64,000 nt of DNA, from assembly GCF_024518575.1 (NCBI RefSeq), contig NZ_JANIHG010000005.1, positions 1 to 64,000 of the forward strand, in the 5' to 3' direction. The notes below the pieces were generated by a model. That model saw nothing but the letters and a program-made list of their open reading frames with translations, made no database searches and was not told the DNA's origin. The translations under genes were made by a program, and so were the position numbers. Below are positions 1 through 64,000 of this stretch, piece after piece (within the stretch, counting starts at the first letter, position 1; the number at the start of each line of letters is the position of its first letter). The DNA comes from Methanothrix sp. (GTDB lineage Archaea; Halobacteriota; Methanosarcinia; Methanotrichales; Methanotrichaceae).

Positions 1-66
1 ACTCACAGTGCAGTCCGGCAGCACCCCACGAAGTGCGATGTTCGGGCGAATATCCTCGAGCCTCAC
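1..66 (-). CDS. Start of a helicase-like gene (partial, runs off the window)
   Basis: A GTG at 66-64 overlaps the xseA stop codon in a GTGA arrangement and opens a frame that stays open to the window edge (22 codons). The visible residues begin MRLEDIRPNIALRGVLPD. From memory, an LEDI-P-x-x-x-V-x-G-ILPD start is typical of large SNF2/DEAD-type helicases carrying a DUF3883-like region. The stop/start overlap suggests translational coupling to xseA. The assignment rests on 22 residues only, so it is tentative. Confidence 0.45.
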   Translation of the reverse strand, partial: MRLEDIRPNIALRGVLPDCTVS

Positions 67-1277
67 TCAGATCCTCCCCGCGCGGATTCCCTGAGCTCGA
101 TCCCATTCACTCTGCAGTAAGCCTCGCCGTCTGAGAACACAAGCCTGATCTCATCTCCCTTATTGAGATCTGCTGCGCTGCATGCTACTCCCCCTGGACC
201 TATGACCATGGTGTAGCCCCTCGAGAGCACCGCGAGCGGGCTGGCAGAATCCAGTCTTGCCCTGGCGATCTCGAGCCGTCTCACCCTCGAATCAACGATC
301 GATCTCTCCGCATCCAGAAGTCTTCTCGACAGATCCCGGAGCCTGACCTTTCTTCTCTCCAAGAGAGCATACATCTGACGCGCCCCGATGCCCCTACTTA
401 AATAATCCAGTCTCGATCTGATCCGCTCCAGCCGCGAATCGATCGCCCATGTCATGCGATCCTCCAGGTTTCGCAGGCGCAGTCCGACCTCCTCCAAATC
501 AGGCACTGCAAGCTTCGCGGCAGCTGTTGGCGTCGACGCCCTCGCATCCGCGACCAGATCGGCGATTGTGACATCCACCTCGTGCCCGACTGCTGATATG
601 ACAGGAGCATCGCATTCAGCTATCTCCCGGGCGAGTTGTTCGTCATTGAAGGGGGAGAGGTCCTCAGCGGAGCCACCGCCCCTGCAGAGTATTATGACGT
701 CCGCCATCCCGCGGAGCGCCCTCAGCGCAGAGATCATGCTGTGCGCAGCAGCATCCCCCTGTACGGTCGCTGGAGAGAGGATGATCCTTGCAGGATATCT
801 CCCCAGAGAGCGAATAACATCGCGAAGCGCAGCCCCATCCATGGATGTGACTATCCCGATCCTCTCAGGATACCTGGGAAGCGCTCTCTTTCTCTCAGGA
901 GTGAAGAAGCCCTCAGCTGCCAGTCTTCTCCTGATCGCTTCGAGCTCCATCGCGCTCCTTCCGATGCCCGTGTCCGGAGAGATCAACCGCACCTGAAGCT
1001 GGACGCCACCCTTCGCCCTGTAGAATCCAACATCACCGAAGACCCTGACGTTCATTCCGTCCCTGAGAACGAAATCGAGATCAGATGCGTATGCTCTGAA
1101 CATGACGCACGATATCTGTGCCTCAGAGTCTTTGAGCGTGAAGTACCTGTGGCCTGAGCTGTGGTTCACGACATTCGAGAGCTCACCCCGCGTCCATATA
1201 TCGCGGAGCCTCACATCCCCTGCTAGCCTGTCCTGGATCCTGGTGCAGAGCTCCGAGACTGAATATGTGTGTACCAT
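63..1277 (-). CDS. xseA: Exodeoxyribonuclease VII large subunit
   Basis: 404 residues, a normal length for XseA. The N-terminal ~100 residues form the OB-fold nucleic-acid-binding domain (GHRYFTLKD region). The central nuclease domain follows, with the RGGGSAEDL motif near residue 200 and an HEVD segment after it, then a long helical/coiled-coil C-terminal part. With the small subunit XseB it degrades single-stranded DNA to oligonucleotides. No xseB is visible next to it: upstream is a 186-bp gap and downstream a helicase-like gene begins in a GTGA overlap. A TATA box centred about 29 bp before the ATG suggests a leaderless transcript. Confidence 0.93.
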   Translation of the reverse strand: MVHTYSVSELCTRIQDRLAGDVRLRDIWTRGELSNVVNHSSGHRYFTLKDSEAQISCVMFRAYASDLDFVLRDGMNVRVFGDVGFYRAKGGVQLQVRLISPDTGIGRSAMELEAIRRRLAAEGFFTPERKRALPRYPERIGIVTSMDGAALRDVIRSLGRYPARIILSPATVQGDAAAHSMISALRALRGMADVIILCRGGGSAEDLSPFNDEQLAREIAECDAPVISAVGHEVDVTIADLVADARASTPTAAAKLAVPDLEEVGLRLRNLEDRMTWAIDSRLERIRSRLDYLSRGIGARQMYALLERRKVRLRDLSRRLLDAERSIVDSRVRRLEIARARLDSASPLAVLSRGYTMVIGPGGVACSAADLNKGDEIRLVFSDGEAYCRVNGIELRESARGGSE

Positions 1278-1300
1278 TCGCAGGTGGCACTTATCGCGAT

Positions 1301-1312
1301 CTCATATAATTT
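1301..1312 (-). promoter_or_regulatory. TATA box of xseA
   Basis: The minus strand reads AAATTATATGAG, centred near 1306, about 29 bp upstream of the ATG at 1277. Archaeal transcription starts roughly 25-27 bp below the TATA centre, so the message would begin at or within a few bases of the start codon. Confidence 0.55.
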
Positions 1313-1463
1313 TTTTGCGATGCATTCTAAAAAAGTGGCTTCACGCACAACAAAAGAGGTAGAGCTGGCTGTTCCTTTGCAGGATACAGCCCGATGATGG
1401 TGAACTGAGGCCAACTACGGGATCGCAGCGAATCGATCGCTGCGGCTCAGTTCCCGGCTGGCG

Positions 1464-2603
1464 CTAATCGCCCAGCATCTTCCCCATCCGCTCCAGCGCC
1501 TCATTCAGGCGTTCTCGCGATGTCGCGTATGAGATCCTCACGTAATCCTCTCCGCCAGGACCGAATGCAGATCCAGGGGTGACCGCGATCTTCGCTTCCT
1601 TAAGCAGCCGCTCAGCGAATGCATCCCCTCCGCCGAGAGGGGAGACGTCCGGGAAGATGTAGAATGCGCCGCCAGGGAGAGCACATCTCATCCCAAGCGA
1701 TCTCAGCCCCTCTACCAGGATATCCCGCCTGGCCCTGAACTCTTCGGTCATCCTCTTCACATCATCCTGGGGCCCCTCGAGCGCTGCGATCCCGGCCCAC
1801 TGGACGAAGGTGGTAGGATGAGATACAGAATGGGAGAGAAGCCTGCTGACCCATTTCAAAATATCCTTGGGACCTGTGAGGTATCCCAGCCTCCAGCCTG
1901 TCATTGCATAAGACTTGGAGAAGCCGTTTATGGTAACGGTCCTCTCTGCCATATCAGGAAGGGAGGCGATGCTGATGTGCTCATGCCCGTAGATTATCTT
2001 CTCGTAGACCTCATCGGATACGACATAGATATCGTGGTCGATAGCGAGATCCCTGATCTCGTTCATCACATCGCGCCCGAAGACTGCGCCGGTCGGGTTG
2101 CAGGGGGAGTTAACGAGTATCGCCTTTGTCCTATCTGTTATCGCTTCAGGAAGATCTATCGGCATGAAATCCTGATCGACATCAGCCCATACAGGCCTGC
2201 CGCCAGCGAACCTGATGCATGGCTCGTAGCTTACCCATGATGGGCCGATGAGCACCATCTCATCCCCTTCATCGAGAAGCGCCTGGATAGCCGCAAATAC
2301 AGCCATCTTCGCGCCAGGAGTCACTATCACATCATCAGGCACTGTTGGTATCCTGTTCTCCTCGCGGAGCTTCTTCGCGATCACCCTTCTGAGCTCAGGT
2401 ATCCCGTTTGTAGGCGTGTATCTAGTCTTCCCCTCCATCATGTATCTGCACGCCGCATCACATATGTGCCTGGGTGTATCGAAGTCCGGCTCACCAACCC
2501 CGAGATCTATGATATCAAACCCCTCAGCGTTCAGGCGCTTGGCCTCAGCAGAGATCCTCATGGTGGCGGATTCCTCTATCGAGGCCAGCCTCTTTGAGAC
2601 CAT
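1464..2603 (-). CDS. Class I/II pyridoxal-phosphate aminotransferase (aspartate aminotransferase-like)
   Basis: 379 residues, the full fold-type I aminotransferase length. PLP-binding features are NSPCNPTGA (Asn169), VSDEVY (Asp197) and the Schiff-base lysine in NGFSKSYAMTGWRLG (Lys230). The family transfers amino groups between aspartate or aromatic amino acids and 2-oxoacids. It follows ribH by one base, and GGAGGAGTGAT within the end of ribH serves as its ribosome binding site, so the two are coupled. A second family member lies at 41091. Either could be the aminotransferase that converts cysteate to sulfopyruvate for coenzyme M; exact substrate unknown. Confidence 0.9.
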   Translation of the reverse strand: MVSKRLASIEESATMRISAEAKRLNAEGFDIIDLGVGEPDFDTPRHICDAACRYMMEGKTRYTPTNGIPELRRVIAKKLREENRIPTVPDDVIVTPGAKMAVFAAIQALLDEGDEMVLIGPSWVSYEPCIRFAGGRPVWADVDQDFMPIDLPEAITDRTKAILVNSPCNPTGAVFGRDVMNEIRDLAIDHDIYVVSDEVYEKIIYGHEHISIASLPDMAERTVTINGFSKSYAMTGWRLGYLTGPKDILKWVSRLLSHSVSHPTTFVQWAGIAALEGPQDDVKRMTEEFRARRDILVEGLRSLGMRCALPGGAFYIFPDVSPLGGGDAFAERLLKEAKIAVTPGSAFGPGGEDYVRISYATSRERLNEALERMGKMLGD

Positions 2604-2604
2604 A

Positions 2605-3015
2605 TCACTCCTCCCTCAGGCGCATTACCAGCTTGACGGCAGCCTCAACCGCGCGCTTGCCGTAATCGACACGCTTGTGAGCATCCGGTCTCGACATCCT
2701 CGGGCCGCTGATGCCGAGCGTGACGGGCTTGTCGAACTCCAGCGAGAGATCCATGAGCTTTCTTGCAGCATGCTGTGCGACGATCTCGTCATGCGCGGTC
2801 TCGCCCTGGATCACGCATCCGATCGCCACAACAGCATCTATCCCATCCCTCTTCAGGAGCTTTCTGACAGCCAGCGGCATGTCGTAGACGCCGGGAACCA
2901 TTATCGTCTGGACAACCTCAGCGCCGAGAAATCGCGCATGCTCCCTCCCGAGAAGCTCCATCTGGTATGTTATATCCCTATTGAACTCTGAAACCACGAA
3001 ACCAAGTCGTACCAT
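2605..3015 (-). CDS. ribH: 6,7-dimethyl-8-ribityllumazine synthase
   Basis: Lumazine synthase condenses 5-amino-6-ribitylamino-uracil with dihydroxybutanone phosphate in the penultimate step of riboflavin synthesis. The protein is 136 residues when started at [12 protein letters not shown], with the catalytic histidine in GETAHDEIV (His75) and the VPGVYDMP substrate loop. A start 30 bp further upstream (3045) is also open, but the minus-strand TATA-like TTTATTAAAG near 3062-3071 places transcription start near 3039, which favours 3015. It is divergent from ilvE and coupled to the downstream aminotransferase. Confidence 0.92.
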
Positions 3016-3127
3016 AACATCAACGTCCGATGAAGATGTAACCATCTACCTTCATCCATTCTTTAATAAATCCATCGATACCATGCATCAAAACCCATTT
3101 ATCCTAAGCAAATTGGGAGGTCATTCC

Positions 3128-4021
3128 ATGAGCATCGTTTACGTCAACGGCAGCTTTGTCCCTAGAGAGGAGGCGGTGGTCTCTGTCTTCGACCACGGTC
3201 TTCTTTATGGAGATGGAGTCTTCGAGGGCATTCGCGCATACGGAGGCAGGGTCTTCAGACTCGAGGCACATGTCAGGCGCCTCTACGATTCAGCGCAGGC
3301 CATAATGCTCGATATACCGATGACGCAGGAGGAGATGTGCGAGGCGATACTCGAGACCCTGCGGAGAAACAACCTGAGAGACGCGTACATCAGGCCCGTG
3401 GTCACCAGGGGCGTTGGCGACCTGGGCCTCGATCCGAGAAAGTGCCCAAAGCCCACTGTCATAATAATAGCTGTCAGGTGGGACGCGATGTACGGAGACC
3501 TCTATGAGGTCGGGCTGAACGCGATCACCGTCACCGTGAGAAGGAACTCTCCCGCTGCGCTCCCACCGAACATAAAGTCTCTGAACTACCTGAACAACAT
3601 CCTCGCGAAGATAGAGGCCAATATAAAAGGAGGGGATGAGGCGATATTCCTGGATGCAGAGGGCACGATCTCAGAGGGCAGCGGCGACAACATATTCGTC
3701 GTAAGAGACAACAGGATCTACACCCCACCGACTCTGAACAACCTGAAGGGCATAACGAGAGAGGTCGTGCTGGAGCTCGCGAGCAGGAACGGCATACCTG
3801 TCCAGGAGACCAGGCTCGGGCTCTTCGATCTCTACACCGCAGATGAGGTCTTCGTTACGGGAACTGCAGCGGAGATAGCTCCTGTCTCCAGGATAGACGG
3901 CAGAGTGATAGGAAACGGTAAGCCGGGACCTCTGACAAAACTCCTGATGAAGCTCTTCAAGGAGTGCACCGAGTCAGAGGGCACGCCCATCTACAGAGAA
4001 GAGGTCGCAGCCTCACAGTGA
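3128..4021 (+). CDS. ilvE: Branched-chain amino acid aminotransferase
   Basis: 297 residues of fold-type IV PLP enzyme. Landmarks are [16 protein letters not shown], the PLP lysine in [10 protein letters not shown], and the class IV signature [13 protein letters not shown]. It interconverts valine, leucine and isoleucine with their 2-oxoacids. The start at 3128 is set by GGGAGGTC six bases upstream and by homology; the frame is open further upstream but that part does not resemble the family. pyrE follows after 7 bp on the same strand. Together with leuA and ilvD it gives several branched-chain biosynthesis genes in this window. Confidence 0.92.
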
Positions 4022-4028
4022 GGTTCCG

Positions 4029-4592
4029 ATGTCCCCAGAGCGGGAGCAGCTGCTCAGCTTGATAAAAGAGACTGCGCTTGAGGTCGGCACAGTAGTCCTC
4101 TCCTCAGGTCGCACCAGCAACTACTATGTGGACCTAAGAAGGATGGTTCTCACTCCAAGGGGAGCGTATCTGACAGCAAAACTTCTCCTCGATCTCGTCA
4201 GGCCAGAGGTGAGTGCCATCGGAGGGATGACGCTGGGAGCGGATCCGATCGTCTCCTCCATGATTGTGGTTGGCCATCTAGAGGGAAGGGATCTGTGCGG
4301 CCTGATCGTGAGAAAGGAGCCGAAGAAGCATGGCATGAGGAGGTTCATCGAGGGACCAGTGCTGGAGCCGGGCGCGAGGGTTGCGGTCGTCGATGATGTC
4401 GTCACCACAGGGAACTCACTGCTCAGATCGATCGAGCGGATCGAGGAGGCGGGGTACAGGCCCGTCCAGGCCCTCGCAGTCCTGGACAGGATGGAGGGAG
4501 GAAGAGAGACTCTGAGGGATGCGGGATTCGAGCTCGAGTCGCTCTTCACGAGAGACGACCTCGGGCTCGCTCCGCGCGATCACTCCAGGTAA
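4029..4592 (+). CDS. pyrE: Orotate phosphoribosyltransferase
   Basis: 187 residues. It joins orotate to PRPP to give OMP in pyrimidine synthesis. The type I PRTase PRPP-binding signature VAVVDDVVTTGNSLL sits near residues 118-132, and the SGRTSNYYVDLRR segment typical of PyrE lies at 26-38. It starts 7 bp after ilvE, so the two are probably cotranscribed. Its 3' end overlaps the convergent purA by 13 bp. Confidence 0.93.
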   Translation: MSPEREQLLSLIKETALEVGTVVLSSGRTSNYYVDLRRMVLTPRGAYLTAKLLLDLVRPEVSAIGGMTLGADPIVSSMIVVGHLEGRDLCGLIVRKEPKKHGMRRFIEGPVLEPGARVAVVDDVVTTGNSLLRSIERIEEAGYRPVQALAVLDRMEGGRETLRDAGFELESLFTRDDLGLAPRDHSR

Positions 4593-5845
4593 ATGGTCTG
4601 CTCCCTTGCAGGGCCGACCGATATCGCAGCTATATCCACATCCATGAGCTCCTGTATCCTCTCCACATACGCCCTCGCATTCTGAGGCAGGTCGTTGTAG
4701 TCGAGGGCATCGCTTATGCTCTCAGACCACCCCTCCATCTCCTCATAAACAGGGACGCATCTCTCAAGATCCGATGTGCTCTCCGGCGGATACTCTAAGA
4801 TCTCACCATCGAGCTCGTACGCGACGCAGATCTTTATCCTTCTGAGGCCGGTGAGCACATCCAGCTTTGTCAGAGCCAGCTCTGTGTATCCATTCAGATA
4901 CACCGCCTTTCTCCCCAGAACCGCGTCGAACCAGCCGCAGCGCCTCGGCCTTCCTGTCGTCGTCCCGTACTCTCCGCCAGCCTCCCTGAGCCTGGCTCCG
5001 GTCTCGTCCTTCAGCTCCGTGGGCAGCGGCCCCTCGCCCACACGCGTGATGTATGCCTTCACAACGCCGACAACGTTATCGACACGCACCGGTCCGACGC
5101 CCAGGTTGGCGCATGCGCTGCCTGCTGTCGTGAAGCTCGATGTGACGAACTTCTGCGTGCCGTGGATCACATCCAGAAAAGATCCCTGCGCGCCCTCTGC
5201 GAGCACCATCTTCTCCTCATCGAGCGCACGGTTTATCTCCAGAGAGACATCTGTGAGGTTGTTCTTCAGAGCCCTTCCGATCTCCAGGTACTCGCCCAGC
5301 TGCGCCTCGTCCCTCACAACAGAGGGGTCTCCTCCCATCTCTTTTATTGCGGCCTCCTTCGCCGGCGCTATCTCCTCCAGCTTTTTCCTTAGCAGCTCCG
5401 GATCCGTGATGTCGGCCATCTGCACCTCCTCGCGCGCGATCTTATCGATGTACGCATATCCTATCCCGCGCTTGGTGGTGCCGATCTTTGCTGTCCTGGC
5501 CCTCTCCCTCAAGGCGTCCATCTCTATGTGATAGGGCATTATTATGCTCGTCTTGGGATCTATGCCGAGATCGACCTTCATGCCCTCTCCCCAGAGGGCC
5601 TGGAGCTCCCCCCACAGGATCTTCGGGTTGAGCACCACGCCCGGGCCTATCAGAAGCCGTTTGTTGAAAAGAACGCCGCTGGGCACCAGATGGAGCTTGT
5701 ATGTCTTATCCCCCACCTTAACAGTGTGCCCCGCGTTATCCCCACCCTGAAAGCGCGCTACGATATCATACTTTTCAGCAAGCAGATCCACAATCTTGCC
5801 CTTTCCCTCATCACCAAACTGTGCACCTGTGATTATCGTGAACAT
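4580..5845 (-). CDS. purA: Adenylosuccinate synthetase
   Basis: 421 residues. GTP-dependent ligation of IMP and aspartate, the first committed step to AMP. The N-terminal GDEGKGK loop (residues 11-17), GGDNAGHT, GTTKRGIGYAY and the TTTGRPRRCGWFD segment are all present, matching full-length PurA. It is convergent with pyrE and transcribed alone; the 218-bp upstream gap separates it from a divergent hypothetical gene. Confidence 0.95.
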   Translation of the reverse strand: MFTIITGAQFGDEGKGKIVDLLAEKYDIVARFQGGDNAGHTVKVGDKTYKLHLVPSGVLFNKRLLIGPGVVLNPKILWGELQALWGEGMKVDLGIDPKTSIIMPYHIEMDALRERARTAKIGTTKRGIGYAYIDKIAREEVQMADITDPELLRKKLEEIAPAKEAAIKEMGGDPSVVRDEAQLGEYLEIGRALKNNLTDVSLEINRALDEEKMVLAEGAQGSFLDVIHGTQKFVTSSFTTAGSACANLGVGPVRVDNVVGVVKAYITRVGEGPLPTELKDETGARLREAGGEYGTTTGRPRRCGWFDAVLGRKAVYLNGYTELALTKLDVLTGLRRIKICVAYELDGEILEYPPESTSDLERCVPVYEEMEGWSESISDALDYNDLPQNARAYVERIQELMDVDIAAISVGPAREQTIYLE

Positions 5846-6063
5846 GCTGCCCCGGTTGGGTGCATCGTAGATAAACCATTTCCCACACCCAGTACGATCC
5901 GCACTAAATGCAGAGGCACTCTGGCCGCTTACTGGAGCAGTCGATTGATCTATAAATTATCTATAGGGTATTTTCATCTATTTAGTTAATTTGTGACAAC
6001 TATAAAGCTGCGGATGCGTTGCAGTGCATGTAGGAGGCCTGGGCTTCGAAGCGGTGGTCTGAA

Positions 6064-6498
6064 ATGAGATCAAATATCTGCAACAAACTTCTGGGCATAG
6101 CAGATTACTATGAGGCGGTCTTCACAGGGCCGGCGGCCATGGAGCATGGCAGGTTCAGAAGCAACGTTCTGGGGATGATCATCGAGATGCTGGACGTTCT
6201 GAGGATCGATGATGATCTCAGGACGGAGCTGATAAGATCCATAACAGCAGGCTGGAAGATGGAGATGGTCGACGATGATGCTGCTGAATCAGAGATGGTC
6301 CTGGAGATGCTCGAGAGCGTGAGAGGCATCGCGATGCGTGATGATATGAGCCGCAGCCTGGAGGTGGGTGTGCTCATGTCACTTCCGATACGGGAGATAG
6401 ACCTCAAAGAGGATCATGTCTATCAGGTCTATGATGTGATGAACAGGATCATGGACCATCTGAGCAGCAGGACGACGGGAGAGCATCTGGTCGCATGA
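6064..6498 (+). CDS. Hypothetical acidic helical protein
   Basis: 144 residues, not recognised. It is rich in acidic residues and methionine, appears mostly alpha-helical and has no membrane segment, signal peptide or cysteine cluster. Codon use looks like that of neighbouring genes, supporting a real gene. A TATA-like CTATAAAGC at about 5999-6007 and a GGTGGT six to eight bases before the ATG support the start. It stands alone between purA (divergent) and infB (convergent). No function can be offered. Confidence 0.6.
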   Translation: MRSNICNKLLGIADYYEAVFTGPAAMEHGRFRSNVLGMIIEMLDVLRIDDDLRTELIRSITAGWKMEMVDDDAAESEMVLEMLESVRGIAMRDDMSRSLEVGVLMSLPIREIDLKEDHVYQVYDVMNRIMDHLSSRTTGEHLVA

Positions 6499-6696
6499 TT
6501 TGAGACGCTGGATATCCGCGATCTGGCATGCGATACATTTGAGTGAGGCATATCCGCAGCATCCGGCCATTGGTCATCAGTGGTCATTTCTTGGATTACA
6601 GGAGTATACGGCGTCGCAGGATAATGATGTGTTGTGCCAACAGAATGCCGGCTCCTGTAAGAATGTTCGGCGATTCGGGCCCACAACTGGGAAGGC

Positions 6697-8505
6697 TCAT
6701 CTTCCCCAGAATATGTCCTTCTTCCTCTTGATCTCCAGGAACTTCTCGAAGACCTCTATCTCGTCCTGAGACATCTTCTGCTTGAGCTCCTGCTCTATGA
6801 TCCTGGCATGCTTCTCAGGTATGTTGACGTATAGAAGATCTCCCTCGTGAATCTGGCGCCCAACAGTCGGACCATCGATCGATATCGCGACCTCCTGGCC
6901 GACCGTCGCCATGGGTATGTTCTCGTTCCTCTGCTGTATTCCACGTATGGTGCCAACCACAGCGCCATCCTCGCGTATCAGCGGCACGTTGTGTGTTATT
7001 GTCCCTCCAACCACCTGCACTCCGACTATAGCAGGCTTTGACTGCCTGAAGACGCAGTCGGGCAGTATGCGAACACAACCTGGCTTGATTATGGCCTCGA
7101 GCCGCTCCTGCTCCATCTGCATCTTCTTCTCCTCCATCCATGCCTCGTAGCTCTCGAGTAGCGTGTAGATGACATCGCTCTGGAATACAGGAACGTCCAG
7201 CTTCTGTATCTCCGAGAGGGCATCCGGAAGTATCTCTACATTGAATCCCAGGATGACTGAGAGAAGTGGGTCCTTGAGTGCAGCGGCCCTTATGACATCC
7301 CTGCGAGTTATCGGGCCCACATCAGCCACATGTATGGGTATGTTCTTGGCGCGAAGCTCGCCGACAAGCCCCTCAAGAGATCCAATGGTGTCTGCCTTCA
7401 GTATCACGCCGACTGTGTCTGTATCGATCCTCACGGCCTCGATCTCAGACCTTATCTCCTTGGCTATCGCCTCCGGATCCTCTCCCTCGCCAACGACACG
7501 GATGGTGGATCCTGCAAGCGCGGTCTCGAGCTTCGGGGCTGATATCTTTATACCGGAGGCAGCGACGACATGCTTCACAGGGGTGAACCGCTCCTCGCTC
7601 CGTATCTCCTTGAGCGGCCTGGGCTTGAGAAGCGCCCTCACCTTTGTTATTATCGGCTCGCGTGGCGTCCCGACCACGATCGTATCCCCGACGCTGATCA
7701 TGCCATCGTAAAGTATGACATCAAGGGTTGTGCCGAGCCCCCTCTCCTCCTTCACCTCAAGTATCGTTCCCACACCCGGACGGTTCGACTCGATCTCCAG
7801 GTTCTGCTTCAGGAACCTCTGTGCAAGGCCAACCAGGACCAGGAGAAGATCGGGAATTCCCTCTCCGGTTATGGCGCTGACCGGGATTATGCCCACGGTC
7901 TTAGTGAAATCTGTTATCCGGTCGTAGCGGTTGGAGTCGAAGCCGTATTTGTAGAGCTCTCCGACGAGCTCGTATATCTTCGTCTCCAGCGCCTCCACCA
8001 CCCGCTCGGTCTGTCCCGATAGGCTCTTGGCCATGGGGGCGTTCTCGACAGGTCGCCAGCCTGGGATTCTGTCTATCTTGTTTGCAGCGACCACGAACGG
8101 AGTCCTGAACCTCTTCAGGATGTTTATCGACTCGATTGTCTGCGGCTGGAACCCCTCGTTTATATCCACTATAAGTATGGCAAGATCCGCGAGCGACCCA
8201 CCACGGCTTCTGAGCGATGTGAACGCATGATGGCCCGGGGTGTCTATGAAGAGCAGCCCTGGCACCATGAGGCTCGCCTTGAATCCAGAACCGCAGAACT
8301 GCTGTATCACGCTCAGAGGGATCTCGGTAGCGCCTATATGCTGCGTTATGGCTCCGGCCTCGTACTGTGCGACTGTGGTGCCCCTTATCCTGTCCAGCAG
8401 CGTTGTCTTCCCGTGATCGACATGCCCCATAACGCAGACTATGGGGGTTCTCAGCTGTGAGACCTCCTCCTTCGAACGCATACCCTTTTTAGATCTCTGA
8501 CGCAT
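6697..8505 (-). CDS. infB: Translation initiation factor aIF5B (IF-2 homologue)
   Basis: 602 residues, the archaeal/eukaryal short form. It is a GTPase that promotes ribosomal subunit joining. G1 is GHVDHGKTT at 27-35, G3 DTPGHHAF near 90, and G4 NKID, followed by the beta-barrel domains II-IV. The C-terminal helices end in a lysine-rich IKRKKDIFWGR tail. The ATG at 8505 is set by GGGAGGATCC eight bases upstream. No intein is present. Confidence 0.96.
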   Translation of the reverse strand: MRQRSKKGMRSKEEVSQLRTPIVCVMGHVDHGKTTLLDRIRGTTVAQYEAGAITQHIGATEIPLSVIQQFCGSGFKASLMVPGLLFIDTPGHHAFTSLRSRGGSLADLAILIVDINEGFQPQTIESINILKRFRTPFVVAANKIDRIPGWRPVENAPMAKSLSGQTERVVEALETKIYELVGELYKYGFDSNRYDRITDFTKTVGIIPVSAITGEGIPDLLLVLVGLAQRFLKQNLEIESNRPGVGTILEVKEERGLGTTLDVILYDGMISVGDTIVVGTPREPIITKVRALLKPRPLKEIRSEERFTPVKHVVAASGIKISAPKLETALAGSTIRVVGEGEDPEAIAKEIRSEIEAVRIDTDTVGVILKADTIGSLEGLVGELRAKNIPIHVADVGPITRRDVIRAAALKDPLLSVILGFNVEILPDALSEIQKLDVPVFQSDVIYTLLESYEAWMEEKKMQMEQERLEAIIKPGCVRILPDCVFRQSKPAIVGVQVVGGTITHNVPLIREDGAVVGTIRGIQQRNENIPMATVGQEVAISIDGPTVGRQIHEGDLLYVNIPEKHARIIEQELKQKMSQDEIEVFEKFLEIKRKKDIFWGR

Positions 8506-8610
8506 GGTGGATCCTCCCTAAAAATACCGCAGGCGATGAGACTGCGATTCCAGGCAACACCTCACGGTGCTCAGAAACACTCCGATGCAGCTCTTTATCT
8601 CTCGATCTCA

Positions 8611-8624
8611 ACGAATATAAATCC
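8611..8624 (-). promoter_or_regulatory. TATA box of infB
   Basis: The minus strand reads GGATTTATATTCGT about 110 bp upstream of the infB ATG, predicting a leader of roughly 80-85 nt. The rest of the 298-bp gap 8506-8803 shows no convincing gene. Confidence 0.5.
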
Positions 8625-8803
8625 TCTGCATCCAGCGGGCACGCCGTGGAGATATCTCCACCGGATTCTCCGCCATCAGAGCTTCTGGTCGTGTTCTTGG
8701 AAGCTGATTGGAACGACATGAATCGATAGCCTCACATGAGATTTCGATGAGATCTTGATAGCACATCAGATCTCGGTGATGCGGTGCACACCATATCTCA
8801 GGA

Positions 8804-9427
8804 TCAGTAGTACCTTCTCCTCCTTCCAAAGCTCTGTCCGAAGAATAGACCGGCGAGAAGGCCAGCGAGATGTGCCATGTGCCCTATGCCATCTGCTCCC
8901 CTCAGGCTTATCTGGTAATAGAGATCCAGGAACGCCAGGAGGGCTATCGCCAGCGGTATCCCCAGAGGTATCGGTATGGGAAAGATTATCACCCTTATCT
9001 CGGGCGCGATTATCGCCAGGGCGCCCATGACCCCCATGATCGCTCCGCTGGCGCCCATCATGTATCCGGTGGCCACAAGCATCTCTATGATGCCGCCGAA
9101 TATTCCGGACGCGAGGAACACCAGGAGGAAATTCCTCTCCCCAACCCTCCTCTCGAGCTCCGTCCCGAAGAAGAAGAGAGCCAGCATGTTCCAGAAGAGA
9201 TGGCCTATGTCAGCATGAACGAATATATGCGTTACCAGCGTCCAGGGCCTGGACTCGACAAGTGCCGGATTCAGGGAGAGGTATCCCCTCACAGCCCAGG
9301 GGTTCACGGCCATTGCGATCGATACGATGATGCACAGAGCGATTACAGCAAGAGATGCCGGAATGCTTGAGCCTCTGGGCTTGATATCATCCCAGATCTG
9401 ATCGGAGACCATGCCAAATGACAACAA
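8804..9427 (-). CDS. Rhomboid-family intramembrane serine protease
   Basis: 207 residues with about six hydrophobic segments. The catalytic serine is in GASGA (Ser127) and the partner histidine in GHMAHLAG (His186). The HADIGHLFWNM segment gives the conserved oxyanion-side histidine and Asn80, so the active site looks complete. A basic RRRRYY tail ends the protein. These enzymes cleave transmembrane segments; the substrate is unknown. An internal ATG at 9412 (MVSDQIW) is an alternative start. It lies 37 bp downstream of the NYN-domain gene on the same strand. Confidence 0.9.
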   Translation of the reverse strand: MLSFGMVSDQIWDDIKPRGSSIPASLAVIALCIIVSIAMAVNPWAVRGYLSLNPALVESRPWTLVTHIFVHADIGHLFWNMLALFFFGTELERRVGERNFLLVFLASGIFGGIIEMLVATGYMMGASGAIMGVMGALAIIAPEIRVIIFPIPIPLGIPLAIALLAFLDLYYQISLRGADGIGHMAHLAGLLAGLFFGQSFGRRRRYY

Positions 9428-9464
9428 TCCTCTGACGATATCTCTTATGGTACCACTTCCAGTT

Positions 9465-9953
9465 TCAGGACTCTGTGACGTACTCGCCGTTTCTGAGCAC
9501 TATGACGTAATCTGCGGAGTTCCTCAGCGCAACAGAAAAGCCGGGCTCTGCACCGAAGATTATCGTCTCCTTGCCGTGCTCCATCGCCTTCATGAGCACT
9601 GGCTTCAGATCCGCATCTCTGGTGACGAGCGCTATGGTGTCTATGACAGGGTTGTAGATCATGTCGACGCCCTCCACGGCCATCCGCACATCGACATCGC
9701 TGGTGCATATCACCGGCTCAAATCCCTGGTTCTCTACGGCCTCTACAAGCTTCTCTGAGGCGTACTGGTTCAGGAAGACCTTTCCAACCTTTATGTCGCC
9801 GTAATCCCTGAGTATGTTCCGGATCTCCTCCAGGTCCATCTGGAACTCCTTGCGCAGCATGTTGGGACCATCTACCAGGAGACCTATCTTCTTCCTTCCC
9901 TTCTCCTTCTTGGATCCGAGGTACTTCAGGATGTGCTCGAAGTGTATAGCCAT
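9465..9953 (-). CDS. NYN-domain (DUF88/TIGR00288-type) putative ribonuclease
   Basis: 162 residues. The PIN-like NYN fold is shown by IGLLVDGPNM (Asp28), TSDVDVRMAVE (Asp86, Asp88) and VTRDADLKPVL (Asp113, Asp115), which supply the acidic metal site. The N-terminal ~22 residues are lysine-rich. NYN proteins are RNA-cleaving or RNA-processing enzymes; the archaeal TIGR00288 group has no assigned substrate. A TATA-like CATAATAAAG near 9983-9992 would give a very short leader. Confidence 0.85.
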   Translation of the reverse strand: MAIHFEHILKYLGSKKEKGRKKIGLLVDGPNMLRKEFQMDLEEIRNILRDYGDIKVGKVFLNQYASEKLVEAVENQGFEPVICTSDVDVRMAVEGVDMIYNPVIDTIALVTRDADLKPVLMKAMEHGKETIIFGAEPGFSVALRNSADYVIVLRNGEYVTES

Positions 9954-10437
9954 GATCGCTAATCCTCTATTTCAGAACCCTAATCTTTATTATGTCCACA
10001 GGTCGATTCATATAATTTTCTATCGATGACGGTGGTGTATGGTTTGACCATCGTGGTTTGCAGGCACTAAATTTAACGATCTCTCCCAGATTTTCTCTGA
10101 TCATTTTTATATTACCGTTGAACCTCTCTCAACTCAAAATAGCCAGGAGGTGCTCGATCGATTCGTATGAGGTCCTTGCGTGGAGAGGCACTGCAGGATC
10201 ACCTATCGAAGTCGCCTGCCCATTCAATTCTGTGACGAGTTCATTCTCAGCATCATATGGCATCGCGGGAGTCATGAGTTATATGCGATGAAAGCCGATC
10301 CCTTCATTGATCCGTGCCCTAAATCCCCTCTCGACGCGCGGAAATGCCTTGAACCCGAAGCGGTCGGAAGGCATCGAGAACCGCTGCCTGCGCACACGAA
10401 TTAGCGTAGATACACATACAAGGCGCCCGGCTGGAGA
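9954..10437. other. 484-bp gap without a convincing gene
   Basis: The left 60 bp hold AT-rich promoter-like sequence for the NYN gene (TATA-like elements near 9983-9992 and 10010-10018). The remainder has short frames in both directions but none with a ribosome binding site, codon bias or recognisable product. No repeat matching other parts of the window was found in it. Confidence 0.5.
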
Positions 10438-11193
10438 TCACATGCCGTAAATCCTTCTGGTGTTTCTCACCGTCGCCCTGGCTAGCTCCTCAGGCTCCAT
10501 CCCCCTCATCCGCGCTATGAGGTTGAGCGAGTCCAGTATGAAGGACGGCTCGTTCCTGCCTTTTCTCGGAGAGAGAAACGGGCTGTCTGTCTCGAGGAGT
10601 AGCTGGTCCACCGGCACGCTCCTCGCCAGAGCCTGGTGCTTCACAGATCTGCACACAACTGTTGCTATAGATACGTAAAATCCCCTGTCGACGATCTTCC
10701 TCATGGTCTCCAGGCTTCCGCTGTAGCAGTGGAATACCACCTTCTCCATACCCTTAACGAGATCGAATGCCATATCCTCGGTATCTCTGGCGTGTATCAC
10801 AAGCGGCTTGCCGAGCTCCTCTGCGAGCTGTATCACTCTGCGGAAGACCTCGACCTGCTGCTTTCTGAGGGCTGGATCACTGCACCTGTAGTAATCCAGC
10901 CCCGCCTCGCCGACCCCGATTATCTCCCCGGAGTTCTGCCGGATCTCATCAAGGACGAGATCCACATCCCCAGGTCTCATCCGGTCGAGGGAGTTGGGGC
11001 TGAGGCCCAAGGTCGCGTGTATGAACTCATGCGACCTGGCCAGCTTCAGCGTCTCTCTGTTCGTATGAAGGTCAACTCCAGAGTTGATCATCTCCACGAC
11101 GCCTGCAGCTCTCGCCCTCTCTATAACATCCATCCTGTCCTTATTGAAGTGCTTGAAATCGAGATGGCAGTGTGCATCTATGACCGCTACCAA
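10438..11193 (-). CDS. TatD-family metal-dependent hydrolase
   Basis: 251 residues, the usual TatD length. Metal ligands are visible as DAHCHLDF (His8, His10), the glutamate of GVGEAGLDYYR, HARD, HCYSG and the aspartate of ETDSPFL. The family are TIM-barrel DNases or related hydrolases. It begins 31 bp after leuA on the same strand and is likely cotranscribed, although no functional link is obvious. Confidence 0.92.
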   Translation of the reverse strand: MVAVIDAHCHLDFKHFNKDRMDVIERARAAGVVEMINSGVDLHTNRETLKLARSHEFIHATLGLSPNSLDRMRPGDVDLVLDEIRQNSGEIIGVGEAGLDYYRCSDPALRKQQVEVFRRVIQLAEELGKPLVIHARDTEDMAFDLVKGMEKVVFHCYSGSLETMRKIVDRGFYVSIATVVCRSVKHQALARSVPVDQLLLETDSPFLSPRKGRNEPSFILDSLNLIARMRGMEPEELARATVRNTRRIYGM

Positions 11194-11224
11194 GAGAACA
11201 TCTCCTGATCATTTCTTTGATCTG

Positions 11225-12724
11225 CTACCTGGATGCACGTTCCTCGAGGAGCAGAAGACGGTTTATGGCGCTGACAAGCGCCTCCACCGATGCCATGACT
11301 ATGTCCTCCCGCGCAGACCGGGCGGATACCTTTCTGCCCTCGGTATCCTCTACCCCTATAACGACCTCTGCGAGGGCATCAGATCCCCCTGTGATGGCCT
11401 CTATCCTGAAATCCCTCACCCTGATCAGGCTGTCCTGGCCGAGTATCTCCCTCACAGCCTTGACTGCAGCATCCACCGGACCAACCCCGATGTTTGCGAG
11501 CACCTTCTCCTCGCCCCTGAAGAGGGCCCTTACGGTGGCTGTGGGCGTGATCGTGTTCCCGGTCATCACGGCCACCTCCTTGAGGACGAGCGCCTGCTCT
11601 CCCTTCGCGATCTCGCCCAGGACGACCTCTGCGATGGTCTGGAGATCCGCATCCGTAACCTGCTTGCCCTTGTCGCCGAGCTCCTTTATCCTCCGGAGGA
11701 TCTCCTGGAGCTGATCCTCTGTCGGATGATAGCCAGACTCCTCGAGCACCTTCTTAACCGCATGCCTTCCCGTGTGCTTTCCGAGGACGATCCTGCGCCT
11801 GTGGCCGACCATCTCGGGAGTCATTATGCCAGGCTCGAAGGTGTCGCTCCTCTCTATAACCCCATGGCTGTGTATGCCGCTCTCGTGGGAGAACGCGTTG
11901 TCTCCGACGATTGGCGCGTTTATCGGTATCCGCGTCTCTGTGAGCCTTTCAACAAGCCTTGCCGTCTCAACGAGGTACTGCGTTTTTATCGATGTCTTCG
12001 CTCCGTATATCGAGTGAAGGCTCATGACGGTCTCTGCGAGGTTCGCATTGCCGGCCCTCTCACCCAGACCGTTGACCGTGACCTGGACCTCTCGCGCACC
12101 AGCCTCCACAGCTGCGAGGCTGTTCGCCACCGCGAGCCCGAAGTCGTTGTGGCAGTGCACATCCACGAGTATGTTCATGTAGCTGCAGACCTCTTTCACG
12201 AGCCGGTGGAACGCGGACGGCGCCATGACACCCACGGTGTCAGGTATGTTTATTATGTCCGCCCCTGCGCCCTCAACAGCCTTGAAGATCTCCCTGAGAA
12301 AGGCCGGGGGCGTCCTGGTGGCGTCCATGGCCGAGAAGAGGCACACCACCCCGTGGTCCTTCACGTACTCGACCGCCTTTATCGAGTCCGCGACTATCTC
12401 CTCCCTGCTCTTCTTTATCGTGTGTGCTATCTGGATGTCGGAGGTCGAGACGAATACGTGAACCATGCCGACACCCGCGTCCAGACACCTGTCGATATCG
12501 CTCCTGATGATCCTCGAAAGGCCGCAGACTGTGGCGGTGAGCCCCTCATTCGCTATGGCCTTGACGGATTCAAACTCGCCCTTTGAAGATACAGGAAAGC
12601 CAGCCTCAATGACATTGACCCCGAGCTTGTCGAGCTGCCTGGCGATTATGAGCTTCTCCTCAGGGGTGAGCGATACCCCCGGGGTCTGCTCCCCATCCCT
12701 CAGGGTCGTGTCGAATATCCTCAC
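11225..12724 (-). CDS. leuA: 2-isopropylmalate synthase (LeuA/CimA family)
   Basis: 499 residues with the family start [16 protein letters not shown] (GTG start), [24 protein letters not shown] and the C-terminal LeuA regulatory domain. It condenses acetyl-CoA with 2-oxoisovalerate, the first step to leucine; paralogues make citramalate or homocitrate. The [11 protein letters not shown] and SAMDATRTP segments look more like LeuA than CimA, a judgement from memory. The reading frame continues upstream to a stop at about 12791-12793 without an ATG/GTG/TTG, so the GTG is used. Confidence 0.87.
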
Positions 12725-13084
12725 CTCTTGGCCGCGAAGGTGCTCAAGATGGTAGAAAGCGATCCCACGCAGAAGTTTCTACTGACATGCACGCAGGGTT
12801 GAATCGCGTGGAAGATAAAACTTTGCTTTTCAGCCGGAGGCGCAGATGGAACCGGAGTTGTGAGAGAGATGTCTGTGCGGCGCTAGCGAACTGATCCATC
12901 TGACAGGAGCGAGCAGGGCGCAGACTCCAATTTTTGCCCGTAAGGAAACTATGAATGACCTGCGGAATATGTAAGGAATGTTTACAAGGCTGAGTGCCGA
13001 TAAGATTCAGCCACGTACCATGGGGCATTGCCTGTGGAGATCTCTAGGAAGCTCCTCTCTTCAGGTCGGAGAAGCACCAGGCGC
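12725..13084. other. 360-bp gap holding one copy of a dispersed repeat
   Basis: Between leuA and the UPF0280 gene no credible reading frame is present. Positions 12901-12952 match 32738-32790 with a core of about 22 nearly identical bases (AGGAGCGAGCAGGGCGCA then a T-rich run). At the second site the repeat lies just upstream of a TnpB remnant, so this copy is probably transposon debris. Confidence 0.55.
12901..12952 (+). repeat. Dispersed repeat, copy 1 (TnpB-element debris)
   Basis: It shares TGA-(C/T)-AGGAGCGAGCAGGGCGCA followed by ACxCC and a TTTT run, and then a GTAAG(g)A-ACTAT-like segment, with 32738-32790. A shorter reverse-complement match, GGAGTTTGCGCCCTG, occurs at 35488-35502. 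Confidence 0.6.
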
Positions 13085-13819
13085 CTATCCCTTTGTTATG
13101 AGATCGTATCCAACCCGCGCCCTCCGTATGGGAGGCATGTCTCCCCACACAGCCATCTCATCCCCTCTTATAACCAGAGCTGCGATCACCCCAGTTCTAT
13201 CAACCGCACTGAAGCACTCCTCCAGGCTGATATCAGGAGTGACAGCATTGCCAAGCGCAGTTGCTCCAGCATCTGCTATCGCCGGATCTCTGGATATAAC
13301 GGTCGCGACATCTGCGCACCCGAAGCTTATCGACGGCCCGACGGTCCCGCTGCTGCTGCAAACCCCCAGAATGCCTTCTGCAGGATGAATCTCAAGAGCC
13401 AGGTCCTTTATCGGAGATGCTCCGGCGTATATCCCGACCAGCACAGGCTCATCTGAGCATATCGCTATATCCCCGCCGTTGTCAACGACAGCGTAATCTG
13501 CCCCTGCCTCCACCATGGCCTCGACCGCAGATGCGGCTATCGCTCCGGCGACCGCAGCCATCGGTCCGACGTGGAAGAGGGACGATGCATGGCACATCCT
13601 TTTCACAACAGCCGGGGCATCATCCACAGGGCGATCGTACGGCTCTAGGGTCAGCTGGAAGATTGGGTCAGAGGCTATGAACTCCTCGAGCTGGATCCTG
13701 CTGTCTATTATCGCGCTCTTTGCTATCTCTATGTGCTCCTGAGATCTGGCCACGATTGTGGCTATCGTCTGATGAAGCCTGAAGTGCTCCCGTATCATCA
13801 GAATTCGGTTGTACTTCAT
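13085..13819 (-). CDS. UPF0280 (COG2122, ApbE-like) protein, probable homocysteine biosynthesis factor
   Basis: 244 residues from MKYNRILMIREHFRLHQT. The glycine/alanine-rich central part (HVGPMAAVAGAIA, ADYAVVDNGGDIA, CSSSGTVGPS) matches the UPF0280 family. From memory, genetic work in Methanosarcina acetivorans tied this family (COG2122) together with a DUF39 protein and a NIL-ferredoxin to homocysteine synthesis from sulfide; those partners are not in this window. The frame is open 75 bp further upstream, but the family start fits 13819. Confidence 0.82.
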   Translation of the reverse strand: MKYNRILMIREHFRLHQTIATIVARSQEHIEIAKSAIIDSRIQLEEFIASDPIFQLTLEPYDRPVDDAPAVVKRMCHASSLFHVGPMAAVAGAIAASAVEAMVEAGADYAVVDNGGDIAICSDEPVLVGIYAGASPIKDLALEIHPAEGILGVCSSSGTVGPSISFGCADVATVISRDPAIADAGATALGNAVTPDISLEECFSAVDRTGVIAALVIRGDEMAVWGDMPPIRRARVGYDLITKG

Positions 13820-13974
13820 CGCTATAGCTTTTGAGGATTCTGTGAGAGATGCATCTCGAGAGTGTAGACAAAACCCTTGGTAAGGAGGGGTCAATCAGAC
13901 GAATCGCGCCCTGTACAGCAACGATCAACAGCCCACGGGATACGATCGCTGGTGCGTGCACCACAATCTCGAAA

Positions 13975-13985
13975 GTTATATTAAG
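13975..13985 (+). promoter_or_regulatory. TATA box of the dodecin gene
   Basis: GTTATATTAAG lies about 27 bp before a likely transcription start near 14006, giving a ~20-nt leader that carries the GAGGTG ribosome binding site. Confidence 0.5.
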
Positions 13986-14026
13986 ATATAGAATCATTAT
14001 ATCAATTAATTCGTGAGGTGATTTGC

Positions 14027-14245
14027 TTGAACGGGGATGTATATAAATTCATAGAGCTCGTCGGCACATCGACGGTTGGGTGGGAGGATGCGGTGAAGAC
14101 AGTCGTGGAGACAGCCTCAAAGACTTTGAGGGATCTGAGGGTTGCCGAGGTCACCGAGCTTGATGTGAGGCTGGACAAGGGCAAGATCGTCGAGTACAGG
14201 GCGAAGGTGAAGCTATCGTTCAAGTACGAGAAGGAGGAGGACTGA
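14027..14245 (+). CDS. Dodecin-family flavin-binding protein
   Basis: 72 residues from a TTG start, MNGDVYKFIELVGTSTVGWEDAV. The VYKxIELVGTS start and WEDAVKTVVETASKTLRDLR match dodecins, small proteins that assemble into hollow dodecamers storing flavin. GAGGTG (14015-14020) lies six bases before TTG, whereas the upstream in-frame GTG (14018) lies inside that binding site, so TTG is preferred. It is a stand-alone gene. The conserved tryptophan that stacks on flavin is present. Confidence 0.85.
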   Translation: MNGDVYKFIELVGTSTVGWEDAVKTVVETASKTLRDLRVAEVTELDVRLDKGKIVEYRAKVKLSFKYEKEED

Positions 14246-14744
14246 GAGCGGAGAACCTGCCCGCGCATTTACAAGGCCAGCTCAGAGATCCAGGAGATCG
14301 GAGATTGTTATAGGAAATCAGGCAGAAGACCCCTCCCCTTCAGGGGAGGAGGTCACGTACTCCTGCCACTGATGCCAGCACTGGTTTGTCTCAAAGCTAG
14401 TGGTTCGCATCAGTGGTCCGAGCACAAATCATTTTTGGGACCCCTTCATCGGTGATCGTCTCGAAATAGAGGAGTGCTCCGCTTTCATCCCGGCCTTACG
14501 GGGTCTTCCAGCTTCGCCCTCTCCCCAAACTAGATGGGGGCCGGACCGGGCATATCAGCTGAGGAAGGTAGATGGCACATAGGAACTGCCCCGTGAAATC
14601 GGTTTCACGATAACTATACCAAGGTCTGAGATAACCAGACACCTGCGCCGTCTCTTCGGCCAGCGCTAATTCTGTACATACATTCTCAGATGCGCTTTGT
14701 CGTGGCCGGAAGCTTAATATCCCGCTCTGCATCGATCTCGGCTT
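14246..14744. other. 499-bp gap with transposon-type hairpin and an inverted repeat
   Basis: No credible gene is present. It contains the TTCA-loop hairpin at 14332-14349, followed by AGGTCAC as at other right-end remnants in the window, and a perfect 10-bp inverted repeat CCACTGATGC/GCATCAGTGG at 14366-14375 and 14407-14416. TATA-like CTTAATATCC near 14714-14723 probably serves lysS, whose transcript would have almost no leader. Confidence 0.5.
14332..14356 (+). repeat. TTCA-loop hairpin, probable IS200/IS605-type right-end remnant
   Basis: CCTCCCC-TTCA-GGGGAGG forms a perfect 7-bp stem with a TTCA loop, followed by AGGTCAC. The same loop and downstream motif occur at 32941-32979 and 55191-55224 beside clear TnpB-type sequence. 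Confidence 0.5.
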
Positions 14745-16238
14745 ATGATCATCCACTGGGCAGATGTGATTGCGGAGAGGCTAAAGGACGGTGGCCCGCA
14801 TACTCTGGCCACAGGCATAACTCCATCCGGGCCTGTGCACATAGGCAACCTGCGCGAGGTCATGACAGCTGATGCTGTATACAGAGCTCTTTTGGACAGG
14901 GGCGTGGAGGCGAGGCTGATTTACATAGCTGATACATATGATCGCCTGCGGAGGCTCTATCCATTTCTGGACGAGAGCTTCAGGGAGCACGTGGGCAAGC
15001 CTCTGTCCGAGATCCCATGCCCGGAAGGGTGCTGCAGCAGCTACTCAGAGCACTTCCTGAAGCCCTTCCTCAGATCCATGGATATTCTGGATATAAAGCC
15101 GGAGGTGTACAGGGCGGATCAGCTCTACAAAGAGGGCGTTTATCTGAACGCCATAAAGACCGCGCTGAAAAAGAGGGACGAGATCGCAAAGATACTGAAG
15201 GAGATCTCCGGCAGGGATGTTGCGCCTACCTGGAGTCCATTCGATCCGATCTGCAGGGACTGCGGCCGCATGAACACCACCCGTGTGACAGGATTCGATC
15301 TCGATTCCGAGAAGGTCGATTATGTATGCGAGTGTGGGTCCTCAGGGAGCGTGAGCATGCGTGGTGGTGGCAAGCTCGTCTGGAGGGTCGACTGGCCTGC
15401 ACGCTGGCACATCTTCAGGGTGACGGTCGAGCCTTTCGGAAAGGATCACGCAACAGCAGGCGGATCTTACGATACGGGAAAGCGGATCAGCGAGGATATT
15501 TACAGCTATCCTGCACCGTATCCTATCGTCTACGAGTGGATCCATCTAAAGGGGAAGGGCGCGATGCACAGCTCGACAGGGCTTGTTGTGACTGTCCAGG
15601 AGATGCTCGATGTCGTGCCTCCTGAGGTCCTGCGTTACCTCATAATCAGAACAAAGCCCGAGAAGCACATAGAGTTCGATCCCGGACTTCCGCTCCTCAC
15701 CCTTGTGGATGAGTACGACCAGAGGAGGGGGGATGCAAGAGCGCTTGAGCTCTCCTCCATAAGAGACAGCGAGCCATTCACCATACCGTTCAGGCACATG
15801 GTGACTGCTGTCCAGATCGCACGTGATGACGAGGATCTCCTGCTAAAAGTTCTGGAGAGGAGCGGATACGAGACATCACGCAGGGATGAGATACTCGCGC
15901 GCGCCCGGAATGTGAGGATATGGCTGGAACGGTACGCACCGCCATTTGTGAAGTTCGAGGTGAAGGAGACCCTCCCCCAGGCGGTCAGAAACATCACCCC
16001 GGAGGAGCGCCGGGGTCTTGGCATGCTGGCGGAGAGGATCGAGGGAAAGAGCGCGCCGGAGATCCACGACGAGATATATGCAGTGGCAAACGAGCTCGGC
16101 ATAGATCCGAAGAAGTTCTTCCAGGCGGTGTACCTTGCGTTTCTGGGGGAGCGTCAGGGGCCGAAGGCCGGGTGGTTCCTCGCAAGCCTCGAGAGGGGTT
16201 TCGTCAAACGAAGGCTCACCGAGGCCTCTATCGCTTGA
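14745..16238 (+). CDS. lysS: Lysyl-tRNA synthetase, class I
   Basis: 497 residues of the archaeal class I LysRS, unrelated to the class II bacterial enzyme. The HIGH-type motif is GPVHIGNL (His32-Asn35), and the KMSKS-equivalent lies in [11 protein letters not shown] near residue 270. Zinc-type cysteines occur in CRDCGRMN and YVCECGSSG. It charges tRNA-Lys; a tRNA-Lys(CUU) gene is at 36057. Its start is only a few bases downstream of the predicted transcription start. Confidence 0.96.
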
Positions 16239-16406
16239 TTGTGTTGCCCTTTGGGCACTGTCTCTGTGAACCACACCGATCTGTGGATCTGGAGATCGCA
16301 CGACTCGAGGGGTGCTGGAACGGTTCCGCAATCATCTCCGGCATAACACCAGACACCGTAAGAAATGCATATTCGTCAAACCAGATCCATTCCTACAGGA
16401 GATAGA

Positions 16407-16538
16407 ATGTCAGGGATCGAGGAGGCGATACGGAGGCTCGAGGAGATCGCCGGTCGCCACATCTGCGCCGCAAGAAGGGATGAGCTGCTGGAGATCATAG
16501 AGATCCTGAGGCGCGAGCTTGAGAGGGAGAAGACCTGA
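16407..16538 (+). CDS. Small 43-residue helical protein
   Basis: An ATG at 16407 preceded by AGGAGATAGA opens a 43-residue frame beginning MSGIEEAIRRLEEIAG and ending in a lysine/glutamate tail. It is predicted to be a charged amphipathic helix or short coiled coil (EEAIRRLEEI, ELLEIIEILRRELE heptad-like pattern). Codon use matches neighbours and the ribosome binding site is well placed. It lies 168 bp after lysS. Function unknown. Confidence 0.55.
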   Translation: MSGIEEAIRRLEEIAGRHICAARRDELLEIIEILRRELEREKT

Positions 16539-16664
16539 TGCGCCTCTCATGCCAGACTGCATGCCTGCAACATTTGATGATCTGAGCAGGTGCTCTCTCA
16601 GCCCAATCGCATAACCTAGGTCTTCTGAATGCGAAACAATGGGGCAACGGGCATCAGGAGCGTC

Positions 16665-19034
16665 TCAGCCCCTTATCTCCCTCAGGCGCCTGATCGTGAC
16701 CTCCAGCAGGAACAATACCAGCGCGGCCAGAAGCGGCTGCCAGCTGATGCTGGCCCTCTCCTGAACGAGACGCTCACTTGCCCTTCTCGCCTCCTCCACG
16801 ATGCTCCTTCCCGCCTCCTCCTCTGTGAATATCTTCCCACCATTTGCCTCTATCAGCCCTCTCAGCTCCGGGTTGAATCCGAACTCCCTGTACTCCAGCG
16901 GGTAGTTCACGGCGATCCCGTAGTCGTTAACGTAATAGACTCCCTCTGACTCCGGGACGATCGTCACTGTGTATCTGCCGGGGGCTGTGCTCTCGATCCT
17001 CGCGCCCGCCCCGATCCTGGGCGGGCTCTCGCTTGAGACGTATATCTCCAGAGGGCTTCCAGCCCACCCATCTCCAGACTCAACCCGCTCCTTCTCCGGC
17101 CTCGGATCGCCGACAGCCCAGTTCACCATGGACGATATGAGCATAGAGTTATCCTCAGCGTAAAGCGGCTGAGCCCAGGCACTGCCATCGTCTGTGGCCA
17201 GGGAGACGCTCCTTCCAAGTCCGTAGCGCATCGCTGTGACTATCGGCTTTCCGTCTGTCAGCGCCACGAGCCTCTGGGCGCCGGGCTTCGGGGTTACGTC
17301 GTTGAAACCGCTTATCGTCGCATTGATCTCTATATCCCCTGTAATGTAGTGGTTCTCATCTGTTATCACAAGCGTGTATCCGGAGACGTTCTCTGCGACC
17401 TCATGCTCCCTCTCGATCTCGGGGGTTCTCACCGTCAGGGAGCTCGGATACACTGCAGGACGGAAAGTGGCGCCTGTGAGCGATGCCATCTCCTGGAACC
17501 TGCCCGCAGACCCTGCATAGCTCTGGACCTGTATCAGGGTGACCGTTGCGTTCATTTTCCTGAGAATATCGACAGAGTTGAGGAAAACCCGATCGCCCTT
17601 GACCTTGTCAGGCTCTATTCTGCCATCTGATATGACCACAATATCTGCCTCAGCCCTGCTCTCGTTGATGATCTTCCATGCCAGGCGGAGCCCCTCGTCC
17701 AGGTTCGTCTCGTCCTTTCCGATGGGGGTCTGCAGGCTCTTTATGCTCTCCTCTATGACGCCCCTGTTTCTGACAGGCACCGGCTGTGATACGACGTAGG
17801 GTTTGGTGCCGAAGACCACAACGCCAACCCTTGCGTCCCTGAGCTCCGGAGATCTGAGGAGCTCTATCGCGAGGGACTTCTCGTAATCGAGATATGTAGT
17901 GCTTTCACCGATCCTCATCGGCGCCATGGTGCTTCCGGAGATGTCCATGACCATGATCATAACCTTCCCGCCCTCGAAGAGGCTCGGGGATGATACGACC
18001 GGGAGGGCCCTTTCAAACACAGTGCTGTAATAGCCACCCAGCTCATATGCATCAGGACCTCCGACGACGACCAGGCCGCCGCCGCCTGCCACGTAGTCCT
18101 TCAGGCGGTCGAGCTCAGGATCGTACTTGATGTTATCCAGGACGACCGCCTTGTAACCGCTCAGAGATTGTGGGAGAGCATCTGCAGTGCTCAGATCGAA
18201 AAGATCCCCGAGCACATCCATCAGAGGAGAGGATCTGCCCAGGAGCAGAACTCGCGGTTTCGGCACAACGTACACAGCTTTTGTGTATCTGTTGTTACTC
18301 TCGAAGTGGTCCTCGTCCGGATGTATCTCAGCTCTCAGCATGTGCGTTCCTGTGCTCCGGAACCTGTGTGATATCCTGAGCGACTCGTTTATGCTCTCCA
18401 GGGAGCTCCTGAAGATCTCCAGGTCATCCGCATATACCACAAGATCCCCGCTGATGCTTCCGGATTTTCTGATCACTATCTTGAATGGATAGTCTCCATC
18501 CAGAACTGCAATATTGCTTCCCGATATCTCGATGCCTGCCTCTTTTGCTTCAGGTTTCATCTCGACTGCGAAGACCGAGACGTTCGAGCTTCTGGCAAGG
18601 AGCAGGGCATCCCTGAGCGGGCGTCCGCTGTTGCTGTACCCATCGCTCACAAGCAGGATTGAATCAGCCTGTGGCATGTACTGTATGATCCTGTCCCCCA
18701 GCGGCGTGCTCTCGCCCGAGAAGTACCTCAGCTGGGAGTCCTGGATCCTACCGCTCAGGCGCTCTGCGACCTTCAAGTCGAAGATCTCCATGGATGCTGT
18801 CTGATCCGAGAGTATCGTTATCCTTGGCCTGCTCACGTCCTTTGTGTGGGTCGTTACTGTGTACGGGTTCGCAAGCGCGATTATGATCAGGCACACCACC
18901 AGGGTTCTCGTGATGACCAGAAGCTTCCGGGGTGTGCGCTTCGTGTACAGAAGCCCCGCTGCGAGGACAGCTGGGACGAGCCAGAGCAGCTCCGGCCTCT
19001 GGAGGTACATCTCTGTCAAAGCTCCCTCCTCCAT
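16665..19034 (-). CDS. Membrane protein with von Willebrand factor A domain (large BatA/BatB-like partner)
   Basis: 789 residues. Two hydrophobic segments occur near residues 13-65 and one near the C-terminus (about 760-785). The VWA domain carries a metal-ion-dependent adhesion site, MVMDISGSTM, near residue 370. An earlier degenerate VWA-like stretch (ILSDQTASM) sits near 95, with a glutamine-amidotransferase-like region between. This architecture places a large domain outside the membrane. It overlaps the upstream partner gene by 19 bp, so both come from one message. No MoxR ATPase or DUF58 gene, the usual companions, is in the window. Confidence 0.75.
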   Translation of the reverse strand: MEEGALTEMYLQRPELLWLVPAVLAAGLLYTKRTPRKLLVITRTLVVCLIIIALANPYTVTTHTKDVSRPRITILSDQTASMEIFDLKVAERLSGRIQDSQLRYFSGESTPLGDRIIQYMPQADSILLVSDGYSNSGRPLRDALLLARSSNVSVFAVEMKPEAKEAGIEISGSNIAVLDGDYPFKIVIRKSGSISGDLVVYADDLEIFRSSLESINESLRISHRFRSTGTHMLRAEIHPDEDHFESNNRYTKAVYVVPKPRVLLLGRSSPLMDVLGDLFDLSTADALPQSLSGYKAVVLDNIKYDPELDRLKDYVAGGGGLVVVGGPDAYELGGYYSTVFERALPVVSSPSLFEGGKVMIMVMDISGSTMAPMRIGESTTYLDYEKSLAIELLRSPELRDARVGVVVFGTKPYVVSQPVPVRNRGVIEESIKSLQTPIGKDETNLDEGLRLAWKIINESRAEADIVVISDGRIEPDKVKGDRVFLNSVDILRKMNATVTLIQVQSYAGSAGRFQEMASLTGATFRPAVYPSSLTVRTPEIEREHEVAENVSGYTLVITDENHYITGDIEINATISGFNDVTPKPGAQRLVALTDGKPIVTAMRYGLGRSVSLATDDGSAWAQPLYAEDNSMLISSMVNWAVGDPRPEKERVESGDGWAGSPLEIYVSSESPPRIGAGARIESTAPGRYTVTIVPESEGVYYVNDYGIAVNYPLEYREFGFNPELRGLIEANGGKIFTEEEAGRSIVEEARRASERLVQERASISWQPLLAALVLFLLEVTIRRLREIRG

Positions 19035-20755
19035 CTTATTATCCCGAGCTCGGCCATGAGCAGCAGCAGAGCCGCCAGGATGAGCCAGGCCGAGAGATCC
19101 CTCTCCACAAGCTTCTCAGTACTGGCGCTGGATCTGAAGCTTCCGGGAGCGAAGGATCTGCCGCCCCTCAGATCAGACTCAGCGGGATCATAGAGATTAG
19201 CAGCGAGCCTCCTTCCATCAAAAGTGTAGAGGCCCACCCTGTCGAGAAGCAGGAGCTGTGCTGTGACCGTGCCTCCGGGCGTGCTGACGGTCGCCTGCCT
19301 CTCGAGCGGCACCACCTCCCCTGTCTTCCTGTTGACATCATCCAGCGACGGGGCGCCTGTCAGCCATCTCACCATTTCATACCAGAAGACGGGGTACTCA
19401 GGTCTGAGATGGAAATCGCTGCCGTACTCGAGCGCGTTGTAGACGACCGTCCCTCTCCCGAGATTCCAGTATGCGAGCAGGGGAACGCTGTTTAATTCCA
19501 CCATAATCGTCGATCCGCGCCTTGGCACTGCATCAATGTAAGACCTTATCCCTATCTCCTCGAAGTGGATCCCCTCTCCGAAGACGGGATTTCTCGCCCA
19601 TGGGATGCCGGTCCTGTTTACAGCGCCTGTGATCCTAACCGGCAGATACTCAGGGCTCGGGGAGTTCTCCTGAGGGATGTAAACTATCTTCCCCCCTGAG
19701 TCCACATACCTGTTGATTCCTCCATCTATCGAGCTGTTTCTGATGACCACCAGGTCGTAGCCATCTGGATTGCCCATGGTATCAACGCTGCCAATCGCCC
19801 TTAGCGCCGCCAGGGCAGGGCTGCTATCTCCCAGATAGAGAATCCTCGTATCATCCCGCAGCGGGGCGTAGATGTACGCCGTGTTGTCAGCAGATACCGC
19901 ATCCCTGACATCGAGAGATACCGTGCTGATGCCGGATGGAAGGCTGACTGAAAGGTAGTAGTCCTCATCTGCACCTATGAACGCGCTGTGCTCTGAGCTT
20001 CCGCCCTGGGATTGAACTCTTATCGTGAGGCTCCTCGCAGATCCATAGTTGTGAATTCTGCATGTGTAATTGATACCCTCATAGGTCTCTGTCAGCCAGC
20101 CCCCGACAATCCCGACGTTATCTCCCCCTCCGCCGGTGTCTGCGAAGACTATGCTGGCACCTGTCGCGGTGAGGGAGTCCCTTGTGGCACCGGGGTCGTC
20201 TCCGATCCAGCTTATGAAGTCAGAGATGACGAGAATGTCACCACCCTCCGGTCCTGTCAGTGTATATGCCAGGTTCATCGCGCTCGATATGTCAGCAGGG
20301 AGATCGAGCACATCGATTTTATCCAGAATAGACCGGGCCTCATCAGCGCTGCCCTCTCTCAGCGCCACGACGGGTATTGACTCTGCCAGAACGATGCTCA
20401 CCCTGTCGTATCCGGAGAGCTCTGATGATGCTATGCTCAGAGCGTTCTGGAATGTGCTCTCCATGCTCGCAGATACATCCATAACAAGAACAAGATGCGA
20501 GCCGGGGCTCCCTCTCTCGAGGGTGTACGGCCCGGCAGCGGCAATCGAGAGGATAATGAGAATGAGAAGCTGCAGCCAGAAGAGTGGATCCTTTATCATC
20601 CTGCTAAGGGCTGCGGATCTCCTGGCCTTTCCAGCCTCGAGGAACCTTATGCTGGGGAAGAGAACGTCACGGGGCTTCGGTTTTATCAGGTAGAGCACGA
20701 TCAGCGGCAGTATGCTGAGAAGGCCGAGGAGTGCATATGGATTTCTGAATGGCAT
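19016..20755 (-). CDS. BatA-like membrane protein with von Willebrand factor A domain
   Basis: 579 residues from [21 protein letters not shown]. The first ~80 residues are the BatA N-terminal domain with two membrane segments ([18 protein letters not shown] and [19 protein letters not shown]). The VWA domain follows with a complete MIDAS motif (MDVSASM) near residue 100. A C-terminal membrane segment ([14 protein letters not shown]) closes the protein. The frame is open 144 bp upstream, but the chosen start begins the conserved domain. It is divergent from the thermosome gene across 122 bp. Confidence 0.78.
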
Positions 20756-20823
20756 CTCTTGCTCTGATGCGGAGATCTGAGAAAAATGTTTGCCTGTGCG
20801 ATAGAGGCAGGAGCTTGCGAAAT

Positions 20824-20833
20824 CTTTATATAG
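20824..20833 (+). promoter_or_regulatory. TATA box of the thermosome gene
   Basis: CTTTATATAG preceded by the purine-rich BRE-like GCGAAAT forms a strong archaeal promoter. Transcription would start near 20855, leaving a ~23-nt leader with GAGGTG (20867-20872) five bases before the ATG. Confidence 0.65.
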
Positions 20834-20877
20834 AACTTCAAAACACTTACATCCCCGCTGTAAGAAGAGGTGTCGGA

Positions 20878-22509
20878 ATGGCTGGACTAGGTGGAACACC
20901 TGTACTGATACTCAAAGAGGGAAGCCAGCGGACTGCTGGCCGGGAGGCGCAGAGGTCGAACATAATGGCGGCCAAGGCTGTGGCCAGTGCCGTCAGAACC
21001 ACGCTGGGACCCAAGGGCATGGACAAGATGCTTGTGGACACCCTTGGAGATGTGGTCATAACAAACGACGGCGTTACAATTCTTAAGGAGATGGATATCG
21101 AGCATCCGGCCGCCAAGATGATGGTGGAGATCGCCAAGACTCAGGATGAGGAGGTAGGCGACGGCACCACAACGGCTGTTGTCCTGGCTGGCGAGCTTCT
21201 GAAGCAGGCAGAGCTGCTTCTCGAGCAGGAGATCCACCCGACCGTCATAGCCACCGGCTACAGGGACGCCGCAACGAAGGCCATCGAGATCCTGAAGGAT
21301 CTCGCGGTGAAGGTATCGCCGGATGATGAGGAGCTGCTGAAGAAGATCGCCATCACAGCGATGACCGGCAAGGGCAGCGGCAACGCGAGGGGAGAGCTCG
21401 CAGAGCTCGCGGTCAAGGCTGTGAAGGCGATCGTGGACGAGGACGGCTCCGTGGATATCGACAACATCACCGTTGAGAAGAAGGTGGGCGGCAGCATCAC
21501 CGACTCCCAGCTGATCCATGGTATGGTGATCGATAAGGAGCGCCTGCATCCCAACATGCCGAAGAAGGTGAAGAATGCCAGGATAGCGCTCCTCAACGCG
21601 CCGATCGAGATAGAGAAGACCGAGGTCGACGCGAAGATCGAGATCACCTCGCCTGATCAGCTCCAGGCCTTCCTGGATCAGGAGGAGTCGATGCTAAAGG
21701 AGATGGTCAACAAGATCGTCTCCACAGGGGCAAATGTCGTCTTCTGCCAGAAGGGCATTGATGATCTGGCGCAGCACTTCCTGGCGAAGGCAGGCATCTA
21801 CACGCTCCGGAGGGTGAAGAAGAGCGATATGGAGAAGCTGGCCCGCGCGACAGGCGCCAGGATCGTGACAAGCCTGCATGAGCTGACCCCGAACGATCTC
21901 GGCAAGGCCGGGCTGGTCGAGGAGAGGAAGATCGCCGGAGACGACATGACCTTCGTCGAGGAGTGCGAGAATCCGAAGTCAGTGTCCATAATCCTCCGCG
22001 GCGGCACAGAGCACGTGGTCGATGAGCTCTACAGGGCCATGGAGGATGCGCTCCGCGTCGTGGGCGTGGTCGTAGAGGATGGCATGCTTGTGCCCGGCGG
22101 TGGAGCGCCCGAGGTAGAGCTCGCTCTCCGGCTCAGAGAGTACGCAGCCACTGTCGGTGGTAGAGAGCAGCTCGCCATAGAGGCGTTCGCCGAGGCGATG
22201 GAGATCATCCCGAAGACGCTCGCTGAGAACGCCGGCCTCGATCAGATCGACACTCTGGTCGCTCTGAGAAGCAAGCACGAGAAGGGCATGAAAGCCGCAG
22301 GTCTCGATATGGATACCGGAGAGGCGGTCGACATGCTGGAGCGCGGCGTCGTTGAGCCTCTCAGGGTCAAGACACAGGCGATCAGCTCAGCCGCCGAGGC
22401 TGCTGTGATGATACTGAGGATAGACGACGTGATCGCCTCCAAGTCGACCGGCGCGGGCAAGGAGGGCAAGGAGAAGGAGCCCAGCGGAATGGGCGAGGAC
22501 TTCGACTGA
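20878..22509 (+). CDS. thsA: Thermosome subunit (group II chaperonin)
   Basis: 543 residues of an ATP-dependent chaperonin subunit. Motifs include [42 protein letters not shown] and the [18 protein letters not shown] apical/equatorial return. The C-terminal tail is lysine/glutamate-rich rather than the GGM repeat of many thermosomes. The start at 20878 ([12 protein letters not shown]) is supported by GAGGTG and the promoter. A 20-base hairpin lies 27 bp after the stop. Confidence 0.96.
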
Positions 22510-22535
22510 GCCCAGTCCCTCCCACATTTTTCCTC

Positions 22536-22555
22536 ATCTCCGAACCATCGGAGAT
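22536..22555 (+). terminator. Hairpin downstream of the thermosome gene
   Basis: ATCTCCGA-ACCA-TCGGAGAT is a perfect 8-bp stem with a 4-base loop, preceded by a TTTTT run at 22527-22531. It lies in the convergent gap between the thermosome gene and the DUF447 gene. It could end transcription or protect the 3' end. Confidence 0.4.
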
Positions 22556-22645
22556 CTGGATAAGGAACCCTCTGGCTGCCGCTGATAATCAGCTGGATGG
22601 CAGATCTTTTCCCGATATTTGATGCTTCTGGAGATGCATCCCAGC

Positions 22646-23230
22646 TCACGGTAGAGCGAGATGCTCCTCGAGGCGCTTCATGGCCGCGATCTCTCTCGGC
22701 CCCCCACATCTCTGCACAATTCTTTTGAGCTTTCTTATCTCCTCGAGGTAGGAATCGACACGAAGCGCGTTGTACCTGGTGGCTGCGATTGCAGCCTCGA
22801 TAACGCACGATACACCGCGGTTGATGGCGCGGAACTCCTTTTTGATGACCTCTCCCCTGACAAACTCGAGCTCTGGCATGATTATGTCTGTTCTGTACGG
22901 GCTGCACCTGAAAAGCGCCCAGGACTCGGCATCCTTTAAGGTAAGAACCCCGCCCCTTCTGAGAAAGCACTCTTCTCCAAGATCAGTCATCGCAGCCTCT
23001 ACGAATATCATCGGATCATGGGTGACGTTCGCCACGAGCTGGCCGGTGGCGAGGACGTTCTCGTATGTGTGCGTCCCGAGAAAGAGACGGACGGTTATGC
23101 GTTCTCCTCTTATTATGCCGATTGGGGCTGCATTCGGGACGCCATCACGCTCGGTCGTGACGATGACCTCGTTTATGCCTGGAAGTATGCCAAGCTCATC
23201 AAGAACACTATCTGCATCCATTTGTTGCAT
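22646..23230 (-). CDS. DUF447 family protein
   Basis: 194 residues matching DUF447 (COG2457), predicted to adopt the flavin-reductase-like split barrel. Visible features are GINEVIVTTERDGVPNAAPIG, an FMN-site-like stretch, and a helical C-terminal part. No catalysis has been assigned. It starts 4 bp after the CitG-like gene and ends the marker 9 / CitG / DUF447 unit. From memory, both families have relatives among the archaeal-type C1-carrier genes of methylotrophs, so a role in tetrahydromethanopterin or methanofuran supply is possible but unproven. Confidence 0.82.
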   Translation of the reverse strand: MQQMDADSVLDELGILPGINEVIVTTERDGVPNAAPIGIIRGERITVRLFLGTHTYENVLATGQLVANVTHDPMIFVEAAMTDLGEECFLRRGGVLTLKDAESWALFRCSPYRTDIIMPELEFVRGEVIKKEFRAINRGVSCVIEAAIAATRYNALRVDSYLEEIRKLKRIVQRCGGPREIAAMKRLEEHLALP

Positions 23231-23234
23231 CTCC

Positions 23235-24098
23235 TCAGAACCTCAGGCCCCTCATCAGCGCGATAAATAAAGATGATGCTATCAGGTCAGCTGTGGATCC
23301 CGGATTGATGTCCCTTGAGATCAGCACCCTGTCCATCTCCATTGCGCTCGAGATGACATCCTGAGATCTGAGAGCCGCGCCTGCCATCCTTGAGACCTCA
23401 AGAGCAACATCGATTCCAAATTTGGAAGCCACAAGGCTGTCTGGCTCTTCTGATAGCGCGGTCAGGTACGTGAGAACAACACCTCTGTTCAGCCCGTGCC
23501 TCGGAGCCATCTCACAGAGAACATCCGCGAGCTCGAAGCTCCTCGAGAAGCCTGTGGCCCACTCCCTCGCGATCAGGTCGTGCCCCTGAGAGATGCGCAT
23601 AAGCTCTATCAGCCGCATGCCCCTCGCTGCGATCTCGTCAACTGCTCCTGGATCCTTCAGGCTCATCTCCTTCACATCAGCAGCCCTGGCACCAGCAAGC
23701 TCAAATGCTCTGTAAAAACATATCGAGTCCTCCACAGTGGTCGATTCCACAACTCTGAGGATCTCTGATCCGAGCGGTCCGGGCCTGGATGCTGCAGATG
23801 CGAGCGGTATGAGCAGGGCTATCTCCCCGAAGTGTGTGTTGCCACTCAGCCCCCACTCACGCCATGCCGAGACTGTATCCAGAATGAGCCTGCCCACCCC
23901 CGACGCCCCAGACGCGGCCCTCCTGAATGAGGGATATGAGAGCACGGCGCTCGCGACAAAGTGGCTGAAGCTCATGTCCTCGTAATCGTGACATCTGTCC
24001 ACATTTCCTGGCTTGGGGCTTGAGGAGAGCTCCAGCAGCATGGCCAGCTGGGCCATCTGGGCGACCCTCTCCGGATCAATTATCATCTCATTCATCAT
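23235..24098 (-). CDS. CitG-like triphosphoribosyl-dephospho-CoA synthase family protein
   Basis: 287 residues. The conserved family blocks are LLELSSSPKPGNVDRCHDYEDM and NTHFGEIALLIPL. In bacteria CitG makes the prosthetic group of citrate lyase, but methanogens of this type lack citrate lyase, so the archaeal members must act on something else, probably another phosphoribosylated cofactor. It lies between the methanogenesis marker 9 gene (37 bp upstream) and DUF447 (4 bp downstream) on the same strand. Confidence 0.84.
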   Translation of the reverse strand: MMNEMIIDPERVAQMAQLAMLLELSSSPKPGNVDRCHDYEDMSFSHFVASAVLSYPSFRRAASGASGVGRLILDTVSAWREWGLSGNTHFGEIALLIPLASAASRPGPLGSEILRVVESTTVEDSICFYRAFELAGARAADVKEMSLKDPGAVDEIAARGMRLIELMRISQGHDLIAREWATGFSRSFELADVLCEMAPRHGLNRGVVLTYLTALSEEPDSLVASKFGIDVALEVSRMAGAALRSQDVISSAMEMDRVLISRDINPGSTADLIASSLFIALMRGLRF

Positions 24099-24135
24099 CT
24101 CAGCAGGATTTAACAGGAGGACAGACAGGAGGCAT

Positions 24136-25089
24136 TCACCGCAGCAGTCCCTCAGCGACTCTTCTCTTCAGGATCATGTACTCCTTAGGTGTCAGACCTG
24201 CCCTTCTAAGCGCCACATCCCTCAGGTAGCATGGTTTTGTTATCTTGCAGCACCATATCAGGCTGCCAAAGCATGTTCCATCGCCCTTCTCGAGGGGTGT
24301 CCCCCTTGCGAGCTCGAGCTTCCTCCGCACGAACTCATCAGGGGTCATGCCGAGCCTTTTCAGGGCGCCGTGGACAGGGCATGGCTTGACCGGAGGGCAG
24401 CAGAATGCGAGGCCTCGAAGGTCGCCGCCGGCGCATATGTGCTTCGGAGCGTTGTACCATCCTGTGATATCCTCGAACTTCCTGAGGGCAGAGGAGATCC
24501 AGCTTGCAAACTCCTCGTCTGTGGATTCCTTGAGCGAGATCGCATCCGCGCCCATCGAGAGCAGGCGCTTCGCGTCTTCGAATGATTTTATCTCAGATAG
24601 CGCCATTATTCTTGGTCCTCTGACATCTGATATGCTCCTCAGAACCGAGGTCGCAGATCCATCACAGCCTCTGAGATCGAGGTGAATCAGATCGAGCCCT
24701 GCAGATTCGAGGCTCTTAACCGCGCCCGGGTTCGACTTCGGGCTCAAAGCAGCCGGCGAAATGCGCAGCGAGGTTGCAGCCCCAGCTGATTTGATCAGCT
24801 TAATCAGGCTGCATGCTCTGGTGAGATCAATTGAATCCCTATCGGAGAGATCGAGCTCCAGGATCGCATGCATCCTGGCCGCGGTTCTTGAAAACTCCGG
24901 GAGCCTGTCGGGAGATGCTGATCTGAATGATAGCACAGCCGGCACACCTGCATCCCTGACGAGCGCCTCGATATCGTCTCTCTCCTCTACATCCTCAAGG
25001 ACTGCAAGCCCCACACCCGGCGGGCATGCGTTTCCGTGGCATATCATGGCCACCGGGCTCTTCAGAGATGCGTACCCTATTTTCAGCAT
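24136..25089 (-). CDS. Methanogenesis marker protein 9
   Basis: 317 residues. The N-terminal ~220 residues form a (beta/alpha)8-type barrel resembling flavin-dependent dihydrouridine-synthase-like proteins (SPVAMICHG start, DLIHLDLRGC, GADAISLKES). The C-terminal domain is the marker 9 signature with two Cys-Cys pairs, FCCPPVKPC and WCCKITKPC, likely a metal or Fe-S site. As I recall, the domain occurs only in methanogens. The start at 25089 is set by GAGGATATCG before the ATG. It heads the CitG/DUF447 unit. Confidence 0.85.
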   Translation of the reverse strand: MLKIGYASLKSPVAMICHGNACPPGVGLAVLEDVEERDDIEALVRDAGVPAVLSFRSASPDRLPEFSRTAARMHAILELDLSDRDSIDLTRACSLIKLIKSAGAATSLRISPAALSPKSNPGAVKSLESAGLDLIHLDLRGCDGSATSVLRSISDVRGPRIMALSEIKSFEDAKRLLSMGADAISLKESTDEEFASWISSALRKFEDITGWYNAPKHICAGGDLRGLAFCCPPVKPCPVHGALKRLGMTPDEFVRRKLELARGTPLEKGDGTCFGSLIWCCKITKPCYLRDVALRRAGLTPKEYMILKRRVAEGLLR

Positions 25090-25246
25090 CGATATCCTCG
25101 AATTTGACAAGGGATATCAGCCTTTCGATGGCTCATGCGACGACCCTCAAATAACCCATGCAGATCACGCAACGATCTCGATTCGCTTTGCCTGAGGTCA
25201 GTGTGGTTCGCTAAAAGGTCTCGGAAGATCATAAGACAATATGCCA

Positions 25247-25439
25247 CACAGCTCTTGTGTGGATGCTGTTGATATCACAATACGAGCAAAAGCCAGTGGT
25301 TCATCTCTGAGGCTATGGGTTGCTGGAGATCCCCTGAGCAGTGCAGCTTTCCATATTGCATCTCCCCTCAGAACCATCTGGTCAAAGCGTAAAAGATGCC
25401 TCGCGAAAGAGCATACCATATTCTGCCACAAGAGCTGTG
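25247..25439. repeat. 193-bp segment bounded by a 13-bp perfect inverted repeat
   Basis: CACAGCTCTTGTG at 25247-25259 and its exact reverse complement at 25427-25439. The left copy also forms its own short palindrome (CCACAC...GTGTGG). No clear target-site duplication was found, so mobility is not shown. Confidence 0.4.
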
Positions 25440-25474
25440 CAGGCGACCGATCTCTTGTGATCAATACGTCAGCA

Positions 25475-25496
25475 ACTCCGGCCTGAAGACCGGAGT
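25475..25496 (-). repeat. TTCA-loop hairpin, probable transposon right-end remnant (minus orientation)
   Basis: On the minus strand ACTCCGG-TCTTCAGG-CCGGAGT makes a 7-bp stem whose loop contains TTCA, as in the hairpins at 14332, 32942, 35438 and 55193. Confidence 0.45.
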
Positions 25497-25723
25497 CTCC
25501 TCCACCCATACACCCCAGGGGGTTTTATGATGCCCGGACGCGAAACCCCATCGAGACATTATGAGGGCATACTGACCATGGCAATTTTCTGCAGATCGAG
25601 CATCGTTTGTCAGATAACATTATAAAAATTATCTGTAAATGTTTACATAGTTTGGAAAGGGTTAAATCCAGGTCATAACGTCAACTCTCTTTACACGGGG
25701 ATGTACTTTCATAGTGTTAGTGT

Positions 25724-25735
25724 GATATAAATATC
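25724..25735 (+). promoter_or_regulatory. TATA box of the giant surface protein gene
   Basis: GATATAAATATC predicts a transcription start near 25757 and a leader of about 42 nt containing GGAGGTG. Confidence 0.5.
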
Positions 25736-25798
25736 TAAAAACGATTGAATTTGCCTGGATCAAGGCAGATTGTGCAAACCAGGAGGTGGGGTGGCAAC

Positions 25799-28700
25799 AT
25801 GTGCGTGTACTGGACAGGATCCAAAAATAAAGCATTATTTAAAAAATTAAATTTTGATGATTTTTGCCAGTATCTTTGTGCATGGTTTAAAGCTATTCAT
25901 ATAATTACTATCATCATCGCAGCAGCGTGTCTCTGCATCTCGTTACATGCAGCCTCGGGATCGTCAGTCAAGAATACTACGTCAGTTTATACAGTTGACA
26001 GTATAGCTACGGATTTATACGAACCTCTGGGAAGCAGCGGTGCGCTGAGAGTCGTTGTGGAGCCGGATTCGAGAAGGGCCATAGGCGATGTGGTTATTTT
26101 CTCTGTAAGTCTTGAGCTGCCCGGGGACGTTCACGAACTGAAGATCATGGATGTTCTCCCTTCAGGTCTCAATTACCTCAAATGTGAGGGAGACATTCCC
26201 GCTCCGCATCTGGACGGCAGGACCCTGCTGTGGAATCTTGGATATACAGAGAAGACCGAGATCGCCTTTCAGATCTATGCAGTTGTTCGGAACATAATAA
26301 CGAACCAGGATGGCACAGTGCTTCTCAACAAAGTTGAGGCCACATGGAAGGACCATACAGAGACGCTCTGCTCCACAAACGCCAGCACACCGATCACCAT
26401 CACAGAGCCAGACATAAAGATCTCCATCAGCTCCAACAAAACGACCGTTCATGCTGGATATATCGTGGAGCAGATCGTGACCCTGCGCAACACGGGCTCG
26501 AGTAATGCATACGATGTCAATCTGAGTGTGACGATCGCGGATGGGCTTGAGGTTCTGAGCACGGATCCAGAGCATGCTGTTGATGGGAGAAACATAGCAT
26601 GCACTTATGACAAAATCCGCGCCGGGGATGCTGAAACTCTGAGGCTTGCTCTCAGGGTGAGAAGCACAGTCGTATCCGGGGAGAGCCTGAGCACCGGAGC
26701 CTATGTGACGTGGACGAGCCTGCCCGGGAAAGACCCCAATGAGCGGTGGGGCGGAGGAACGAGTCTCAATAATTATGATGAGTCTACATCTGCGAAGCTC
26801 ACAGTGTCAGGAGACGTGAGCATATCCAAGACGCCCGATACGAACAGGAGCTGTGCCATCGGTGATTCTGTGACGTACAAGATCCACCTGAACCTCCCGA
26901 GGGCCATTCTCAGGGAGGTGATCATCACAGACACCATTCCCGATGGCACGATCTACGACCCATCGAGCCTGAGGACCAGCGGTTTCGTTCCAAATGACAT
27001 CCAGCCACCAGCCCCTGAGGGCGACACGCTTGTTCTCTCCTTCGGCGATCTGAACAACACAGAAGATGTCGATATGGACATCTGGTACAGCGTGATTGTC
27101 GCGAACCGGAGGGAGAACAGGAACGGTGTCTTCCTGATACCAGGAGCAGCCAGGATCACCTGGAAGAGCTACGATGGCTCATCGAGGCAGCGAACCGACA
27201 GCAAGGCAGGAAGCATAGAGGTCGTGGAGCCATCGCTGGCCCTGGTGAAGAGCGCGCCATCATATGCGATCGTGGGTGATGAGGTGAGGTTCACGCTCTC
27301 GTGCTCTCATGATGGTGGTAGTAGATCCGATGCTTATGATGTCATCCTCGCGGACTCCATCCCGGAGGGCGCAAGACTTGTAGGGATCAACACGAGCCGG
27401 CCGATGGGCTTCGAGCAAATTGGCAGAGATCTTGTATGGTCCATTCAGAGGCTTGGGAGAGGGGAATCCGTCACTGTGACATACACGATCCTGCCGGAGA
27501 CCGCAGGCAGTGCAGGAGGCGCTGCGAGGCTGTACTGGTCGAGCAGGGAGGGCGATGACCCGAACGAGAGGTCAGGGCTCTGGAACGATCTCGACTGTTA
27601 CAACAAGACCGCAGAGGCTTATGTCGCGGTGGAGAATTTCAGCATTAGATGCGAGCCTGAAGGGCCTGTGAGGAGGGGCTTTGGAGAGGATCTCATGATT
27701 CGCTTTTACGGCGAGCTCCCCTCCATGAGGGATGCATGGATGAACCTGAGCCTCAGGGGATTGAAATACGATGCATCTGGCATCAGACGGAGTTTCAATC
27801 CGCTGGAGGAGATCGTTCGCGGGGATAGGATTTGCTGGCACCTTGGGGGCGTGCAGGCCATGCATGTTGATATCTCCCTGAAAGCGATCGTCGATGATTA
27901 TGCGCCCGGGGCGGTCCTGGAGCTGAGCTGGATCTCGAATGGTCTCACTAGATCCATCTCTGTGGCGACAGGGCCGGTGGAGATCGCCGAGCCGCGGTTG
28001 AGGGTGGAGAGGGCTCCGGCTCTGAGGAGCCTGGAGACGGGCGATATTTTGAGGTGCTCTGTGAGGATCGATCACTCGCCCGAGAGCGCATGCGACGCAT
28101 GGAATGTGATTCTCAGGGAGAGCATTCCCCCGGGCATAAGGATCCTTCGGGAGAGCGTGAGAACGTCTCCGGAGAGAGGAGATGTTGAGATCGGTGAAGG
28201 CTCCCTGCTCTGGCGGATCGGGAGGCTAGGGCTCGGCGAGAGCGCCTTGCTGGAGTACGATGTCGTGGCCCTCTCAGACGGCCGATCTCTCTCAGAGTCA
28301 AGACTCACATGGTCCAGCGCTGAGAGCGGAGAGCGTAATTACACTGCATCTGCATCGTCAGAGTTCATCGTCGGATCTTCATACCTAAGCGTGGCTGCGC
28401 CGGAGATGGCATGCGGTTTCGTGAACTACACAGTTCATTACAGGAACATCGGTGAGAGGGATATCAGGGGTGCTGTTCTCAAGGCGAGATATGATCCGCT
28501 TCTCGCCTTCGTATCATCGAGCCCTGTGCCGTGCGCCCCGGACGGGAGCATCTGGTCGGGATGTGCGCTGCCGGATGTGCTTCATCCGGGGGATGAGGGC
28601 ACCATAAGAATCATCACAAGGGCCGGAAGGGCTGCGAATGGGAGTGCTGTGGATACCACCTTTACGATGTCGTTCGAGGGGCATGAGGAGAATATCTCCA

Positions 28701-30670
28701 AGAGGACGATCCTGATCGCCCCAGAGCTCTCAATCAATGCAACAGGCTCTCCCGAGGACGTTAAGAGCGGTGAAACTGTAATCTACACAGTGAGATACAG
28801 AAATACGGGAGTTCTGAAGGTGACAAATGTATCTCTCAGAGCCTTGTTCCCATCCAGCGTGGAGATCATCAGCGCGACCCCGCTTCCGAGTATCTCCACC
28901 GGTGAAGAGATCGTCTGGTCGGAGGGCTCTGAGCTCATGCCTGGAGATGAGAGAACCGTACGCATCAGCGCTCTTGTGAACGGAGATGATGTGGTGAAGG
29001 CGACCTTCACCCTGGAGAGCTCAGAGTCGCTGCCTGTATCCGCGGAGGTATCCACGCATGTTCATGTCCCCAAAAGAGAGATCACGGTCAGAAAGCAGCC
29101 ATCGTGCACAGAGTGCAGGCGCGGCGATACTGTGGAGTATGATATCAGGGTTTGCAACCCATCTGATGCAGATCTCTGGAACATCACCGTGAAGGAGATC
29201 CCGGATCCAGGATTCATAATCCAGGAGGCAGATCCTGCACCAGGACCTGATGGCATGTGGCATATCGGCCGTCTCCGTGCTGGAGAGTGCACCCTGATAA
29301 GGATCAGCGGGATGATTCCGACGAGCGAGATGTACTTCGACATGGCCGGGAGCGTTGAGGGGAGGGGGTTCACCAGAACATACAGGGAGTGCACTTCGGG
29401 CTTCGAGGGCGCAGCGCTGCGCAACTGCGTCCAGGCCTTCTCTGGGAACCTCTCTGCAGGTGACTGCGTCACTGTGAGGATAGCAGCTGAGAAGGGATCG
29501 GAGCTCCGGATGATGGAACACGGCAGTGGATCTCTCCGCTCGCAGGAGGGGATGTCCATGAGCACAGAAAATCGATCCATCAGGATATCGAGGTCTCAGG
29601 CGGCTGAAAGCAGCATGTACGAAGGTGATGTTCGCAGGAGATCCGTTGCATTCGAATCTCCGTGGAGCGATTACTTCGAGATCTCGAACAGGGCCACTCA
29701 TGGGGGCATGAGGTCGTTCGCCAGGGCTGAAAGGGAGACCAGCAGCATCGAGGCTGCTGCAGATTCCAACGGCACTGTGGTCTCTCTTGATATGGTGCTC
29801 ATCGGATCCGGAAGCATTCTGGCGGAGAAGATCTCAAACATCACGGGGGCTATGAGAGCATACGATCGACACTCCGGCAGATCGGAGATATCAGTGAGGT
29901 TCGAGGAGCACGGGGAGTACGGGAGCTATGGCCATTCCTACCTCGGAAGTGGCACGCTCGTATCAGGCCGGAGCTATGGAGCGCTGCAGATTCACACCTC
30001 CGGCTCAGGAAGATACATCTCAGAGGGGTCCGTGAGCCATGGATCGATCAAAGAGAGCTTGAGCGTTGCGGCCAACATCTCTAAATGGCGCTCAGGCGCA
30101 TGGCTCAGGGGCGGACAGAGCATACGTGAGGAGTACTCCGGATCGAGGATCGAGAAGGAGACGGTGCTCACCGCCAGAGGGCTTGAGACGAACGTGAACC
30201 TCTCCGGAATGGCGGTCACAGATACGCATACCATTGATTCACATCTGAGCGATATCTACATCGGAAATTACACAATGAGGAGAAGCATCAGCCTGCCTGT
30301 TTCATACAAGTATGGATCGCCGCACATGAACATCTCCACAGAGATGTACATGGAGGGATCGGATATCATGCGTCTCACTGTGAAAATACAGAACGACGGG
30401 GTCAGGGATCTCTCCCCTGTCTACATCACCTCGGTGGTTCCGAACGGATCGAGGGTTCTGGGCGCGTATCCAGAGCCGGAGATCGATAACGATGTGATGA
30501 GGTGGAGACAGGATGTGCTGAGAGCTGGCGAGCCTCTCGTGATAACCCTGCGGCTTGATGTGAGGGATGCCCTGAGCAGGGAGATCCTTGTCAGGGCCGC
30601 AGGCGGATTCGATGGGCGGTGGGTGTATGCGATGAACAGAACATCGCCTGCACAGTGCTGCAGCGACTAG
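25799..30670 (+). CDS. Giant secreted DUF11-repeat surface protein
   Basis: 1623 residues from MCVYWTG. A hydrophobic segment near residues 33-52 (ITIIIAAACLCISLHA) is a signal peptide or anchor. About eight to nine DUF11-like immunoglobulin-type repeats follow, recognisable by alternating GDxVxYxI, DxIPxG and LxWxIGxL patterns. Two repeats carry a DPNER motif followed by glycines (near residues 318 and 604). The last ~400 residues are serine/glycine/tyrosine-rich without cysteines until a terminal QCCSD. There is no PGF-CTERM or C-terminal membrane segment, so attachment must be by the N-terminus or by other proteins. It is transcribed alone from an AT-rich promoter and is convergent with the endoQ gene (4-bp overlap). 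Probably an adhesin or sheath component; function not shown. Confidence 0.82.
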   Translation: MCVYWTGSKNKALFKKLNFDDFCQYLCAWFKAIHIITIIIAAACLCISLHAASGSSVKNTTSVYTVDSIATDLYEPLGSSGALRVVVEPDSRRAIGDVVIFSVSLELPGDVHELKIMDVLPSGLNYLKCEGDIPAPHLDGRTLLWNLGYTEKTEIAFQIYAVVRNIITNQDGTVLLNKVEATWKDHTETLCSTNASTPITITEPDIKISISSNKTTVHAGYIVEQIVTLRNTGSSNAYDVNLSVTIADGLEVLSTDPEHAVDGRNIACTYDKIRAGDAETLRLALRVRSTVVSGESLSTGAYVTWTSLPGKDPNERWGGGTSLNNYDESTSAKLTVSGDVSISKTPDTNRSCAIGDSVTYKIHLNLPRAILREVIITDTIPDGTIYDPSSLRTSGFVPNDIQPPAPEGDTLVLSFGDLNNTEDVDMDIWYSVIVANRRENRNGVFLIPGAARITWKSYDGSSRQRTDSKAGSIEVVEPSLALVKSAPSYAIVGDEVRFTLSCSHDGGSRSDAYDVILADSIPEGARLVGINTSRPMGFEQIGRDLVWSIQRLGRGESVTVTYTILPETAGSAGGAARLYWSSREGDDPNERSGLWNDLDCYNKTAEAYVAVENFSIRCEPEGPVRRGFGEDLMIRFYGELPSMRDAWMNLSLRGLKYDASGIRRSFNPLEEIVRGDRICWHLGGVQAMHVDISLKAIVDDYAPGAVLELSWISNGLTRSISVATGPVEIAEPRLRVERAPALRSLETGDILRCSVRIDHSPESACDAWNVILRESIPPGIRILRESVRTSPERGDVEIGEGSLLWRIGRLGLGESALLEYDVVALSDGRSLSESRLTWSSAESGERNYTASASSEFIVGSSYLSVAAPEMACGFVNYTVHYRNIGERDIRGAVLKARYDPLLAFVSSSPVPCAPDGSIWSGCALPDVLHPGDEGTIRIITRAGRAANGSAVDTTFTMSFEGHEENISKRTILIAPELSINATGSPEDVKSGETVIYTVRYRNTGVLKVTNVSLRALFPSSVEIISATPLPSISTGEEIVWSEGSELMPGDERTVRISALVNGDDVVKATFTLESSESLPVSAEVSTHVHVPKREITVRKQPSCTECRRGDTVEYDIRVCNPSDADLWNITVKEIPDPGFIIQEADPAPGPDGMWHIGRLRAGECTLIRISGMIPTSEMYFDMAGSVEGRGFTRTYRECTSGFEGAALRNCVQAFSGNLSAGDCVTVRIAAEKGSELRMMEHGSGSLRSQEGMSMSTENRSIRISRSQAAESSMYEGDVRRRSVAFESPWSDYFEISNRATHGGMRSFARAERETSSIEAAADSNGTVVSLDMVLIGSGSILAEKISNITGAMRAYDRHSGRSEISVRFEEHGEYGSYGHSYLGSGTLVSGRSYGALQIHTSGSGRYISEGSVSHGSIKESLSVAANISKWRSGAWLRGGQSIREEYSGSRIEKETVLTARGLETNVNLSGMAVTDTHTIDSHLSDIYIGNYTMRRSISLPVSYKYGSPHMNISTEMYMEGSDIMRLTVKIQNDGVRDLSPVYITSVVPNGSRVLGAYPEPEIDNDVMRWRQDVLRAGEPLVITLRLDVRDALSREILVRAAGGFDGRWVYAMNRTSPAQCCSD

Positions 30671-31875
30671 AAGTCCAGAAGCGACCTCTGGGATGGTTCT
30701 TTTGAGGAAGGGGCTCTGGGCGGGGGAAGGGATATCCTTCCGTACCTCCCGCCACCTCCTGGGGTAACCACGACATCTCCTGATCTGAACGCCTCTATCG
30801 CCCTTGCGACCCTCTCATCTGTATTCAGCTCAGAGATCTCCGCGAGCAGGAGCACCTCTATCTCGGTCCTCTCAGATACCAGATCGCTCCATATCTTTCT
30901 CACGCCTGCTGTGAACACACTCTTGTGGCCGAGGGCCATCGCGATTATCTCGGCCAGGGGGATTATGTGGATGTACGGAGGCCTGTGATCCGGGTGCACC
31001 GGCTGCGGCAGATCTGCTAAGATCTCGACCCTGTCCCTGACACCGAGCTTGATCGATCCGCCGCATCCGCACCGTCCCAGCAGCTCATCCATCTCCTTCA
31101 TTGTATACTGCCTGTAGCATCTGGTGCATGCGGTTCTGTTGTACTTTCCCTCCTCCGGGTAGAAGCCGACGTTGAGAAGGGGTTTGCGCCCCGATCTGCG
31201 CTCTATCGCGAGCCTGAGCTCCTGAAAACTTATATCTCTGATATCAAACTGGTTGAACTCCCTTCCGAGCTTGTTCGACCAGGGAGAGTGGCCATCCGAG
31301 TTCGACAAAAACGTCCTCTCCCTCAGCTCGCTTATGCGATCCGCGTAGTCTGAGTCGGCGCTGAGGCCGAGCTCTATGAAAAGAATATCATCGGCTCGAT
31401 CTCCGTAACATTCTTTAAGTGATCTGTGATGCGCGAAGATCCCTGTCCATGGCGTGAACGCGTGGCTCGGCCCGATGATGCAATCCGCCTCGAGGCAGAG
31501 ATCCGCGATCTCTGCTCCGCTTAAAAGGATTCTTGGCCTGCCATCAGTATCTATGTTGCTCGAGCTCTTCCGGAAGATCTCCCTCAGCTCCCCGGCCTTG
31601 GAGAGATCGGGGATGAGAATCAGATGGTGAACGCCCTCTGAATCTTCGACTTCGGCTGTCACGACGAATCCTGTCAGGTCGTTATGCCATAGGATCCCGT
31701 CCCTCTCCGGAAGCCGCCTGAGATTCTCAAGCCATTGCGGGTGGAGCGCGTCGCCAGTGCCAACGAGGTGTATGCCCTTTCTGCGCGCCTCAGCCGCGAT
31801 GGTGTCGAGATCCATCATCCCAGATGTGGCAGCTGAGTACTTTGAGTGTATGTGGAGATCTGCACTTACATTCAT
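30667..31875 (-). CDS. Endonuclease Q (PHP-domain DNA repair nuclease)
   Basis: 402 residues. The PHP domain begins ADLHIHSKYS (His8, His10), with GTGDALHPQW and SNSDGHSPW supplying further metal ligands. A zinc module follows (CTRCYRQ...RCGCGG, around residues 247-270), then a helical C-terminal domain. EndoQ nicks DNA 5' of deaminated bases (uracil, hypoxanthine) and abasic sites. The last residues, QRSLLDF (Gln396, Leu399, Phe402), look like a PCNA-interacting box at the extreme C-terminus. It is a stand-alone gene with an AT-rich upstream region. Confidence 0.9.
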   Translation of the reverse strand: MNVSADLHIHSKYSAATSGMMDLDTIAAEARRKGIHLVGTGDALHPQWLENLRRLPERDGILWHNDLTGFVVTAEVEDSEGVHHLILIPDLSKAGELREIFRKSSSNIDTDGRPRILLSGAEIADLCLEADCIIGPSHAFTPWTGIFAHHRSLKECYGDRADDILFIELGLSADSDYADRISELRERTFLSNSDGHSPWSNKLGREFNQFDIRDISFQELRLAIERRSGRKPLLNVGFYPEEGKYNRTACTRCYRQYTMKEMDELLGRCGCGGSIKLGVRDRVEILADLPQPVHPDHRPPYIHIIPLAEIIAMALGHKSVFTAGVRKIWSDLVSERTEIEVLLLAEISELNTDERVARAIEAFRSGDVVVTPGGGGRYGRISLPPPRAPSSKEPSQRSLLDF

Positions 31876-32090
31876 TTTAGTATTTATATTTTATTTACAT
31901 GCTTGAATGGTACGGCTCCTCACTGAAATCAACGGAGCGACCATGAATTCGGCGCGTTGGTGCTCGGCCTGCGCAGGCGTTCCGTGATTCGAGCCAATGA
32001 AGAGCATATGCTGCAGCCTTCCCCTTGAGCATCTGAAATGTCGTGGTTTCCATATCGCATTTTATTGAATGTATCCATATGCTGCAGCAT

Positions 32091-32642
32091 TCACCCTGAG
32101 TTCTCTGGCTCCTCCGGCCTGCCTATCCGCGGCAGTCTCTCCATATCTATCTCTATCTTTATCACGTCCTGATCTGCCTCCAGAGATCTCACGATCACAT
32201 GAAATATGTATCGCTGCGTTCGTCTTCCCTCGGGAATCAGGATACTGTGGACCTTTCGGAGCTTGCTCACGCTCGCAGCGTAGACTGCTGGACCGCTCTG
32301 CAGGAACAGCAGCCCTGGCAGGTTCAGAGAGTCGTGCCCGAACGACGGAAACCTCTCCTCGATCCTCTCCTCGAGCATCCTGCGCGGTATATCCACAGAG
32401 CCGATATCGCTCTCAACCCTTATGCCGTTCTCATCCGCCCTTATCGATCTTATGTGGTATCTGAGGGCGCTGATGAGATAGCTGGTCCCCCTCCCCTGCT
32501 GTTCTGCCGGAACTATCGACTCGAGCATGTCCATGAAAGGCCGTATCAGGGGGCTTGTGCCTGCAAAGAACGCACCTGCCAGGTTGGAGACCTCTGTTTT
32601 GGCATCCCTCAGATCATTCTTATCTATTGTCAGTGTAACCAT
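32091..32642 (-). CDS. Hypothetical protein
   Basis: 183 residues, not recognised. It has no signal peptide, membrane segment or cysteines and looks mixed alpha/beta (VTLTIDKNDL start; IKIEIDMERLPRI near the end). Codon use is like that of the core genes, so it is probably real. It is flanked by endoQ upstream on the same strand at 215 bp and by the TnpB remnant region on the other side. No ribosome binding site is seen, so it may be leaderless. Confidence 0.6.
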   Translation of the reverse strand: MVTLTIDKNDLRDAKTEVSNLAGAFFAGTSPLIRPFMDMLESIVPAEQQGRGTSYLISALRYHIRSIRADENGIRVESDIGSVDIPRRMLEERIEERFPSFGHDSLNLPGLLFLQSGPAVYAASVSKLRKVHSILIPEGRRTQRYIFHVIVRSLEADQDVIKIEIDMERLPRIGRPEEPENSG

Positions 32643-32737
32643 GGTCGATCTTCTGCGATCCTACAAGATATATCCACCGCAGCGTGAGAAGCACCCATGC
32701 CATCGAAGCGAGACTGAAGTGAGAACCGTGCACGTCC

Positions 32738-32790
32738 TGATAGGAGCGAGCAGGGCGCAAACCCCCATTTTTAGGAGTAAGAGACCTATA
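32738..32790 (+). repeat. Dispersed repeat, copy 2
   Basis: Matches 12901-12952 through TGA-T-AGGAGCGAGCAGGGCGCA and the following CCCC/TTTT stretch. It lies 24 bp upstream of the TnpB fragment, which suggests it belonged to the same element. Confidence 0.6.
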
Positions 32791-32813
32791 TGGTCAAGAA
32801 ATAACGTCTGAGT

Positions 32814-32870
32814 TGCGGACTGAAACTGGATCGAGATCGTAATGCAGCGTTGAACATGCTCACACTCTGA
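32814..32870 (+). pseudogene. TnpB C-terminal fragment (IS200/IS605 or IS1341-type)
   Basis: Translation from 32814 gives CGLKLDRDRNAALNMLTL and a TGA stop at 32868-32870. The CG-x4-DRD-x-NAA-x-N block is the last RuvC/zinc-ribbon motif of TnpB nucleases. An in-frame TAA at 32802-32804 precedes it and no further upstream TnpB sequence is recognisable, so only the end of the gene remains. The element's right end, with conserved hairpins, follows directly. Confidence 0.75.
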
Positions 32871-32914
32871 GGGGTGGAGCCTGTGGGGATGCCGGATGAT
32901 CAGAACTGTGAAAC

Positions 32915-32985
32915 CTTCGACTTGCTTCCAAGTCGAAGCGCAGGAAGCCCCGCTCTTCAGGGGGAGGAAGTCGCGGTCACACTGT
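32915..32985 (+). mobile_element. Right end of the TnpB element (possible omega-RNA scaffold remnant)
   Basis: A perfect 9-bp stem, CTTCGACTT/AAGTCGAAG (32915-32938, loop GCTTCC), is followed by GCGCAGGAAGC and a second hairpin around CCCCGCTCTTCAGGGGG, ending in GGTCAC. The copy at 55148-55225 keeps the first stem with a G-T wobble in place of a G-C/C-G-type pair, consistent with selection on RNA or single-stranded DNA structure. In TnpB systems this region encodes the 3' end of the guide RNA. Confidence 0.6.
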
Positions 32986-33103
32986 ATTTACATATGTGTC
33001 TGCAGCTTCCAGCCATATTTTGATACAATTACCCCTTTGCTTCCAGTGTGACCCTGCATTTACGTCATCTTGTTAATCGCAAAAAACAAAATTAGATAAT
33101 GCA

Positions 33104-33113
33104 CTTATATTTA
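33104..33113 (+). promoter_or_regulatory. TATA box of the marker 2-marker 4 operon
   Basis: CTTATATTTA predicts a start near 33136, about 140 nt ahead of the family-consistent ATG at 33274. Two upstream in-frame ATGs (33175, 33208) lie in between. Confidence 0.45.
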
Positions 33114-33273
33114 CAGAGTGGGGAGTTTTCGATATCTGTAGAACGTAGACATATTCCACATACCATAGCTTCCAGTGGAGCCGGTCATCCCGCAAGGGTG
33201 CAGGTATATGGAACGCCCTCGGAGCAGCAGACTACCGGCATCTATTTTTGATAGGAAATATTCTGTGGTTGCA

Positions 33274-34230
33274 ATGACACTGGAGTCTCTGGTATCGGAG
33301 CTCAGGAGCTTCGTGGGCATAACCAGAAAGCGAAGCATTGGCGATATGCTCAGGTATTTTCCTGCCGTCTCTGATAGGGTGATAGCGGATTTCGGCGAGG
33401 ATGCTGCCGTCATAGATAACGGCGATGAGGTTCTTCTCCTCGCCGCAGACGGGATATGGTCGGTGCTGATGGATGCCGATCCCGAATGGGCCGGATACTG
33501 CGCTGTTCTTGTGAACGTCCATGATATAGCTGCCATGGGAGGCACCCCGATCGCCATGGTGGATGTTCTATCCGTGAACTCTCCAAAAATTGCGGATGCT
33601 GTCCTGCGGGGGGTCGAGAAGGGGATTGAGAAGTTTGGAGTCCCGATAGTGGGCGGCCATCTCCATCCGGACACGCCCTACAACGCACTGGATGTGGCGA
33701 TTCTGGGCAAGGCCAGGAGGGACGGCGTGATACTGAGCAGCACCGCAGAGCCTGGTGACGCGGTGGTGGTCGGGGTTGATCTTGAGGGAACAGTTCATCC
33801 GAGCTTCAGGATAAACTTCGACTCAACCAGCCACAAGGACAGGGAGACGCTGGGACGCCAGATCACTTCTATGCGTGCGCTCGGTGAGAGTAGACTTGTC
33901 ACAGCCGGAAAGGACATCAGCAATCCGGGGATGCTCGGGACTCTCGGAATGCTGCTCGAGACCAGCGGTGTCGGCGCGGAGGTTGAGATCGACGCGATAC
34001 CGGTGCCCGCTTCACTGGCTCTCGTGGAGTGGCTGAAGATGTATCCGGGCATGGGTTTCGTTGTCACAACCAGAGACCCATCTGAGGTCGTGGATGTATT
34101 CAGGAGGCACGGGCTGAGTGCTGCGAGGATCGGCAGGGTGATCGAGGAGAGAAGGCTTGAGGTTGTGAGCGGGGAGAGGAGAGCAGTTCTCTTCGATTTC
34201 GAGAGGGATCGTGTGACTGGCATAAACTGA
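33274..34230 (+). CDS. Methanogenesis marker protein 2 (AIR-synthase-related)
   Basis: 318 residues from MTLESLVSELRSF. The PurM/ThiL/HypE-like fold is shown by DFGEDAAVIDNGDEVLLLAADG, NVHDIAAMGGTPIAMVDVLS, VPIVGGHLHPD and AGKDISNPGMLGTLGMLLE, an ATP-binding superfamily that activates amide or carboxyl groups. The protein belongs to the methanogen-specific marker set; its substrate is unknown. The frame is open upstream to 33175 (ATG) with a second ATG at 33208, so the start is uncertain by up to 33 residues. The marker 4 gene follows after 8 bp. Confidence 0.85.
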   Translation: MTLESLVSELRSFVGITRKRSIGDMLRYFPAVSDRVIADFGEDAAVIDNGDEVLLLAADGIWSVLMDADPEWAGYCAVLVNVHDIAAMGGTPIAMVDVLSVNSPKIADAVLRGVEKGIEKFGVPIVGGHLHPDTPYNALDVAILGKARRDGVILSSTAEPGDAVVVGVDLEGTVHPSFRINFDSTSHKDRETLGRQITSMRALGESRLVTAGKDISNPGMLGTLGMLLETSGVGAEVEIDAIPVPASLALVEWLKMYPGMGFVVTTRDPSEVVDVFRRHGLSAARIGRVIEERRLEVVSGERRAVLFDFERDRVTGIN

Positions 34231-34238
34231 GGGGTAAG

Positions 34239-35036
34239 ATGGATCGCAGATTCATCGATCTGCTTGAGGAAAAAGCACGCAGCTGCAGGGCGAGGATCGG
34301 AATAGGGCTGGTGAACCCCGGGAGGGATGTTCTCGAGAGCCTCGTCCCGGCGGGGGAATACGCTGAGATCATCGCTGTAGGAGATGCAGCTCCTGAGGGC
34401 ATCGAGCTGATCCGCTCTGCCTCGCCTGAGGAGGAGCTGATCCGGCTTCTTATGAGCTCAGAGATCGACGGGGCTGTGAGGGGCAACATATCCGCCACAA
34501 GGACTATGAGGGCTCTCTCGAGGGCCGGGATCGATGTCATGAGGATGGCCCTGCTGGAGCTCGGTGGATGGGCGTTCTTCCTGGCTCCAGTCGGCATCGA
34601 TGAGGGGGAGACTCTACAGGACAAGCTGGAGCTTGGCATGCGCGGGGCATCTTTTCTCAGGGGAATGGGCGTAGATCCCACGGTCTCGGTTCTCTCCGGC
34701 GGCAGGCTAGAGGATGTGGGAAGGAGCGAGCATGTCGATACGAGTCTGGCGCACGGCGAGTTCGTGGCTGCGCGGCTTAGGGAGAACGGCTTCGATGCGA
34801 TCCACAGGGGAATACTGATAGAATCCGCGCGCGGAGATGATCTCGTGCTCGCGCCGGATGGCATATCAGGCAACCTGCTCTTCAGGACGATGCTGATGGT
34901 ATGCGGCGCAACCGCCATGGGCGCGCCCGTTCTCACAGATGAGATCGTCTTTGTCGATTCCACCAGGGCCAGATCCGAGTTCATCGGCCCGATAATCCTG
35001 GCGAGCGCCCTGGTATCGATGAGATGCGGACGATGA
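34239..35036 (+). CDS. Methanogenesis marker protein 4 (Mmp4/MtxX, phosphotransacetylase-like)
   Basis: 265 residues resembling the phosphate acetyl/butyryl-transferase fold (EIDGAVRGNISATRTM, LLFRTMLMVCGATAMGAPVL, IGPIILASALVSM). The family is restricted to methanogens and is annotated as marker 4 or MtxX; its reaction is not established. It starts 8 bp after marker 2, with GAGGGGTAAG before the ATG, so the two form a small operon. Confidence 0.84.
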   Translation: MDRRFIDLLEEKARSCRARIGIGLVNPGRDVLESLVPAGEYAEIIAVGDAAPEGIELIRSASPEEELIRLLMSSEIDGAVRGNISATRTMRALSRAGIDVMRMALLELGGWAFFLAPVGIDEGETLQDKLELGMRGASFLRGMGVDPTVSVLSGGRLEDVGRSEHVDTSLAHGEFVAARLRENGFDAIHRGILIESARGDDLVLAPDGISGNLLFRTMLMVCGATAMGAPVLTDEIVFVDSTRARSEFIGPIILASALVSMRCGR

Positions 35037-35281
35037 CCCAATGCGATCTACAACACATAAGCGCGCCTTTCGAAATCGTGTTGAGGCGAGTCCTGTGGCG
35101 TTTGCTGAAAGCATATATGGAGAGTTAACCTCCTGTGGCGAATTTCCGTGGATCAAACTAACAGCAGATCCCCCATCATTTTTGCATGCATCTCATGTAG
35201 CATGCGGTTTTGTGACCAATAACATGCTTGGTTCAGGTACTGTGCCAACGAACGCCACGGTGTAGATTCATTAACAAGACA

Positions 35282-35392
35282 TTCTGTGTTGGATAAAAAT
35301 TCGCAACCTGAAGGCCATTAGGGGTAAAGATGGAAATTAGCCAAGAATCGATGCCTAGAGATGGAATTCTGAAAAAGTTATCCAACACATCA
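35282..35392. mobile_element. Miniature inverted-repeat element, copy 2 (111 bp)
   Basis: Ends are TTCTGTGTTGGATAA (35282-35296) and TTATCCAACACATCA (35378-35392), inverted repeats matching at 13 of 15 positions. The perfect 8-bp direct repeat ACAAGACA flanks it at 35274-35281 and 35393-35400, a target-site duplication. The ends match copy 1 at 40207-40322 (consensus TnCTGTGTTGRATAA). It encodes nothing, so it must have been moved by a transposase elsewhere. Confidence 0.78.
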
Positions 35393-35437
35393 ACAAGACA
35401 GGAAAATAATCTTTGGGAGTGGAGAACGCGAAGCAAG

Positions 35438-35464
35438 ACCCCGCCCTTCAGGGCGGGGTGTTTT
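35438..35464 (+). repeat. TTCA-loop hairpin followed by TTTT
   Basis: ACCCCGCCC-TTCA-GGGCGGGGT is a perfect 9-bp stem, enclosed by GCGAA/TTCGC. It is probably another right-end remnant of a TnpB-type element. The TTTT at 35461-35464 could also let it act as a terminator for plus-strand transcription from marker 4. Confidence 0.5.
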
Positions 35465-35512
35465 CGCTACAGGATCGCTCCAAAGATCGGAGTTTGCGCC
35501 CTGAAACCATAA

Positions 35513-35815
35513 TCACGCCTTTGATCTCGCCCAGGACTCGATGTTATCGATGAGGTTGAACTCCACGACCTTCTTCGCGTCAAGCAGCATCTTTGCTATC
35601 TCCTTGAGCGAGAATCGCCTTTCTCTTCCGTCCCTGTCCCTGACGCCGATCTCCTCGCCCGGAGACTGCGCGTCTATCTGAATGAGCATCTCGCCGAGAC
35701 GGGAGCACGCATTCTTCAGATAGCGCACGGTGTAATCCATCAGTGGCTCTCTATCTGATAGGTTCTTGTTGACCTCTTTTATTGACCAGCACATCGTGAG
35801 TACATCTGAGTACAT
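35513..35815 (-). CDS. Small hypothetical protein
   Basis: 100 residues, helical and charged, with no membrane segment; not recognised. Features are a YLKNACSRLGEMLIQID helix and a charged RDRDGRERRFSLKEIAKMLLDAKK stretch. A TATA-like CGTTAAATAGAATG at 35842-35855 would give a leader of about 8 nt, which supports the ATG at 35815. It lies just downstream of the tRNA-Trp gene on the same strand. Confidence 0.62.
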   Translation of the reverse strand: MYSDVLTMCWSIKEVNKNLSDREPLMDYTVRYLKNACSRLGEMLIQIDAQSPGEEIGVRDRDGRERRFSLKEIAKMLLDAKKVVEFNLIDNIESWARSKA

Positions 35816-35870
35816 CTCAGCACCACCCAGAGAACGTGGAGCATTCTATTTAACGGTGCCGTCAGAAAGG

Positions 35871-36052
35871 TGGGGCTGGTGCGATTCGAACGCACGATCG
35901 ACGGGTCTCTCCGATTCTGAGAAGACATGATCATCTCAGTGCTCCAACGGATCATCAACACCATCCCCGTCGGGATGGCTCAGCAGACCCGTTGCTCATC
36001 ATCCAATCATACCGCTGGAGCCCGTCGCCCTACCTGGCTAGGCCACAGCCCC
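35871..36052 (-). tRNA. tRNA-Trp (CCA) with a 108-nt intron
   Basis: Exon 1 is 36052-36015 and exon 2 is 35906-35871; together they form a 74-nt cloverleaf. The acceptor stem GGGGCTG pairs with CAGCCCC, the anticodon stem ACGGG pairs with CCCGT, and the T arm is GTGCG-TTCGAAT-CGCAC. The loop CTCCAGA gives anticodon CCA at 34-36. The intron sits at the canonical 37/38 position, and CCA is not encoded. It follows tRNA-Lys by 4 bp and shares its promoter. Confidence 0.92.
35907..36014 (-). ncRNA. Box C/D guide RNA within the tRNA-Trp intron
   Basis: Box C ATGATGA is at 36002-35996, box D' CTGA at 35983-35980, box C' TTGATGA at 35958-35952, and box D CTGA at 35939-35936. The guide before D (CCGTTGGAGC) pairs with GCTCCAGCGG of the pre-tRNA; the fifth base upstream of box D faces C34. 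The guide before D' (ACGGGTCT) pairs with AGACCCGT across the intron/exon 2 junction; its fifth base faces position 39. Self-directed 2'-O-methylation by a tRNA-Trp intron is known in other euryarchaea. A CCATCCC/GGGATGG hairpin fills the D'-C' spacer. Confidence 0.85.
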
Positions 36053-36056
36053 TTAG

Positions 36057-36130
36057 CGGGCCGAGAGGGATTTGAACCCCCGACCTAAAGGTTAAGAGCC
36101 TTTCGCTCTACCTGACTAAGCTACCGGCCC
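36057..36130 (-). tRNA. tRNA-Lys (CUU)
   Basis: 74 nt on the minus strand. The acceptor stem is GGGCCGG/TCGGCCC, the anticodon arm AAAGG-CTCTTAA-CCTTT gives anticodon CTT, and the T arm is GGGGG-TTCAAAT-CCCTC. No intron; CCA is not encoded. The TATA box CTTATAAATAGC (36151-36163) is centred 27 bp upstream of its first base and probably drives both this tRNA and tRNA-Trp. Confidence 0.95.
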
Positions 36131-36509
36131 GCGTCGGTAATATGACAAAGCTATTTATAAGCGTTTCGATCTCGCCATCGAGCGTGGGCGATCACATCCC
36201 GTCAGGCTTTGAGGATCTCGATCTTCGGAGATCCCACTGCCAACAGATTTTGGGGTCGTGCTCTTGGGTCCTGCTCGATGAATTGTCTTTCAGGATCGCC
36301 GTCAAATGGCATAATTCCCCATGGTTTCTGCGGGGTCCACATGCTGCTGATTTCTTTGGCAAGCCTCTGCAGTCGCATGCGGGGTTTTCAGTGATACGAG
36401 CACACGAAGTAGCTCTCTGATGCTGCCGATTTACCCTTCGGCCATTCGAGCCCATGAACCATCAGAACTCAGCTGACCACAAGATCTATGTCCACGCCCA
36501 AGATAACTC
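36131..36509. other. 379-bp gap upstream of the tRNA pair, with a gene-like relic
   Basis: The TATA box of the tRNA operon is at 36151-36163. On the minus strand 36202-36378 is an open frame of 58 codons starting with ATG (MRLQRLAKEISSMW) whose composition is protein-like, and the frame continues upstream past an in-frame TGA as further plausible protein (MVHGLEWPKGKSAASES). There is no ribosome binding site. It may be a decayed gene or a small unknown gene. Confidence 0.35.
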
Positions 36510-39128
36510 ATGAGGATGGATCACTCAGACGATGAGATACTCTCTCTGTTCGATGATACGGTTAGGGAATGGTGGATCAGAAGCTTTGGCGGCCGGGAGA
36601 GGATGTTCACACCGCCCCAGAGGCTCGCAGTGCCCCTGATCCACGCGGGAAAGAGCGTGCTGATAAGCTCACCAACTGGTTCGGGCAAGACGCTCTCTGC
36701 ATTCATCTCCATAATAAACAGCCTCTTCATACTCTCCAGAACGGACGGACTCGAGAACAGCGTTTACTGCCTGTACATATCGCCGCTGAGATCGCTGGCC
36801 AACGATATACACAGAAACCTGGAGCGCCCGCTGGCTGAGATACAGGAGATCGCTGCAGAGCGGGGAATAGATGCGGTGGAGATCAGGCACTCAATCAGGC
36901 ATGGTGACGTATCATCATCGGAGAGGGCGAAGATGCTCAGAAAGGCCCCGCACATACTTAACACGACGCCTGAGAGCCTGGCGTTGCTGCTCAACTCACC
37001 GCGCTTCAGGGAGAAGCTAAGGACCGTCAGGTGGGTCATCGTCGATGAGATACACTCGCTCGCGGGCTCCAAGAGGGGCGTTCACCTCTCGCTCAGCCTG
37101 GAGCGTCTGGAGGAGCTCAAAAGAGAGACAGGCGGGGAGAGCTTTGTGAGGATCGGCTGCTCCGCGACCATCGAGCCCCTAAAGGAGGTCGCTGCGTTCC
37201 TCGGTGGTGTGGGCAGAGAGGTTGAGATCATCGACACCAGATTCTCCAGAAGGTTCGATCTCAGGCTGATATGCCCAGTGCCCGATCTCATCTCCACGAC
37301 CCCTGGAGAGCTCAGCCGTGCGCTCTACGAGGCGCTGGATGAGCTGATACAGACACACAAAAACACGCTCATATTCACGAACACAAGGAACGGGGCCGAG
37401 CGGATACTCTACAACCTCAGGGCGAGGTATCCGGATCGATACAACGAGAGCAACTCAGGATGCCATCACGGCTCAATGGGGAAGACGAGCAGGCTGGATG
37501 TCGAGGAGAGGCTGAAATCAGGGGATCTGAAGGTTGTGACCTCTTCCACCTCACTGGAGCTAGGGATAGACATGCCACATCTCGATCTAGTTCTCCAGAT
37601 AGGATCGCCGAAGTCGGTGGCAGCCCTGCTCCAGAGAATAGGAAGGGCGGGCCACAGCCTGGATCAGGTTGTCAAAGGAAGGGTCGTTGTTCTCGACAGG
37701 GACGAGCTCATAGAATGCGCGGTGATGCTCGGATGCGCAAGAGAGGGATTCGTCGACAGGATACACATCCCCAGAAACTGTCTTGATGTTCTATGCCAGC
37801 ACATCCTCGGAATGGCCCTGGAGCGACAGTGGCGGATCGATGATGCGCTCAGGATCATACGAAGATCGTACTGTTACAAAGACCTCAGCGATGACGATAT
37901 GAGGTCTGTAATGACATACCTCTCCGGCTCCTATGCCGATCTTGAGGAGAGAAACATCTACGCGAAGATCTGGTACGACCCTGAGAGAGGAGAGTTCGGT
38001 AAACGCGGCAGGAACTCCAGGATGATATACATGCTCAACCTGGGGACGATACCGGATGAGTTCTCCTGCGATGTCGTCACAAGGGATGGAAGATGGGTCG
38101 GGAACCTGGATGAGAAATACCTGGAGCGTCTCTCAAAGGGAGATGTCTTCGTCCTTGGCGGCAGATCGTATGCGTTCAGATACAGGCGCGGCGGAAAGAT
38201 CTACGTCGATCCCACCGGAGAGCGCCCGACGATACCGAGCTGGTTCTCTGAGAAGCTCCCGCTCTCATTCGATCTCGGCCTTAGGGTGCTCCGGTTCAGG
38301 GCGCACATGCTCGATCTCATATTGAGAGCTGATGAGGAAATGGTCGTTCAGCACCTCCTCGAGACGCTCCCGATAGACGAGAACAGCGCCAGGAGCATCT
38401 ACCAGATATTCGAGCAGCAGATCAGGTACCTCGGAGAGGACTCGGTCTCGACCGACAGGCGCATTGTGGTGGAGGAGACTAGGGATGTGAAGGGGAGAAT
38501 GGTGTACTACTTCATGACCAACTACGGGCTGAGGTTCAATGACGGGTTCAGCAGGATGGTCGCTTACCTCATTTCAAAGGATGGCAGGAGCAATGTTCTG
38601 GTATCGATCGCGGACACAGGCTTCATGCTCTCAATCCCTGAGGGATCAAGAGCTGATCCTGTTACAGCTCTCAGATCCATCAAACCAGAGATGTGCGAGG
38701 ATCTGATCAGAAGAGCGGTCGAGAACACGAACCTCCTGAAGAGGGTGTTCAGGATAAACGCCACCAGGTTCTTCATGATCCTGAGGAACTACATGGGACA
38801 CAGGAAGAGCGCGAGAAGGCAGCAGGTATCCGCAGATATGCTCATAGGTCTCGCAAAGCGGCTCGAGGACTTCGCTGTCCTGAAGGAGAGCTACCGCGAG
38901 ATCGTGGAGGACAAGTTCGAGCTTGACAACATAAAGAGCGTTGTGGGAGCAATAAACAGCGGGGATATAGAGATCGTGAGAAAGAGGAGCCCATCGCCAG
39001 GCCCGATGGCATTCGGAATTGCATCCATCGGAGCTCCTGATGTCGTTCTGGCGCAGGACAGGCTTGCGCTCCTGAAGGAGTTCCAGAGAAGGGTAATGGA
39101 GAGGATCGCGGGAGAGAGCGCAGCGTGA
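36510..39128 (+). CDS. Lhr-type superfamily 2 DNA helicase
   Basis: 872 residues. Motif I is SSPTGSGKT near 53-61, motif II VDEIH near 177, motif III GCSATI, motif IV-VI blocks IFTNTRNGAERIL, SSTSLELGIDMPHLDLVLQIGSP and QRIGRAGH. The C-terminal half matches the Lhr winged-helix and Lhr-specific domains. The family unwinds DNA and RNA:DNA duplexes in repair. The GTG of the downstream phosphoesterase overlaps its stop codon (GTGA). An alternative ATG is two codons inside. Confidence 0.9.
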   Translation: MRMDHSDDEILSLFDDTVREWWIRSFGGRERMFTPPQRLAVPLIHAGKSVLISSPTGSGKTLSAFISIINSLFILSRTDGLENSVYCLYISPLRSLANDIHRNLERPLAEIQEIAAERGIDAVEIRHSIRHGDVSSSERAKMLRKAPHILNTTPESLALLLNSPRFREKLRTVRWVIVDEIHSLAGSKRGVHLSLSLERLEELKRETGGESFVRIGCSATIEPLKEVAAFLGGVGREVEIIDTRFSRRFDLRLICPVPDLISTTPGELSRALYEALDELIQTHKNTLIFTNTRNGAERILYNLRARYPDRYNESNSGCHHGSMGKTSRLDVEERLKSGDLKVVTSSTSLELGIDMPHLDLVLQIGSPKSVAALLQRIGRAGHSLDQVVKGRVVVLDRDELIECAVMLGCAREGFVDRIHIPRNCLDVLCQHILGMALERQWRIDDALRIIRRSYCYKDLSDDDMRSVMTYLSGSYADLEERNIYAKIWYDPERGEFGKRGRNSRMIYMLNLGTIPDEFSCDVVTRDGRWVGNLDEKYLERLSKGDVFVLGGRSYAFRYRRGGKIYVDPTGERPTIPSWFSEKLPLSFDLGLRVLRFRAHMLDLILRADEEMVVQHLLETLPIDENSARSIYQIFEQQIRYLGEDSVSTDRRIVVEETRDVKGRMVYYFMTNYGLRFNDGFSRMVAYLISKDGRSNVLVSIADTGFMLSIPEGSRADPVTALRSIKPEMCEDLIRRAVENTNLLKRVFRINATRFFMILRNYMGHRKSARRQQVSADMLIGLAKRLEDFAVLKESYREIVEDKFELDNIKSVVGAINSGDIEIVRKRSPSPGPMAFGIASIGAPDVVLAQDRLALLKEFQRRVMERIAGESAA

Positions 39129-39832
39129 GCATCGAGGATCTGCGGGAGCATCTTATTAAAAGATTCGATTTCCTTCTGGGAGCTCTTTACATCAGAGAGA
39201 TCGAGACATGTGTGCTCTCTGATATCCACATAGGTCTGGAGGAGGAGCTCTTCGCCCAGGGGCTACTCTTTCCGCTGAGAGAGAGGGATGAGCTCCTTAA
39301 GAGGATTGATATCATCCTCAAGCGATTCAATCCAAGAAAGCTCGTTCTCGCCGGGGATGTGGTGCATTCATTCGGACGTGCGGATCAGAGGATACGCAGG
39401 AAGGTTGAGGCGATCTTAAAAACAATCAGGTCGAGGTGTGATATGATCATCGTCTCAGGCACACACGACGGTATGCTGCCCTACATGGGATTCACAGCTC
39501 AGAGCAGATACGATGAGGGCGAATACACGATACATCACGGGGACGAGGACCTGAGGGAGCACGGCCACCTGATAATTGGCCACGAGCATCCGGTGCTGGA
39601 TGTCGATATGATGCGCATACCATGCTACCTTTTCGGCAGGGGTCTAATGGACGGAATGGACATCATCGTCCTGCCAGCCTTCAACCCGTTCTGCCAGGGC
39701 GTGGCAGTGAACCACCTGGAGAGCTCAGATCTGCTGTCGCCTCTGCTGAGAAGACTGGACATCGGAAAACTCCATCCCGTGGTCGAGATGGAAGGCGAGG
39801 TGATGGTCTTCCCCGAGATCAGGAGCATTTAG
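39125..39832 (+). CDS. Calcineurin-like metallophosphoesterase (Lhr-associated)
   Basis: 235 residues. The metal site is visible as LSDIHIG (Asp33, His35), LAGDVVHSF, VSGTHDG, HHGDED and IIGHEHPVL. It starts with GTG overlapping the Lhr helicase stop codon, implying stoichiometric coupling. Lhr-type helicases are commonly paired with such a phosphoesterase in bacteria and archaea, and a repair nuclease role has been proposed. Confidence 0.9.
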   Translation: MSIEDLREHLIKRFDFLLGALYIREIETCVLSDIHIGLEEELFAQGLLFPLRERDELLKRIDIILKRFNPRKLVLAGDVVHSFGRADQRIRRKVEAILKTIRSRCDMIIVSGTHDGMLPYMGFTAQSRYDEGEYTIHHGDEDLREHGHLIIGHEHPVLDVDMMRIPCYLFGRGLMDGMDIIVLPAFNPFCQGVAVNHLESSDLLSPLLRRLDIGKLHPVVEMEGEVMVFPEIRSI

Positions 39833-40060
39833 GAAGTCGCTTTTATCCGTTTAACTGCCTGAATCATCTTGGCTCAGTGGTGTTTTTTCGATGGATGAGT
39901 GCGATCTGACTCACTTGCATGGTCGCAAGTTGAAAAATAGAGAAGAGCGTTAGCTAACCAACAGTTTCGAACTCCAGAACAGCGCTCTCGCCCCTGTTAC
40001 TGTCGCGTCGGTGCCCATAGCCTGGCAATATGTTTGATCTATCAGCTGCACCGGATTGCA

Positions 40061-40138
40061 TCAGAGCAGACCTGATATGAACATGGCTGCGCATGCTATT
40101 ATGAGAATACCTATCCAGTACATAAAGACATTTTTCAT
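40061..40138 (-). CDS. 25-residue single-pass membrane peptide
   Basis: ATG at 40138 is preceded by TTGGAGGTTTGTGGTAAA, a strong ribosome binding site with 9-base spacing. The peptide MKNVFMYWIGILIIACAAMF plus five residues is a nearly pure transmembrane helix ending LL. The same frame is open upstream, but only the part after the ribosome binding site looks like a protein. The 116-bp miniature element lies about 70 bp upstream, so its insertion may have altered the promoter. Function unknown; tiny membrane peptides often modulate a membrane complex. Confidence 0.55.
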   Translation of the reverse strand: MKNVFMYWIGILIIACAAMFISGLL

Positions 40139-40614
40139 TTTACCACAAACCTCCAATTGTTTATTGTATTTTTCTACAAAAAGGTATTTAGTCTTTTTGG
40201 AAAAAGTGCTGTGTTGAATAATGTTTGAGAATCCGATAGCATAGGCTGGATTCATACGAATTGCAATCCTAGTAAAAATCAATAGCTATCGACCTTAAAG
40301 CTCTTAATTATTCAACACAGCAGGAAAAAGTGCTTTAATGTGGAGATCACATAGTTGCCAGTGAAATCGAGCTGGTATTCTAATTGCGTCTGGATTCGCA
40401 TGAATTCGGTGAGGTCGCATGCTATTGATCTGGTGATGAGAGATCAGACGAAACGGAAGCGTGCTGGATTGCAATATGATCAAACAGATTCCGAGAACAC
40501 TGATCTCCATTCTTTCCTGCAGCGAAACCGAAGCGCTGTCTGAGGATGACATAGATCGGCGATCTGAGAACAAGCGAAAAGAGTTAAATCCGATCTCCTC
40601 AACCTTGGATCCGT
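40139..40614. other. 476-bp AT-rich gap holding a miniature element
   Basis: Apart from the 116-bp element and the leader of the 25-residue peptide no gene is convincing. The sequence is markedly more AT-rich than its surroundings. Confidence 0.55.
40207..40322. mobile_element. Miniature inverted-repeat element, copy 1 (116 bp)
   Basis: Perfect 16-bp terminal inverted repeats TGCTGTGTTGAATAAT (40207-40222) and ATTATTCAACACAGCA (40307-40322), with a perfect 8-bp target duplication GGAAAAAG at 40199-40206 and 40323-40330. No coding capacity. The ends match copy 2 at 35282-35392; inside, a stretch such as AGAAT-CC-AT...TAGGC...GATTC can be aligned with the reverse complement of copy 2, so the two are diverged members of one family. 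Confidence 0.82.
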
Positions 40615-41085
40615 ATGCCCGAGCCTCAGAAGACGCAGGATCTCGTCTCCGTGGAGGTCAGCGGCCTCAGCGCATCCCTGCTCATGACACACGGCTCAAT
40701 AAACCTTTGGTTCGGAAGGAGCGCGACTCCGTCGCTCGTATCCCGCGTCATAAGAACGATCGCAAGAATCGACTGCGCGGCAGAGCACGAGAGGGTGATA
40801 ATCTGCGACTTCGATGAGATAGGCGATTTTGAGGGCAGAGGGTATGTTCTGACATCATACGCGCGAAGCGGCGATATGTACAGAGCCATCTTCGTCGTTC
40901 CCTTCTCCAGGGAGGAGGCTCTTGATTTGTTCATCAATTCGATCCTCGATGCCATCTCAAGAGGGGACGTCAGCGTGAGCCTGCGCTGGCGTGGCGGCCC
41001 TGTGCGCATGAGAGCTCTCTGCGAGGAGCTAAAAAGGCTGAACTACTTCACCAGATTCATATCAAACTACAGAACAGATGAGTGA
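40615..41085 (+). CDS. Hypothetical protein upstream of an aminotransferase
   Basis: 156 residues, not recognised. Mixed alpha/beta, no membrane segment; a central FDEIGDFEGRGYVLTSYARSG strand-turn and a basic/hydrophobic C-terminal helix. It ends 5 bp before the ATG of the aminotransferase gene, so the two are likely cotranscribed. Codon use is typical of the genome. Confidence 0.62.
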   Translation: MPEPQKTQDLVSVEVSGLSASLLMTHGSINLWFGRSATPSLVSRVIRTIARIDCAAEHERVIICDFDEIGDFEGRGYVLTSYARSGDMYRAIFVVPFSREEALDLFINSILDAISRGDVSVSLRWRGGPVRMRALCEELKRLNYFTRFISNYRTDE

Positions 41086-41090
41086 TAGGA

Positions 41091-42197
41091 ATGCGATTTG
41101 CGAAGCACATCATGGAGATTGAGAGCTCTGGTATACGGAAATGTTTTGATGGAGCCGGGCCTGGCGCGGTCAACCTGAGCATCGGTCAACCTGATTTCGA
41201 CACGCCCAGACACATAAAAGAGGCGGCGATAAGGGCTATCGAGCAGGGGATGACCGGCTACACGCCAAACCTCGGAATACCGGAGCTGAGAGCTGCGATA
41301 TGCGAGAAGCTCGGACGTGAGAATGGAATTACATGCTCTGCGGATCAGATAATGGTGACATCGGGCGCAAGCGAGGCCCTCTTCCTGGCCATCGCAGCCG
41401 TCACGTCGCCTGGGGATGAGGTGCTGATCCCGGATCCGGGCTTCGTCTCGTACAGGCCGCTGGTCCAGACAGCGGGAGGGCGTCCGGTAGGTTTGCCTCT
41501 CGATCAGGAGCTGAAGCTTTCTGTCGATACCGTCGCGGAGCACATCACTCCAAGGACGAGCGCGATCATAGTGAACTCGCCCGCGAACCCGACAGGCGCA
41601 GTCCAGTCGGAAAGCGAGATCAAGGGGCTGGCAGAGCTCGCCGAGGATAACGGCATCGCCCTCATCTCGGACGAGGTCTACGAGCACTTCATATACGAGG
41701 GGGAGCACGTCAGCCCCGGCAGTTACAGTGAGAGCGTCATAACAGTTAACGCGGTCTCGAAGACCTACGCCATGACCGGATGGAGGCTCGGCTACCTGGC
41801 CGCACCTCCTGAAGCTATCGATGTTATGCTTAAAATCCATCAGTACATCCAGGCATGTGCATCCTCCATCTCACAGGCCGCAGCGCTCGCAGCCATAACA
41901 GGGCCGCAGGACTGCGTGCGGGAGATGAGGGCGACCTTCCAGCGGCGGAGGGACATGATGGTTCGCGGTCTCAGAGATCTCGGCGTTGATCTGGTGATCC
42001 CGAAGGGGGCGTTTTACATATTCCCCAGGGTCGGAGACGGCGATGAGTTCGCGGCCAGGCTGAGCTCAGCCGGCGTCATAACAGTGCCAGGATCTGCATT
42101 CGGGGCGAATGGACGACCGTACATACGGATATCATATGCAGCATCCGACGAGAGCCTGAGGCTCGCCCTGGGGAGGATGAGGGCCATCACAGAGTGA
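41091..42197 (+). CDS. Class I/II pyridoxal-phosphate aminotransferase
   Basis: 368 residues from MRFAKHIMEIESSG. PLP contacts are NSPANPTGA (Asn166), ISDEVYEHF (Asp194) and the lysine of NAVSKTYAMTGWRLG (Lys224). It is a paralogue of the protein at 1464-2603, with the same DFDTPRHI and GWRLGYL signatures. ATAGGA directly before the ATG is the ribosome binding site. The substrate is probably an acidic or aromatic amino acid; a cysteate aminotransferase role is possible but not shown. Confidence 0.88.
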   Translation: MRFAKHIMEIESSGIRKCFDGAGPGAVNLSIGQPDFDTPRHIKEAAIRAIEQGMTGYTPNLGIPELRAAICEKLGRENGITCSADQIMVTSGASEALFLAIAAVTSPGDEVLIPDPGFVSYRPLVQTAGGRPVGLPLDQELKLSVDTVAEHITPRTSAIIVNSPANPTGAVQSESEIKGLAELAEDNGIALISDEVYEHFIYEGEHVSPGSYSESVITVNAVSKTYAMTGWRLGYLAAPPEAIDVMLKIHQYIQACASSISQAAALAAITGPQDCVREMRATFQRRRDMMVRGLRDLGVDLVIPKGAFYIFPRVGDGDEFAARLSSAGVITVPGSAFGANGRPYIRISYAASDESLRLALGRMRAITE

Positions 42198-42331
42198 GCC
42201 ATGGGGCATCGGAACCTTCCGTATTCGGGCCAGAACAGCCACCAGCAGCTGCTCTCTGCTTGGAGCCCGCTGAGAGATTGTGCAAATGAAGCTTACATCC
42301 ACATATTCAGGCGGCTTCAAGCACTGATGCC

Positions 42332-42874
42332 TCAGTGCAGCAGCTTAACCCTTATCTTCCCGAAGTCCTCCTTTATCTCGACGGCGAACCCCATGCCCCT
42401 GAGGATCTCCTCGACCTCTGTCCTGACGAACTTCTTGCTCAGATCCGATGAGAGTATAAGCGTGTACTCGCGCTCAGATATCCTGCTCAGCTTGAAGAGG
42501 TTGCATGCCTCCAGCCTTTTCAGAATAACATCTGCGTTGTAGAGCCTGTGCCGGAACTGCTCCGCATGAGCCTTGCATACGTCCTTATGCTTCTCCCAGA
42601 ACGCCTCTGCATCGGGATGCGTCTCGATGAAGCTGAGAAAGAGGAGCCAGTGGTCTATGTCAAGAATCACGTGCTCCCCTGCGGAGAGCATCTCAGCGTG
42701 TGTGTACAGCTTTCTGTCCTCCACAGATTCGAATATGCCCCTGTGGCGGCTGTAAAACTTCAGTGCCTCTCTCATCATCTCGCTCTGAGAGACGCCGAGC
42801 TCGTCCCTGAGCTTCCTGAAGAGCCTGGCGGTCTCTTCGTCCATGGATATCGTTATCCTCTCAGGTGCCTTCAT
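42332..42874 (-). CDS. Ribbon-helix-helix (CopG-type) regulator
   Basis: 180 residues. The first ~45 (RITISMDEETARLFRKLRDELGVSQSEMMREALKFY) form a ribbon-helix-helix DNA-binding unit: a short beta strand and two helices. The remaining ~135 residues are a family-specific effector or dimerisation domain with several histidines. It lies 44 bp downstream of the ThiF-like gene on the same strand. Its targets are unknown; the adjacent sulfur-carrier genes are candidates. Confidence 0.82.
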   Translation of the reverse strand: MKAPERITISMDEETARLFRKLRDELGVSQSEMMREALKFYSRHRGIFESVEDRKLYTHAEMLSAGEHVILDIDHWLLFLSFIETHPDAEAFWEKHKDVCKAHAEQFRHRLYNADVILKRLEACNLFKLSRISEREYTLILSSDLSKKFVRTEVEEILRGMGFAVEIKEDFGKIRVKLLH

Positions 42875-42917
42875 GATCCCTCCGCGGGTCGTCGCGAAAT
42901 TATGTCATCAGATATGC

Positions 42918-43640
42918 TCACAGACCACAATCCGGGCAGCGCTCATTTCTCTCAATCGAGATCTCATCCATCTGGGCGCATCTCCCGTCCCAGATGAGGA
43001 GCCTGTTGGCGAGCGGCTCGCCGAGGCCTGTCAGCAATTTAATCGCTTCCATCGCCTGGATCGAGCCGATAATGCCGCACGTCGCGCCTACGACAGGAGG
43101 CGCATCCCGCGGCGGAGGTCTGGGAAAGACGCATCTCAGGCACGCGGTCCTTCCGGGAATGATGGTGGTAACCTGGCCGTCGAATCCGGATACAGCGCCA
43201 TGGACCATAGGCAGACCATGCTCAAGCGCAGCCGAGTTCAGGATGTACCTGGCCTCGAAGCTGTCCATGGCATCGACTACGATATCAATACCATCCACCA
43301 GATCATCAATGCTGCTCTCTGATATGCAGAGATCAACACCCTCCACCTCGATCATGGGGTTCAGTGAGCGCAGCGCCTCCTCAGCTGATACAGCCTTGCG
43401 TACGCCTGGAACGCGGTGCAGTATCTGCCGGTTGAGGTTGCTGAGATCGACGGAATCCGAGTCCACGATTCTTATGTGCCCAACACCTGCTGCCGCTAAA
43501 TAGCAGGAGGATGCAGATCCCAGGCCGCCGGCACCTGCTATCAGGACTCCAGATCCCTTCAGCCGCTCCTGCCCCTCGATTCCGAGAAGCGGGATCTGTC
43601 TTGCATACCTCCCTGCCTCTGCCTCTGTGAGCACAGTCAA
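42918..43640 (-). CDS. ThiF/MoeB/HesA-family adenylyltransferase
   Basis: 240 residues of E1-like enzyme. The ATP loop is GAGGLGS (36-42), followed by DSDSVDLSNLNRQILH. The zinc site is two pairs, CLRC and the C-terminal CPDC. Such enzymes adenylate the C-terminal glycine of a ubiquitin-like sulfur carrier. Its start overlaps the stop of the MoaD-like gene by 4 bp, so enzyme and carrier are coupled. It could serve molybdopterin or thiamine synthesis or a tRNA/cysteine thiolation path. Confidence 0.88.
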   Translation of the reverse strand: MTVLTEAEAGRYARQIPLLGIEGQERLKGSGVLIAGAGGLGSASSCYLAAAGVGHIRIVDSDSVDLSNLNRQILHRVPGVRKAVSAEEALRSLNPMIEVEGVDLCISESSIDDLVDGIDIVVDAMDSFEARYILNSAALEHGLPMVHGAVSGFDGQVTTIIPGRTACLRCVFPRPPPRDAPPVVGATCGIIGSIQAMEAIKLLTGLGEPLANRLLIWDGRCAQMDEISIERNERCPDCGL

Positions 43641-43888
43641 CCTCCGATTATGGCTGGCACGATCGCGATCTCATCGCCATCCTTGAGAGCTGTGTTGATA
43701 TCGGTCACGCTCCTGCCGTTCACCAGCACATAGACATCATCCCTTATTTTCAAACCATCGAGCAGCCGCTCATGCCCTGGCAGGGAGAGGAGGAGATCCC
43801 TGAGCAGAGAGCCCTCGCACATTTCCAGATGGAGCTCACTTCCGATAATTCTTCTCAGATTGCCAAACGATCGGAGCAGGATCTGCAT
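43637..43888 (-). CDS. MoaD/ThiS-like ubiquitin-fold sulfur carrier
   Basis: 83 residues from MQILLRSFGNLRRIIG, ending in IIGG, the diglycine tail that is adenylated and thiocarboxylated. The beta-grasp pattern VYVLVNGR...LKDGDEIAIVPAIIGG is typical. GGAGGTTGGAATCGA ahead of ATG 43888 fixes the start; the frame is open further upstream but is not family-like there. It is coupled to the ThiF-like gene by an ATGA overlap. Confidence 0.88.
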   Translation of the reverse strand: MQILLRSFGNLRRIIGSELHLEMCEGSLLRDLLLSLPGHERLLDGLKIRDDVYVLVNGRSVTDINTALKDGDEIAIVPAIIGG

Positions 43889-43962
43889 TCGATTCCAACC
43901 TCCAGATCCAGGCGGTCTAAGACTGCGCTGGTCTGATGCGATTGATTCCGGCGCCCCTTGCA

Positions 43963-44913
43963 TCACGATCGCTTCAGGGTCTTGAGCGTTACCTGGGGGA
44001 TAAGCTGCTCGAAGTCATCCCTGCTGGCGAGGGCTGTGCCCTTCCTGAGGGTCGTCGCCGTGCCTGCCGCCACAGCATATATCAAACACTCATCCAGAGA
44101 TCTTCCGTTGACCATGCCGTAGATGAAGCCAGCGACTGACGAATCTCCAGCGCCCACTGTGTTCTCGACCCTGACCTGGGGAGGGATCGCATGATACTCC
44201 TCGTGGGCCGATACAAGAACTATTCCGCGAGGTCCCATGGAGACCAGCACCACCTCCACGCCCTTTCTGTTTATCTCCCTGGCCGCAGCGAGAACCTCCT
44301 CTATCTCCTTCAGCTCCCTGCCAACGAGCTCGCTGAGCTCGTGTATGTTTGGCTTTATCACGTCAGGGCCTGCCTCTATGCCGGATCTCAGCGATGAGCC
44401 ATCCACGTCCAGGAAGACCTTTGCCTTGCAGCCGTTGTGCTCGCACTTCTTCGCCTCTGCCACTATTCTCCTGTACACAGCAGGGCTCAGGCCTGGAGGG
44501 AGGCTGCCGCCGATCGTCACGATCTCGGGCGCCCTCAGGGACTCGATCTGCTCTATGAGCATGACGAGCTCATGGGGCCTGATCTCCGGACCGCGCGCGT
44601 AAAATGAGAGCTGTCGACCTGTTGAGATCTCATGGATGATTATGTTCGTTCTCGTCTCTCCAGATACCCTGATGAAGTCGGTGCCGATGCCCTCGTTGAG
44701 GAGCCTGCCCTCAAGCTCCATTCCGGCGAACCCTCCGATGAACCCGAGCGCGGTGCTCTCTACCCCGAGGTTCTTGAGCACCTTCGAGACATCGACGCTC
44801 TTTCCGCCGGCGTAGTTCTCCTCTCTGACTATCCTGTTGGGTTCCTCATCACTGATGCGTTCGACCCACATCGTCCGATCTATTGCCGGGTTCAGTGTGA
44901 TTGTGTATATCAT
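43963..44913 (-). CDS. PfkB-family sugar kinase (1-phosphofructokinase/tagatose-6-phosphate kinase type)
   Basis: 316 residues from MIYTITLNPAIDRT. It has the FruK/LacC-type N-terminus, GGKSVDVSKVLKNLG, IGGSLPPGLSP and the PfkB signature ENTVGAGDSSVAGF containing the catalytic aspartate. The family phosphorylates sugar phosphates using ATP. GTG at 44922 is an alternative start three codons upstream. Physiological substrate in an acetate methanogen is unclear; fructose-6-phosphate is a possibility. Confidence 0.85.
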   Translation of the reverse strand: MIYTITLNPAIDRTMWVERISDEEPNRIVREENYAGGKSVDVSKVLKNLGVESTALGFIGGFAGMELEGRLLNEGIGTDFIRVSGETRTNIIIHEISTGRQLSFYARGPEIRPHELVMLIEQIESLRAPEIVTIGGSLPPGLSPAVYRRIVAEAKKCEHNGCKAKVFLDVDGSSLRSGIEAGPDVIKPNIHELSELVGRELKEIEEVLAAAREINRKGVEVVLVSMGPRGIVLVSAHEEYHAIPPQVRVENTVGAGDSSVAGFIYGMVNGRSLDECLIYAVAAGTATTLRKGTALASRDDFEQLIPQVTLKTLKRS

Positions 44914-44998
44914 GGACTCCACTCCCCCCGCCCCTCAGGACCGGCAGCATCCATCCCCAGGAACCTCAGGCAGAGATCTGGCAACCGATCTCTTAAAC

Positions 44999-45607
44999 TC
45001 ATCTCCCGATCAGGCCCTCGAACCTTCTGTTGGCCTCCTCCCAGTTGGCTATGTGCCAGAATGCCTCCACGAACTTGGCTCTTTCATTCCTGTAGTCGAG
45101 ATAGTACGCATGCTCCCAGACGTCAAGCACCAGGAGCAGTCTGAACATGGGGTACACGTTGACGTTGTGCTTCTCGATCTGCATTATTATAGGCCTTCTG
45201 GTCTGCATGCAGTACGCAAGCGCAGCCCAGCCCGAGCCCTCGACGCTCACAGCGGCTGCTGTGAACTCCTTCCTGAACCGCTCGAAAGAGCCGAACTCGC
45301 CCTCGATCTCCTTAGCCAGAGCGCCCACCGGACCGGAGCTCGGTGGTTTGCAAAGGTTCGCCCAGAAGAGGCTGTGCAGCAGATGCCCTCCGATGTGGAA
45401 TGAGAGCTCCTTCAGCGTGGACTTCTGGTCGATCTCCGTCCCCTCTCTCCTCGCCCTGTCGAGCCTCTCTAGAATGGCGTTCGCACCATTGACGTAGGCA
45501 AGATGGTGCTTGTCGTGGTGCAGCTTCAGCTGCGCCTCGGAGATGTATGGCTCGAGGTCATTTGCGCCGTATGGCAGATCCGGGAGTGTATAGAACTTCT
45601 GTGTCAT
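44999..45607 (-). CDS. sod: Iron/manganese superoxide dismutase
   Basis: 202 residues. Metal ligands are His30 (KLHHDKHH), His78 ([10 protein letters not shown]), Asp162 and His166 (DVWEHAYY), all in the expected places; [10 protein letters not shown] is also conserved. Archaeal members are usually iron enzymes, which is inference here. It follows the carbonic anhydrase gene by 44 bp on the same strand. It protects oxygen-sensitive methanogenesis enzymes. Confidence 0.94.
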
Positions 45608-45651
45608 AAAAAATAATATGCACAGGTTCCTGATTAACCCATCGCCTGTGC

Positions 45652-46203
45652 TCAGCGCATTGATCTGTAGCCACTTGCGAACTCGCAGTTGACCTCGACT
45701 ACCTCGGCGTTGAAGCCTTTCAGGGAATCGGGCACCGGCCCGAGGGCGTCCGCCTTATCCTGGGTATCGATGACGCTTCCGTGCGGCACAAAGCTTCCAT
45801 CCTTCAGCGTAACACCCATCACGAGAGCCCTGTGGCCTATGAAGCATCTCTCTCCCAGAGTGGACGCGTGCACAACCGCGTTGAAACCGACGAAGCTCTC
45901 ATCTCCGATCGCCAGCGGGCCGTGAATCACGGCGCCGTGTGCGATGCTGACCTTCCTTCCGAGCTTTATCGAGCTGCCCTTGAGCCCGTGAAATATCGCG
46001 CCGTCCTGGACGTTGCACTCATCCCCTATGATTATCGGCGTCGCTTCATCTGCTCTTATCGAGACACACGGCCCGACATAAACTTTCTCACCTATGCGTA
46101 CGTCACCTATCACTACAGCAGTCTCATCCACGTAGGCTGTTGATGCTACAGTGGGCATCGATTCCTGTCTGTTCCAGGACGTTCTCGGGTTCCTTCTGAG
46201 CAT
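45652..46203 (-). CDS. Gamma-class carbonic anhydrase (CamH-like)
   Basis: 183 residues of left-handed beta-helix hexapeptide repeats. The active-site residues known from Cam of Methanosarcina thermophila are present: Arg50, Asp52, Gln66, Asp67 and the zinc histidines His72, His89 and His94. The acidic loop carrying the Cam proton-shuttle glutamate is missing, as in CamH proteins. AGGAGGGATCTC supports ATG 46203; ATG 46158 (MPTVAS) is an alternative. It has no evident secretion signal. CO2/bicarbonate exchange is relevant to acetate cleavage, which releases CO2. Confidence 0.88.
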
Positions 46204-46248
46204 GAGATCCCTCCTGAAAAAGGATGTGATTTCAATGCTTAAAGCGTT

Positions 46249-46860
46249 TTACCATACCTTGAGATCGATTGACTCTATTCTGACCCTCGATCCCTCTGAG
46301 TGGACGACAACCCCTGAGTGGACCTTCTGCATCATGCAGTGATCTGGCAGGAATCTGACGGTCCTCCCGACCTCAGGTACTCTTCCACGTACAACCCTGC
46401 CCTCGAAGGCCAGGACCATGCATATACCAAGGTCCCTGTATTCACTCCTATCCCCGTGGAGCGGGCCGACGATGCGGACCCTCGCCACGCCGTGGTCGAA
46501 CTCCAGGACCTCTGCGAAATGTGTTATCGGGCATCCAAGAGGCCTGTACCTTATCAGGTCCCCGGCCTTCAGGGTGCACTGCTCCAGCGGGTGAATATCC
46601 TCTATGCACGATCTCTCTCCGCTTAGTGGGCCCAGCGAGAACTCAGCCTCCAGACCGTCCATGACGCCCACGATCCTCTCGCGCGAGACGCCCTTCTCGA
46701 TGATCCTCCGGATCTCCTCAGCGCGATCCCGGAAGCGCTCCTGCGAGATGAACGGGCAGCGCGATATATCATCAGCGGATGAGATGTGCTCAGCGAAATC
46801 TTTGCAGCTTCTGTATCCGCATTCGCCACAGTTATAGCCGGGAAGAAGCCTCTCCAGCAT
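46249..46860 (-). CDS. 4Fe-4S cluster protein of the cysteate synthase operon
   Basis: 203 residues from MLERLLPGYNCGECGYRSC. Cys11, Cys14, Cys19 and Cys35 form the CxxCx4Cx(n)C cluster motif found in the gamma subunit of CO dehydrogenase/acetyl-CoA synthase and in RnfB. The remaining ~150 residues are mostly beta-stranded (PLGCPITHFAEVLEFDHG) and not recognised. GGGGGAGTGAG before ATG 46860 fixes the start, one base after the GTPase stop. It may hand electrons or a metallocluster to a partner; speculative. Confidence 0.8.
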   Translation of the reverse strand: MLERLLPGYNCGECGYRSCKDFAEHISSADDISRCPFISQERFRDRAEEIRRIIEKGVSRERIVGVMDGLEAEFSLGPLSGERSCIEDIHPLEQCTLKAGDLIRYRPLGCPITHFAEVLEFDHGVARVRIVGPLHGDRSEYRDLGICMVLAFEGRVVRGRVPEVGRTVRFLPDHCMMQKVHSGVVVHSEGSRVRIESIDLKVW

Positions 46861-46861
46861 C

Positions 46862-47560
46862 TCACTCCCCCAGGTACTCTGCAAATCCGTCGAGATGTCT
46901 CAGAACCCCGCGATGATGCCTCTTCGACACTCTGATCTCGCCGGTGCAGAGGGTGCATACTGCAAGCGGCGGGTTGTGCCTCAGGTGCATCTCCCCCTCG
47001 ACCTCACCAGATCCTTTTATGAGATCAGCAAGCTCCCTCGACCCCTTGCCGGTGAGCCCGTTCGCCTCAACTATCCTGCATCCGGGATTGACCTCGACGA
47101 CTCTCTCCCGGAAGACCTCCCGCTCCGCCTGAGATACAAGATCACCCTTTGTCGCCACCACAACATCAGCTGTCGTGAGCAGCGGGCCGATCTTGAGAGG
47201 CGTGTTCGGCCCAGAGGTGACATCTATCACGCAGACCGCCAGAGCCCTGTCCGGATACGGGGCGCATCTCAGACAGAGCCCAGCTGTCTCGTTCAGGAGA
47301 ACATCCGCGCCCTGCGAGCTCGCCCAAGATAGCATCTCATCTGTGTTGTATATAGAGTAGTGATCAGGGCACATATCCCTCGCGAGACCGACGCGCACAG
47401 GCACACCAAGCCGCTTTATCCGGGAGTCGTCCTCTGTCCAGAGGCAGTCGACCTTGACAACAGCCGGCCTCATCCCCATCTCCTGGAGGTTTTTTATTGC
47501 ATGCATCAGAACAGATGTCTTCCCGGATCCAGGTGTTCCCGCCACTATCACCAGCTTCAA
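46862..47560 (-). CDS. HypB/CooC-like P-loop GTPase
   Basis: 232 residues. Walker A is GTPGSGKTS (8-16), and the NKxD-type base motif appears as TKGD (137-140). Two cysteine pairs, C96LRC99 and C202TLC205, may bind a metal or cluster. The fold matches SIMIBI GTPases that insert nickel or other metals. It starts in a 4-bp overlap with the ABC ATPase stop. A role in metallocentre assembly for a coenzyme M-linked or C1 enzyme is inference from context. Confidence 0.82.
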
Positions 47561-48318
47561 ATAGCTGCCTCCGTCGCGCTCAGCACCTCCCCCCGCCTTA
47601 TCAGCTCTCTCAGAGAGAGGAGCCAGGTGTCAACTCTAAATAAAGAATCGCAGAAGCGCCTCTCCTCCTCTGTGGTGCTTATGACCTTGACCATGCCGCC
47701 GTTCCTCATGACGATCCTGCGCCCGGTCATGAGCGCGAGAAGCGGATCGTGTGTCACAACCAGCACGATCTTCCCCTCCCCGGAGAGGAGCCTCAGAGCC
47801 TCTTTCTTCCTTATGCCAGCGTTCTCTATCTCGTCTATGAGGACGATTGGCGAATCGCTTATGACCGCGATATCCGCAACCATCAACGCCCTGGACTGGC
47901 CGCCGCTGAGCTCTGTCAGGTTGTCATCTCCATGTATGGGCTCTCCTGTCAGGGTGTTCGCCATCTCCAGGACCCTGGAGAGCAGCCCCGTGTCCCTGCC
48001 CCTGCTCCTGGCGTGCATGTAAATGAAATCACAGACGCTCATGTCAGCCAGGAAATGCATGTTCTGGGAGAGCTGGGCGACCGGCTTCCTTCTCGGATCG
48101 TGCCGCAGCTCTGGATCCGGCGGGGAGCCATCGATCAGGACATACCGCCCCGACGGCGTGTCGCCCTGGGCGAACTGCTCCAGGTCAGATATCAGAGAGC
48201 TCTTGCCAGAACCCGTGGGCCCGACGATGCCTATAACCTCTCCACTCGATACATCCACCCTTCTAACGCACTCAGGCGCGCCGTCCTTATCAAATCCGCC
48301 TTTTATCGTGATAATCAT
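47557..48318 (-). CDS. ABC-type ATPase without a membrane partner
   Basis: 253 residues, a single nucleotide-binding domain. Walker A is GPTGSGKSS (33-41), the signature [12 protein letters not shown], Walker [10 protein letters not shown] and the switch histidine VVTHDP. No permease gene is nearby, so it is more likely a soluble energising ATPase than a transporter part. It overlaps cysteate synthase by 4 bp and the GTPase by 4 bp. Confidence 0.86.
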
Positions 48319-49565
48319 GCATAGATCATCTCCTCTATCGATGATAATACATTAGCAGAATCTTCCACATCGACCCTGATATCGCATTCAAGCCTTATAC
48401 GGCTGTGATCTTCGGCGAGGCGCTTCACGCCGCCACCTGTTATGTTCAGCAAGATTTCGTCATCCCTTCCGACAGCCCCTGACCCTACGGCCTCGATCAG
48501 CGCCGCGACCGCAACCGCCGCGGCTGGGAGTATGTCTATCCCCTCTCTTCCCTCGAAGAGCTTCTGGGCGCTCGCCGCCCGGGCGTTGTCTATGCCGTAT
48601 ATCCTCCCACTGGAGGAGATGACCGCATCCCTGACGCCGCCCGGAACCGCATAGGGTGGGTTCCTGTTGAAGAGCACGTCGTCGTGCATTCCCTCGGGGC
48701 AGCCGTGCGCATCGAAATTCATCTCTTCAGGGCTCAGGCCGATCCACATCGCATGCACAGGCGCGCATGGGATGTTCTGCGCCAGATGCAGGCGTGTGGG
48801 CGTGCATCCGAAGCGGCCGTCACCGATGAGGCGCATCGATGCCTCCCAGACAGCTATCCCGCCTGTGCCGCTGCCTATCGCCTGGAAGTAGTGGTCCGGC
48901 AGGGAACCGAAGCGCCTGACATGATCGAGAAGCACAGTGCCCATGCCGTCCCTCCTCGCTATGTTCCTGGCGCCGCCCTCTGGCCTGAAGCCGGTTCTGG
49001 AGGATAAAACACCTGCGAGCTTTATCGCGTCGGCGTAATCCCCATCCACCCCAACAACCAGCACCCTGCCAGGCTCGATGGTCGTCCAGAGTCGATCCAG
49101 AGATTGAGTTGGTACAAAAAGGATAACTGGCTGGCCGGTGATCGAGCAGACCTCTGCGAATGCCCTTGCTGTGTTTCCGGCTGATGCGACCACCAGGATC
49201 TCCTTCACCCCACTCTCAAGAAGCATCTGCATCGTCGGCGCTGCCTCGAGCTCCTTGAAGCTGCAAGTTCTCATCTGCGCCCCGCGCTCCGGCCAGTACC
49301 CCGAGAAGCTTATGTAGAGGTTGTTCAGACCCAGCTCGTCTGCGAGCCCGGAGCTCTTGTAGGTCACAGACGATGCGCCTGTGCCCGGATTCCATCCATC
49401 CACAGGCAGCCAGTCGATGAAAGACCAGATGCCAGGAAGCTCCCTGGGATTGAATCTCCGCTTGAGATAATCCGCCCTGGGAAGACCGCCGTCCATAGGA
49501 CATGAGGTGATGGTGTCGCTCAGCACATTCCCGCAGCCGGCACACCTCAGAGTGTACTTGCCCAT
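48315..49565 (-). CDS. Cysteate synthase
   Basis: 416 residues from [15 protein letters not shown] enzyme related to threonine synthase: N-terminal cysteines (RCAGC, SCPM), the PLP lysine in [13 protein letters not shown], and [15 protein letters not shown]. It converts phosphoserine and sulfite to cysteate, the first step of the Methanosarcinales/Methanomicrobiales coenzyme M pathway; the next steps are an aminotransferase and ComDE, not identified here. The TATA box GATTATATGC (49587-49596) is centred 27 bp before ATG 49565, giving a leaderless message. A TTG start at 49613 is thereby disfavoured. Confidence 0.9.
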
Positions 49566-49586
49566 GCTTCCAGGTTGGCCATCTCT

Positions 49587-49596
49587 GCATATAATC
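49587..49596 (-). promoter_or_regulatory. TATA box of the cysteate synthase operon
   Basis: GATTATATGC on the minus strand places transcription start exactly at ATG 49565. It may drive the whole tightly spaced series down to the 4Fe-4S gene and possibly the carbonic anhydrase gene. Confidence 0.6.
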
Positions 49597-49724
49597 TTTT
49601 CTATTTTGTACAATTAGGATGCCTTATTGTGAAACAAAATGGCTAATGATTATCTAAAAAGGATGAAATTCCGGGCGGATGAATCGATGGGAATATCTAA
49701 GATGCCGGCACTCCCATGCGATGT

Positions 49725-50771
49725 ATGATGATGGCGATCGATGTTGGTGCTGGCACCCAGGACATTCTCCTTTACAGGGAGGATGTGGAGCCTGAGGGTT
49801 TGTACAAGATGATCATGCCAAGTCAGACTGTGATAGTCGCGAGGAGGATCAGAAAGGCGACGGAGCAGGGAAAGGATGTCTTTCTGCATGGATACACTAT
49901 GGGCGGCGGGCCTATGGCTGCTGCGGTGAAGAATCATATAGCGTCCGGTTTCAGAGTCTATGCGACAACGGATGCGGCTCTCAGCATACACGATAACATC
50001 CAGCGCGTCAGTTCAATGGGGGTTGTGATAACCGAGGACCCACCTGAGGGTTGCGTGGAAATCCGGACCGGAGATATAGATCTCATGGCTCTCAGAAGCG
50101 CTCTCATCTCTTTTAATGTGGATCTGCCGGAGGCGATCGCGGTCGCGGTCCAGGATCATGGATTCTCTCCGAAGAGATCGAACAGGGCCACGAGATTTGA
50201 TATAATGAGGAGATCTCTAAAAAACGGCGGCCGGATCGGGGATTTCGCGCACCGAGAGCCTCCAGAGGCTCTGAGCAGGATGCGTGCTGTCTGGAGGTAT
50301 CTGCGTGATCAGGGGATGGATGTCATGCTCATGGACACAGGTCCTGCCGCTGTCTTTGGCGCTCTCGAAGATCCAGATTGCAGACTGCCTGCTCTCGTCC
50401 TAAATATAGGGAACGGCCACACGATCGGCGCTCTGGTGGACGATCAGAGGATCACGGCGATCTTCGAGCACCACACATCTGCACTGGATCCCCCGAAGCT
50501 CAACTCCATAGTGGAGCGGTTCTGCGCCGGAAAGCTCACGAACAGCGAGATCTTCGATGATGGCGGCCATGGGGCGCATATAGAGTGCGTTCCTGGTGAG
50601 GTGAGATCGATTCTTGTTACCGGACCCAGAAGAGGTGGGTTTGTGAGTAGAACGAAGATGAAGCTCATACAGGCTGCCCCCTGGGGGGATATGATGATAA
50701 CCGGATGCGTTGGACTCGTCAGGGCATGGCGCTCGTGGGGTGATGGCGATGGAGATAGGCAGGGGCGCTGA
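49725..50771 (+). CDS. DUF1786 family protein
   Basis: 348 residues from MMMAIDVGAGTQDILLY. The DVGAGTQD and LNIGNGHTIGAL stretches resemble the phosphate motifs of actin-like ATPases, suggesting an ASKHA-type fold. Members are sometimes misnamed pyruvate formate-lyase activating enzymes, but there is no radical SAM CxxxCxxC motif. ATG 49716 is an alternative start. It overlaps the Bud32 gene by about 20 bp on the same strand. Function unknown. Confidence 0.72.
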   Translation: MMMAIDVGAGTQDILLYREDVEPEGLYKMIMPSQTVIVARRIRKATEQGKDVFLHGYTMGGGPMAAAVKNHIASGFRVYATTDAALSIHDNIQRVSSMGVVITEDPPEGCVEIRTGDIDLMALRSALISFNVDLPEAIAVAVQDHGFSPKRSNRATRFDIMRRSLKNGGRIGDFAHREPPEALSRMRAVWRYLRDQGMDVMLMDTGPAAVFGALEDPDCRLPALVLNIGNGHTIGALVDDQRITAIFEHHTSALDPPKLNSIVERFCAGKLTNSEIFDDGGHGAHIECVPGEVRSILVTGPRRGGFVSRTKMKLIQAAPWGDMMITGCVGLVRAWRSWGDGDGDRQGR

Positions 50772-51321
50772 GGCGATTCTCACCCGGGATGGTGATGTGG
50801 TGAGAAAGTGGCGACTTCCGAAGAGCTACCGCCTCAAGGAGCTGGATGAGCGGCTTCGCGCTGAGAGGACCGTCATGGAGGCGAGGATAATGGCCGAGGC
50901 CAGGCGTGCCGGAGTCCCGACGCCTATAATCAGGGACCTCTCGAGGTTCGAGCTCGTGATGGAGTATATTGATGGAAAGAAGCTCAGGGATATCATAACG
51001 CCGGAGCTCTCAGAGCGTGTCGGGGAGCTGGTCGGAAGGCTTCACAGAGCTGGAATCGTTCACGGAGACCTCACCACCTCCAACATGCTCCTGAAAGACA
51101 ACCGGATATACCTCATAGATTTCGGCCTTGCCTACCACGACCAGAGCATCGAGGCGCAGGGCGTCGATGTTCATGTCTACTTCCAGACCCTGAGAAGCAC
51201 GCATGATGATGCGGATATTCTGATAGAATCGTTCATGCGCGGCTACAGAAGAGCCTACAAGCGAGCAGATGCTGTTCTCGCCAGGGTCGAGGAGATACGA
51301 TCCAGAGGAAGGTATCTGTGA
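50749..51321 (+). CDS. bud32: Bud32/KEOPS kinase
   Basis: 190 residues from MEIGRGAEAILTRDG. A compact RIO-like kinase: GRGAEA nucleotide loop, Lys in VVRKWRLPKSYR, ELVMEYIDG hinge, catalytic HGDLTTSNML and IDFGLA. As the ATPase of KEOPS it supports Kae1 in making t6A37 in tRNA. In many archaea it is fused to Kae1; here it is a separate gene. Starts at 50740 (GTG) and 50743 (ATG) are also open; GGGGTGAT before 50749 favours the later one. Confidence 0.9.
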   Translation: MEIGRGAEAILTRDGDVVRKWRLPKSYRLKELDERLRAERTVMEARIMAEARRAGVPTPIIRDLSRFELVMEYIDGKKLRDIITPELSERVGELVGRLHRAGIVHGDLTTSNMLLKDNRIYLIDFGLAYHDQSIEAQGVDVHVYFQTLRSTHDDADILIESFMRGYRRAYKRADAVLARVEEIRSRGRYL

Positions 51322-51396
51322 CCTGGGATTTCAACGGCTCAGGTCTGATTTTGAACCGGACTTCACAAAAAAGAGCTGGAGAGCGATAAGCTCTCC

Positions 51397-53562
51397 TCAG
51401 TTCCTCCTGCTGACGAGGTATGCGACCGCCAGGAGTCCGGTCACTGCGAAGACAGCCTCGAATCCGGGAGCGCCCTTCTCCTCGGGCTTCTTCTCCGCAG
51501 CTACAGGCTTCTTCTCGGTTACGTTGGCGGGCTTCTCCTCAACGACGGGCTTCTCCGCAGTCACGTTGGTGGGCTTCTCCTCGACTACAGGCTTCTCCTC
51601 AACGACGGGCTTCTCCGCAGTCACGTTGGCGGGCTTCTCCTCGACCACTGGCGCAGGAGCTGCACCCTCAATGGTTGCTTCCTTGTATATGTAGAACCTG
51701 AGCGGGTTCTGAGCGTCGATCACATCCTGGTCGGCTGTCTTGATGTGGATGCCAGCCATCAGGGTGACGTCCTTGTTCTTGTTGAGTGTTATTGGGTTGT
51801 CCTTGTTGTCCATCTCGATCGATGTGGCATCGACCTTGGAGATCCTCATCTTGTCGTACTCTGTGTCAACGGAGACATTCACCGGCTGATCGGAGACCTG
51901 GAATATGCCCTTGACTGTGGCTATATCCTGGTCAGCGCCGCGGAATGCGTTCTTGAAGTGGACGCCGATTATGACGAGCTTCTTTGTATCGCCGATGTTC
52001 TTCTTGTAGTAGTATGTCTGGTCAGACATCGTGGCGCCTTCCTTGGACGGGGAGACGACCTTTGTGTCAACGCTCTGTCCGTCCTTCATCAGCTCCACGT
52101 AGACCTTGTTGCCATCGACATCGATCGACTTGATGACGAGCTCGTAGCCATCAGCGAGCTTGAGCGGTGTGCCGGATGTGAACGTCCTCTCTGTATCATC
52201 ATCCATCAGCACCTTCAGCAGCTGCTCATCGACAAGCGTGTTCCTGTCGGTGGACTGCTTGTAGAGCTCCGGATCGATCTCTGCGCCGTTCCAGGTGGGC
52301 TTCTTCTCGCTGTATCCGGCGAAGTACTCCTCACCGAGGAACCCTATGGAGTTATACCAGCCCCAGCCCTCGAACTCGAACTCCTTCTCCTGGACCGTGG
52401 TTGTGTACTTGACACCATTCGGCTCCTCGAGCTTGTTGCCAGTGATGGTCATCGTGATCTGCTCGTTGCCGATGTTGTCATCGATATCGTAGTAGAAGCC
52501 GGCGAAGGTCTTCGGATCCCATGTCACCTGAGCGCCATCAACGACCTGCTGAACAGCACCGCGGATCTCATATGTCCCGGGCTCTGTGACCTCCTTGTAT
52601 ATGTAGAACCTGAGCGGGTTCTCAGCGTCGATCACATCCTGGTCGGCTGTCTTGATGTGGATGCCAGCCATCAGGGTGACGTCCTTGTTCTTGTTGAGTG
52701 TTATTGGGTTGTCCTTGTTGTCCATCTCGATCGATGTGGCATCGACCTTGGAGATCCTCATCTTGTCGTACTCTGTGTCAACGGAGACATTCACCGGCTG
52801 ATCGGAGACCTGGAATATGCCCTTGACTGTGGCTATATCCTGGTCAGCGCCGCGGAATGCGTTCTTGAAGTGGACGCCGATTATGACGAGCTTCTTTGTA
52901 TCGCCGATGTTCTTCTTGTAGTAGTATGTCTGGTCAGACATCGTGGCGCCTTCCTTGGACGGGGAGACGACCTTTGTGTCAACGCTCTGTCCGTCCTTCA
53001 TCAGCTCCACGTAGACCTTGTTGCCATCGACATCGATCGACTTGATGACGAGCTCGTAGCCATCAGCGAGCTTGAGCGGTGTGCCGGATGTGAACGTCCT
53101 CTCTGTATCATCATCCATCAGCACCTTCAGCAGCTGCTCATCGACAAGCGTGTTCCTGTCGGTGGACTGCTTGTAGAGCTCCGGATCGATCTCTGCGCCG
53201 TTCCAGGTGGGCTTCTTCTCGCTGTATCCGGCGAAGTACTCCTCACCGAGGAACCCTATGGAGTTATACCAGCCCCAGCCCTCGAACTCGAACTCCTTCT
53301 CCTGGACCGTGGTTGTGTACTTGACACCATTCGGCTCCTCGAGCTTGTTGCCAGTGATGGTCATCGTGATCTGCTCGTTGCCGATGTTGTCATCGATATC
53401 GTAGTAGAAGCCGGCGAAGTTCTGTGGATTCCAGGTGACTGTTGCACCATCAACGACCTGCTGAACAGCACCGCGGATCTCCACCTTATCGACTGCGCCG
53501 ACTACCATCGCTGTCGCTAGTACCGCTACCAGCGCTGTAATCATTATTGCAGTCTTATTCAT
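51397..53562 (-). CDS. S-layer protein with two near-identical tandem domains and PGF-CTERM tail
   Basis: 721 residues. The signal peptide is MNKTAIMITALVAVLATAMV plus a few residues. Two tandem ~275-residue Methanosarcinales S-layer (DUF1608-type) domains follow, identical except for one Gln/Glu difference visible (AQNPL/AENPL). A proline/glutamate-rich linker with VVEEKP and NVTAEKP repeats comes next, with N-glycosylation sequons. The tail PGFEAVFAVTGLLAVAYL then SRRN is a PGF-CTERM signal processed by archaeosortase A. GGAGGT seven bases before the ATG. It should form the surface lattice. Confidence 0.93.
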   Translation of the reverse strand: MNKTAIMITALVAVLATAMVVGAVDKVEIRGAVQQVVDGATVTWNPQNFAGFYYDIDDNIGNEQITMTITGNKLEEPNGVKYTTTVQEKEFEFEGWGWYNSIGFLGEEYFAGYSEKKPTWNGAEIDPELYKQSTDRNTLVDEQLLKVLMDDDTERTFTSGTPLKLADGYELVIKSIDVDGNKVYVELMKDGQSVDTKVVSPSKEGATMSDQTYYYKKNIGDTKKLVIIGVHFKNAFRGADQDIATVKGIFQVSDQPVNVSVDTEYDKMRISKVDATSIEMDNKDNPITLNKNKDVTLMAGIHIKTADQDVIDAENPLRFYIYKEVTEPGTYEIRGAVQQVVDGAQVTWDPKTFAGFYYDIDDNIGNEQITMTITGNKLEEPNGVKYTTTVQEKEFEFEGWGWYNSIGFLGEEYFAGYSEKKPTWNGAEIDPELYKQSTDRNTLVDEQLLKVLMDDDTERTFTSGTPLKLADGYELVIKSIDVDGNKVYVELMKDGQSVDTKVVSPSKEGATMSDQTYYYKKNIGDTKKLVIIGVHFKNAFRGADQDIATVKGIFQVSDQPVNVSVDTEYDKMRISKVDATSIEMDNKDNPITLNKNKDVTLMAGIHIKTADQDVIDAQNPLRFYIYKEATIEGAAPAPVVEEKPANVTAEKPVVEEKPVVEEKPTNVTAEKPVVEEKPANVTEKKPVAAEKKPEEKGAPGFEAVFAVTGLLAVAYLVSRRN
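51680..52507 (-). repeat. S-layer domain repeat, second (C-terminal) copy
   Basis: 828 bp matching 52592-53419 at an exact 912-bp offset, with one difference seen by eye (51711 G versus 52623 C). Similarity stops sharply on both sides. Confidence 0.88.
52592..53419 (-). repeat. S-layer domain repeat, first (N-terminal) copy
   Basis: Partner of 51680-52507. The flanking codons differ (NPQNFAGF versus DPKTFAGF upstream; GTYEIRG versus GAAPAP downstream), which marks the edges of the homogenised segment. Confidence 0.88.
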
Positions 53563-54060
53563 CTTTTAACCTCCTATCTTCCCATATCGGATTATTTTGC
53601 AACATACAGTCTGATTATTCTTAAAACTATTGCCCCAGTAAAGTCTGGAATATGCCATGCAGGGAACGCACCGCAGAGACCCTGTGGCATCAGCCTCACA
53701 GACTTATAGCTTCATCACCCTCCATAAATTCCCCCTTTGATGGGAATTATAGCGTAGTGATAGAGTATTTCCCTATTATATCCTTTTTGGTCCTTGTACC
53801 GCGCTGTGCATATCGAACAGCAACAAAGGGCGTAATCTAAGATGGGCTCTAACCCCAAGAGCCGCGGTGTCGGCCTTTACCGGCAGCAGATATGAGATGA
53901 AAAACAACATCGAATCTCAGATGCCAGGGTTTGCTTTAGTGATGGCAGTTGGGCATTTTGTGATCTGTGCATGCGGTCGATACAGACAAGATGGCTGCAG
54001 AGCTGGATTTTGAATGCGTGCTGGCAGAGGGTTTAATGTAAACAAAAACATTTTAACGCC
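53563..54060. other. 498-bp upstream region of the S-layer gene
   Basis: No gene is credible. On the minus strand GGATATAATAGGG (53771-53783), preceded by an A-rich BRE-like stretch, is the best S-layer promoter; it implies a leader of about 190 nt, long for an archaeon and a possible site of mRNA stabilisation. The plus-strand side near 54030-54045 (GTTTAATGTAAAC) may serve the deacetylase gene. Confidence 0.45.
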
Positions 54061-54081
54061 ATGCAGCTAGATGACAAATAT

Positions 54082-55095
54082 ATGACATCCATCGTTTACC
54101 ACCCTGTGTACCTGATGCACGAGACCCACGAGCATCCTGAGAGAAAGGAGCGCCTGATAGCCATAATGGAGAGGATCGAGGAGGCGGAGCTGAATCTGAA
54201 CAGAATAGAGCCCAGACCTGCGTCCCTCGATAAAATCGAGGCAGTCCACTCGCGCCGCTACATCGAGCAAGTGAGGAGCATCTGCGAGCGTGGTGGCGGG
54301 CGTCTCGATATAGACACAGTCCTCTCGAAGGACTCGTACGATGTCGCGCTCATGGCCGCCGGCGGCGTCTGCGCGGGCGTTGATCACGTCATGAAGAGAC
54401 CGGAACCCGTGTTCGCCCTGGTCAGGCCTCCTGGACACCATGCTACGCCACACAGAGGCATGGGCTTCTGCGTCTTCAACAACGTTGCGATAGGCGCTAG
54501 GTATGCTCAATCACTGGGGCTGAAAAGGGTGCTCATCGTCGACTGGGATGTGCACCACGGCAACGGCACGCAGGCTGCATTCTATGAGGATGACAGCGTT
54601 CTGTACTTCTCCACACATCAGCACCCGCACTACCCTGGAACAGGCAGGATCACCGAGGTGGGCGATGGGAAGGGGAAGGGCTTCACTGTGAACGTTCCGC
54701 TGTTTCCTGGGGTGGACGACAGCGGATATCTGGCTGTGTACAGAGAGATACTGGTGCCGGTAGCCGATGAATTCAGGCCTGATATTGTGCTTGTGTCCGC
54801 TGGCTTTGACCCTCACCAGATGGACCCGCTGGGTGGAATGCGGATAACAGAGGACGGCTTCGGCGCGCTCGCGGGACTGGTGAAGGATATAGCTGAGAGG
54901 CACGCAGGGGGGCGTCTCGTCGCAGCGCTCGAGGGCGGTTACCGCCTTGAATCCCTCTCAGAATCAGTCGTCTCTGTCCTCAGGGCATTCCAGGGCGATG
55001 TTCCTGAGGTCAGACCGCTGAAAGATGCGCAGCTCACCCGCAGGATCGAGGAGGTCAAGAGCGTCCAGAAAGCATACTGGCGGAGCCTCGCCTGA
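54082..55095 (+). CDS. Histone-deacetylase-family (AcuC-like) zinc hydrolase
   Basis: 337 residues from MTSIVYHPVYLMHETHEHPERKER. Active-site motifs are complete: RPPGHHAT (tandem histidines), DWDVHHGNGTQ with the zinc Asp and His, STHQHPHYPG, SAGFDPHQMDPLGG with the second zinc Asp, and ALEGGYRLE. The family removes acetyl groups from lysines or polyamine-like substrates; in archaea targets may include Alba, histones or acetyl-CoA synthetase. An ATG at 54061 seven codons upstream is an alternative; neither has a clear ribosome binding site. Confidence 0.9.
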   Translation: MTSIVYHPVYLMHETHEHPERKERLIAIMERIEEAELNLNRIEPRPASLDKIEAVHSRRYIEQVRSICERGGGRLDIDTVLSKDSYDVALMAAGGVCAGVDHVMKRPEPVFALVRPPGHHATPHRGMGFCVFNNVAIGARYAQSLGLKRVLIVDWDVHHGNGTQAAFYEDDSVLYFSTHQHPHYPGTGRITEVGDGKGKGFTVNVPLFPGVDDSGYLAVYREILVPVADEFRPDIVLVSAGFDPHQMDPLGGMRITEDGFGALAGLVKDIAERHAGGRLVAALEGGYRLESLSESVVSVLRAFQGDVPEVRPLKDAQLTRRIEEVKSVQKAYWRSLA

Positions 55096-55147
55096 TAGAA
55101 GTGATCAACGGACCGTGAGGCAGTGCATTTGGCGGGAACACCCGGAT

Positions 55148-55225
55148 CTTTGACTTGACGTCGAAGGGCTTCGGCAAAGTCGAAGCGCAGGAAGCTCCGC
55201 TCTTCAGGGTGGAGAGGGGGTCACT
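55148..55225 (+). mobile_element. TnpB-type right-end remnant abutting the CCA-adding enzyme gene
   Basis: Shares AAGTCGAAGCGCAGGAAGC and CCGCTCTTCAGGG with 32930-32961 and ends in GGTCAC. The stem CTTTGACTT/AAGTCGAAG (one G-T pair) matches the perfect stem at 32915-32938. The remnant touches the stop codon (55228-55226) of the CCA-adding enzyme gene, so the insertion may have replaced the last codons of that gene. No TnpB coding sequence is seen here. Confidence 0.6.
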
Positions 55226-56539
55226 CTAACACACTGTGACCCTTTTATTCAGATACGCTGTGAGAAACCCCGCAAGATCCCCGTCCATCTGCTCCAGCAT
55301 CTCGCGCGTGGATAAGATCCTCCGCTCGCCCGAGGAGAGATGCCTCCCAAGAGATATCCTGTCTATCTCACCTCTGAGCAGATCCACAGCCCTTCTGTAC
55401 TTTCTGGTGATCTCAACGACGAGCCTGCCATTCTCGATGTACGGCCCTGAGAGCGGCGAGGGGTTGCTTCTGACAAACCTGGATGCGTGCTCCGCCTCCC
55501 AGACCGGAGGTCCTGTGTGTCTCCTCGCAGACGGGAGCTCCCAGATCGAGAGCTCGAAGAGCAGGCGCGCCCTGACATCCCCTCCGCGGAGGAGATCGAC
55601 ATCGCTTCGTAGCAGTTGGAAACCCTCCCTCTCGAGGAGGTTTTTGATAGATGCCTCGGCCTTTCTCATCTGAGGATAGAGGACATCATCGACCATATCA
55701 GGGGCGATGATCTCCAGGAGGATGAACTCCGTGCCCCTCCGCTCGATCTCGGCCCTGATCTCATCCGGTCTCATCGTATGAGACTCCGGCGGGAAGAAGA
55801 AGCTGATGTCAGGGGATTTCAGGAAGCATCTCGCCGCTGCGACGAACTGGGACATCCTGTCCAGAGTCAGGGCAGCGGCCACGTTCCTGTTCGGATCCAC
55901 AGGATCTATGACCACAAGTGGCGCACTGATGTCCGCGCCCTTCGCAATATCTATCCTAATTCCGGGGCGCCAGGAGCTCGCCCCCTCCAGGACCCTGAGG
56001 AACGAGCCGTAATGGATCACGAGAAGCTCAGCCAGGTAGCCGGAGAATCCGCCTGTTTTCAGGTCAGAGCCGTAGACACCGACGCCCTTCATGAACTGCT
56101 TCAGCAAGAGAACGTCGTCCTCACGCCCCTTTATGCGCTCAGAGACATAGAGCGAGTGGAACGGCGTTCTGTCGACGGCTGATTTTATCCTTGCAGGATC
56201 CCTCACGTCATAACACGGCACGAGATCTACTTCAAAGCCATCAATGACAGCATGAACATACGCGTGCTCAGCGTACCTCTCCTCGTGCGCGGGCGCGATC
56301 TCCCTCGCGATCTCCAACGCCACGCCGAGATCCCCATCCTCAGGTACGGCGAGAAATATGTCTATGTCGCGATCCCCGGAGAGCCATGTGTTTCTGGCGG
56401 CAGATCCTACGAGAATTCCGCGGCACGCGACGCCCTTTGCCCCTGCGACCTCTCCTACCCGCCGGAGGAGGTCGGATGAGATCCTCTCGATCTGCCTGCG
56501 CTCCTCCTCTGATGGCTTTATCCTTCTGAGGACCTCACT
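55226..56539 (-). CDS. cca: Archaeal (class I) CCA-adding enzyme, start codon unclear
   Basis: The frame is open from 56587 to 55226. From 56539 it reads like the family N-terminus, [17 protein letters not shown], then the nucleotidyltransferase motif GSAARNTWLSGDRDIDIF with the catalytic aspartates, then YAEHAYVHAVI, DRTPFHSLY and GGFSGYLAELL. It adds CCA to tRNA 3' ends; tRNA genes here do not encode CCA. No ATG, GTG or TTG exists in this frame before 56323, which lies after the catalytic motif. A GTG at 56538 overlapping the thpR stop is one base out of frame. So either an unusual start codon is used or a 1-base frameshift exists. Confidence 0.8.
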   Translation of the reverse strand, partial: SEVLRRIKPSEEERRQIERISSDLLRRVGEVAGAKGVACRGILVGSAARNTWLSGDRDIDIFLAVPEDGDLGVALEIAREIAPAHEERYAEHAYVHAVIDGFEVDLVPCYDVRDPARIKSAVDRTPFHSLYVSERIKGREDDVLLLKQFMKGVGVYGSDLKTGGFSGYLAELLVIHYGSFLRVLEGASSWRPGIRIDIAKGADISAPLVVIDPVDPNRNVAAALTLDRMSQFVAAARCFLKSPDISFFFPPESHTMRPDEIRAEIERRGTEFILLEIIAPDMVDDVLYPQMRKAEASIKNLLEREGFQLLRSDVDLLRGGDVRARLLFELSIWELPSARRHTGPPVWEAEHASRFVRSNPSPLSGPYIENGRLVVEITRKYRRAVDLLRGEIDRISLGRHLSSGERRILSTREMLEQMDGDLAGFLTAYLNKRVTVC

Positions 56540-57074
56540 GAGAAGCTCTGAACTCTGCGATGTCCTCGTATATCGGCCCCCTCGGCGTCAGAGTGCTCTT
56601 TTTGAGCACGAACCTCTCGACCGTGAACTCCCCGAGATCGAGGTCTGACATCCCTGATATCCTCTCCGACAGCAGACGGCTCAGCGACGGATCCTTCACC
56701 CTCGCCAGGGTCGCGTGCGCGCTGAAGCGCTTATCCTGCTCGAATCCGAACGGCTCCAGCGCGCTCTCAACCGCGGCTGCGAGCTCTTCAAATGAGCCTG
56801 TGGCTCCGAGCCAGATCACTCTGATGGTCCTGCCCGGAAACGCGCCGACACCCCTGATGCGCGCCTGGAAGGGGGTGAACCTTATGCGCGCAAGCGCATC
56901 TGTGATCTGATCGATTCTCCTCTCCGGCACCTCCCCCAGGAACTTCAGGGTTATGTGCACCAGCTCCGGCTCCACCAGCTTGAGACCGTCCATCGCGATC
57001 TTCTGCTGGACCTCGGGTATCTTGAGCTTTATCTCCTCAGGCAGGTCGACAGCGACAAAGCATCTGAGACTCAT
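56535..57074 (-). CDS. thpR: RNA 2',3'-cyclic phosphodiesterase (LigT/ThpR family)
   Basis: 179 residues with the two HxTx catalytic motifs, HITL (near 41) and HATL (near 122), of the 2H phosphoesterase fold. It opens 2',3'-cyclic phosphates on RNA and relatives ligate tRNA halves in vitro. It lies between ilvD (4-bp overlap) and the CCA-adding enzyme gene (stop/start overlap zone), and coupling to cca suggests a tRNA-end processing role. Confidence 0.92.
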
Positions 57075-58732
57075 CTGAGGATTCCGCCCTTGCTCGCAGA
57101 CGTCACAGACTTTCTGTACCTCTCCAGGACCCCACCCATCACCTTCGGCTCGGGCGGCCTCCAGGATGCGCGCCTTCTCTCCAGCACGCTCTCATCGACG
57201 AGCAGATCGAGCCGTCTGTTCGGTATATCTATGGAGACCATATCCCCATCTTCGACGAGCGCTATCGGCCCGCCGACGGCTGCCTCCGGGGAGACATGGC
57301 CTATGCAGGGGCCGCGCGTGCCGCCGCTGAACCTGCCGTCTGTTATGAGAGCCACAGACTCGCTGAGCCCTGCGCCTGCGATCGCAGATGTCGGCGCCAG
57401 CGTCTCCCTCATGCCAGGTCCGCCCTTCGGCCCCTCGTATCTTATTATCACAACATCCCCGGCCCTGACCTCACCGCTCAGTATGCCCTTCATCGACTCC
57501 TCCTCGGAGTCGTAGACGACCGCAGGGCCCTTGTGCACGAGCATCTTCTTCGAGACCGCGGTCTGCTTCACGACAGAACCCTCAGGCGCCAGGCTCCCCT
57601 TGAGTATCGCGATCCCGCCCTCGGGATGCACCGGCTTATCGAGAGTCGCTATGACCTCTGCGTTCGTCTTGGGGTTGACGGGTTTGAACTCCGCAAGCAA
57701 CGCGCCGAGCGTCTTTCCTGTGACCGTGAGGACGCTCAGGTCCAGCTTGGATGAGAGACGCTGCATCACGGCAGGTATGCCACCTGCGCGATCGAGATCC
57801 AGCATGTGATACGGTCCGCCTGGTCTGAGGTTGACGAGATGCGGCGTATCCCTGCTCAGCCTGTCGAAGAGCTCCAGCTCAAGCTCGAGTCCGAACTCGG
57901 CCGCTATCGCCGGAAGGTGCAGGACCGTGTTCGTTGATCCACCTATGGCCATATCGACCCTAACAGCGTTCTCGAATGACTCTCTTGTGACGATCTTCCT
58001 CGCTGTGAGACCCTTTCTCACGAGCTCCACGATCTTCATCCCTGAGAGCTTGGCCAGGCGCATCTTCTTCGCATCCACAGCGTGCGCGGTCGCGCATCCG
58101 GGCAGGCTCAATCCCAGGGCTTCAGTCATGCAGGCCATCGAGTTCGCGGTGAAGAGGCCTGCGCATGATCCTGCGCCTGGGCATGCGAGGTCCTCCAAGA
58201 TCGATATCGTCTCTCCGCCCTTCTGCCACTCCTCGAAGACGTTGATGAGATCAAGCTCACGATCGCATGCGTATCCGGGAAGCATCGGGCCGCCAGTGAC
58301 AACTATGCTCGGAAGATCAAGCCTGCCGGCGGCCATGAGATGGCCGGGGACGATCTTGTCGCATGTGGGTATCAGAACAAGCCCATCGAGCTGGTGCGAC
58401 TGGGCCATGATCTCTATCGAGTCCTCTATCACCTCTCTCGAGGGCAGAGAGTACTTCATCCCGCCGTGGCCCATCGCGATGCCATCGCAGACCCCGATCG
58501 TCTGGAACTCGAACGGTATGCCTCCGGCCATCCGTATGCCTGCCTTCACAGCCTCCGCGATCCTGTCGAGATGGATATGCCCTGGTATGAACTCGTTCGC
58601 CGAGTTCGCCACGCCTATGAATGGCCTCTCGATCTCATCCTCTGTGATCCCCATCGCCTTGAGAAGGGCGCGGTGTGGTGCCCTTTCAGGCCCTGACTTG
58701 GTGATGTCGCTCCTCATTACAATCCCAGCCAT
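57071..58732 (-). CDS. ilvD: Dihydroxy-acid dehydratase
   Basis: 553 residues. It dehydrates dihydroxy-isovalerate and dihydroxy-methylvalerate in valine/isoleucine synthesis using an Fe-S cluster. Cluster cysteines are in PTCDKIVPG and [17 protein letters not shown], and [10 protein letters not shown] and [19 protein letters not shown] are conserved. ATG 58717 ([15 protein letters not shown]) is an alternative start closer to the family norm. thpR overlaps its end by 4 bp. Confidence 0.95.
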
Positions 58733-58817
58733 GGCTCTGCGCTATTGGTATAAGCGGCTTTCGCGGATCTCCCTGGTAAAAATCGGTTGTCCCCAACAAA
58801 ACCGCGGATGTCCGAGT

Positions 58818-58828
58818 GTATATATAGA
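58818..58828 (+). promoter_or_regulatory. TATA box of the symporter gene
   Basis: GTATATATAGA predicts a start near 58850, leaving a short leader with GGTGGT five bases before the GTG start. Confidence 0.55.
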
Positions 58829-58861
58829 TGATACGTTTTAGTGGCCCACCGGTGGTAATCC

Positions 58862-60763
58862 GTGGATCCGTATCACATATTCCTCCTCGTCCTTGGCGTG
58901 TATATTTCTCTTCTCATCGGCATAGGCCTGATATCATCGAAGCGCCAGGGGACGGTGACCGAGTTCTGGCTCGCGAGCCGGGAGCTGGGGGCATCATCCC
59001 TCGGATTCTCAGCAGCAGCATCCTGGCTCACAGCCAGCGCCCTTCTCCTGTCCACCGGTCTCTTCATGCTCATAGGCGTCAGCTCGATCTGGGTCTGGGT
59101 ATTTCCGAACATTGCGGCGCTCGCGCTCATAGCCCTGATCGCGGGGAGGGTGAAGCGCATACCCGCGATGACGCAGCCTGAGCTTCTTGAGATAAGATAC
59201 GATCCGAGGGTCAGAGCTCCGGTCGCGGTGGCGATAACGATAATGATGATTCTGTTCTCCGTAGTCGATTTCATAGGGTTCAAGCTGGTCCTGGGGACGT
59301 TCTTCGGAGTGGCGCCGCTGTACGCGGTCCTGATCATGGCGGTCGCTGTGGCCCTGTACGTGAGCCTCGGCGGGTTCAGAGCGGTCGTCTGGACAGACAG
59401 GGTTCAGTACATCTTTTTGGCAGGGCTCGCGGTTGTTGTGGCCATCCTCTCATTAAAAACATCATCAGACCACGGCGCCTCGCTTCTCGCGCAGAGCTCG
59501 GCGCTGGGCAGCGACTGGTGGAATCCGTTCCTGATGGGCGGCGTGCTCGGCGCGCTCGTATTCCAGCTCGCGCTGCTGCCGGGCTGGATCGCTGAGCAGG
59601 ACCCGTGGCAGAGGGTGTGGGCGGCGAGGGACGAGCGGAACGCCAGGCTCGGCCTGCTGCTGGGATCGATGCTCCTCGCGCTCGTTTACGGCGCATGTTT
59701 CATTACAGCTATAGCCCTGCGCGCTATATATCCAATTCCTGAGGGAGAGCTCGAGGCTGAGATGTTATACCTGAGGTTCATCTCAGAGAACGTGCCGGCT
59801 GTGGGGGTTGCGCTTCTCACGATAGGGTTCGCTGCTGCATCGATGTCATGCACAGACACCTTCGCGACATCCGGGGCATCATGCATTGTTAGAGACATCT
59901 TCCAGAGGTTCGTCAGGCCGGACGCCACGATGAGAGAGATGCTGATCATCAGCAGGATTTTGGTGGTGCTGATGATATCCATCTCTGCATTCATCGCGCT
60001 GAATGTGGAGAGCATAATGGAGGCCGTGATAATAGCCACAGTGATAGGGACGACCTCCTACTTCTTCCCGATCGTCGGCGGGCTGTACTGGAAGAGGGCC
60101 ACCGCCTGGGGCGCGCTCGCAGCTGTCATCGTCGGCGGCGGGACTCAGATCGCGATGATAGCATATGAGAAGCTCGTCCTGAGAGCACCGCTCGATACCT
60201 TATCCCCTTACCTCACAGAGCACGGTGTGCTCGTCGGCCTGGCACTGAGCGCCTCGGTATTTATCATAGTCTCGCTCCTGACGCCACCGGCTGATGAGAG
60301 AAGGCTTGCTCCTTTCTTCCCAGATATCGCGGCGAAGCTCTTCGGGGGAGCCATGATCACAGTTGACAGGGAGAACTCCAGGTACCCGCTGATAATGCGC
60401 ATGATAGAGGAGAGGGACTTCGGCGAGAGGGCGCATCTCGATCTCACATTAAAGGTGAACCCGCTGAAGGCGGATGGCGCTCAGATTAAAGGGGAGCTGC
60501 GCTGGGATCAGCTCATAGATGATCTGAGGTCGAGGCATCCGGAGTGGTACACGCCAACAGGAAGCCACATCGCGTACAGGCTCTCGCAGCACGACATGCT
60601 CGCGTGCGTGAAGCTCTACAGGGGCGAGGAGATGGAGATCTGCCTCTCAGCAGAGCCCAGGCTCTCCTCCAGGGATAGATTCAGGGACGAGATGTATCTC
60701 GCTGTGGAGGAGATAGAGGAGTCGCTTCTGAGCATGGGCTACACGACATCTCTGCCCGCATGA
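58862..60763 (+). CDS. Sodium/solute symporter family protein with C-terminal cytoplasmic extension
   Basis: 633 residues. About 12-13 membrane segments occupy residues 5-480 with the SSS-family pattern (VTEFWLASRELG, SLGGFRAVVWTDRVQ, FAAASMSCTDTFATSGASCIVRDIF). A ~150-residue soluble tail follows (DFGERAHLDLTLKVNP onward), unlike standard permeases. Relatives carry proline, pantothenate, acetate or other small solutes with Na+. For an acetate-using methanogen acetate uptake is an attractive but unproven role. GTG start with GGTGGT upstream. The flavoprotein gene overlaps its stop by 4 bp. Confidence 0.87.
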   Translation: MDPYHIFLLVLGVYISLLIGIGLISSKRQGTVTEFWLASRELGASSLGFSAAASWLTASALLLSTGLFMLIGVSSIWVWVFPNIAALALIALIAGRVKRIPAMTQPELLEIRYDPRVRAPVAVAITIMMILFSVVDFIGFKLVLGTFFGVAPLYAVLIMAVAVALYVSLGGFRAVVWTDRVQYIFLAGLAVVVAILSLKTSSDHGASLLAQSSALGSDWWNPFLMGGVLGALVFQLALLPGWIAEQDPWQRVWAARDERNARLGLLLGSMLLALVYGACFITAIALRAIYPIPEGELEAEMLYLRFISENVPAVGVALLTIGFAAASMSCTDTFATSGASCIVRDIFQRFVRPDATMREMLIISRILVVLMISISAFIALNVESIMEAVIIATVIGTTSYFFPIVGGLYWKRATAWGALAAVIVGGGTQIAMIAYEKLVLRAPLDTLSPYLTEHGVLVGLALSASVFIIVSLLTPPADERRLAPFFPDIAAKLFGGAMITVDRENSRYPLIMRMIEERDFGERAHLDLTLKVNPLKADGAQIKGELRWDQLIDDLRSRHPEWYTPTGSHIAYRLSQHDMLACVKLYRGEEMEICLSAEPRLSSRDRFRDEMYLAVEEIEESLLSMGYTTSLPA

Positions 60764-61899
60764 GGGTCATCGTCATCGGCGCCGGCCCCGCGGGATCGAC
60801 GGCTGCAGAGACCGCGGCGAGGCTCGGCGCAGAGGTTATTCTTGTTGAGAGGAGGATGGAGATAGGCAGCCCCGTCCAGTGCGGCGGATTCATACCCGAG
60901 GCATCTGAGCTCAGGGATCTTCTCCCAGATGCCGTCCTGCCTGAGACGCTCGTCGAGATCCCTGAGAGGTGCGTTCTGAACAGGACGAAGGTCCAGCGGC
61001 TCTACGCGCCCTCCGGCAGATCAGCCGAGTTCCCGGTCGCGGGGAGGTGCGTGGACAGGCGCTCCTTTGACAGATATCTTGCGCACAGAGCCGCGCGCGC
61101 GGGCGCGCAGCTGGTCGTCGGCACAGAGGCGGAGATCTGCGGAGAATCTGTGCGTCTGAGTGGAAGGCATGCGGATATCATCGATGCTGAGGTCATCGTG
61201 GGCGCTGACGGCCCGTCATCAACCGTGGCCAAAGCGATGGGCTCCATCCAGAAGGACGAGCCCGGGATATGCCTGGAGTACGAGATGGCAGATGTCGATA
61301 TCGATAAAGGCGCAGCAGAGATGTACTTCGGCGAGAGGTGGGCGCCAGGAGGCTACGCCTGGATAATACCTCTCGGCGATGATATCGCGAACGTCGGAAT
61401 CGGGGTCAGGAGGTCTTATATCAGGGGACGGATGGATCTGGCCGGCATACTTAAAAGATTTATAGCGGAGCATCCGCAGGCGGGCGAGCGTCTCAGAAGG
61501 GGGGAGGTTGTGGCCGTGATGCGTGGGATCGTGCCCGCGGGAGGGATGCCGGAGAGGATACAGAGTGGAAGGATGCTGCTCGCCGGAGACGCCGCGGGCC
61601 ATGTGATGGCGACAAGCGGCGGGGGCGTGCCCCTGGCTGTGGTCGCCGGCAGGATCGCTGGGGAGGTCGCGGCGAGCGGGGACATGGATATCTACACTGA
61701 AAGAGTCGAGAGGGAGCTGGGAGCTCCACTCAGGGGCTCTGTGATGATAAGAAGAGTCGTGGACAGGACAATGAGGAGCGACAGGTCGATGGACCTGCTC
61801 TTCTCCCTGCTCGATCCGATGACTATGAAGGACATCCAGCGCGGCCGCCTGCCCGCGCCGCTTGAAAAGCTGAAATCCCTGGCAGATTTTAAGCTTTGA
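60760..61899 (+). CDS. Geranylgeranyl-reductase-like FAD oxidoreductase
   Basis: 379 residues. The N-terminal FAD-binding Rossmann motif is VIGAGPAGSTAAETAARLGAE, followed by CGGFIPE with a redox-region cysteine, VGADGPSS and the LLAGDAAGHVMATSGGG motif. The family saturates the isoprenoid chains of archaeal lipids or quinone-like carriers. Translation is coupled to the symporter by an ATGA overlap. It is convergent with rps6e (11-bp overlap). Substrate not certain; other geranylgeranyl reductases may exist in the genome. Confidence 0.88.
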   Translation: MRVIVIGAGPAGSTAAETAARLGAEVILVERRMEIGSPVQCGGFIPEASELRDLLPDAVLPETLVEIPERCVLNRTKVQRLYAPSGRSAEFPVAGRCVDRRSFDRYLAHRAARAGAQLVVGTEAEICGESVRLSGRHADIIDAEVIVGADGPSSTVAKAMGSIQKDEPGICLEYEMADVDIDKGAAEMYFGERWAPGGYAWIIPLGDDIANVGIGVRRSYIRGRMDLAGILKRFIAEHPQAGERLRRGEVVAVMRGIVPAGGMPERIQSGRMLLAGDAAGHVMATSGGGVPLAVVAGRIAGEVAASGDMDIYTERVERELGAPLRGSVMIRRVVDRTMRSDRSMDLLFSLLDPMTMKDIQRGRLPAPLEKLKSLADFKL

Positions 61900-62260
61900 G
61901 CAGCTCCTCGATCGGCTTTGCGCCGTACTCCGTCACCTTGACATTGATCTGGCTTATGCTTGGCGAGATCTCGCGCCCGCAGACGCTCTTCCTCCGCTTC
62001 TGGCCCTTGACGCGCGGCCTGTAGCCGACGCCTCCAGCGAGGAGCAGCCTCTTGCGCTGCATCCCGGGAAGATCGCTGCGCATCGGGAACCCGTCGCGGT
62101 CACTGCCGCCGGTTATCGTTACAACGTAGCCTGGCAGCCCCAGGAGATCGCCCTCCACGGCATCTCCTATTCTCTTCCCAATAAGCCTGCTCGCGTCCTT
62201 GAGCTCAACCTGATATGCCTTTCCTGTATTTGGATCTGATATAACAACTCTGACAGCCAT
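61889..62260 (-). CDS. rps6e: 30S ribosomal protein S6e
   Basis: 123 residues, the short archaeal form. Starts AVRVVISDPNTGKAYQVE and contains GFPMRSDLPGMQRKRLLL and the basic RPRVKGQKRRKSVCGREIS tail. It is a structural protein of the small subunit. It lies 27 bp downstream of nrpR on the same strand. Confidence 0.95.
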   Translation of the reverse strand: MAVRVVISDPNTGKAYQVELKDASRLIGKRIGDAVEGDLLGLPGYVVTITGGSDRDGFPMRSDLPGMQRKRLLLAGGVGYRPRVKGQKRRKSVCGREISPSISQINVKVTEYGAKPIEELLKA

Positions 62261-62287
62261 ATTTCTGACCTCGATTACCCGCCATTA

Positions 62288-63232
62288 TCAGCTCTTATAA
62301 AATCTTATCCGCGACATCTCAGAGTACGGCATCGTCGTGGAGATGGGGGAGGTCTGTATGCGTATACCGCATTCGCCGACCGCGACCGGCGCGTTGACTC
62401 CGGCGCATATCGCTATCCCCACGCGCCCTGGCGCGACGGGGCAGCCGAGCACATCCTCGCCCGGCGCGCCCACAACGATCCTCCCGACGATGGAGCGCGC
62501 GCGCTCCAGGATGCGCATAGCATCCTCTAAAGCGCTGGCCGGCACCTCCCTGACGTTTGCCAGGACCTTGCCAGAACCGGAGCGCACCGCGTCCATCACC
62601 CTGGCGATCCTTCTCGCCATGAATGCCCTCATCGGGTCTATGGAGGTGCCTGCGTACGCGATCAGATCCGAGAACCTGTACGGCTCTGAGCTCCTGATCT
62701 CCAGAACCCCTGCGAATGTCGTGTTTATGGGCACTCCTGCCTTCAGGAGCATGCCATCGACGGTTATGCTGCAGACCGTTCCGATCTCCACGCAATCATC
62801 CCTCTGAGACACTCGCACCAGATCCCCTGAGTATCCGGCCTCCGCAACTCTATCCATGATCTCGAGCGATCTATCTAAATCGTTTCTGTCGATGAGACTG
62901 ATGTTCGCCACGAGATCGCCCTCTGAGAGATCGAAGGTTGTGCGGAGCATGTACTCCTCGATGAGCGTGTTCACGAAGCCTATCCGCTCGTGTATCAGCG
63001 CGTCCCTGAGCTCCTTCATCCCGAGGGGGGTTGCGATCCTTCCTGAGTAGCCGTGCCTTCTTGTGAACCCGAGCTCGTCGAGTATTCTGAGATTGTAGCG
63101 CACCGCCCTCTCGCCGAGGTTGTAGCCCCGGCTGCTCAGGATGTCAGAGATCGTCCTCGCGCCCACTGGCCTCTTCGCCTCCGCTATTACCCTGAGTATC
63201 TCCAGGAGCTTCCTCTGATCGCGCCCTATCAT
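62288..63232 (-). CDS. nrpR: NrpR-family transcriptional repressor (winged helix plus DUF128)
   Basis: 314 residues from MIGRDQRKLLEIL. Residues 1-70 form a winged helix (ARTISDILSSRG, ERAVRYNLRILDELG). The rest is a single NrpR (DUF128) domain, with GTVCSITVDG, VPINTTFAGVLEI and the VAPGRVGIAICAGVNAP block. NrpR represses nitrogen assimilation genes and responds to 2-oxoglutarate. Its TATA box is the same TATATATA as that of tRNA-Gln, read in the other direction, which puts transcription start exactly at ATG 63232; GTG 63235 is the alternative start. Confidence 0.88.
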   Translation of the reverse strand: MIGRDQRKLLEILRVIAEAKRPVGARTISDILSSRGYNLGERAVRYNLRILDELGFTRRHGYSGRIATPLGMKELRDALIHERIGFVNTLIEEYMLRTTFDLSEGDLVANISLIDRNDLDRSLEIMDRVAEAGYSGDLVRVSQRDDCVEIGTVCSITVDGMLLKAGVPINTTFAGVLEIRSSEPYRFSDLIAYAGTSIDPMRAFMARRIARVMDAVRSGSGKVLANVREVPASALEDAMRILERARSIVGRIVVGAPGEDVLGCPVAPGRVGIAICAGVNAPVAVGECGIRIQTSPISTTMPYSEMSRIRFYKS

Positions 63233-63253
63233 CACTGATCAGAGGGAGAAGGG

Positions 63254-63264
63254 AATATATATAG
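63254..63264. promoter_or_regulatory. Shared bidirectional TATA box (nrpR and tRNA-Gln)
   Basis: AATATATATAG is centred at 63259. The first base of tRNA-Gln is 27 bp to the right (63286) and the nrpR ATG is 27 bp to the left (63232). One TBP site therefore fits both start points. Confidence 0.6.
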
Positions 63265-63285
63265 CCAGGGCAAGATCCAGAGCGG

Positions 63286-63358
63286 AGTCCCGTGGGGTAG
63301 GGGCCAATCCTGCCGGCCTTTGGAGCCAGCGACGGCGGTTCGAATCCGCCCGGGACTA
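63286..63358 (+). tRNA. tRNA-Gln (UUG)
   Basis: 73 nt. The acceptor stem AGTCCCG pairs with CGGGACT, discriminator A; the T arm is GGCGG-TTCGAAT-CCGCC. The loop CTTTGGA gives anticodon TTG. The anticodon stem CCGGC/GCCAG contains a C-A mismatch at 28-42. CCA is not encoded. The promoter is the shared TATA box 27 bp upstream. Confidence 0.93.
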
Positions 63359-63434
63359 CTAATAGAAAGATAATATATAAATAATATCCCATGCAAAATA
63401 TTATCTTCCGTATATTATCATTATCGGGATTGTA

Positions 63435-63509
63435 TGCTCCGGTCGGGATTTGAACCCGAGTCTTCGGCTCGAAAGGCCGAAATGATTGGCCGGGCTACAC
63501 TACCGGAGC
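63435..63509 (-). tRNA. tRNA-Glu (UUC)
   Basis: 75 nt on the minus strand. The acceptor stem GCTCCGG pairs with CCGGAGC, discriminator A; the anticodon arm TCGGC-CTTTCGA-GCCGA gives anticodon TTC; the T arm is CGGGT-TCAAATC-type. No intron; CCA not encoded. A TATA-like AAGTTAATACG (about 63532-63543) is centred roughly 27 bp upstream. This tRNA also supplies tetrapyrrole (heme/F430/corrinoid) precursor synthesis via glutamyl-tRNA reductase. Confidence 0.95.
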
Positions 63510-63692
63510 TCTAGCGTAAGAGCCACTCGCAACGTATTAACTTTGCCATCCAGAGAATGTGGATGTTTGCGTGATTGCAGACGAAAATAGAGAGGAGAGA
63601 GCTGAGAGAGCCACACCGGCGCTCAGGCTCACCTGATGCGGAAAAGATCATGAGAGATGCATACACTGCGATGCCATGCTCTCGCCCGTTAT

Positions 63693-63702
63693 GTTTATAT
63701 GC
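63693..63702 (+). promoter_or_regulatory. TATA box ahead of a small cysteine-rich frame
   Basis: GTTTATATGC predicts transcription start near 63724, coinciding with a GTG start codon. Confidence 0.5.
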
Positions 63703-63723
63703 CATTAATATGAAGTCAGAATT

Positions 63724-63969
63724 GTGCCTGAGCAAAACACTGAAATATTTGACGTGTGTCTTAAGATCAGGTACCCTGAACCTGAGAGGTCCTTCAGGGG
63801 CTCCGGCGTGTGCTGTGGAGCGCGGCCGGGGTTGATGGACGCAGTGGATTTTTCTGCGTGCATCTGCCAGACGGGAGGTCTGGATCCTGGGGCCTCTGGG
63901 GAGCTTCAGCATCTTCCGACTCCGTCGGGATGCCTCAATGGGGCATCTGCTGAGGTATCGATCCTTTAA
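63724..63969 (+). CDS. Small cysteine-containing protein, possibly leaderless
   Basis: 81 residues from GTG (MPEQNTEIFDVCLKIRYPEPE). Five cysteines, including a GVCCGA pair and a CIC motif, could bind a metal. It is not recognised. The promoter position fits a leaderless message, and a gene with GAGGGT ahead of ATG 63984 starts 14 bp after its stop, so it may lead an operon. It could instead be a structured leader with a short frame. Confidence 0.45.
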   Translation: MPEQNTEIFDVCLKIRYPEPERSFRGSGVCCGARPGLMDAVDFSACICQTGGLDPGASGELQHLPTPSGCLNGASAEVSIL

Positions 63970-63983
63970 TTGAGGGTAACAAA

Positions 63984-64000
63984 ATGGAGGTGGGAACGAA
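63984..64000 (+). CDS. Start of a further gene (partial)
   Basis: ATG at 63984 preceded by TTGAGGGTAAC opens a frame that runs off the window after five codons (MEVGT). Alternatively, GGAGGTGGG at 63987-63995 is itself a ribosome binding site for a gene that begins just beyond the edge. Nothing can be said about the product. Confidence 0.25.

Follow-up and report, generated by a model that had tools for sequence, protein, structure and literature searches.

The insertion sequence (IS) ISC1058 is a member of the IS5 family. The SM3 and SM3A elements of Sulfolobus are MITEs that are moved by ISC1058 (PMC3718332), and 44 copies of SM3 are present in S. solfataricus P2 (PMC10969869). In methanogens, MITEs whose 15-17 bp ends match an IS5-family partner occur in 5-24 copies, with ISMba19 (147 bp), ISMma12 (140 bp) and others listed as partners (PMC3852290 Table 4). 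Within the IS5 family, the ISH1 subgroup (e.g. ISTth7) is characterized by a length of 900-1150 bp and an 8-bp target duplication (PMC6352166 Table 2).

The window analysed here is a stretch of 64,000 nucleotides from a Methanothrix sp. genome, and it contains a 116-bp element (Table 1) that can be compared with these systems. Like the IS5-associated MITEs of M. barkeri, M. acetivorans and M. burtonii, it is short and non-coding, resides in a methanogen and has an IS5-family partner, but the elements described in those hosts have duplications of 0 or 3 bp and other lengths, whereas the Methanothrix element is 116 bp long, has 8-bp duplications and is present in about 40 copies. It would likewise resemble SM3 and SM3A as a multicopy MITE of a thermophilic archaeon that depends on an IS transposase acting in trans, although SM3A is 164 bp long and found in another host phylum. 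The partner IS and its relatives agree with the ISH1 subgroup in size (985-1031 bp), 8-bp duplication, a single transposase ORF and a match to an IS5 model, whereas the MITE has no ORF. No description of a MITE from Methanothrix/Methanosaeta was found in the open-access literature, a search that the main 2007 archaeal IS survey lay outside. The MITE/IS5 pair is well supported, ordinary in kind and apparently undescribed, with priority not established, and the analysis documents its recent mobility in Methanothrix.

Table 1. Positions in the window (genome G000, contig C29) of the MITE, its parts and the adjoining small gene.
Feature	Position	Strand	Remark
MITE (family A), 116 bp	40207..40322	+	non-coding
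Left terminal inverted repeat (TIR), 16 bp, TGCTGTGTTGAATAAT	40207..40222	+	
Right terminal inverted repeat (TIR), 16 bp, ATTATTCAACACAGCA	40307..40322	-	
Target duplication, left 8-bp copy, GGAAAAAG	40199..40206		equals 40323-40330
Target duplication, right 8-bp copy, GGAAAAAG	40323..40330		
Internal conserved motif 1, consensus AATCCGATAGCAGAG	40230..40244	+	direct repeat of motif 2
Internal conserved motif 2, consensus TAGTAAAAATCGATAGC region	40272..40286	+	
25-codon single-span membrane-peptide gene MKNVFMYWIGILIIACAAMFISGLL, MKNVF[P/M]YWIG..SGLL	40061..40138	-	outside MITE
TATA-like box CTAAATACC of membrane-peptide gene	40183..40191	-	identical in six genomes

Copies of the element and empty sites in relatives

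The first-pass annotation had reported a complete 116-bp element with 16-bp inverted repeats and an 8-bp target duplication, and every detail proved exact. The two ends are perfect reverse complements, and inverted repeats with a duplication arranged in this way, at any length from 50 to 500, would be expected by chance about 1e-7 times in 64 kb. The 84-bp core contains no ORF of note and thus lacks coding capacity for a transposase, in agreement with the element having been called non-coding. An element below 500 bp that is non-coding and multicopy, with target duplications and with inverted ends that are those of an autonomous transposon, is what defines a MITE, and all these properties were found.

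A search of the genome from which the window comes (1.66 Mb, 72 contigs) with the 132-bp query that includes both duplications gave 42 matches, about 40 of which had 92-100% identity over the element. The 16-bp end occurred 110 times with at most two mismatches, while the reversed control sequence gave 0 occurrences. Among the 48 end pairs examined for duplications, which were 111-118 bp long, the 8-bp flanks were identical in 27 and differed by one base (7/8) in another 7, so that the further copies for which the annotation had proposed to search are present in large number and with 8-bp duplications. The copy at C72:59093-59208 is identical to the MITE in the window and the duplications are intact at both sites, which supports the earlier suggestion of fairly recent movement. 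Some copies form tandem arrangements with spacings of 8-11 bp or are nested end to end. As regards target-site preference, the 27 duplications were without a palindrome and only weakly biased. The viral contigs contained no exact match, and viral carriage was dropped as a reading.

The site was compared in five other members of the genus, and an alignment of orthologous DNA was obtained for four of them. Three (G001, G002 and G004) are empty at the exact insertion point, with a continuous sequence ...GGTATTTAG[T/A]CTTTTTGGAA... and a single TGGAA-type sequence where the window has the duplication; in the fourth (G003) unrelated DNA is present at this point, and in the fifth genome (G005) the two flanks are located on separate contigs. 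The comparison with related strains that the annotation had called for thus yielded empty sites, and given the three empty sites and the unrelated DNA in the fourth relative, the insertion in the window is lineage-specific.

Copies of the MITE avoid genes, since only 7 of 30 sites were located in ORFs of at least 100 aa, whereas 82% of randomly chosen positions in the window were; of the seven ORFs, some are probably spurious. This strong bias to intergenic DNA, together with the conservation of an internal motif between genera, would also suit a fixed host repeat, e.g. a regulatory or structural RNA, that had spread in some other way and was kept for a host function, with the inverted ends being incidental. 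However, the 8-bp duplications and the empty sites demonstrate transposition, folding of the core was no better than that of shuffled sequences in most families (z -2.3 to +1.3) and the 84-bp core gave no match in Rfam, and such a host repeat is therefore highly improbable. When structured RNA was considered separately, the core of nine family representatives, folded on both strands, was not consistently more stable than shuffled sequences. One compensatory change was seen in G002 (CGATAGC/GCTATCG to CAATAGC/GCTATTG), yet copies with broken pairs were common.

The partner insertion sequence

The same genome carries a 1003-bp IS with the ends TGCTGTGTTGAATAAT and TGCTGTGTTGAATAAC (TIR TGCTGTGTTGAATAA[T/C]), which extends across contigs C24 and C42. 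The join rests on an overlap of 127 identical bases between the contig ends and may chain two copies of the IS. The IS contains one open frame for a DDE transposase of about 315-330 residues, which matches the NCBIfam model NF033579 transpos_IS5_2 (1.5e-78, 264 bits against a cut-off of 140) and also Pfam DDE_Tnp_1. Given that the IS is split over contigs, its own target duplication is unreadable, and the difference between the flanks of the IS ends in C24 and C42 suggests that there is more than one copy; a third left end is found at C18:1-266. Complete relatives are present in other genomes: a 1031-bp IS in G036 with an 82% identical transposase, the same TIR and the 8-bp duplication TGTCTGCC, a 988-bp IS in G002 with TIR TGCTGTGTTGGATAA and duplication CTAAATTC, and the IS of G015 together with a second copy in G036, which are 985-987 bp long with ends TGCTGTGTTGATTAA and 8-bp duplications. 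A full IS with matching ends, the other prediction made from the window, was thus found both here and elsewhere. The elements of G036, G002 and G015 lie within the ISH1 range of about 900-1150 bp and have 8-bp duplications, and the partner is classified as a putative ISH1-like member of the IS5 family, the subgroup being assigned by size (985-1031 bp) and duplication length rather than from a tree.

Taken together, the multiple copies with 8-bp duplications, the empty sites in relatives and the presence in the same genome of an IS with matching ends and a transposase argue for a MITE, a non-autonomous miniature DNA transposon, of about 116 bp that almost certainly owes its movement to the transposase of an IS5-family (ISH1-like) IS acting in trans, a reading to which we assign a probability of about 0.96. 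The transposase would recognise and bind the MITE in trans at both 16-bp ends, cut or copy these and join them to a target cut with an 8-bp stagger, and repair of the staggered cut would then produce the 8-bp duplication. That the resident transposase acts on the MITE in this manner is inferred, and the strand-transfer chemistry proposed is that of the known IS5 family. Dozens of insertions between genes, and several of the breaks between contigs in the assembly, are explained by the MITE/IS pair.

Duplications of 8 bp are not unique to IS5/ISH1 and are also made by, e.g., IS1595 and IS256. The duplication length could therefore also be accounted for if a transposase of another such family moved the MITE, but exactly these ends flank a transposase gene in the same genome, and relatives carry complete copies, which makes this extremely unlikely.

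The stretch common to MITE and IS is 20 bp on the left (TGCTGTGTTGAATAATGTTT) and 15-16 bp on the right, and the core is unrelated to the IS. With only 16-20 bp in common, the partner is assigned by its ends and duplication length and not by descent. The identical 16-bp ends and the 20 bp in common on the left would be expected if the MITE had arisen recently from the resident 1003-bp IS by internal deletion. This origin is very unlikely, given that the sequences diverge past 16-20 bp, that the core motifs are missing from the IS ends and that other species carry the same core with 70-80% identity, which indicates that the MITE lineage is old; the deletion-derivative origin was rejected because the MITE core is missing from the IS.

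Two groups of MITEs, distinguished by their end type, are present in the genus. The GAATAA-end group, to which the family in the window belongs and which is also found in G002, G003 and G016, fits the IS ends of G000 (the window genome) and G036. The GGATAA-end group, a minor family in the window genome that is found in G004, G001 and G005, fits the IS ends of G002, including the asymmetry of AAC on the left and AAG on the right. Many GGATAA-end MITEs, many of them with perfect 8-bp duplications, were observed in G001 (L154-L163) and G004 (L124-L152). No transposase of the partner IS type was detected in G001 or G004, and MITEs of this type thus persist there without a visible partner. Archaeal MITEs without a visible partner are already known (PMC3852290).

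At the start of contig C18 (L054:1-400), the left end of an IS is separated by 8 bp from a MITE copy (TACGAACC), and a partial extra end AACACAGCA comes next. This arrangement is an adjacent or nested insertion.

Element length and internal motifs

In all loci fetched (72 elements), pairs of perfect ends spanned 108-118 bp. A scan for lengths of 101-131 bp detected elements in seven of 50 genomes of the family, and no versions of 70-100 bp or 132-162 bp were found in the 50 genomes. The cores of the two MITE groups are about 50-60% alike. An alignment of 20 members from four genomes showed that AATCCGATAGCAGAG and AAAATCGATAGC are near-invariant direct repeats in the core, about 46 bp apart.

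Elements of 111-112 bp with the same 15-bp ends were also observed in Marsarchaeota G1/G2 and in a Thaumarchaeota MAG, UBA160 (L130, L142, L135 and L153). No similarity between their cores and those of the Methanothrix MITEs could be detected, and the common ends hint at related IS5-type elements across archaeal phyla.

One idea, which we consider doubtful, is that element length is under selection, so that transposition would occur only or best with ends about 11 helical turns apart, and that in addition the repeated internal motif is a candidate binding site for the transposase or a host DNA-bending protein, which would favour the short element over the IS as a substrate. A uniform length of 108-118 bp despite core differences of about 40-50%, and the 111-112 bp of the Marsarchaeota and Thaumarchaeota elements, are consistent with this idea, but common ancestry and amplification explain a uniform length within a lineage and a true length constraint is therefore only suggested. 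If it were true, these elements would lend themselves to measuring the control of transposition by the distance between the ends. The uniform length and the repeated motif are slightly beyond routine and provide no evidence for an element of a new kind.

The site beside the small membrane-peptide gene

The 25-residue membrane-peptide ORF beside the element, which had been named from the window alone, is real, since the ORF, a GGAGG-type ribosome site and the CTAAATACC box are all conserved in five other species. The MITE was inserted immediately upstream of this box, where the conserved block has its outer limit, and the block remains whole. The proposal that the element could supply or disrupt promoter elements therefore holds in part: the MITE adjoins the TATA-like box on its upstream side, but as the box is left intact the core promoter is neither removed nor clearly supplied by the insertion.

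A phosphoesterase gene (39833-40031) adjoins the site in the window and is located about 6.5 kb (G002) and 37 kb (G003) from the orthologous site in relatives, which indicates a rearrangement breakpoint between this gene and the site.

Follow-up and report, generated by a model that had tools for sequence, protein, structure and literature searches.

MA0829, the crystallised S-layer protein of Methanosarcina acetivorans, has N- and C-terminal parts of high similarity (PMC12175726; all papers are cited here for the parts of their text that were accessible). This Methanosarcinales S-layer tile protein (MSTP, DUF1608/PF07752) is built of tandem PF07752 domains, a charged tether and a C-terminal membrane segment, an arrangement shared by the Methanothrix protein described below. 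In Methanothrix thermoacetophila PT, three S-layer homologues are known: Mthe_0677, Mthe_1177 and a third given as Mthe_0148 (PMC3361143) or Mthe_0149 (PMC10470525). Mthe_0677 is the most highly expressed, its transcripts reaching 304–392 times the median, against 17–30 and 4–5 times for the other two (PMC10470525). If genome G005 (below) is that of PT, as the order of its S-layer loci suggests, the two domains of Mthe_0677 are also nearly identical to each other, although its core sequence differs from the one reported here.

Homogenisation of gene copies is itself a described process. One survey reports 26 prokaryotic genes under long-lasting concerted evolution (PMC6053082), and paralogues such as tuf, mtrA and mtmB are recurrently homogenised, silent sites included, in many species; for mtrA this concerns the shared domain only (PMC6053082, PMC4632066). 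The partners in these cases are separate genes, whereas here a single reading frame contains both partners, as domains. The sheath proteins of Methanothrix (SH/MspA) are likewise surface proteins, encoded in gene clusters where recent duplicates can reach 100% identity (PMC11576556), but these are whole-gene duplicates of what appears to be another protein family, the present gene belonging to PF07752. The word "S-layer" is absent from the accessible main text of PMC6053082, as is the term "gene conversion" from the accessible part of the S-layer review PMC12175726, and in the open-licence literature we found no report of gene conversion between domains of an S-layer gene.

The window, i.e. 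the whole stretch of 64,000 nucleotides of Methanothrix sp. (genome G000) that was analysed, contains such a gene, with the following features.

51397..53562, minus strand: S-layer gene, 721 aa (open reading frame list and Pfam)
51403..51468, minus strand: PGF-CTERM anchor, residues 699-720 (Pfam)
51469..51684, minus strand: repetitive Pro/Glu/Lys/Asn charged tether with NVT sequons, limits approximate (sequence)
51680..52507, minus strand: copy B of the homogenised core, 828 bp, with a single mismatch (51711) to copy A (self-alignment)
51727..52524, minus strand: domain B, residues 347-612 (profile HMM envelope)
52508..52534, minus strand: B-specific edge, apparently unconverted, 27 nt (self-alignment and genome comparison)
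52570..52593, minus strand: inter-domain linker EVTEPGTY, conserved in the family (linker comparison)
52592..53419, minus strand: copy A of the homogenised core, 828 bp (self-alignment)
52639..53436, minus strand: domain A, residues 43-308 (profile HMM envelope)
53420..53446, minus strand: A-specific edge, apparently unconverted, 27 nt (A-type sequence also in G001, G002, G004 and G005)
53447..53481, minus strand: island of 35 nt in A with the same sequence as 52535-52569 in B, candidate B-to-A conversion patch (self-alignment and genome comparison)
53699..53800, minus strand: 102-bp conserved block, 137-238 bp upstream of the start codon (comparison of 6 genomes)

PF07752, in two tandem stretches (E 1.8e-174), and a C-terminal PGF-CTERM (PF18204, E 7.3e-08) are the only Pfam matches of the protein above cut-off, which would speak against a sheath protein (MspA/SH); 3u2g/3u2h is its only PDB match (E 6.8e-34). 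The N-terminus is hydrophobic and, judged by eye, could be a signal peptide. The AlphaFold model, built on a four-sequence alignment, is too poor for a fold comparison (mean pLDDT 46, pTM 0.28). The length of 721 aa, the neighbouring genes and the order of the S-layer loci suggest orthology with Mthe_0677: in G005, a genome assembled as one contig (1,879,471 bp), the loci lie at 138, 716 and 1264 kb, as fits the three homologues of PT. From homology and the expression of Mthe_0677 we infer that the product of the window's gene forms the surface lattice. The 102-bp upstream block is 100% identical in all six genomes of the genus, the adjoining genes having a dS of at least 0.3. It contains TATA-like motifs and a GGAGGGTGATG stretch, and probably serves this very strongly expressed gene as promoter and 5' leader; a scan of positions 46000-58000 of the window against Rfam matched no family. 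On the opposite strand, an open frame of 591 aa (51745-53520, plus) crosses both domains and is repeated as the S-layer gene is; it looks like a shadow of the codon usage of this gene rather than a gene of its own.

The two copies (51680-52507 and 52592-53419, offset 912 bp) share 827 of 828 bases, 31 in one exact run and 796 in another. The sole mismatch of the core, G at 51711 and C at 52623 on the plus strand, changes GAG to CAG (Glu/Gln). Between nucleotides 145 and 969 of the gene there is one nonsynonymous difference, and none at about 182 synonymous sites. The edges are sharp: on the low side of copy B 64% of the positions mismatch over 51500-51679, and on the other side 11 mismatches in 27 bp (52508-52534) precede an exact island of 35 bp (52535-52569 / 53447-53481), beyond which the copies diverge. 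The exact alignment agrees with the earlier note as to coordinates, offset and single mismatch, as well as to the sharp edges and the near-identity at synonymous sites. A near-identity of this extent is excluded as a product of chance.

The same gene was compared within the genus, in a set of six genomes that includes the window's own and whose S-layer genes are of three main kinds. In the orthologue of G005 the copies are separated by one silent difference over 830 bp (gene nucleotides 144-973), and yet in the core they differ from those of the window by 43–44 synonymous and 47–48 nonsynonymous changes (dS about 0.28). More generally, the core dS between A and B of one gene is 0.000 in G000, 0.006 in G005 and 0.123 in G004 (20.5 synonymous differences), against 0.22–0.31 between species, with the exception of the pair G002-G005 (0.000–0.006); for the genes flanking the S-layer gene, dS between species ranges from 0.32 to 1.01. 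The copies within a gene are therefore much closer to each other than to their orthologues.

The exceptional pair deserves a separate comment. In G002 (locus L096, contig C108), DNA identity with G005 is about 98.6–100% over a region that starts some 670 bp upstream of the S-layer gene and runs to the end of the contig, and 87.9% over the remaining 5.3 kb; in the core, dS is 0 of 167 sites, the other S-layer genes standing at 0.43–0.44. Either an exchange of the S-layer region across species or a strain-chimeric contig would account for this region.

The other two-domain genes of the same genomes served as controls. In all six genomes of the genus, the dS between A and B is 1.29–2.0 for the paralogues resembling Mthe_0149 and 1.02–1.38 for those resembling Mthe_1177; over 30 0149-like genes its minimum is 0.63 and its median 1.40, and in the tree with G000 and G005 the 0149-like domains group by position and not by gene. 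Comparison with other Methanothrix S-layer genes, which had been proposed as a check, thus confines the near-identity to the main gene. One genome (G003, contig C20) has in addition a 645-aa open frame, L098, an extra two-domain copy devoid of tether and of PGF-CTERM-like end; its domains have a dS of 0.66 but share an exact run of 114 bp.

PF07752 is present in all 50 Methanotrichaceae genomes searched. Among the matches listed, a two-domain main gene could be measured in at least 20 of them, repeat-broken genes being left out; the dS counts mostly leave aside genes truncated at contig ends, apart from those of G012 and G033, slightly cut on the N-terminal side, which were kept. For these 20 genes the dS between A and B runs from 0.011 to 0.554 (median 0.20). 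The codon tree pairs A with B of the same gene in 20/20, the identical copy of G002 falling inside the G005 pair, and 20/20 is again obtained when G002 is removed; in the protein tree they come together in 18 of the 20. A low dS might be attributed to codon bias; this objection is answered by the finding that in 19/20 genes the dS between A and B is lower than that to domain A of the nearest other gene. The copies of one gene thus resemble each other, silent sites included, more than they resemble the orthologous copies, as expected of concerted evolution.

The homogenised part has recognisable limits. Over 18 genes, codon identity between A and B per block of ten residues is 0.64–0.94 at residues 53–322 and 0.03–0.43 at the edges. 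Core proteins are 0.93 identical between A and B of a gene; between genes, A-A, B-B and A-B comparisons all give 0.62–0.63, so that no A or B lineage is left in the core. On the N-terminal edge, by contrast with the core, position matters: identity is 0.50 for A-A and 0.54 for B-B between species, versus 0.48 for A-B within genes and 0.35 for A-B between species.

We propose, with a probability of about 0.88, that these sequences record long-lasting gene conversion inside the gene after an ancient duplication, together with occasional unequal crossing-over. What sequence comparison establishes in favour of this proposal is an old duplication, homogenisation of the core at silent sites, recurrence in several species, tracts with two boundaries and a B-type patch in A. 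The two domains of the Mthe_0677 orthologue would have arisen by an ancient internal duplication, and homologous recombination between the two halves of the gene would have copied one core onto the other ever since. The conversion, within or between sister chromosomes, would probably depend on RadA. Both halves would then evolve as one sequence inside a species and yet differ between species. Conversion tracts would end near residues 50 and 323, so that the linker and the opening strand of either domain stay position-specific, and unequal crossing-over would now and then alter the number of domains. That only this gene behaves so might be due to the high identity of its halves, which would be self-sustaining, perhaps helped by selection to keep the two lattice units interchangeable.

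Unequal crossing-over might also be thought to do most of the work, by expansion (2+2 to 3+1) and contraction (3 to 2), in place of conversion tracts. It would keep the edges and the linkers, and a natural three-domain gene does exist: L177 of G087, a genome in one contig of 3.07 Mb, encodes 925 aa. Its domains B and C have a dS of 0.006, are 99.3% identical with an exact run of 540 bp, and have identical linkers. However, this is one gene with three domains among the 20 + 53 genes of the tree sets, and a single exchange would run identity up to one end, two tract boundaries being the prediction of conversion. In 19/21 comparisons, on genes chosen for their long runs, exact tracts of 134–584 bp have differences on both sides; in L175, from the single-contig genome G067, a tract of 405 bp stands between 80 differences in 252 positions and 54 in 144. 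The longest exact run exceeds the expectation from codon shuffling (permutation, p<0.05) in 16/20 Methanotrichaceae genes; in the other four (G004, G005, G008 and G033) these shuffles gave no significant clustering. We thus find it improbable that unequal crossing-over is the chief agent, and favour conversion.

The near-identity might, on the other hand, be created by the assembly, through collapse or consensus of a diverged pair. The run of 796 bp occurs in an assembly of 72 contigs, and other assemblies break in the repeat: in G002 two contigs overlap there by exactly 141 bp, as in their k141 contig names—presumably 141 is the k-mer size—and in G003 the gene starts at the very end of contig C7 while contig C8 begins inside a domain. 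But the linker between the copies is present in the window's contig, which implies at least two copies, and the same near-identity is found in the single-contig G005, where a collapse of short reads is unlikely; exact runs of 510–540 bp also occur in the single-contig genomes G059 and G087. The assembly of the window could have flattened minor differences between A and B; that it produced the pattern has in our view only a slim chance.

Fragmented assemblies matter equally for genes with one domain. G001 (MAG SKW87) has an S-layer gene of 421 aa with the start of A and the end of B, which either a real loss or a collapse would give; a search of this MAG, among those with one-domain or broken genes, for an unplaced linker yielded no full-length match, which fits loss as well as collapse since short contigs are possibly absent. 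One-domain frames of 415–431 aa are found in G027—besides longer S-layer frames—G038 and G046, in assemblies of about 380 contigs or more. We rejected as such the frame of G043 (at most 435 aa), whose contig begins inside the repeat. All in all, the one-domain genes observed come exclusively from fragmented MAGs, of 150 to 490 contigs, and in assemblies of about 30 contigs or fewer the main gene has two domains in 7/7 cases (G004, G005, G008, G014, G016, G019 and G021). The one-domain genes may thus be assembly collapses, and we make no claim of natural one-domain lattices. The locus had been suspected of being prone to domain gain and loss; the gain finds an example in the three-domain gene of G087, the loss is left with these fragmented MAGs.

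Had each species duplicated the domain on its own and very recently, from an ancestor with one domain, A and B would also be sisters everywhere, and the one-domain frames of four fragmented MAGs (G001, G027, G038 and G046) might recall such an ancestor. However, the A-edge, the TEPGTY-type linker and the B-edge are each specific of their position and common to the species of the genus and across the family, the linker being still recognisable in Methanosarcinaceae. The duplication is therefore old, older than the split of the species, and only the cores are young. Moreover, a one-domain gene with the start of A and the end of B has no linker to duplicate, and the exact tracts lie inside the core, whose sequence is diverged on either side of them. 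In the island of 35 bp, domain A of the window has B-type bases, domain A of G001, G002, G004 and G005 being of another type, for which a patch transferred from B to A would be the simplest reading. The earlier note had left a choice between very recent duplication and ongoing gene conversion; the shared edges and linker speak against the former, whose probability we consider very low, and favour gene conversion, which may be ongoing.

The protein halves might also be kept identical by purifying selection, with no recombination involved. This would agree with the 93% identity of the core proteins and with the high expression, but is refuted as sole cause by the identity of silent sites (0 differences of about 182) that differ between species, and its likelihood is negligible.

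How far does this behaviour extend? In Methanosarcinaceae and their neighbours, genes were picked by their match to the MA0829-type protein; the trees omit L136, L137-L141, L142, L143, L144, L163 and L193, which are other paralogues, truncated or with domains partly matched, and the truncated L150 is in the tree (n = 53) but outside the dS tally (n = 52). The MA0829-type genes, of about 670–700 aa and one of them from another family, have a dS between A and B of 0.012–0.92 (median 0.42), below 0.7 in 45/52. L155 contains all five compared fragments of the 3u2g crystal chain and is taken as MA0829; DNA identity between its domains is 87.6%, with an exact run of 180 bp, compared to 99.9% over 828 bp in the window. 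A and B are monophyletic in 29/53 genes in the codon tree and in 26/53 in the protein tree, and closer in dS than the nearest A/A pair in 33/53, which suggests a homogenisation slower or partial in Methanosarcinaceae, where exact tracts have diverged sequence around them. The earlier note described the domains of Methanosarcina as clearly diverged: this holds for 23 paralogues of the 871-aa and 1150-aa types (dS at least 0.74), but not for MA0829 and most genes of its type. The 949-aa paralogue L136 and L142-L144 have a dS of at least 1.06. Two further observations concern particular genes. In G120, from a third lineage of the class, the two-domain gene L192 has an exact run of 740 bp and a dS of 0.012; in L149, L151 and L153 (G094, G098 and G121) the genome search gave one in-frame TAA within the MA0829-type match.

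A broader view may be formulated, which we regard as unlikely in its entirety: throughout the class Methanosarcinia, the main S-layer gene would be a self-correcting internal pair, in which conversion predates the split of Methanotrichales and Methanosarcinales and every accepted change passes to both lattice units. Cores would be swapped between species as a block, as the core of MAG G002 identical to that of PT may show, and the coat could then change abruptly and symmetrically, for example under the pressure of viruses.

Processes of this kind are known. That one operates inside a single major S-layer gene, from domain to domain, across the family and partly across the class, appears to be new. 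S-layer phylogenies are directly concerned, as A and B are unusable as separate lineages. A caution also follows for genomics: in these methanogens the main S-layer gene is a place where short-read assemblies break and where they may collapse. Few prokaryotic genes have been reported with long-lasting concerted evolution, and here it concerns the domains of a single, highly expressed reading frame for a surface protein. The same genomes contain sister paralogues of the same architecture that are not homogenised, which isolates causes specific to this gene—its expression, the symmetry of the lattice or an identity that sustains itself—and makes them testable.
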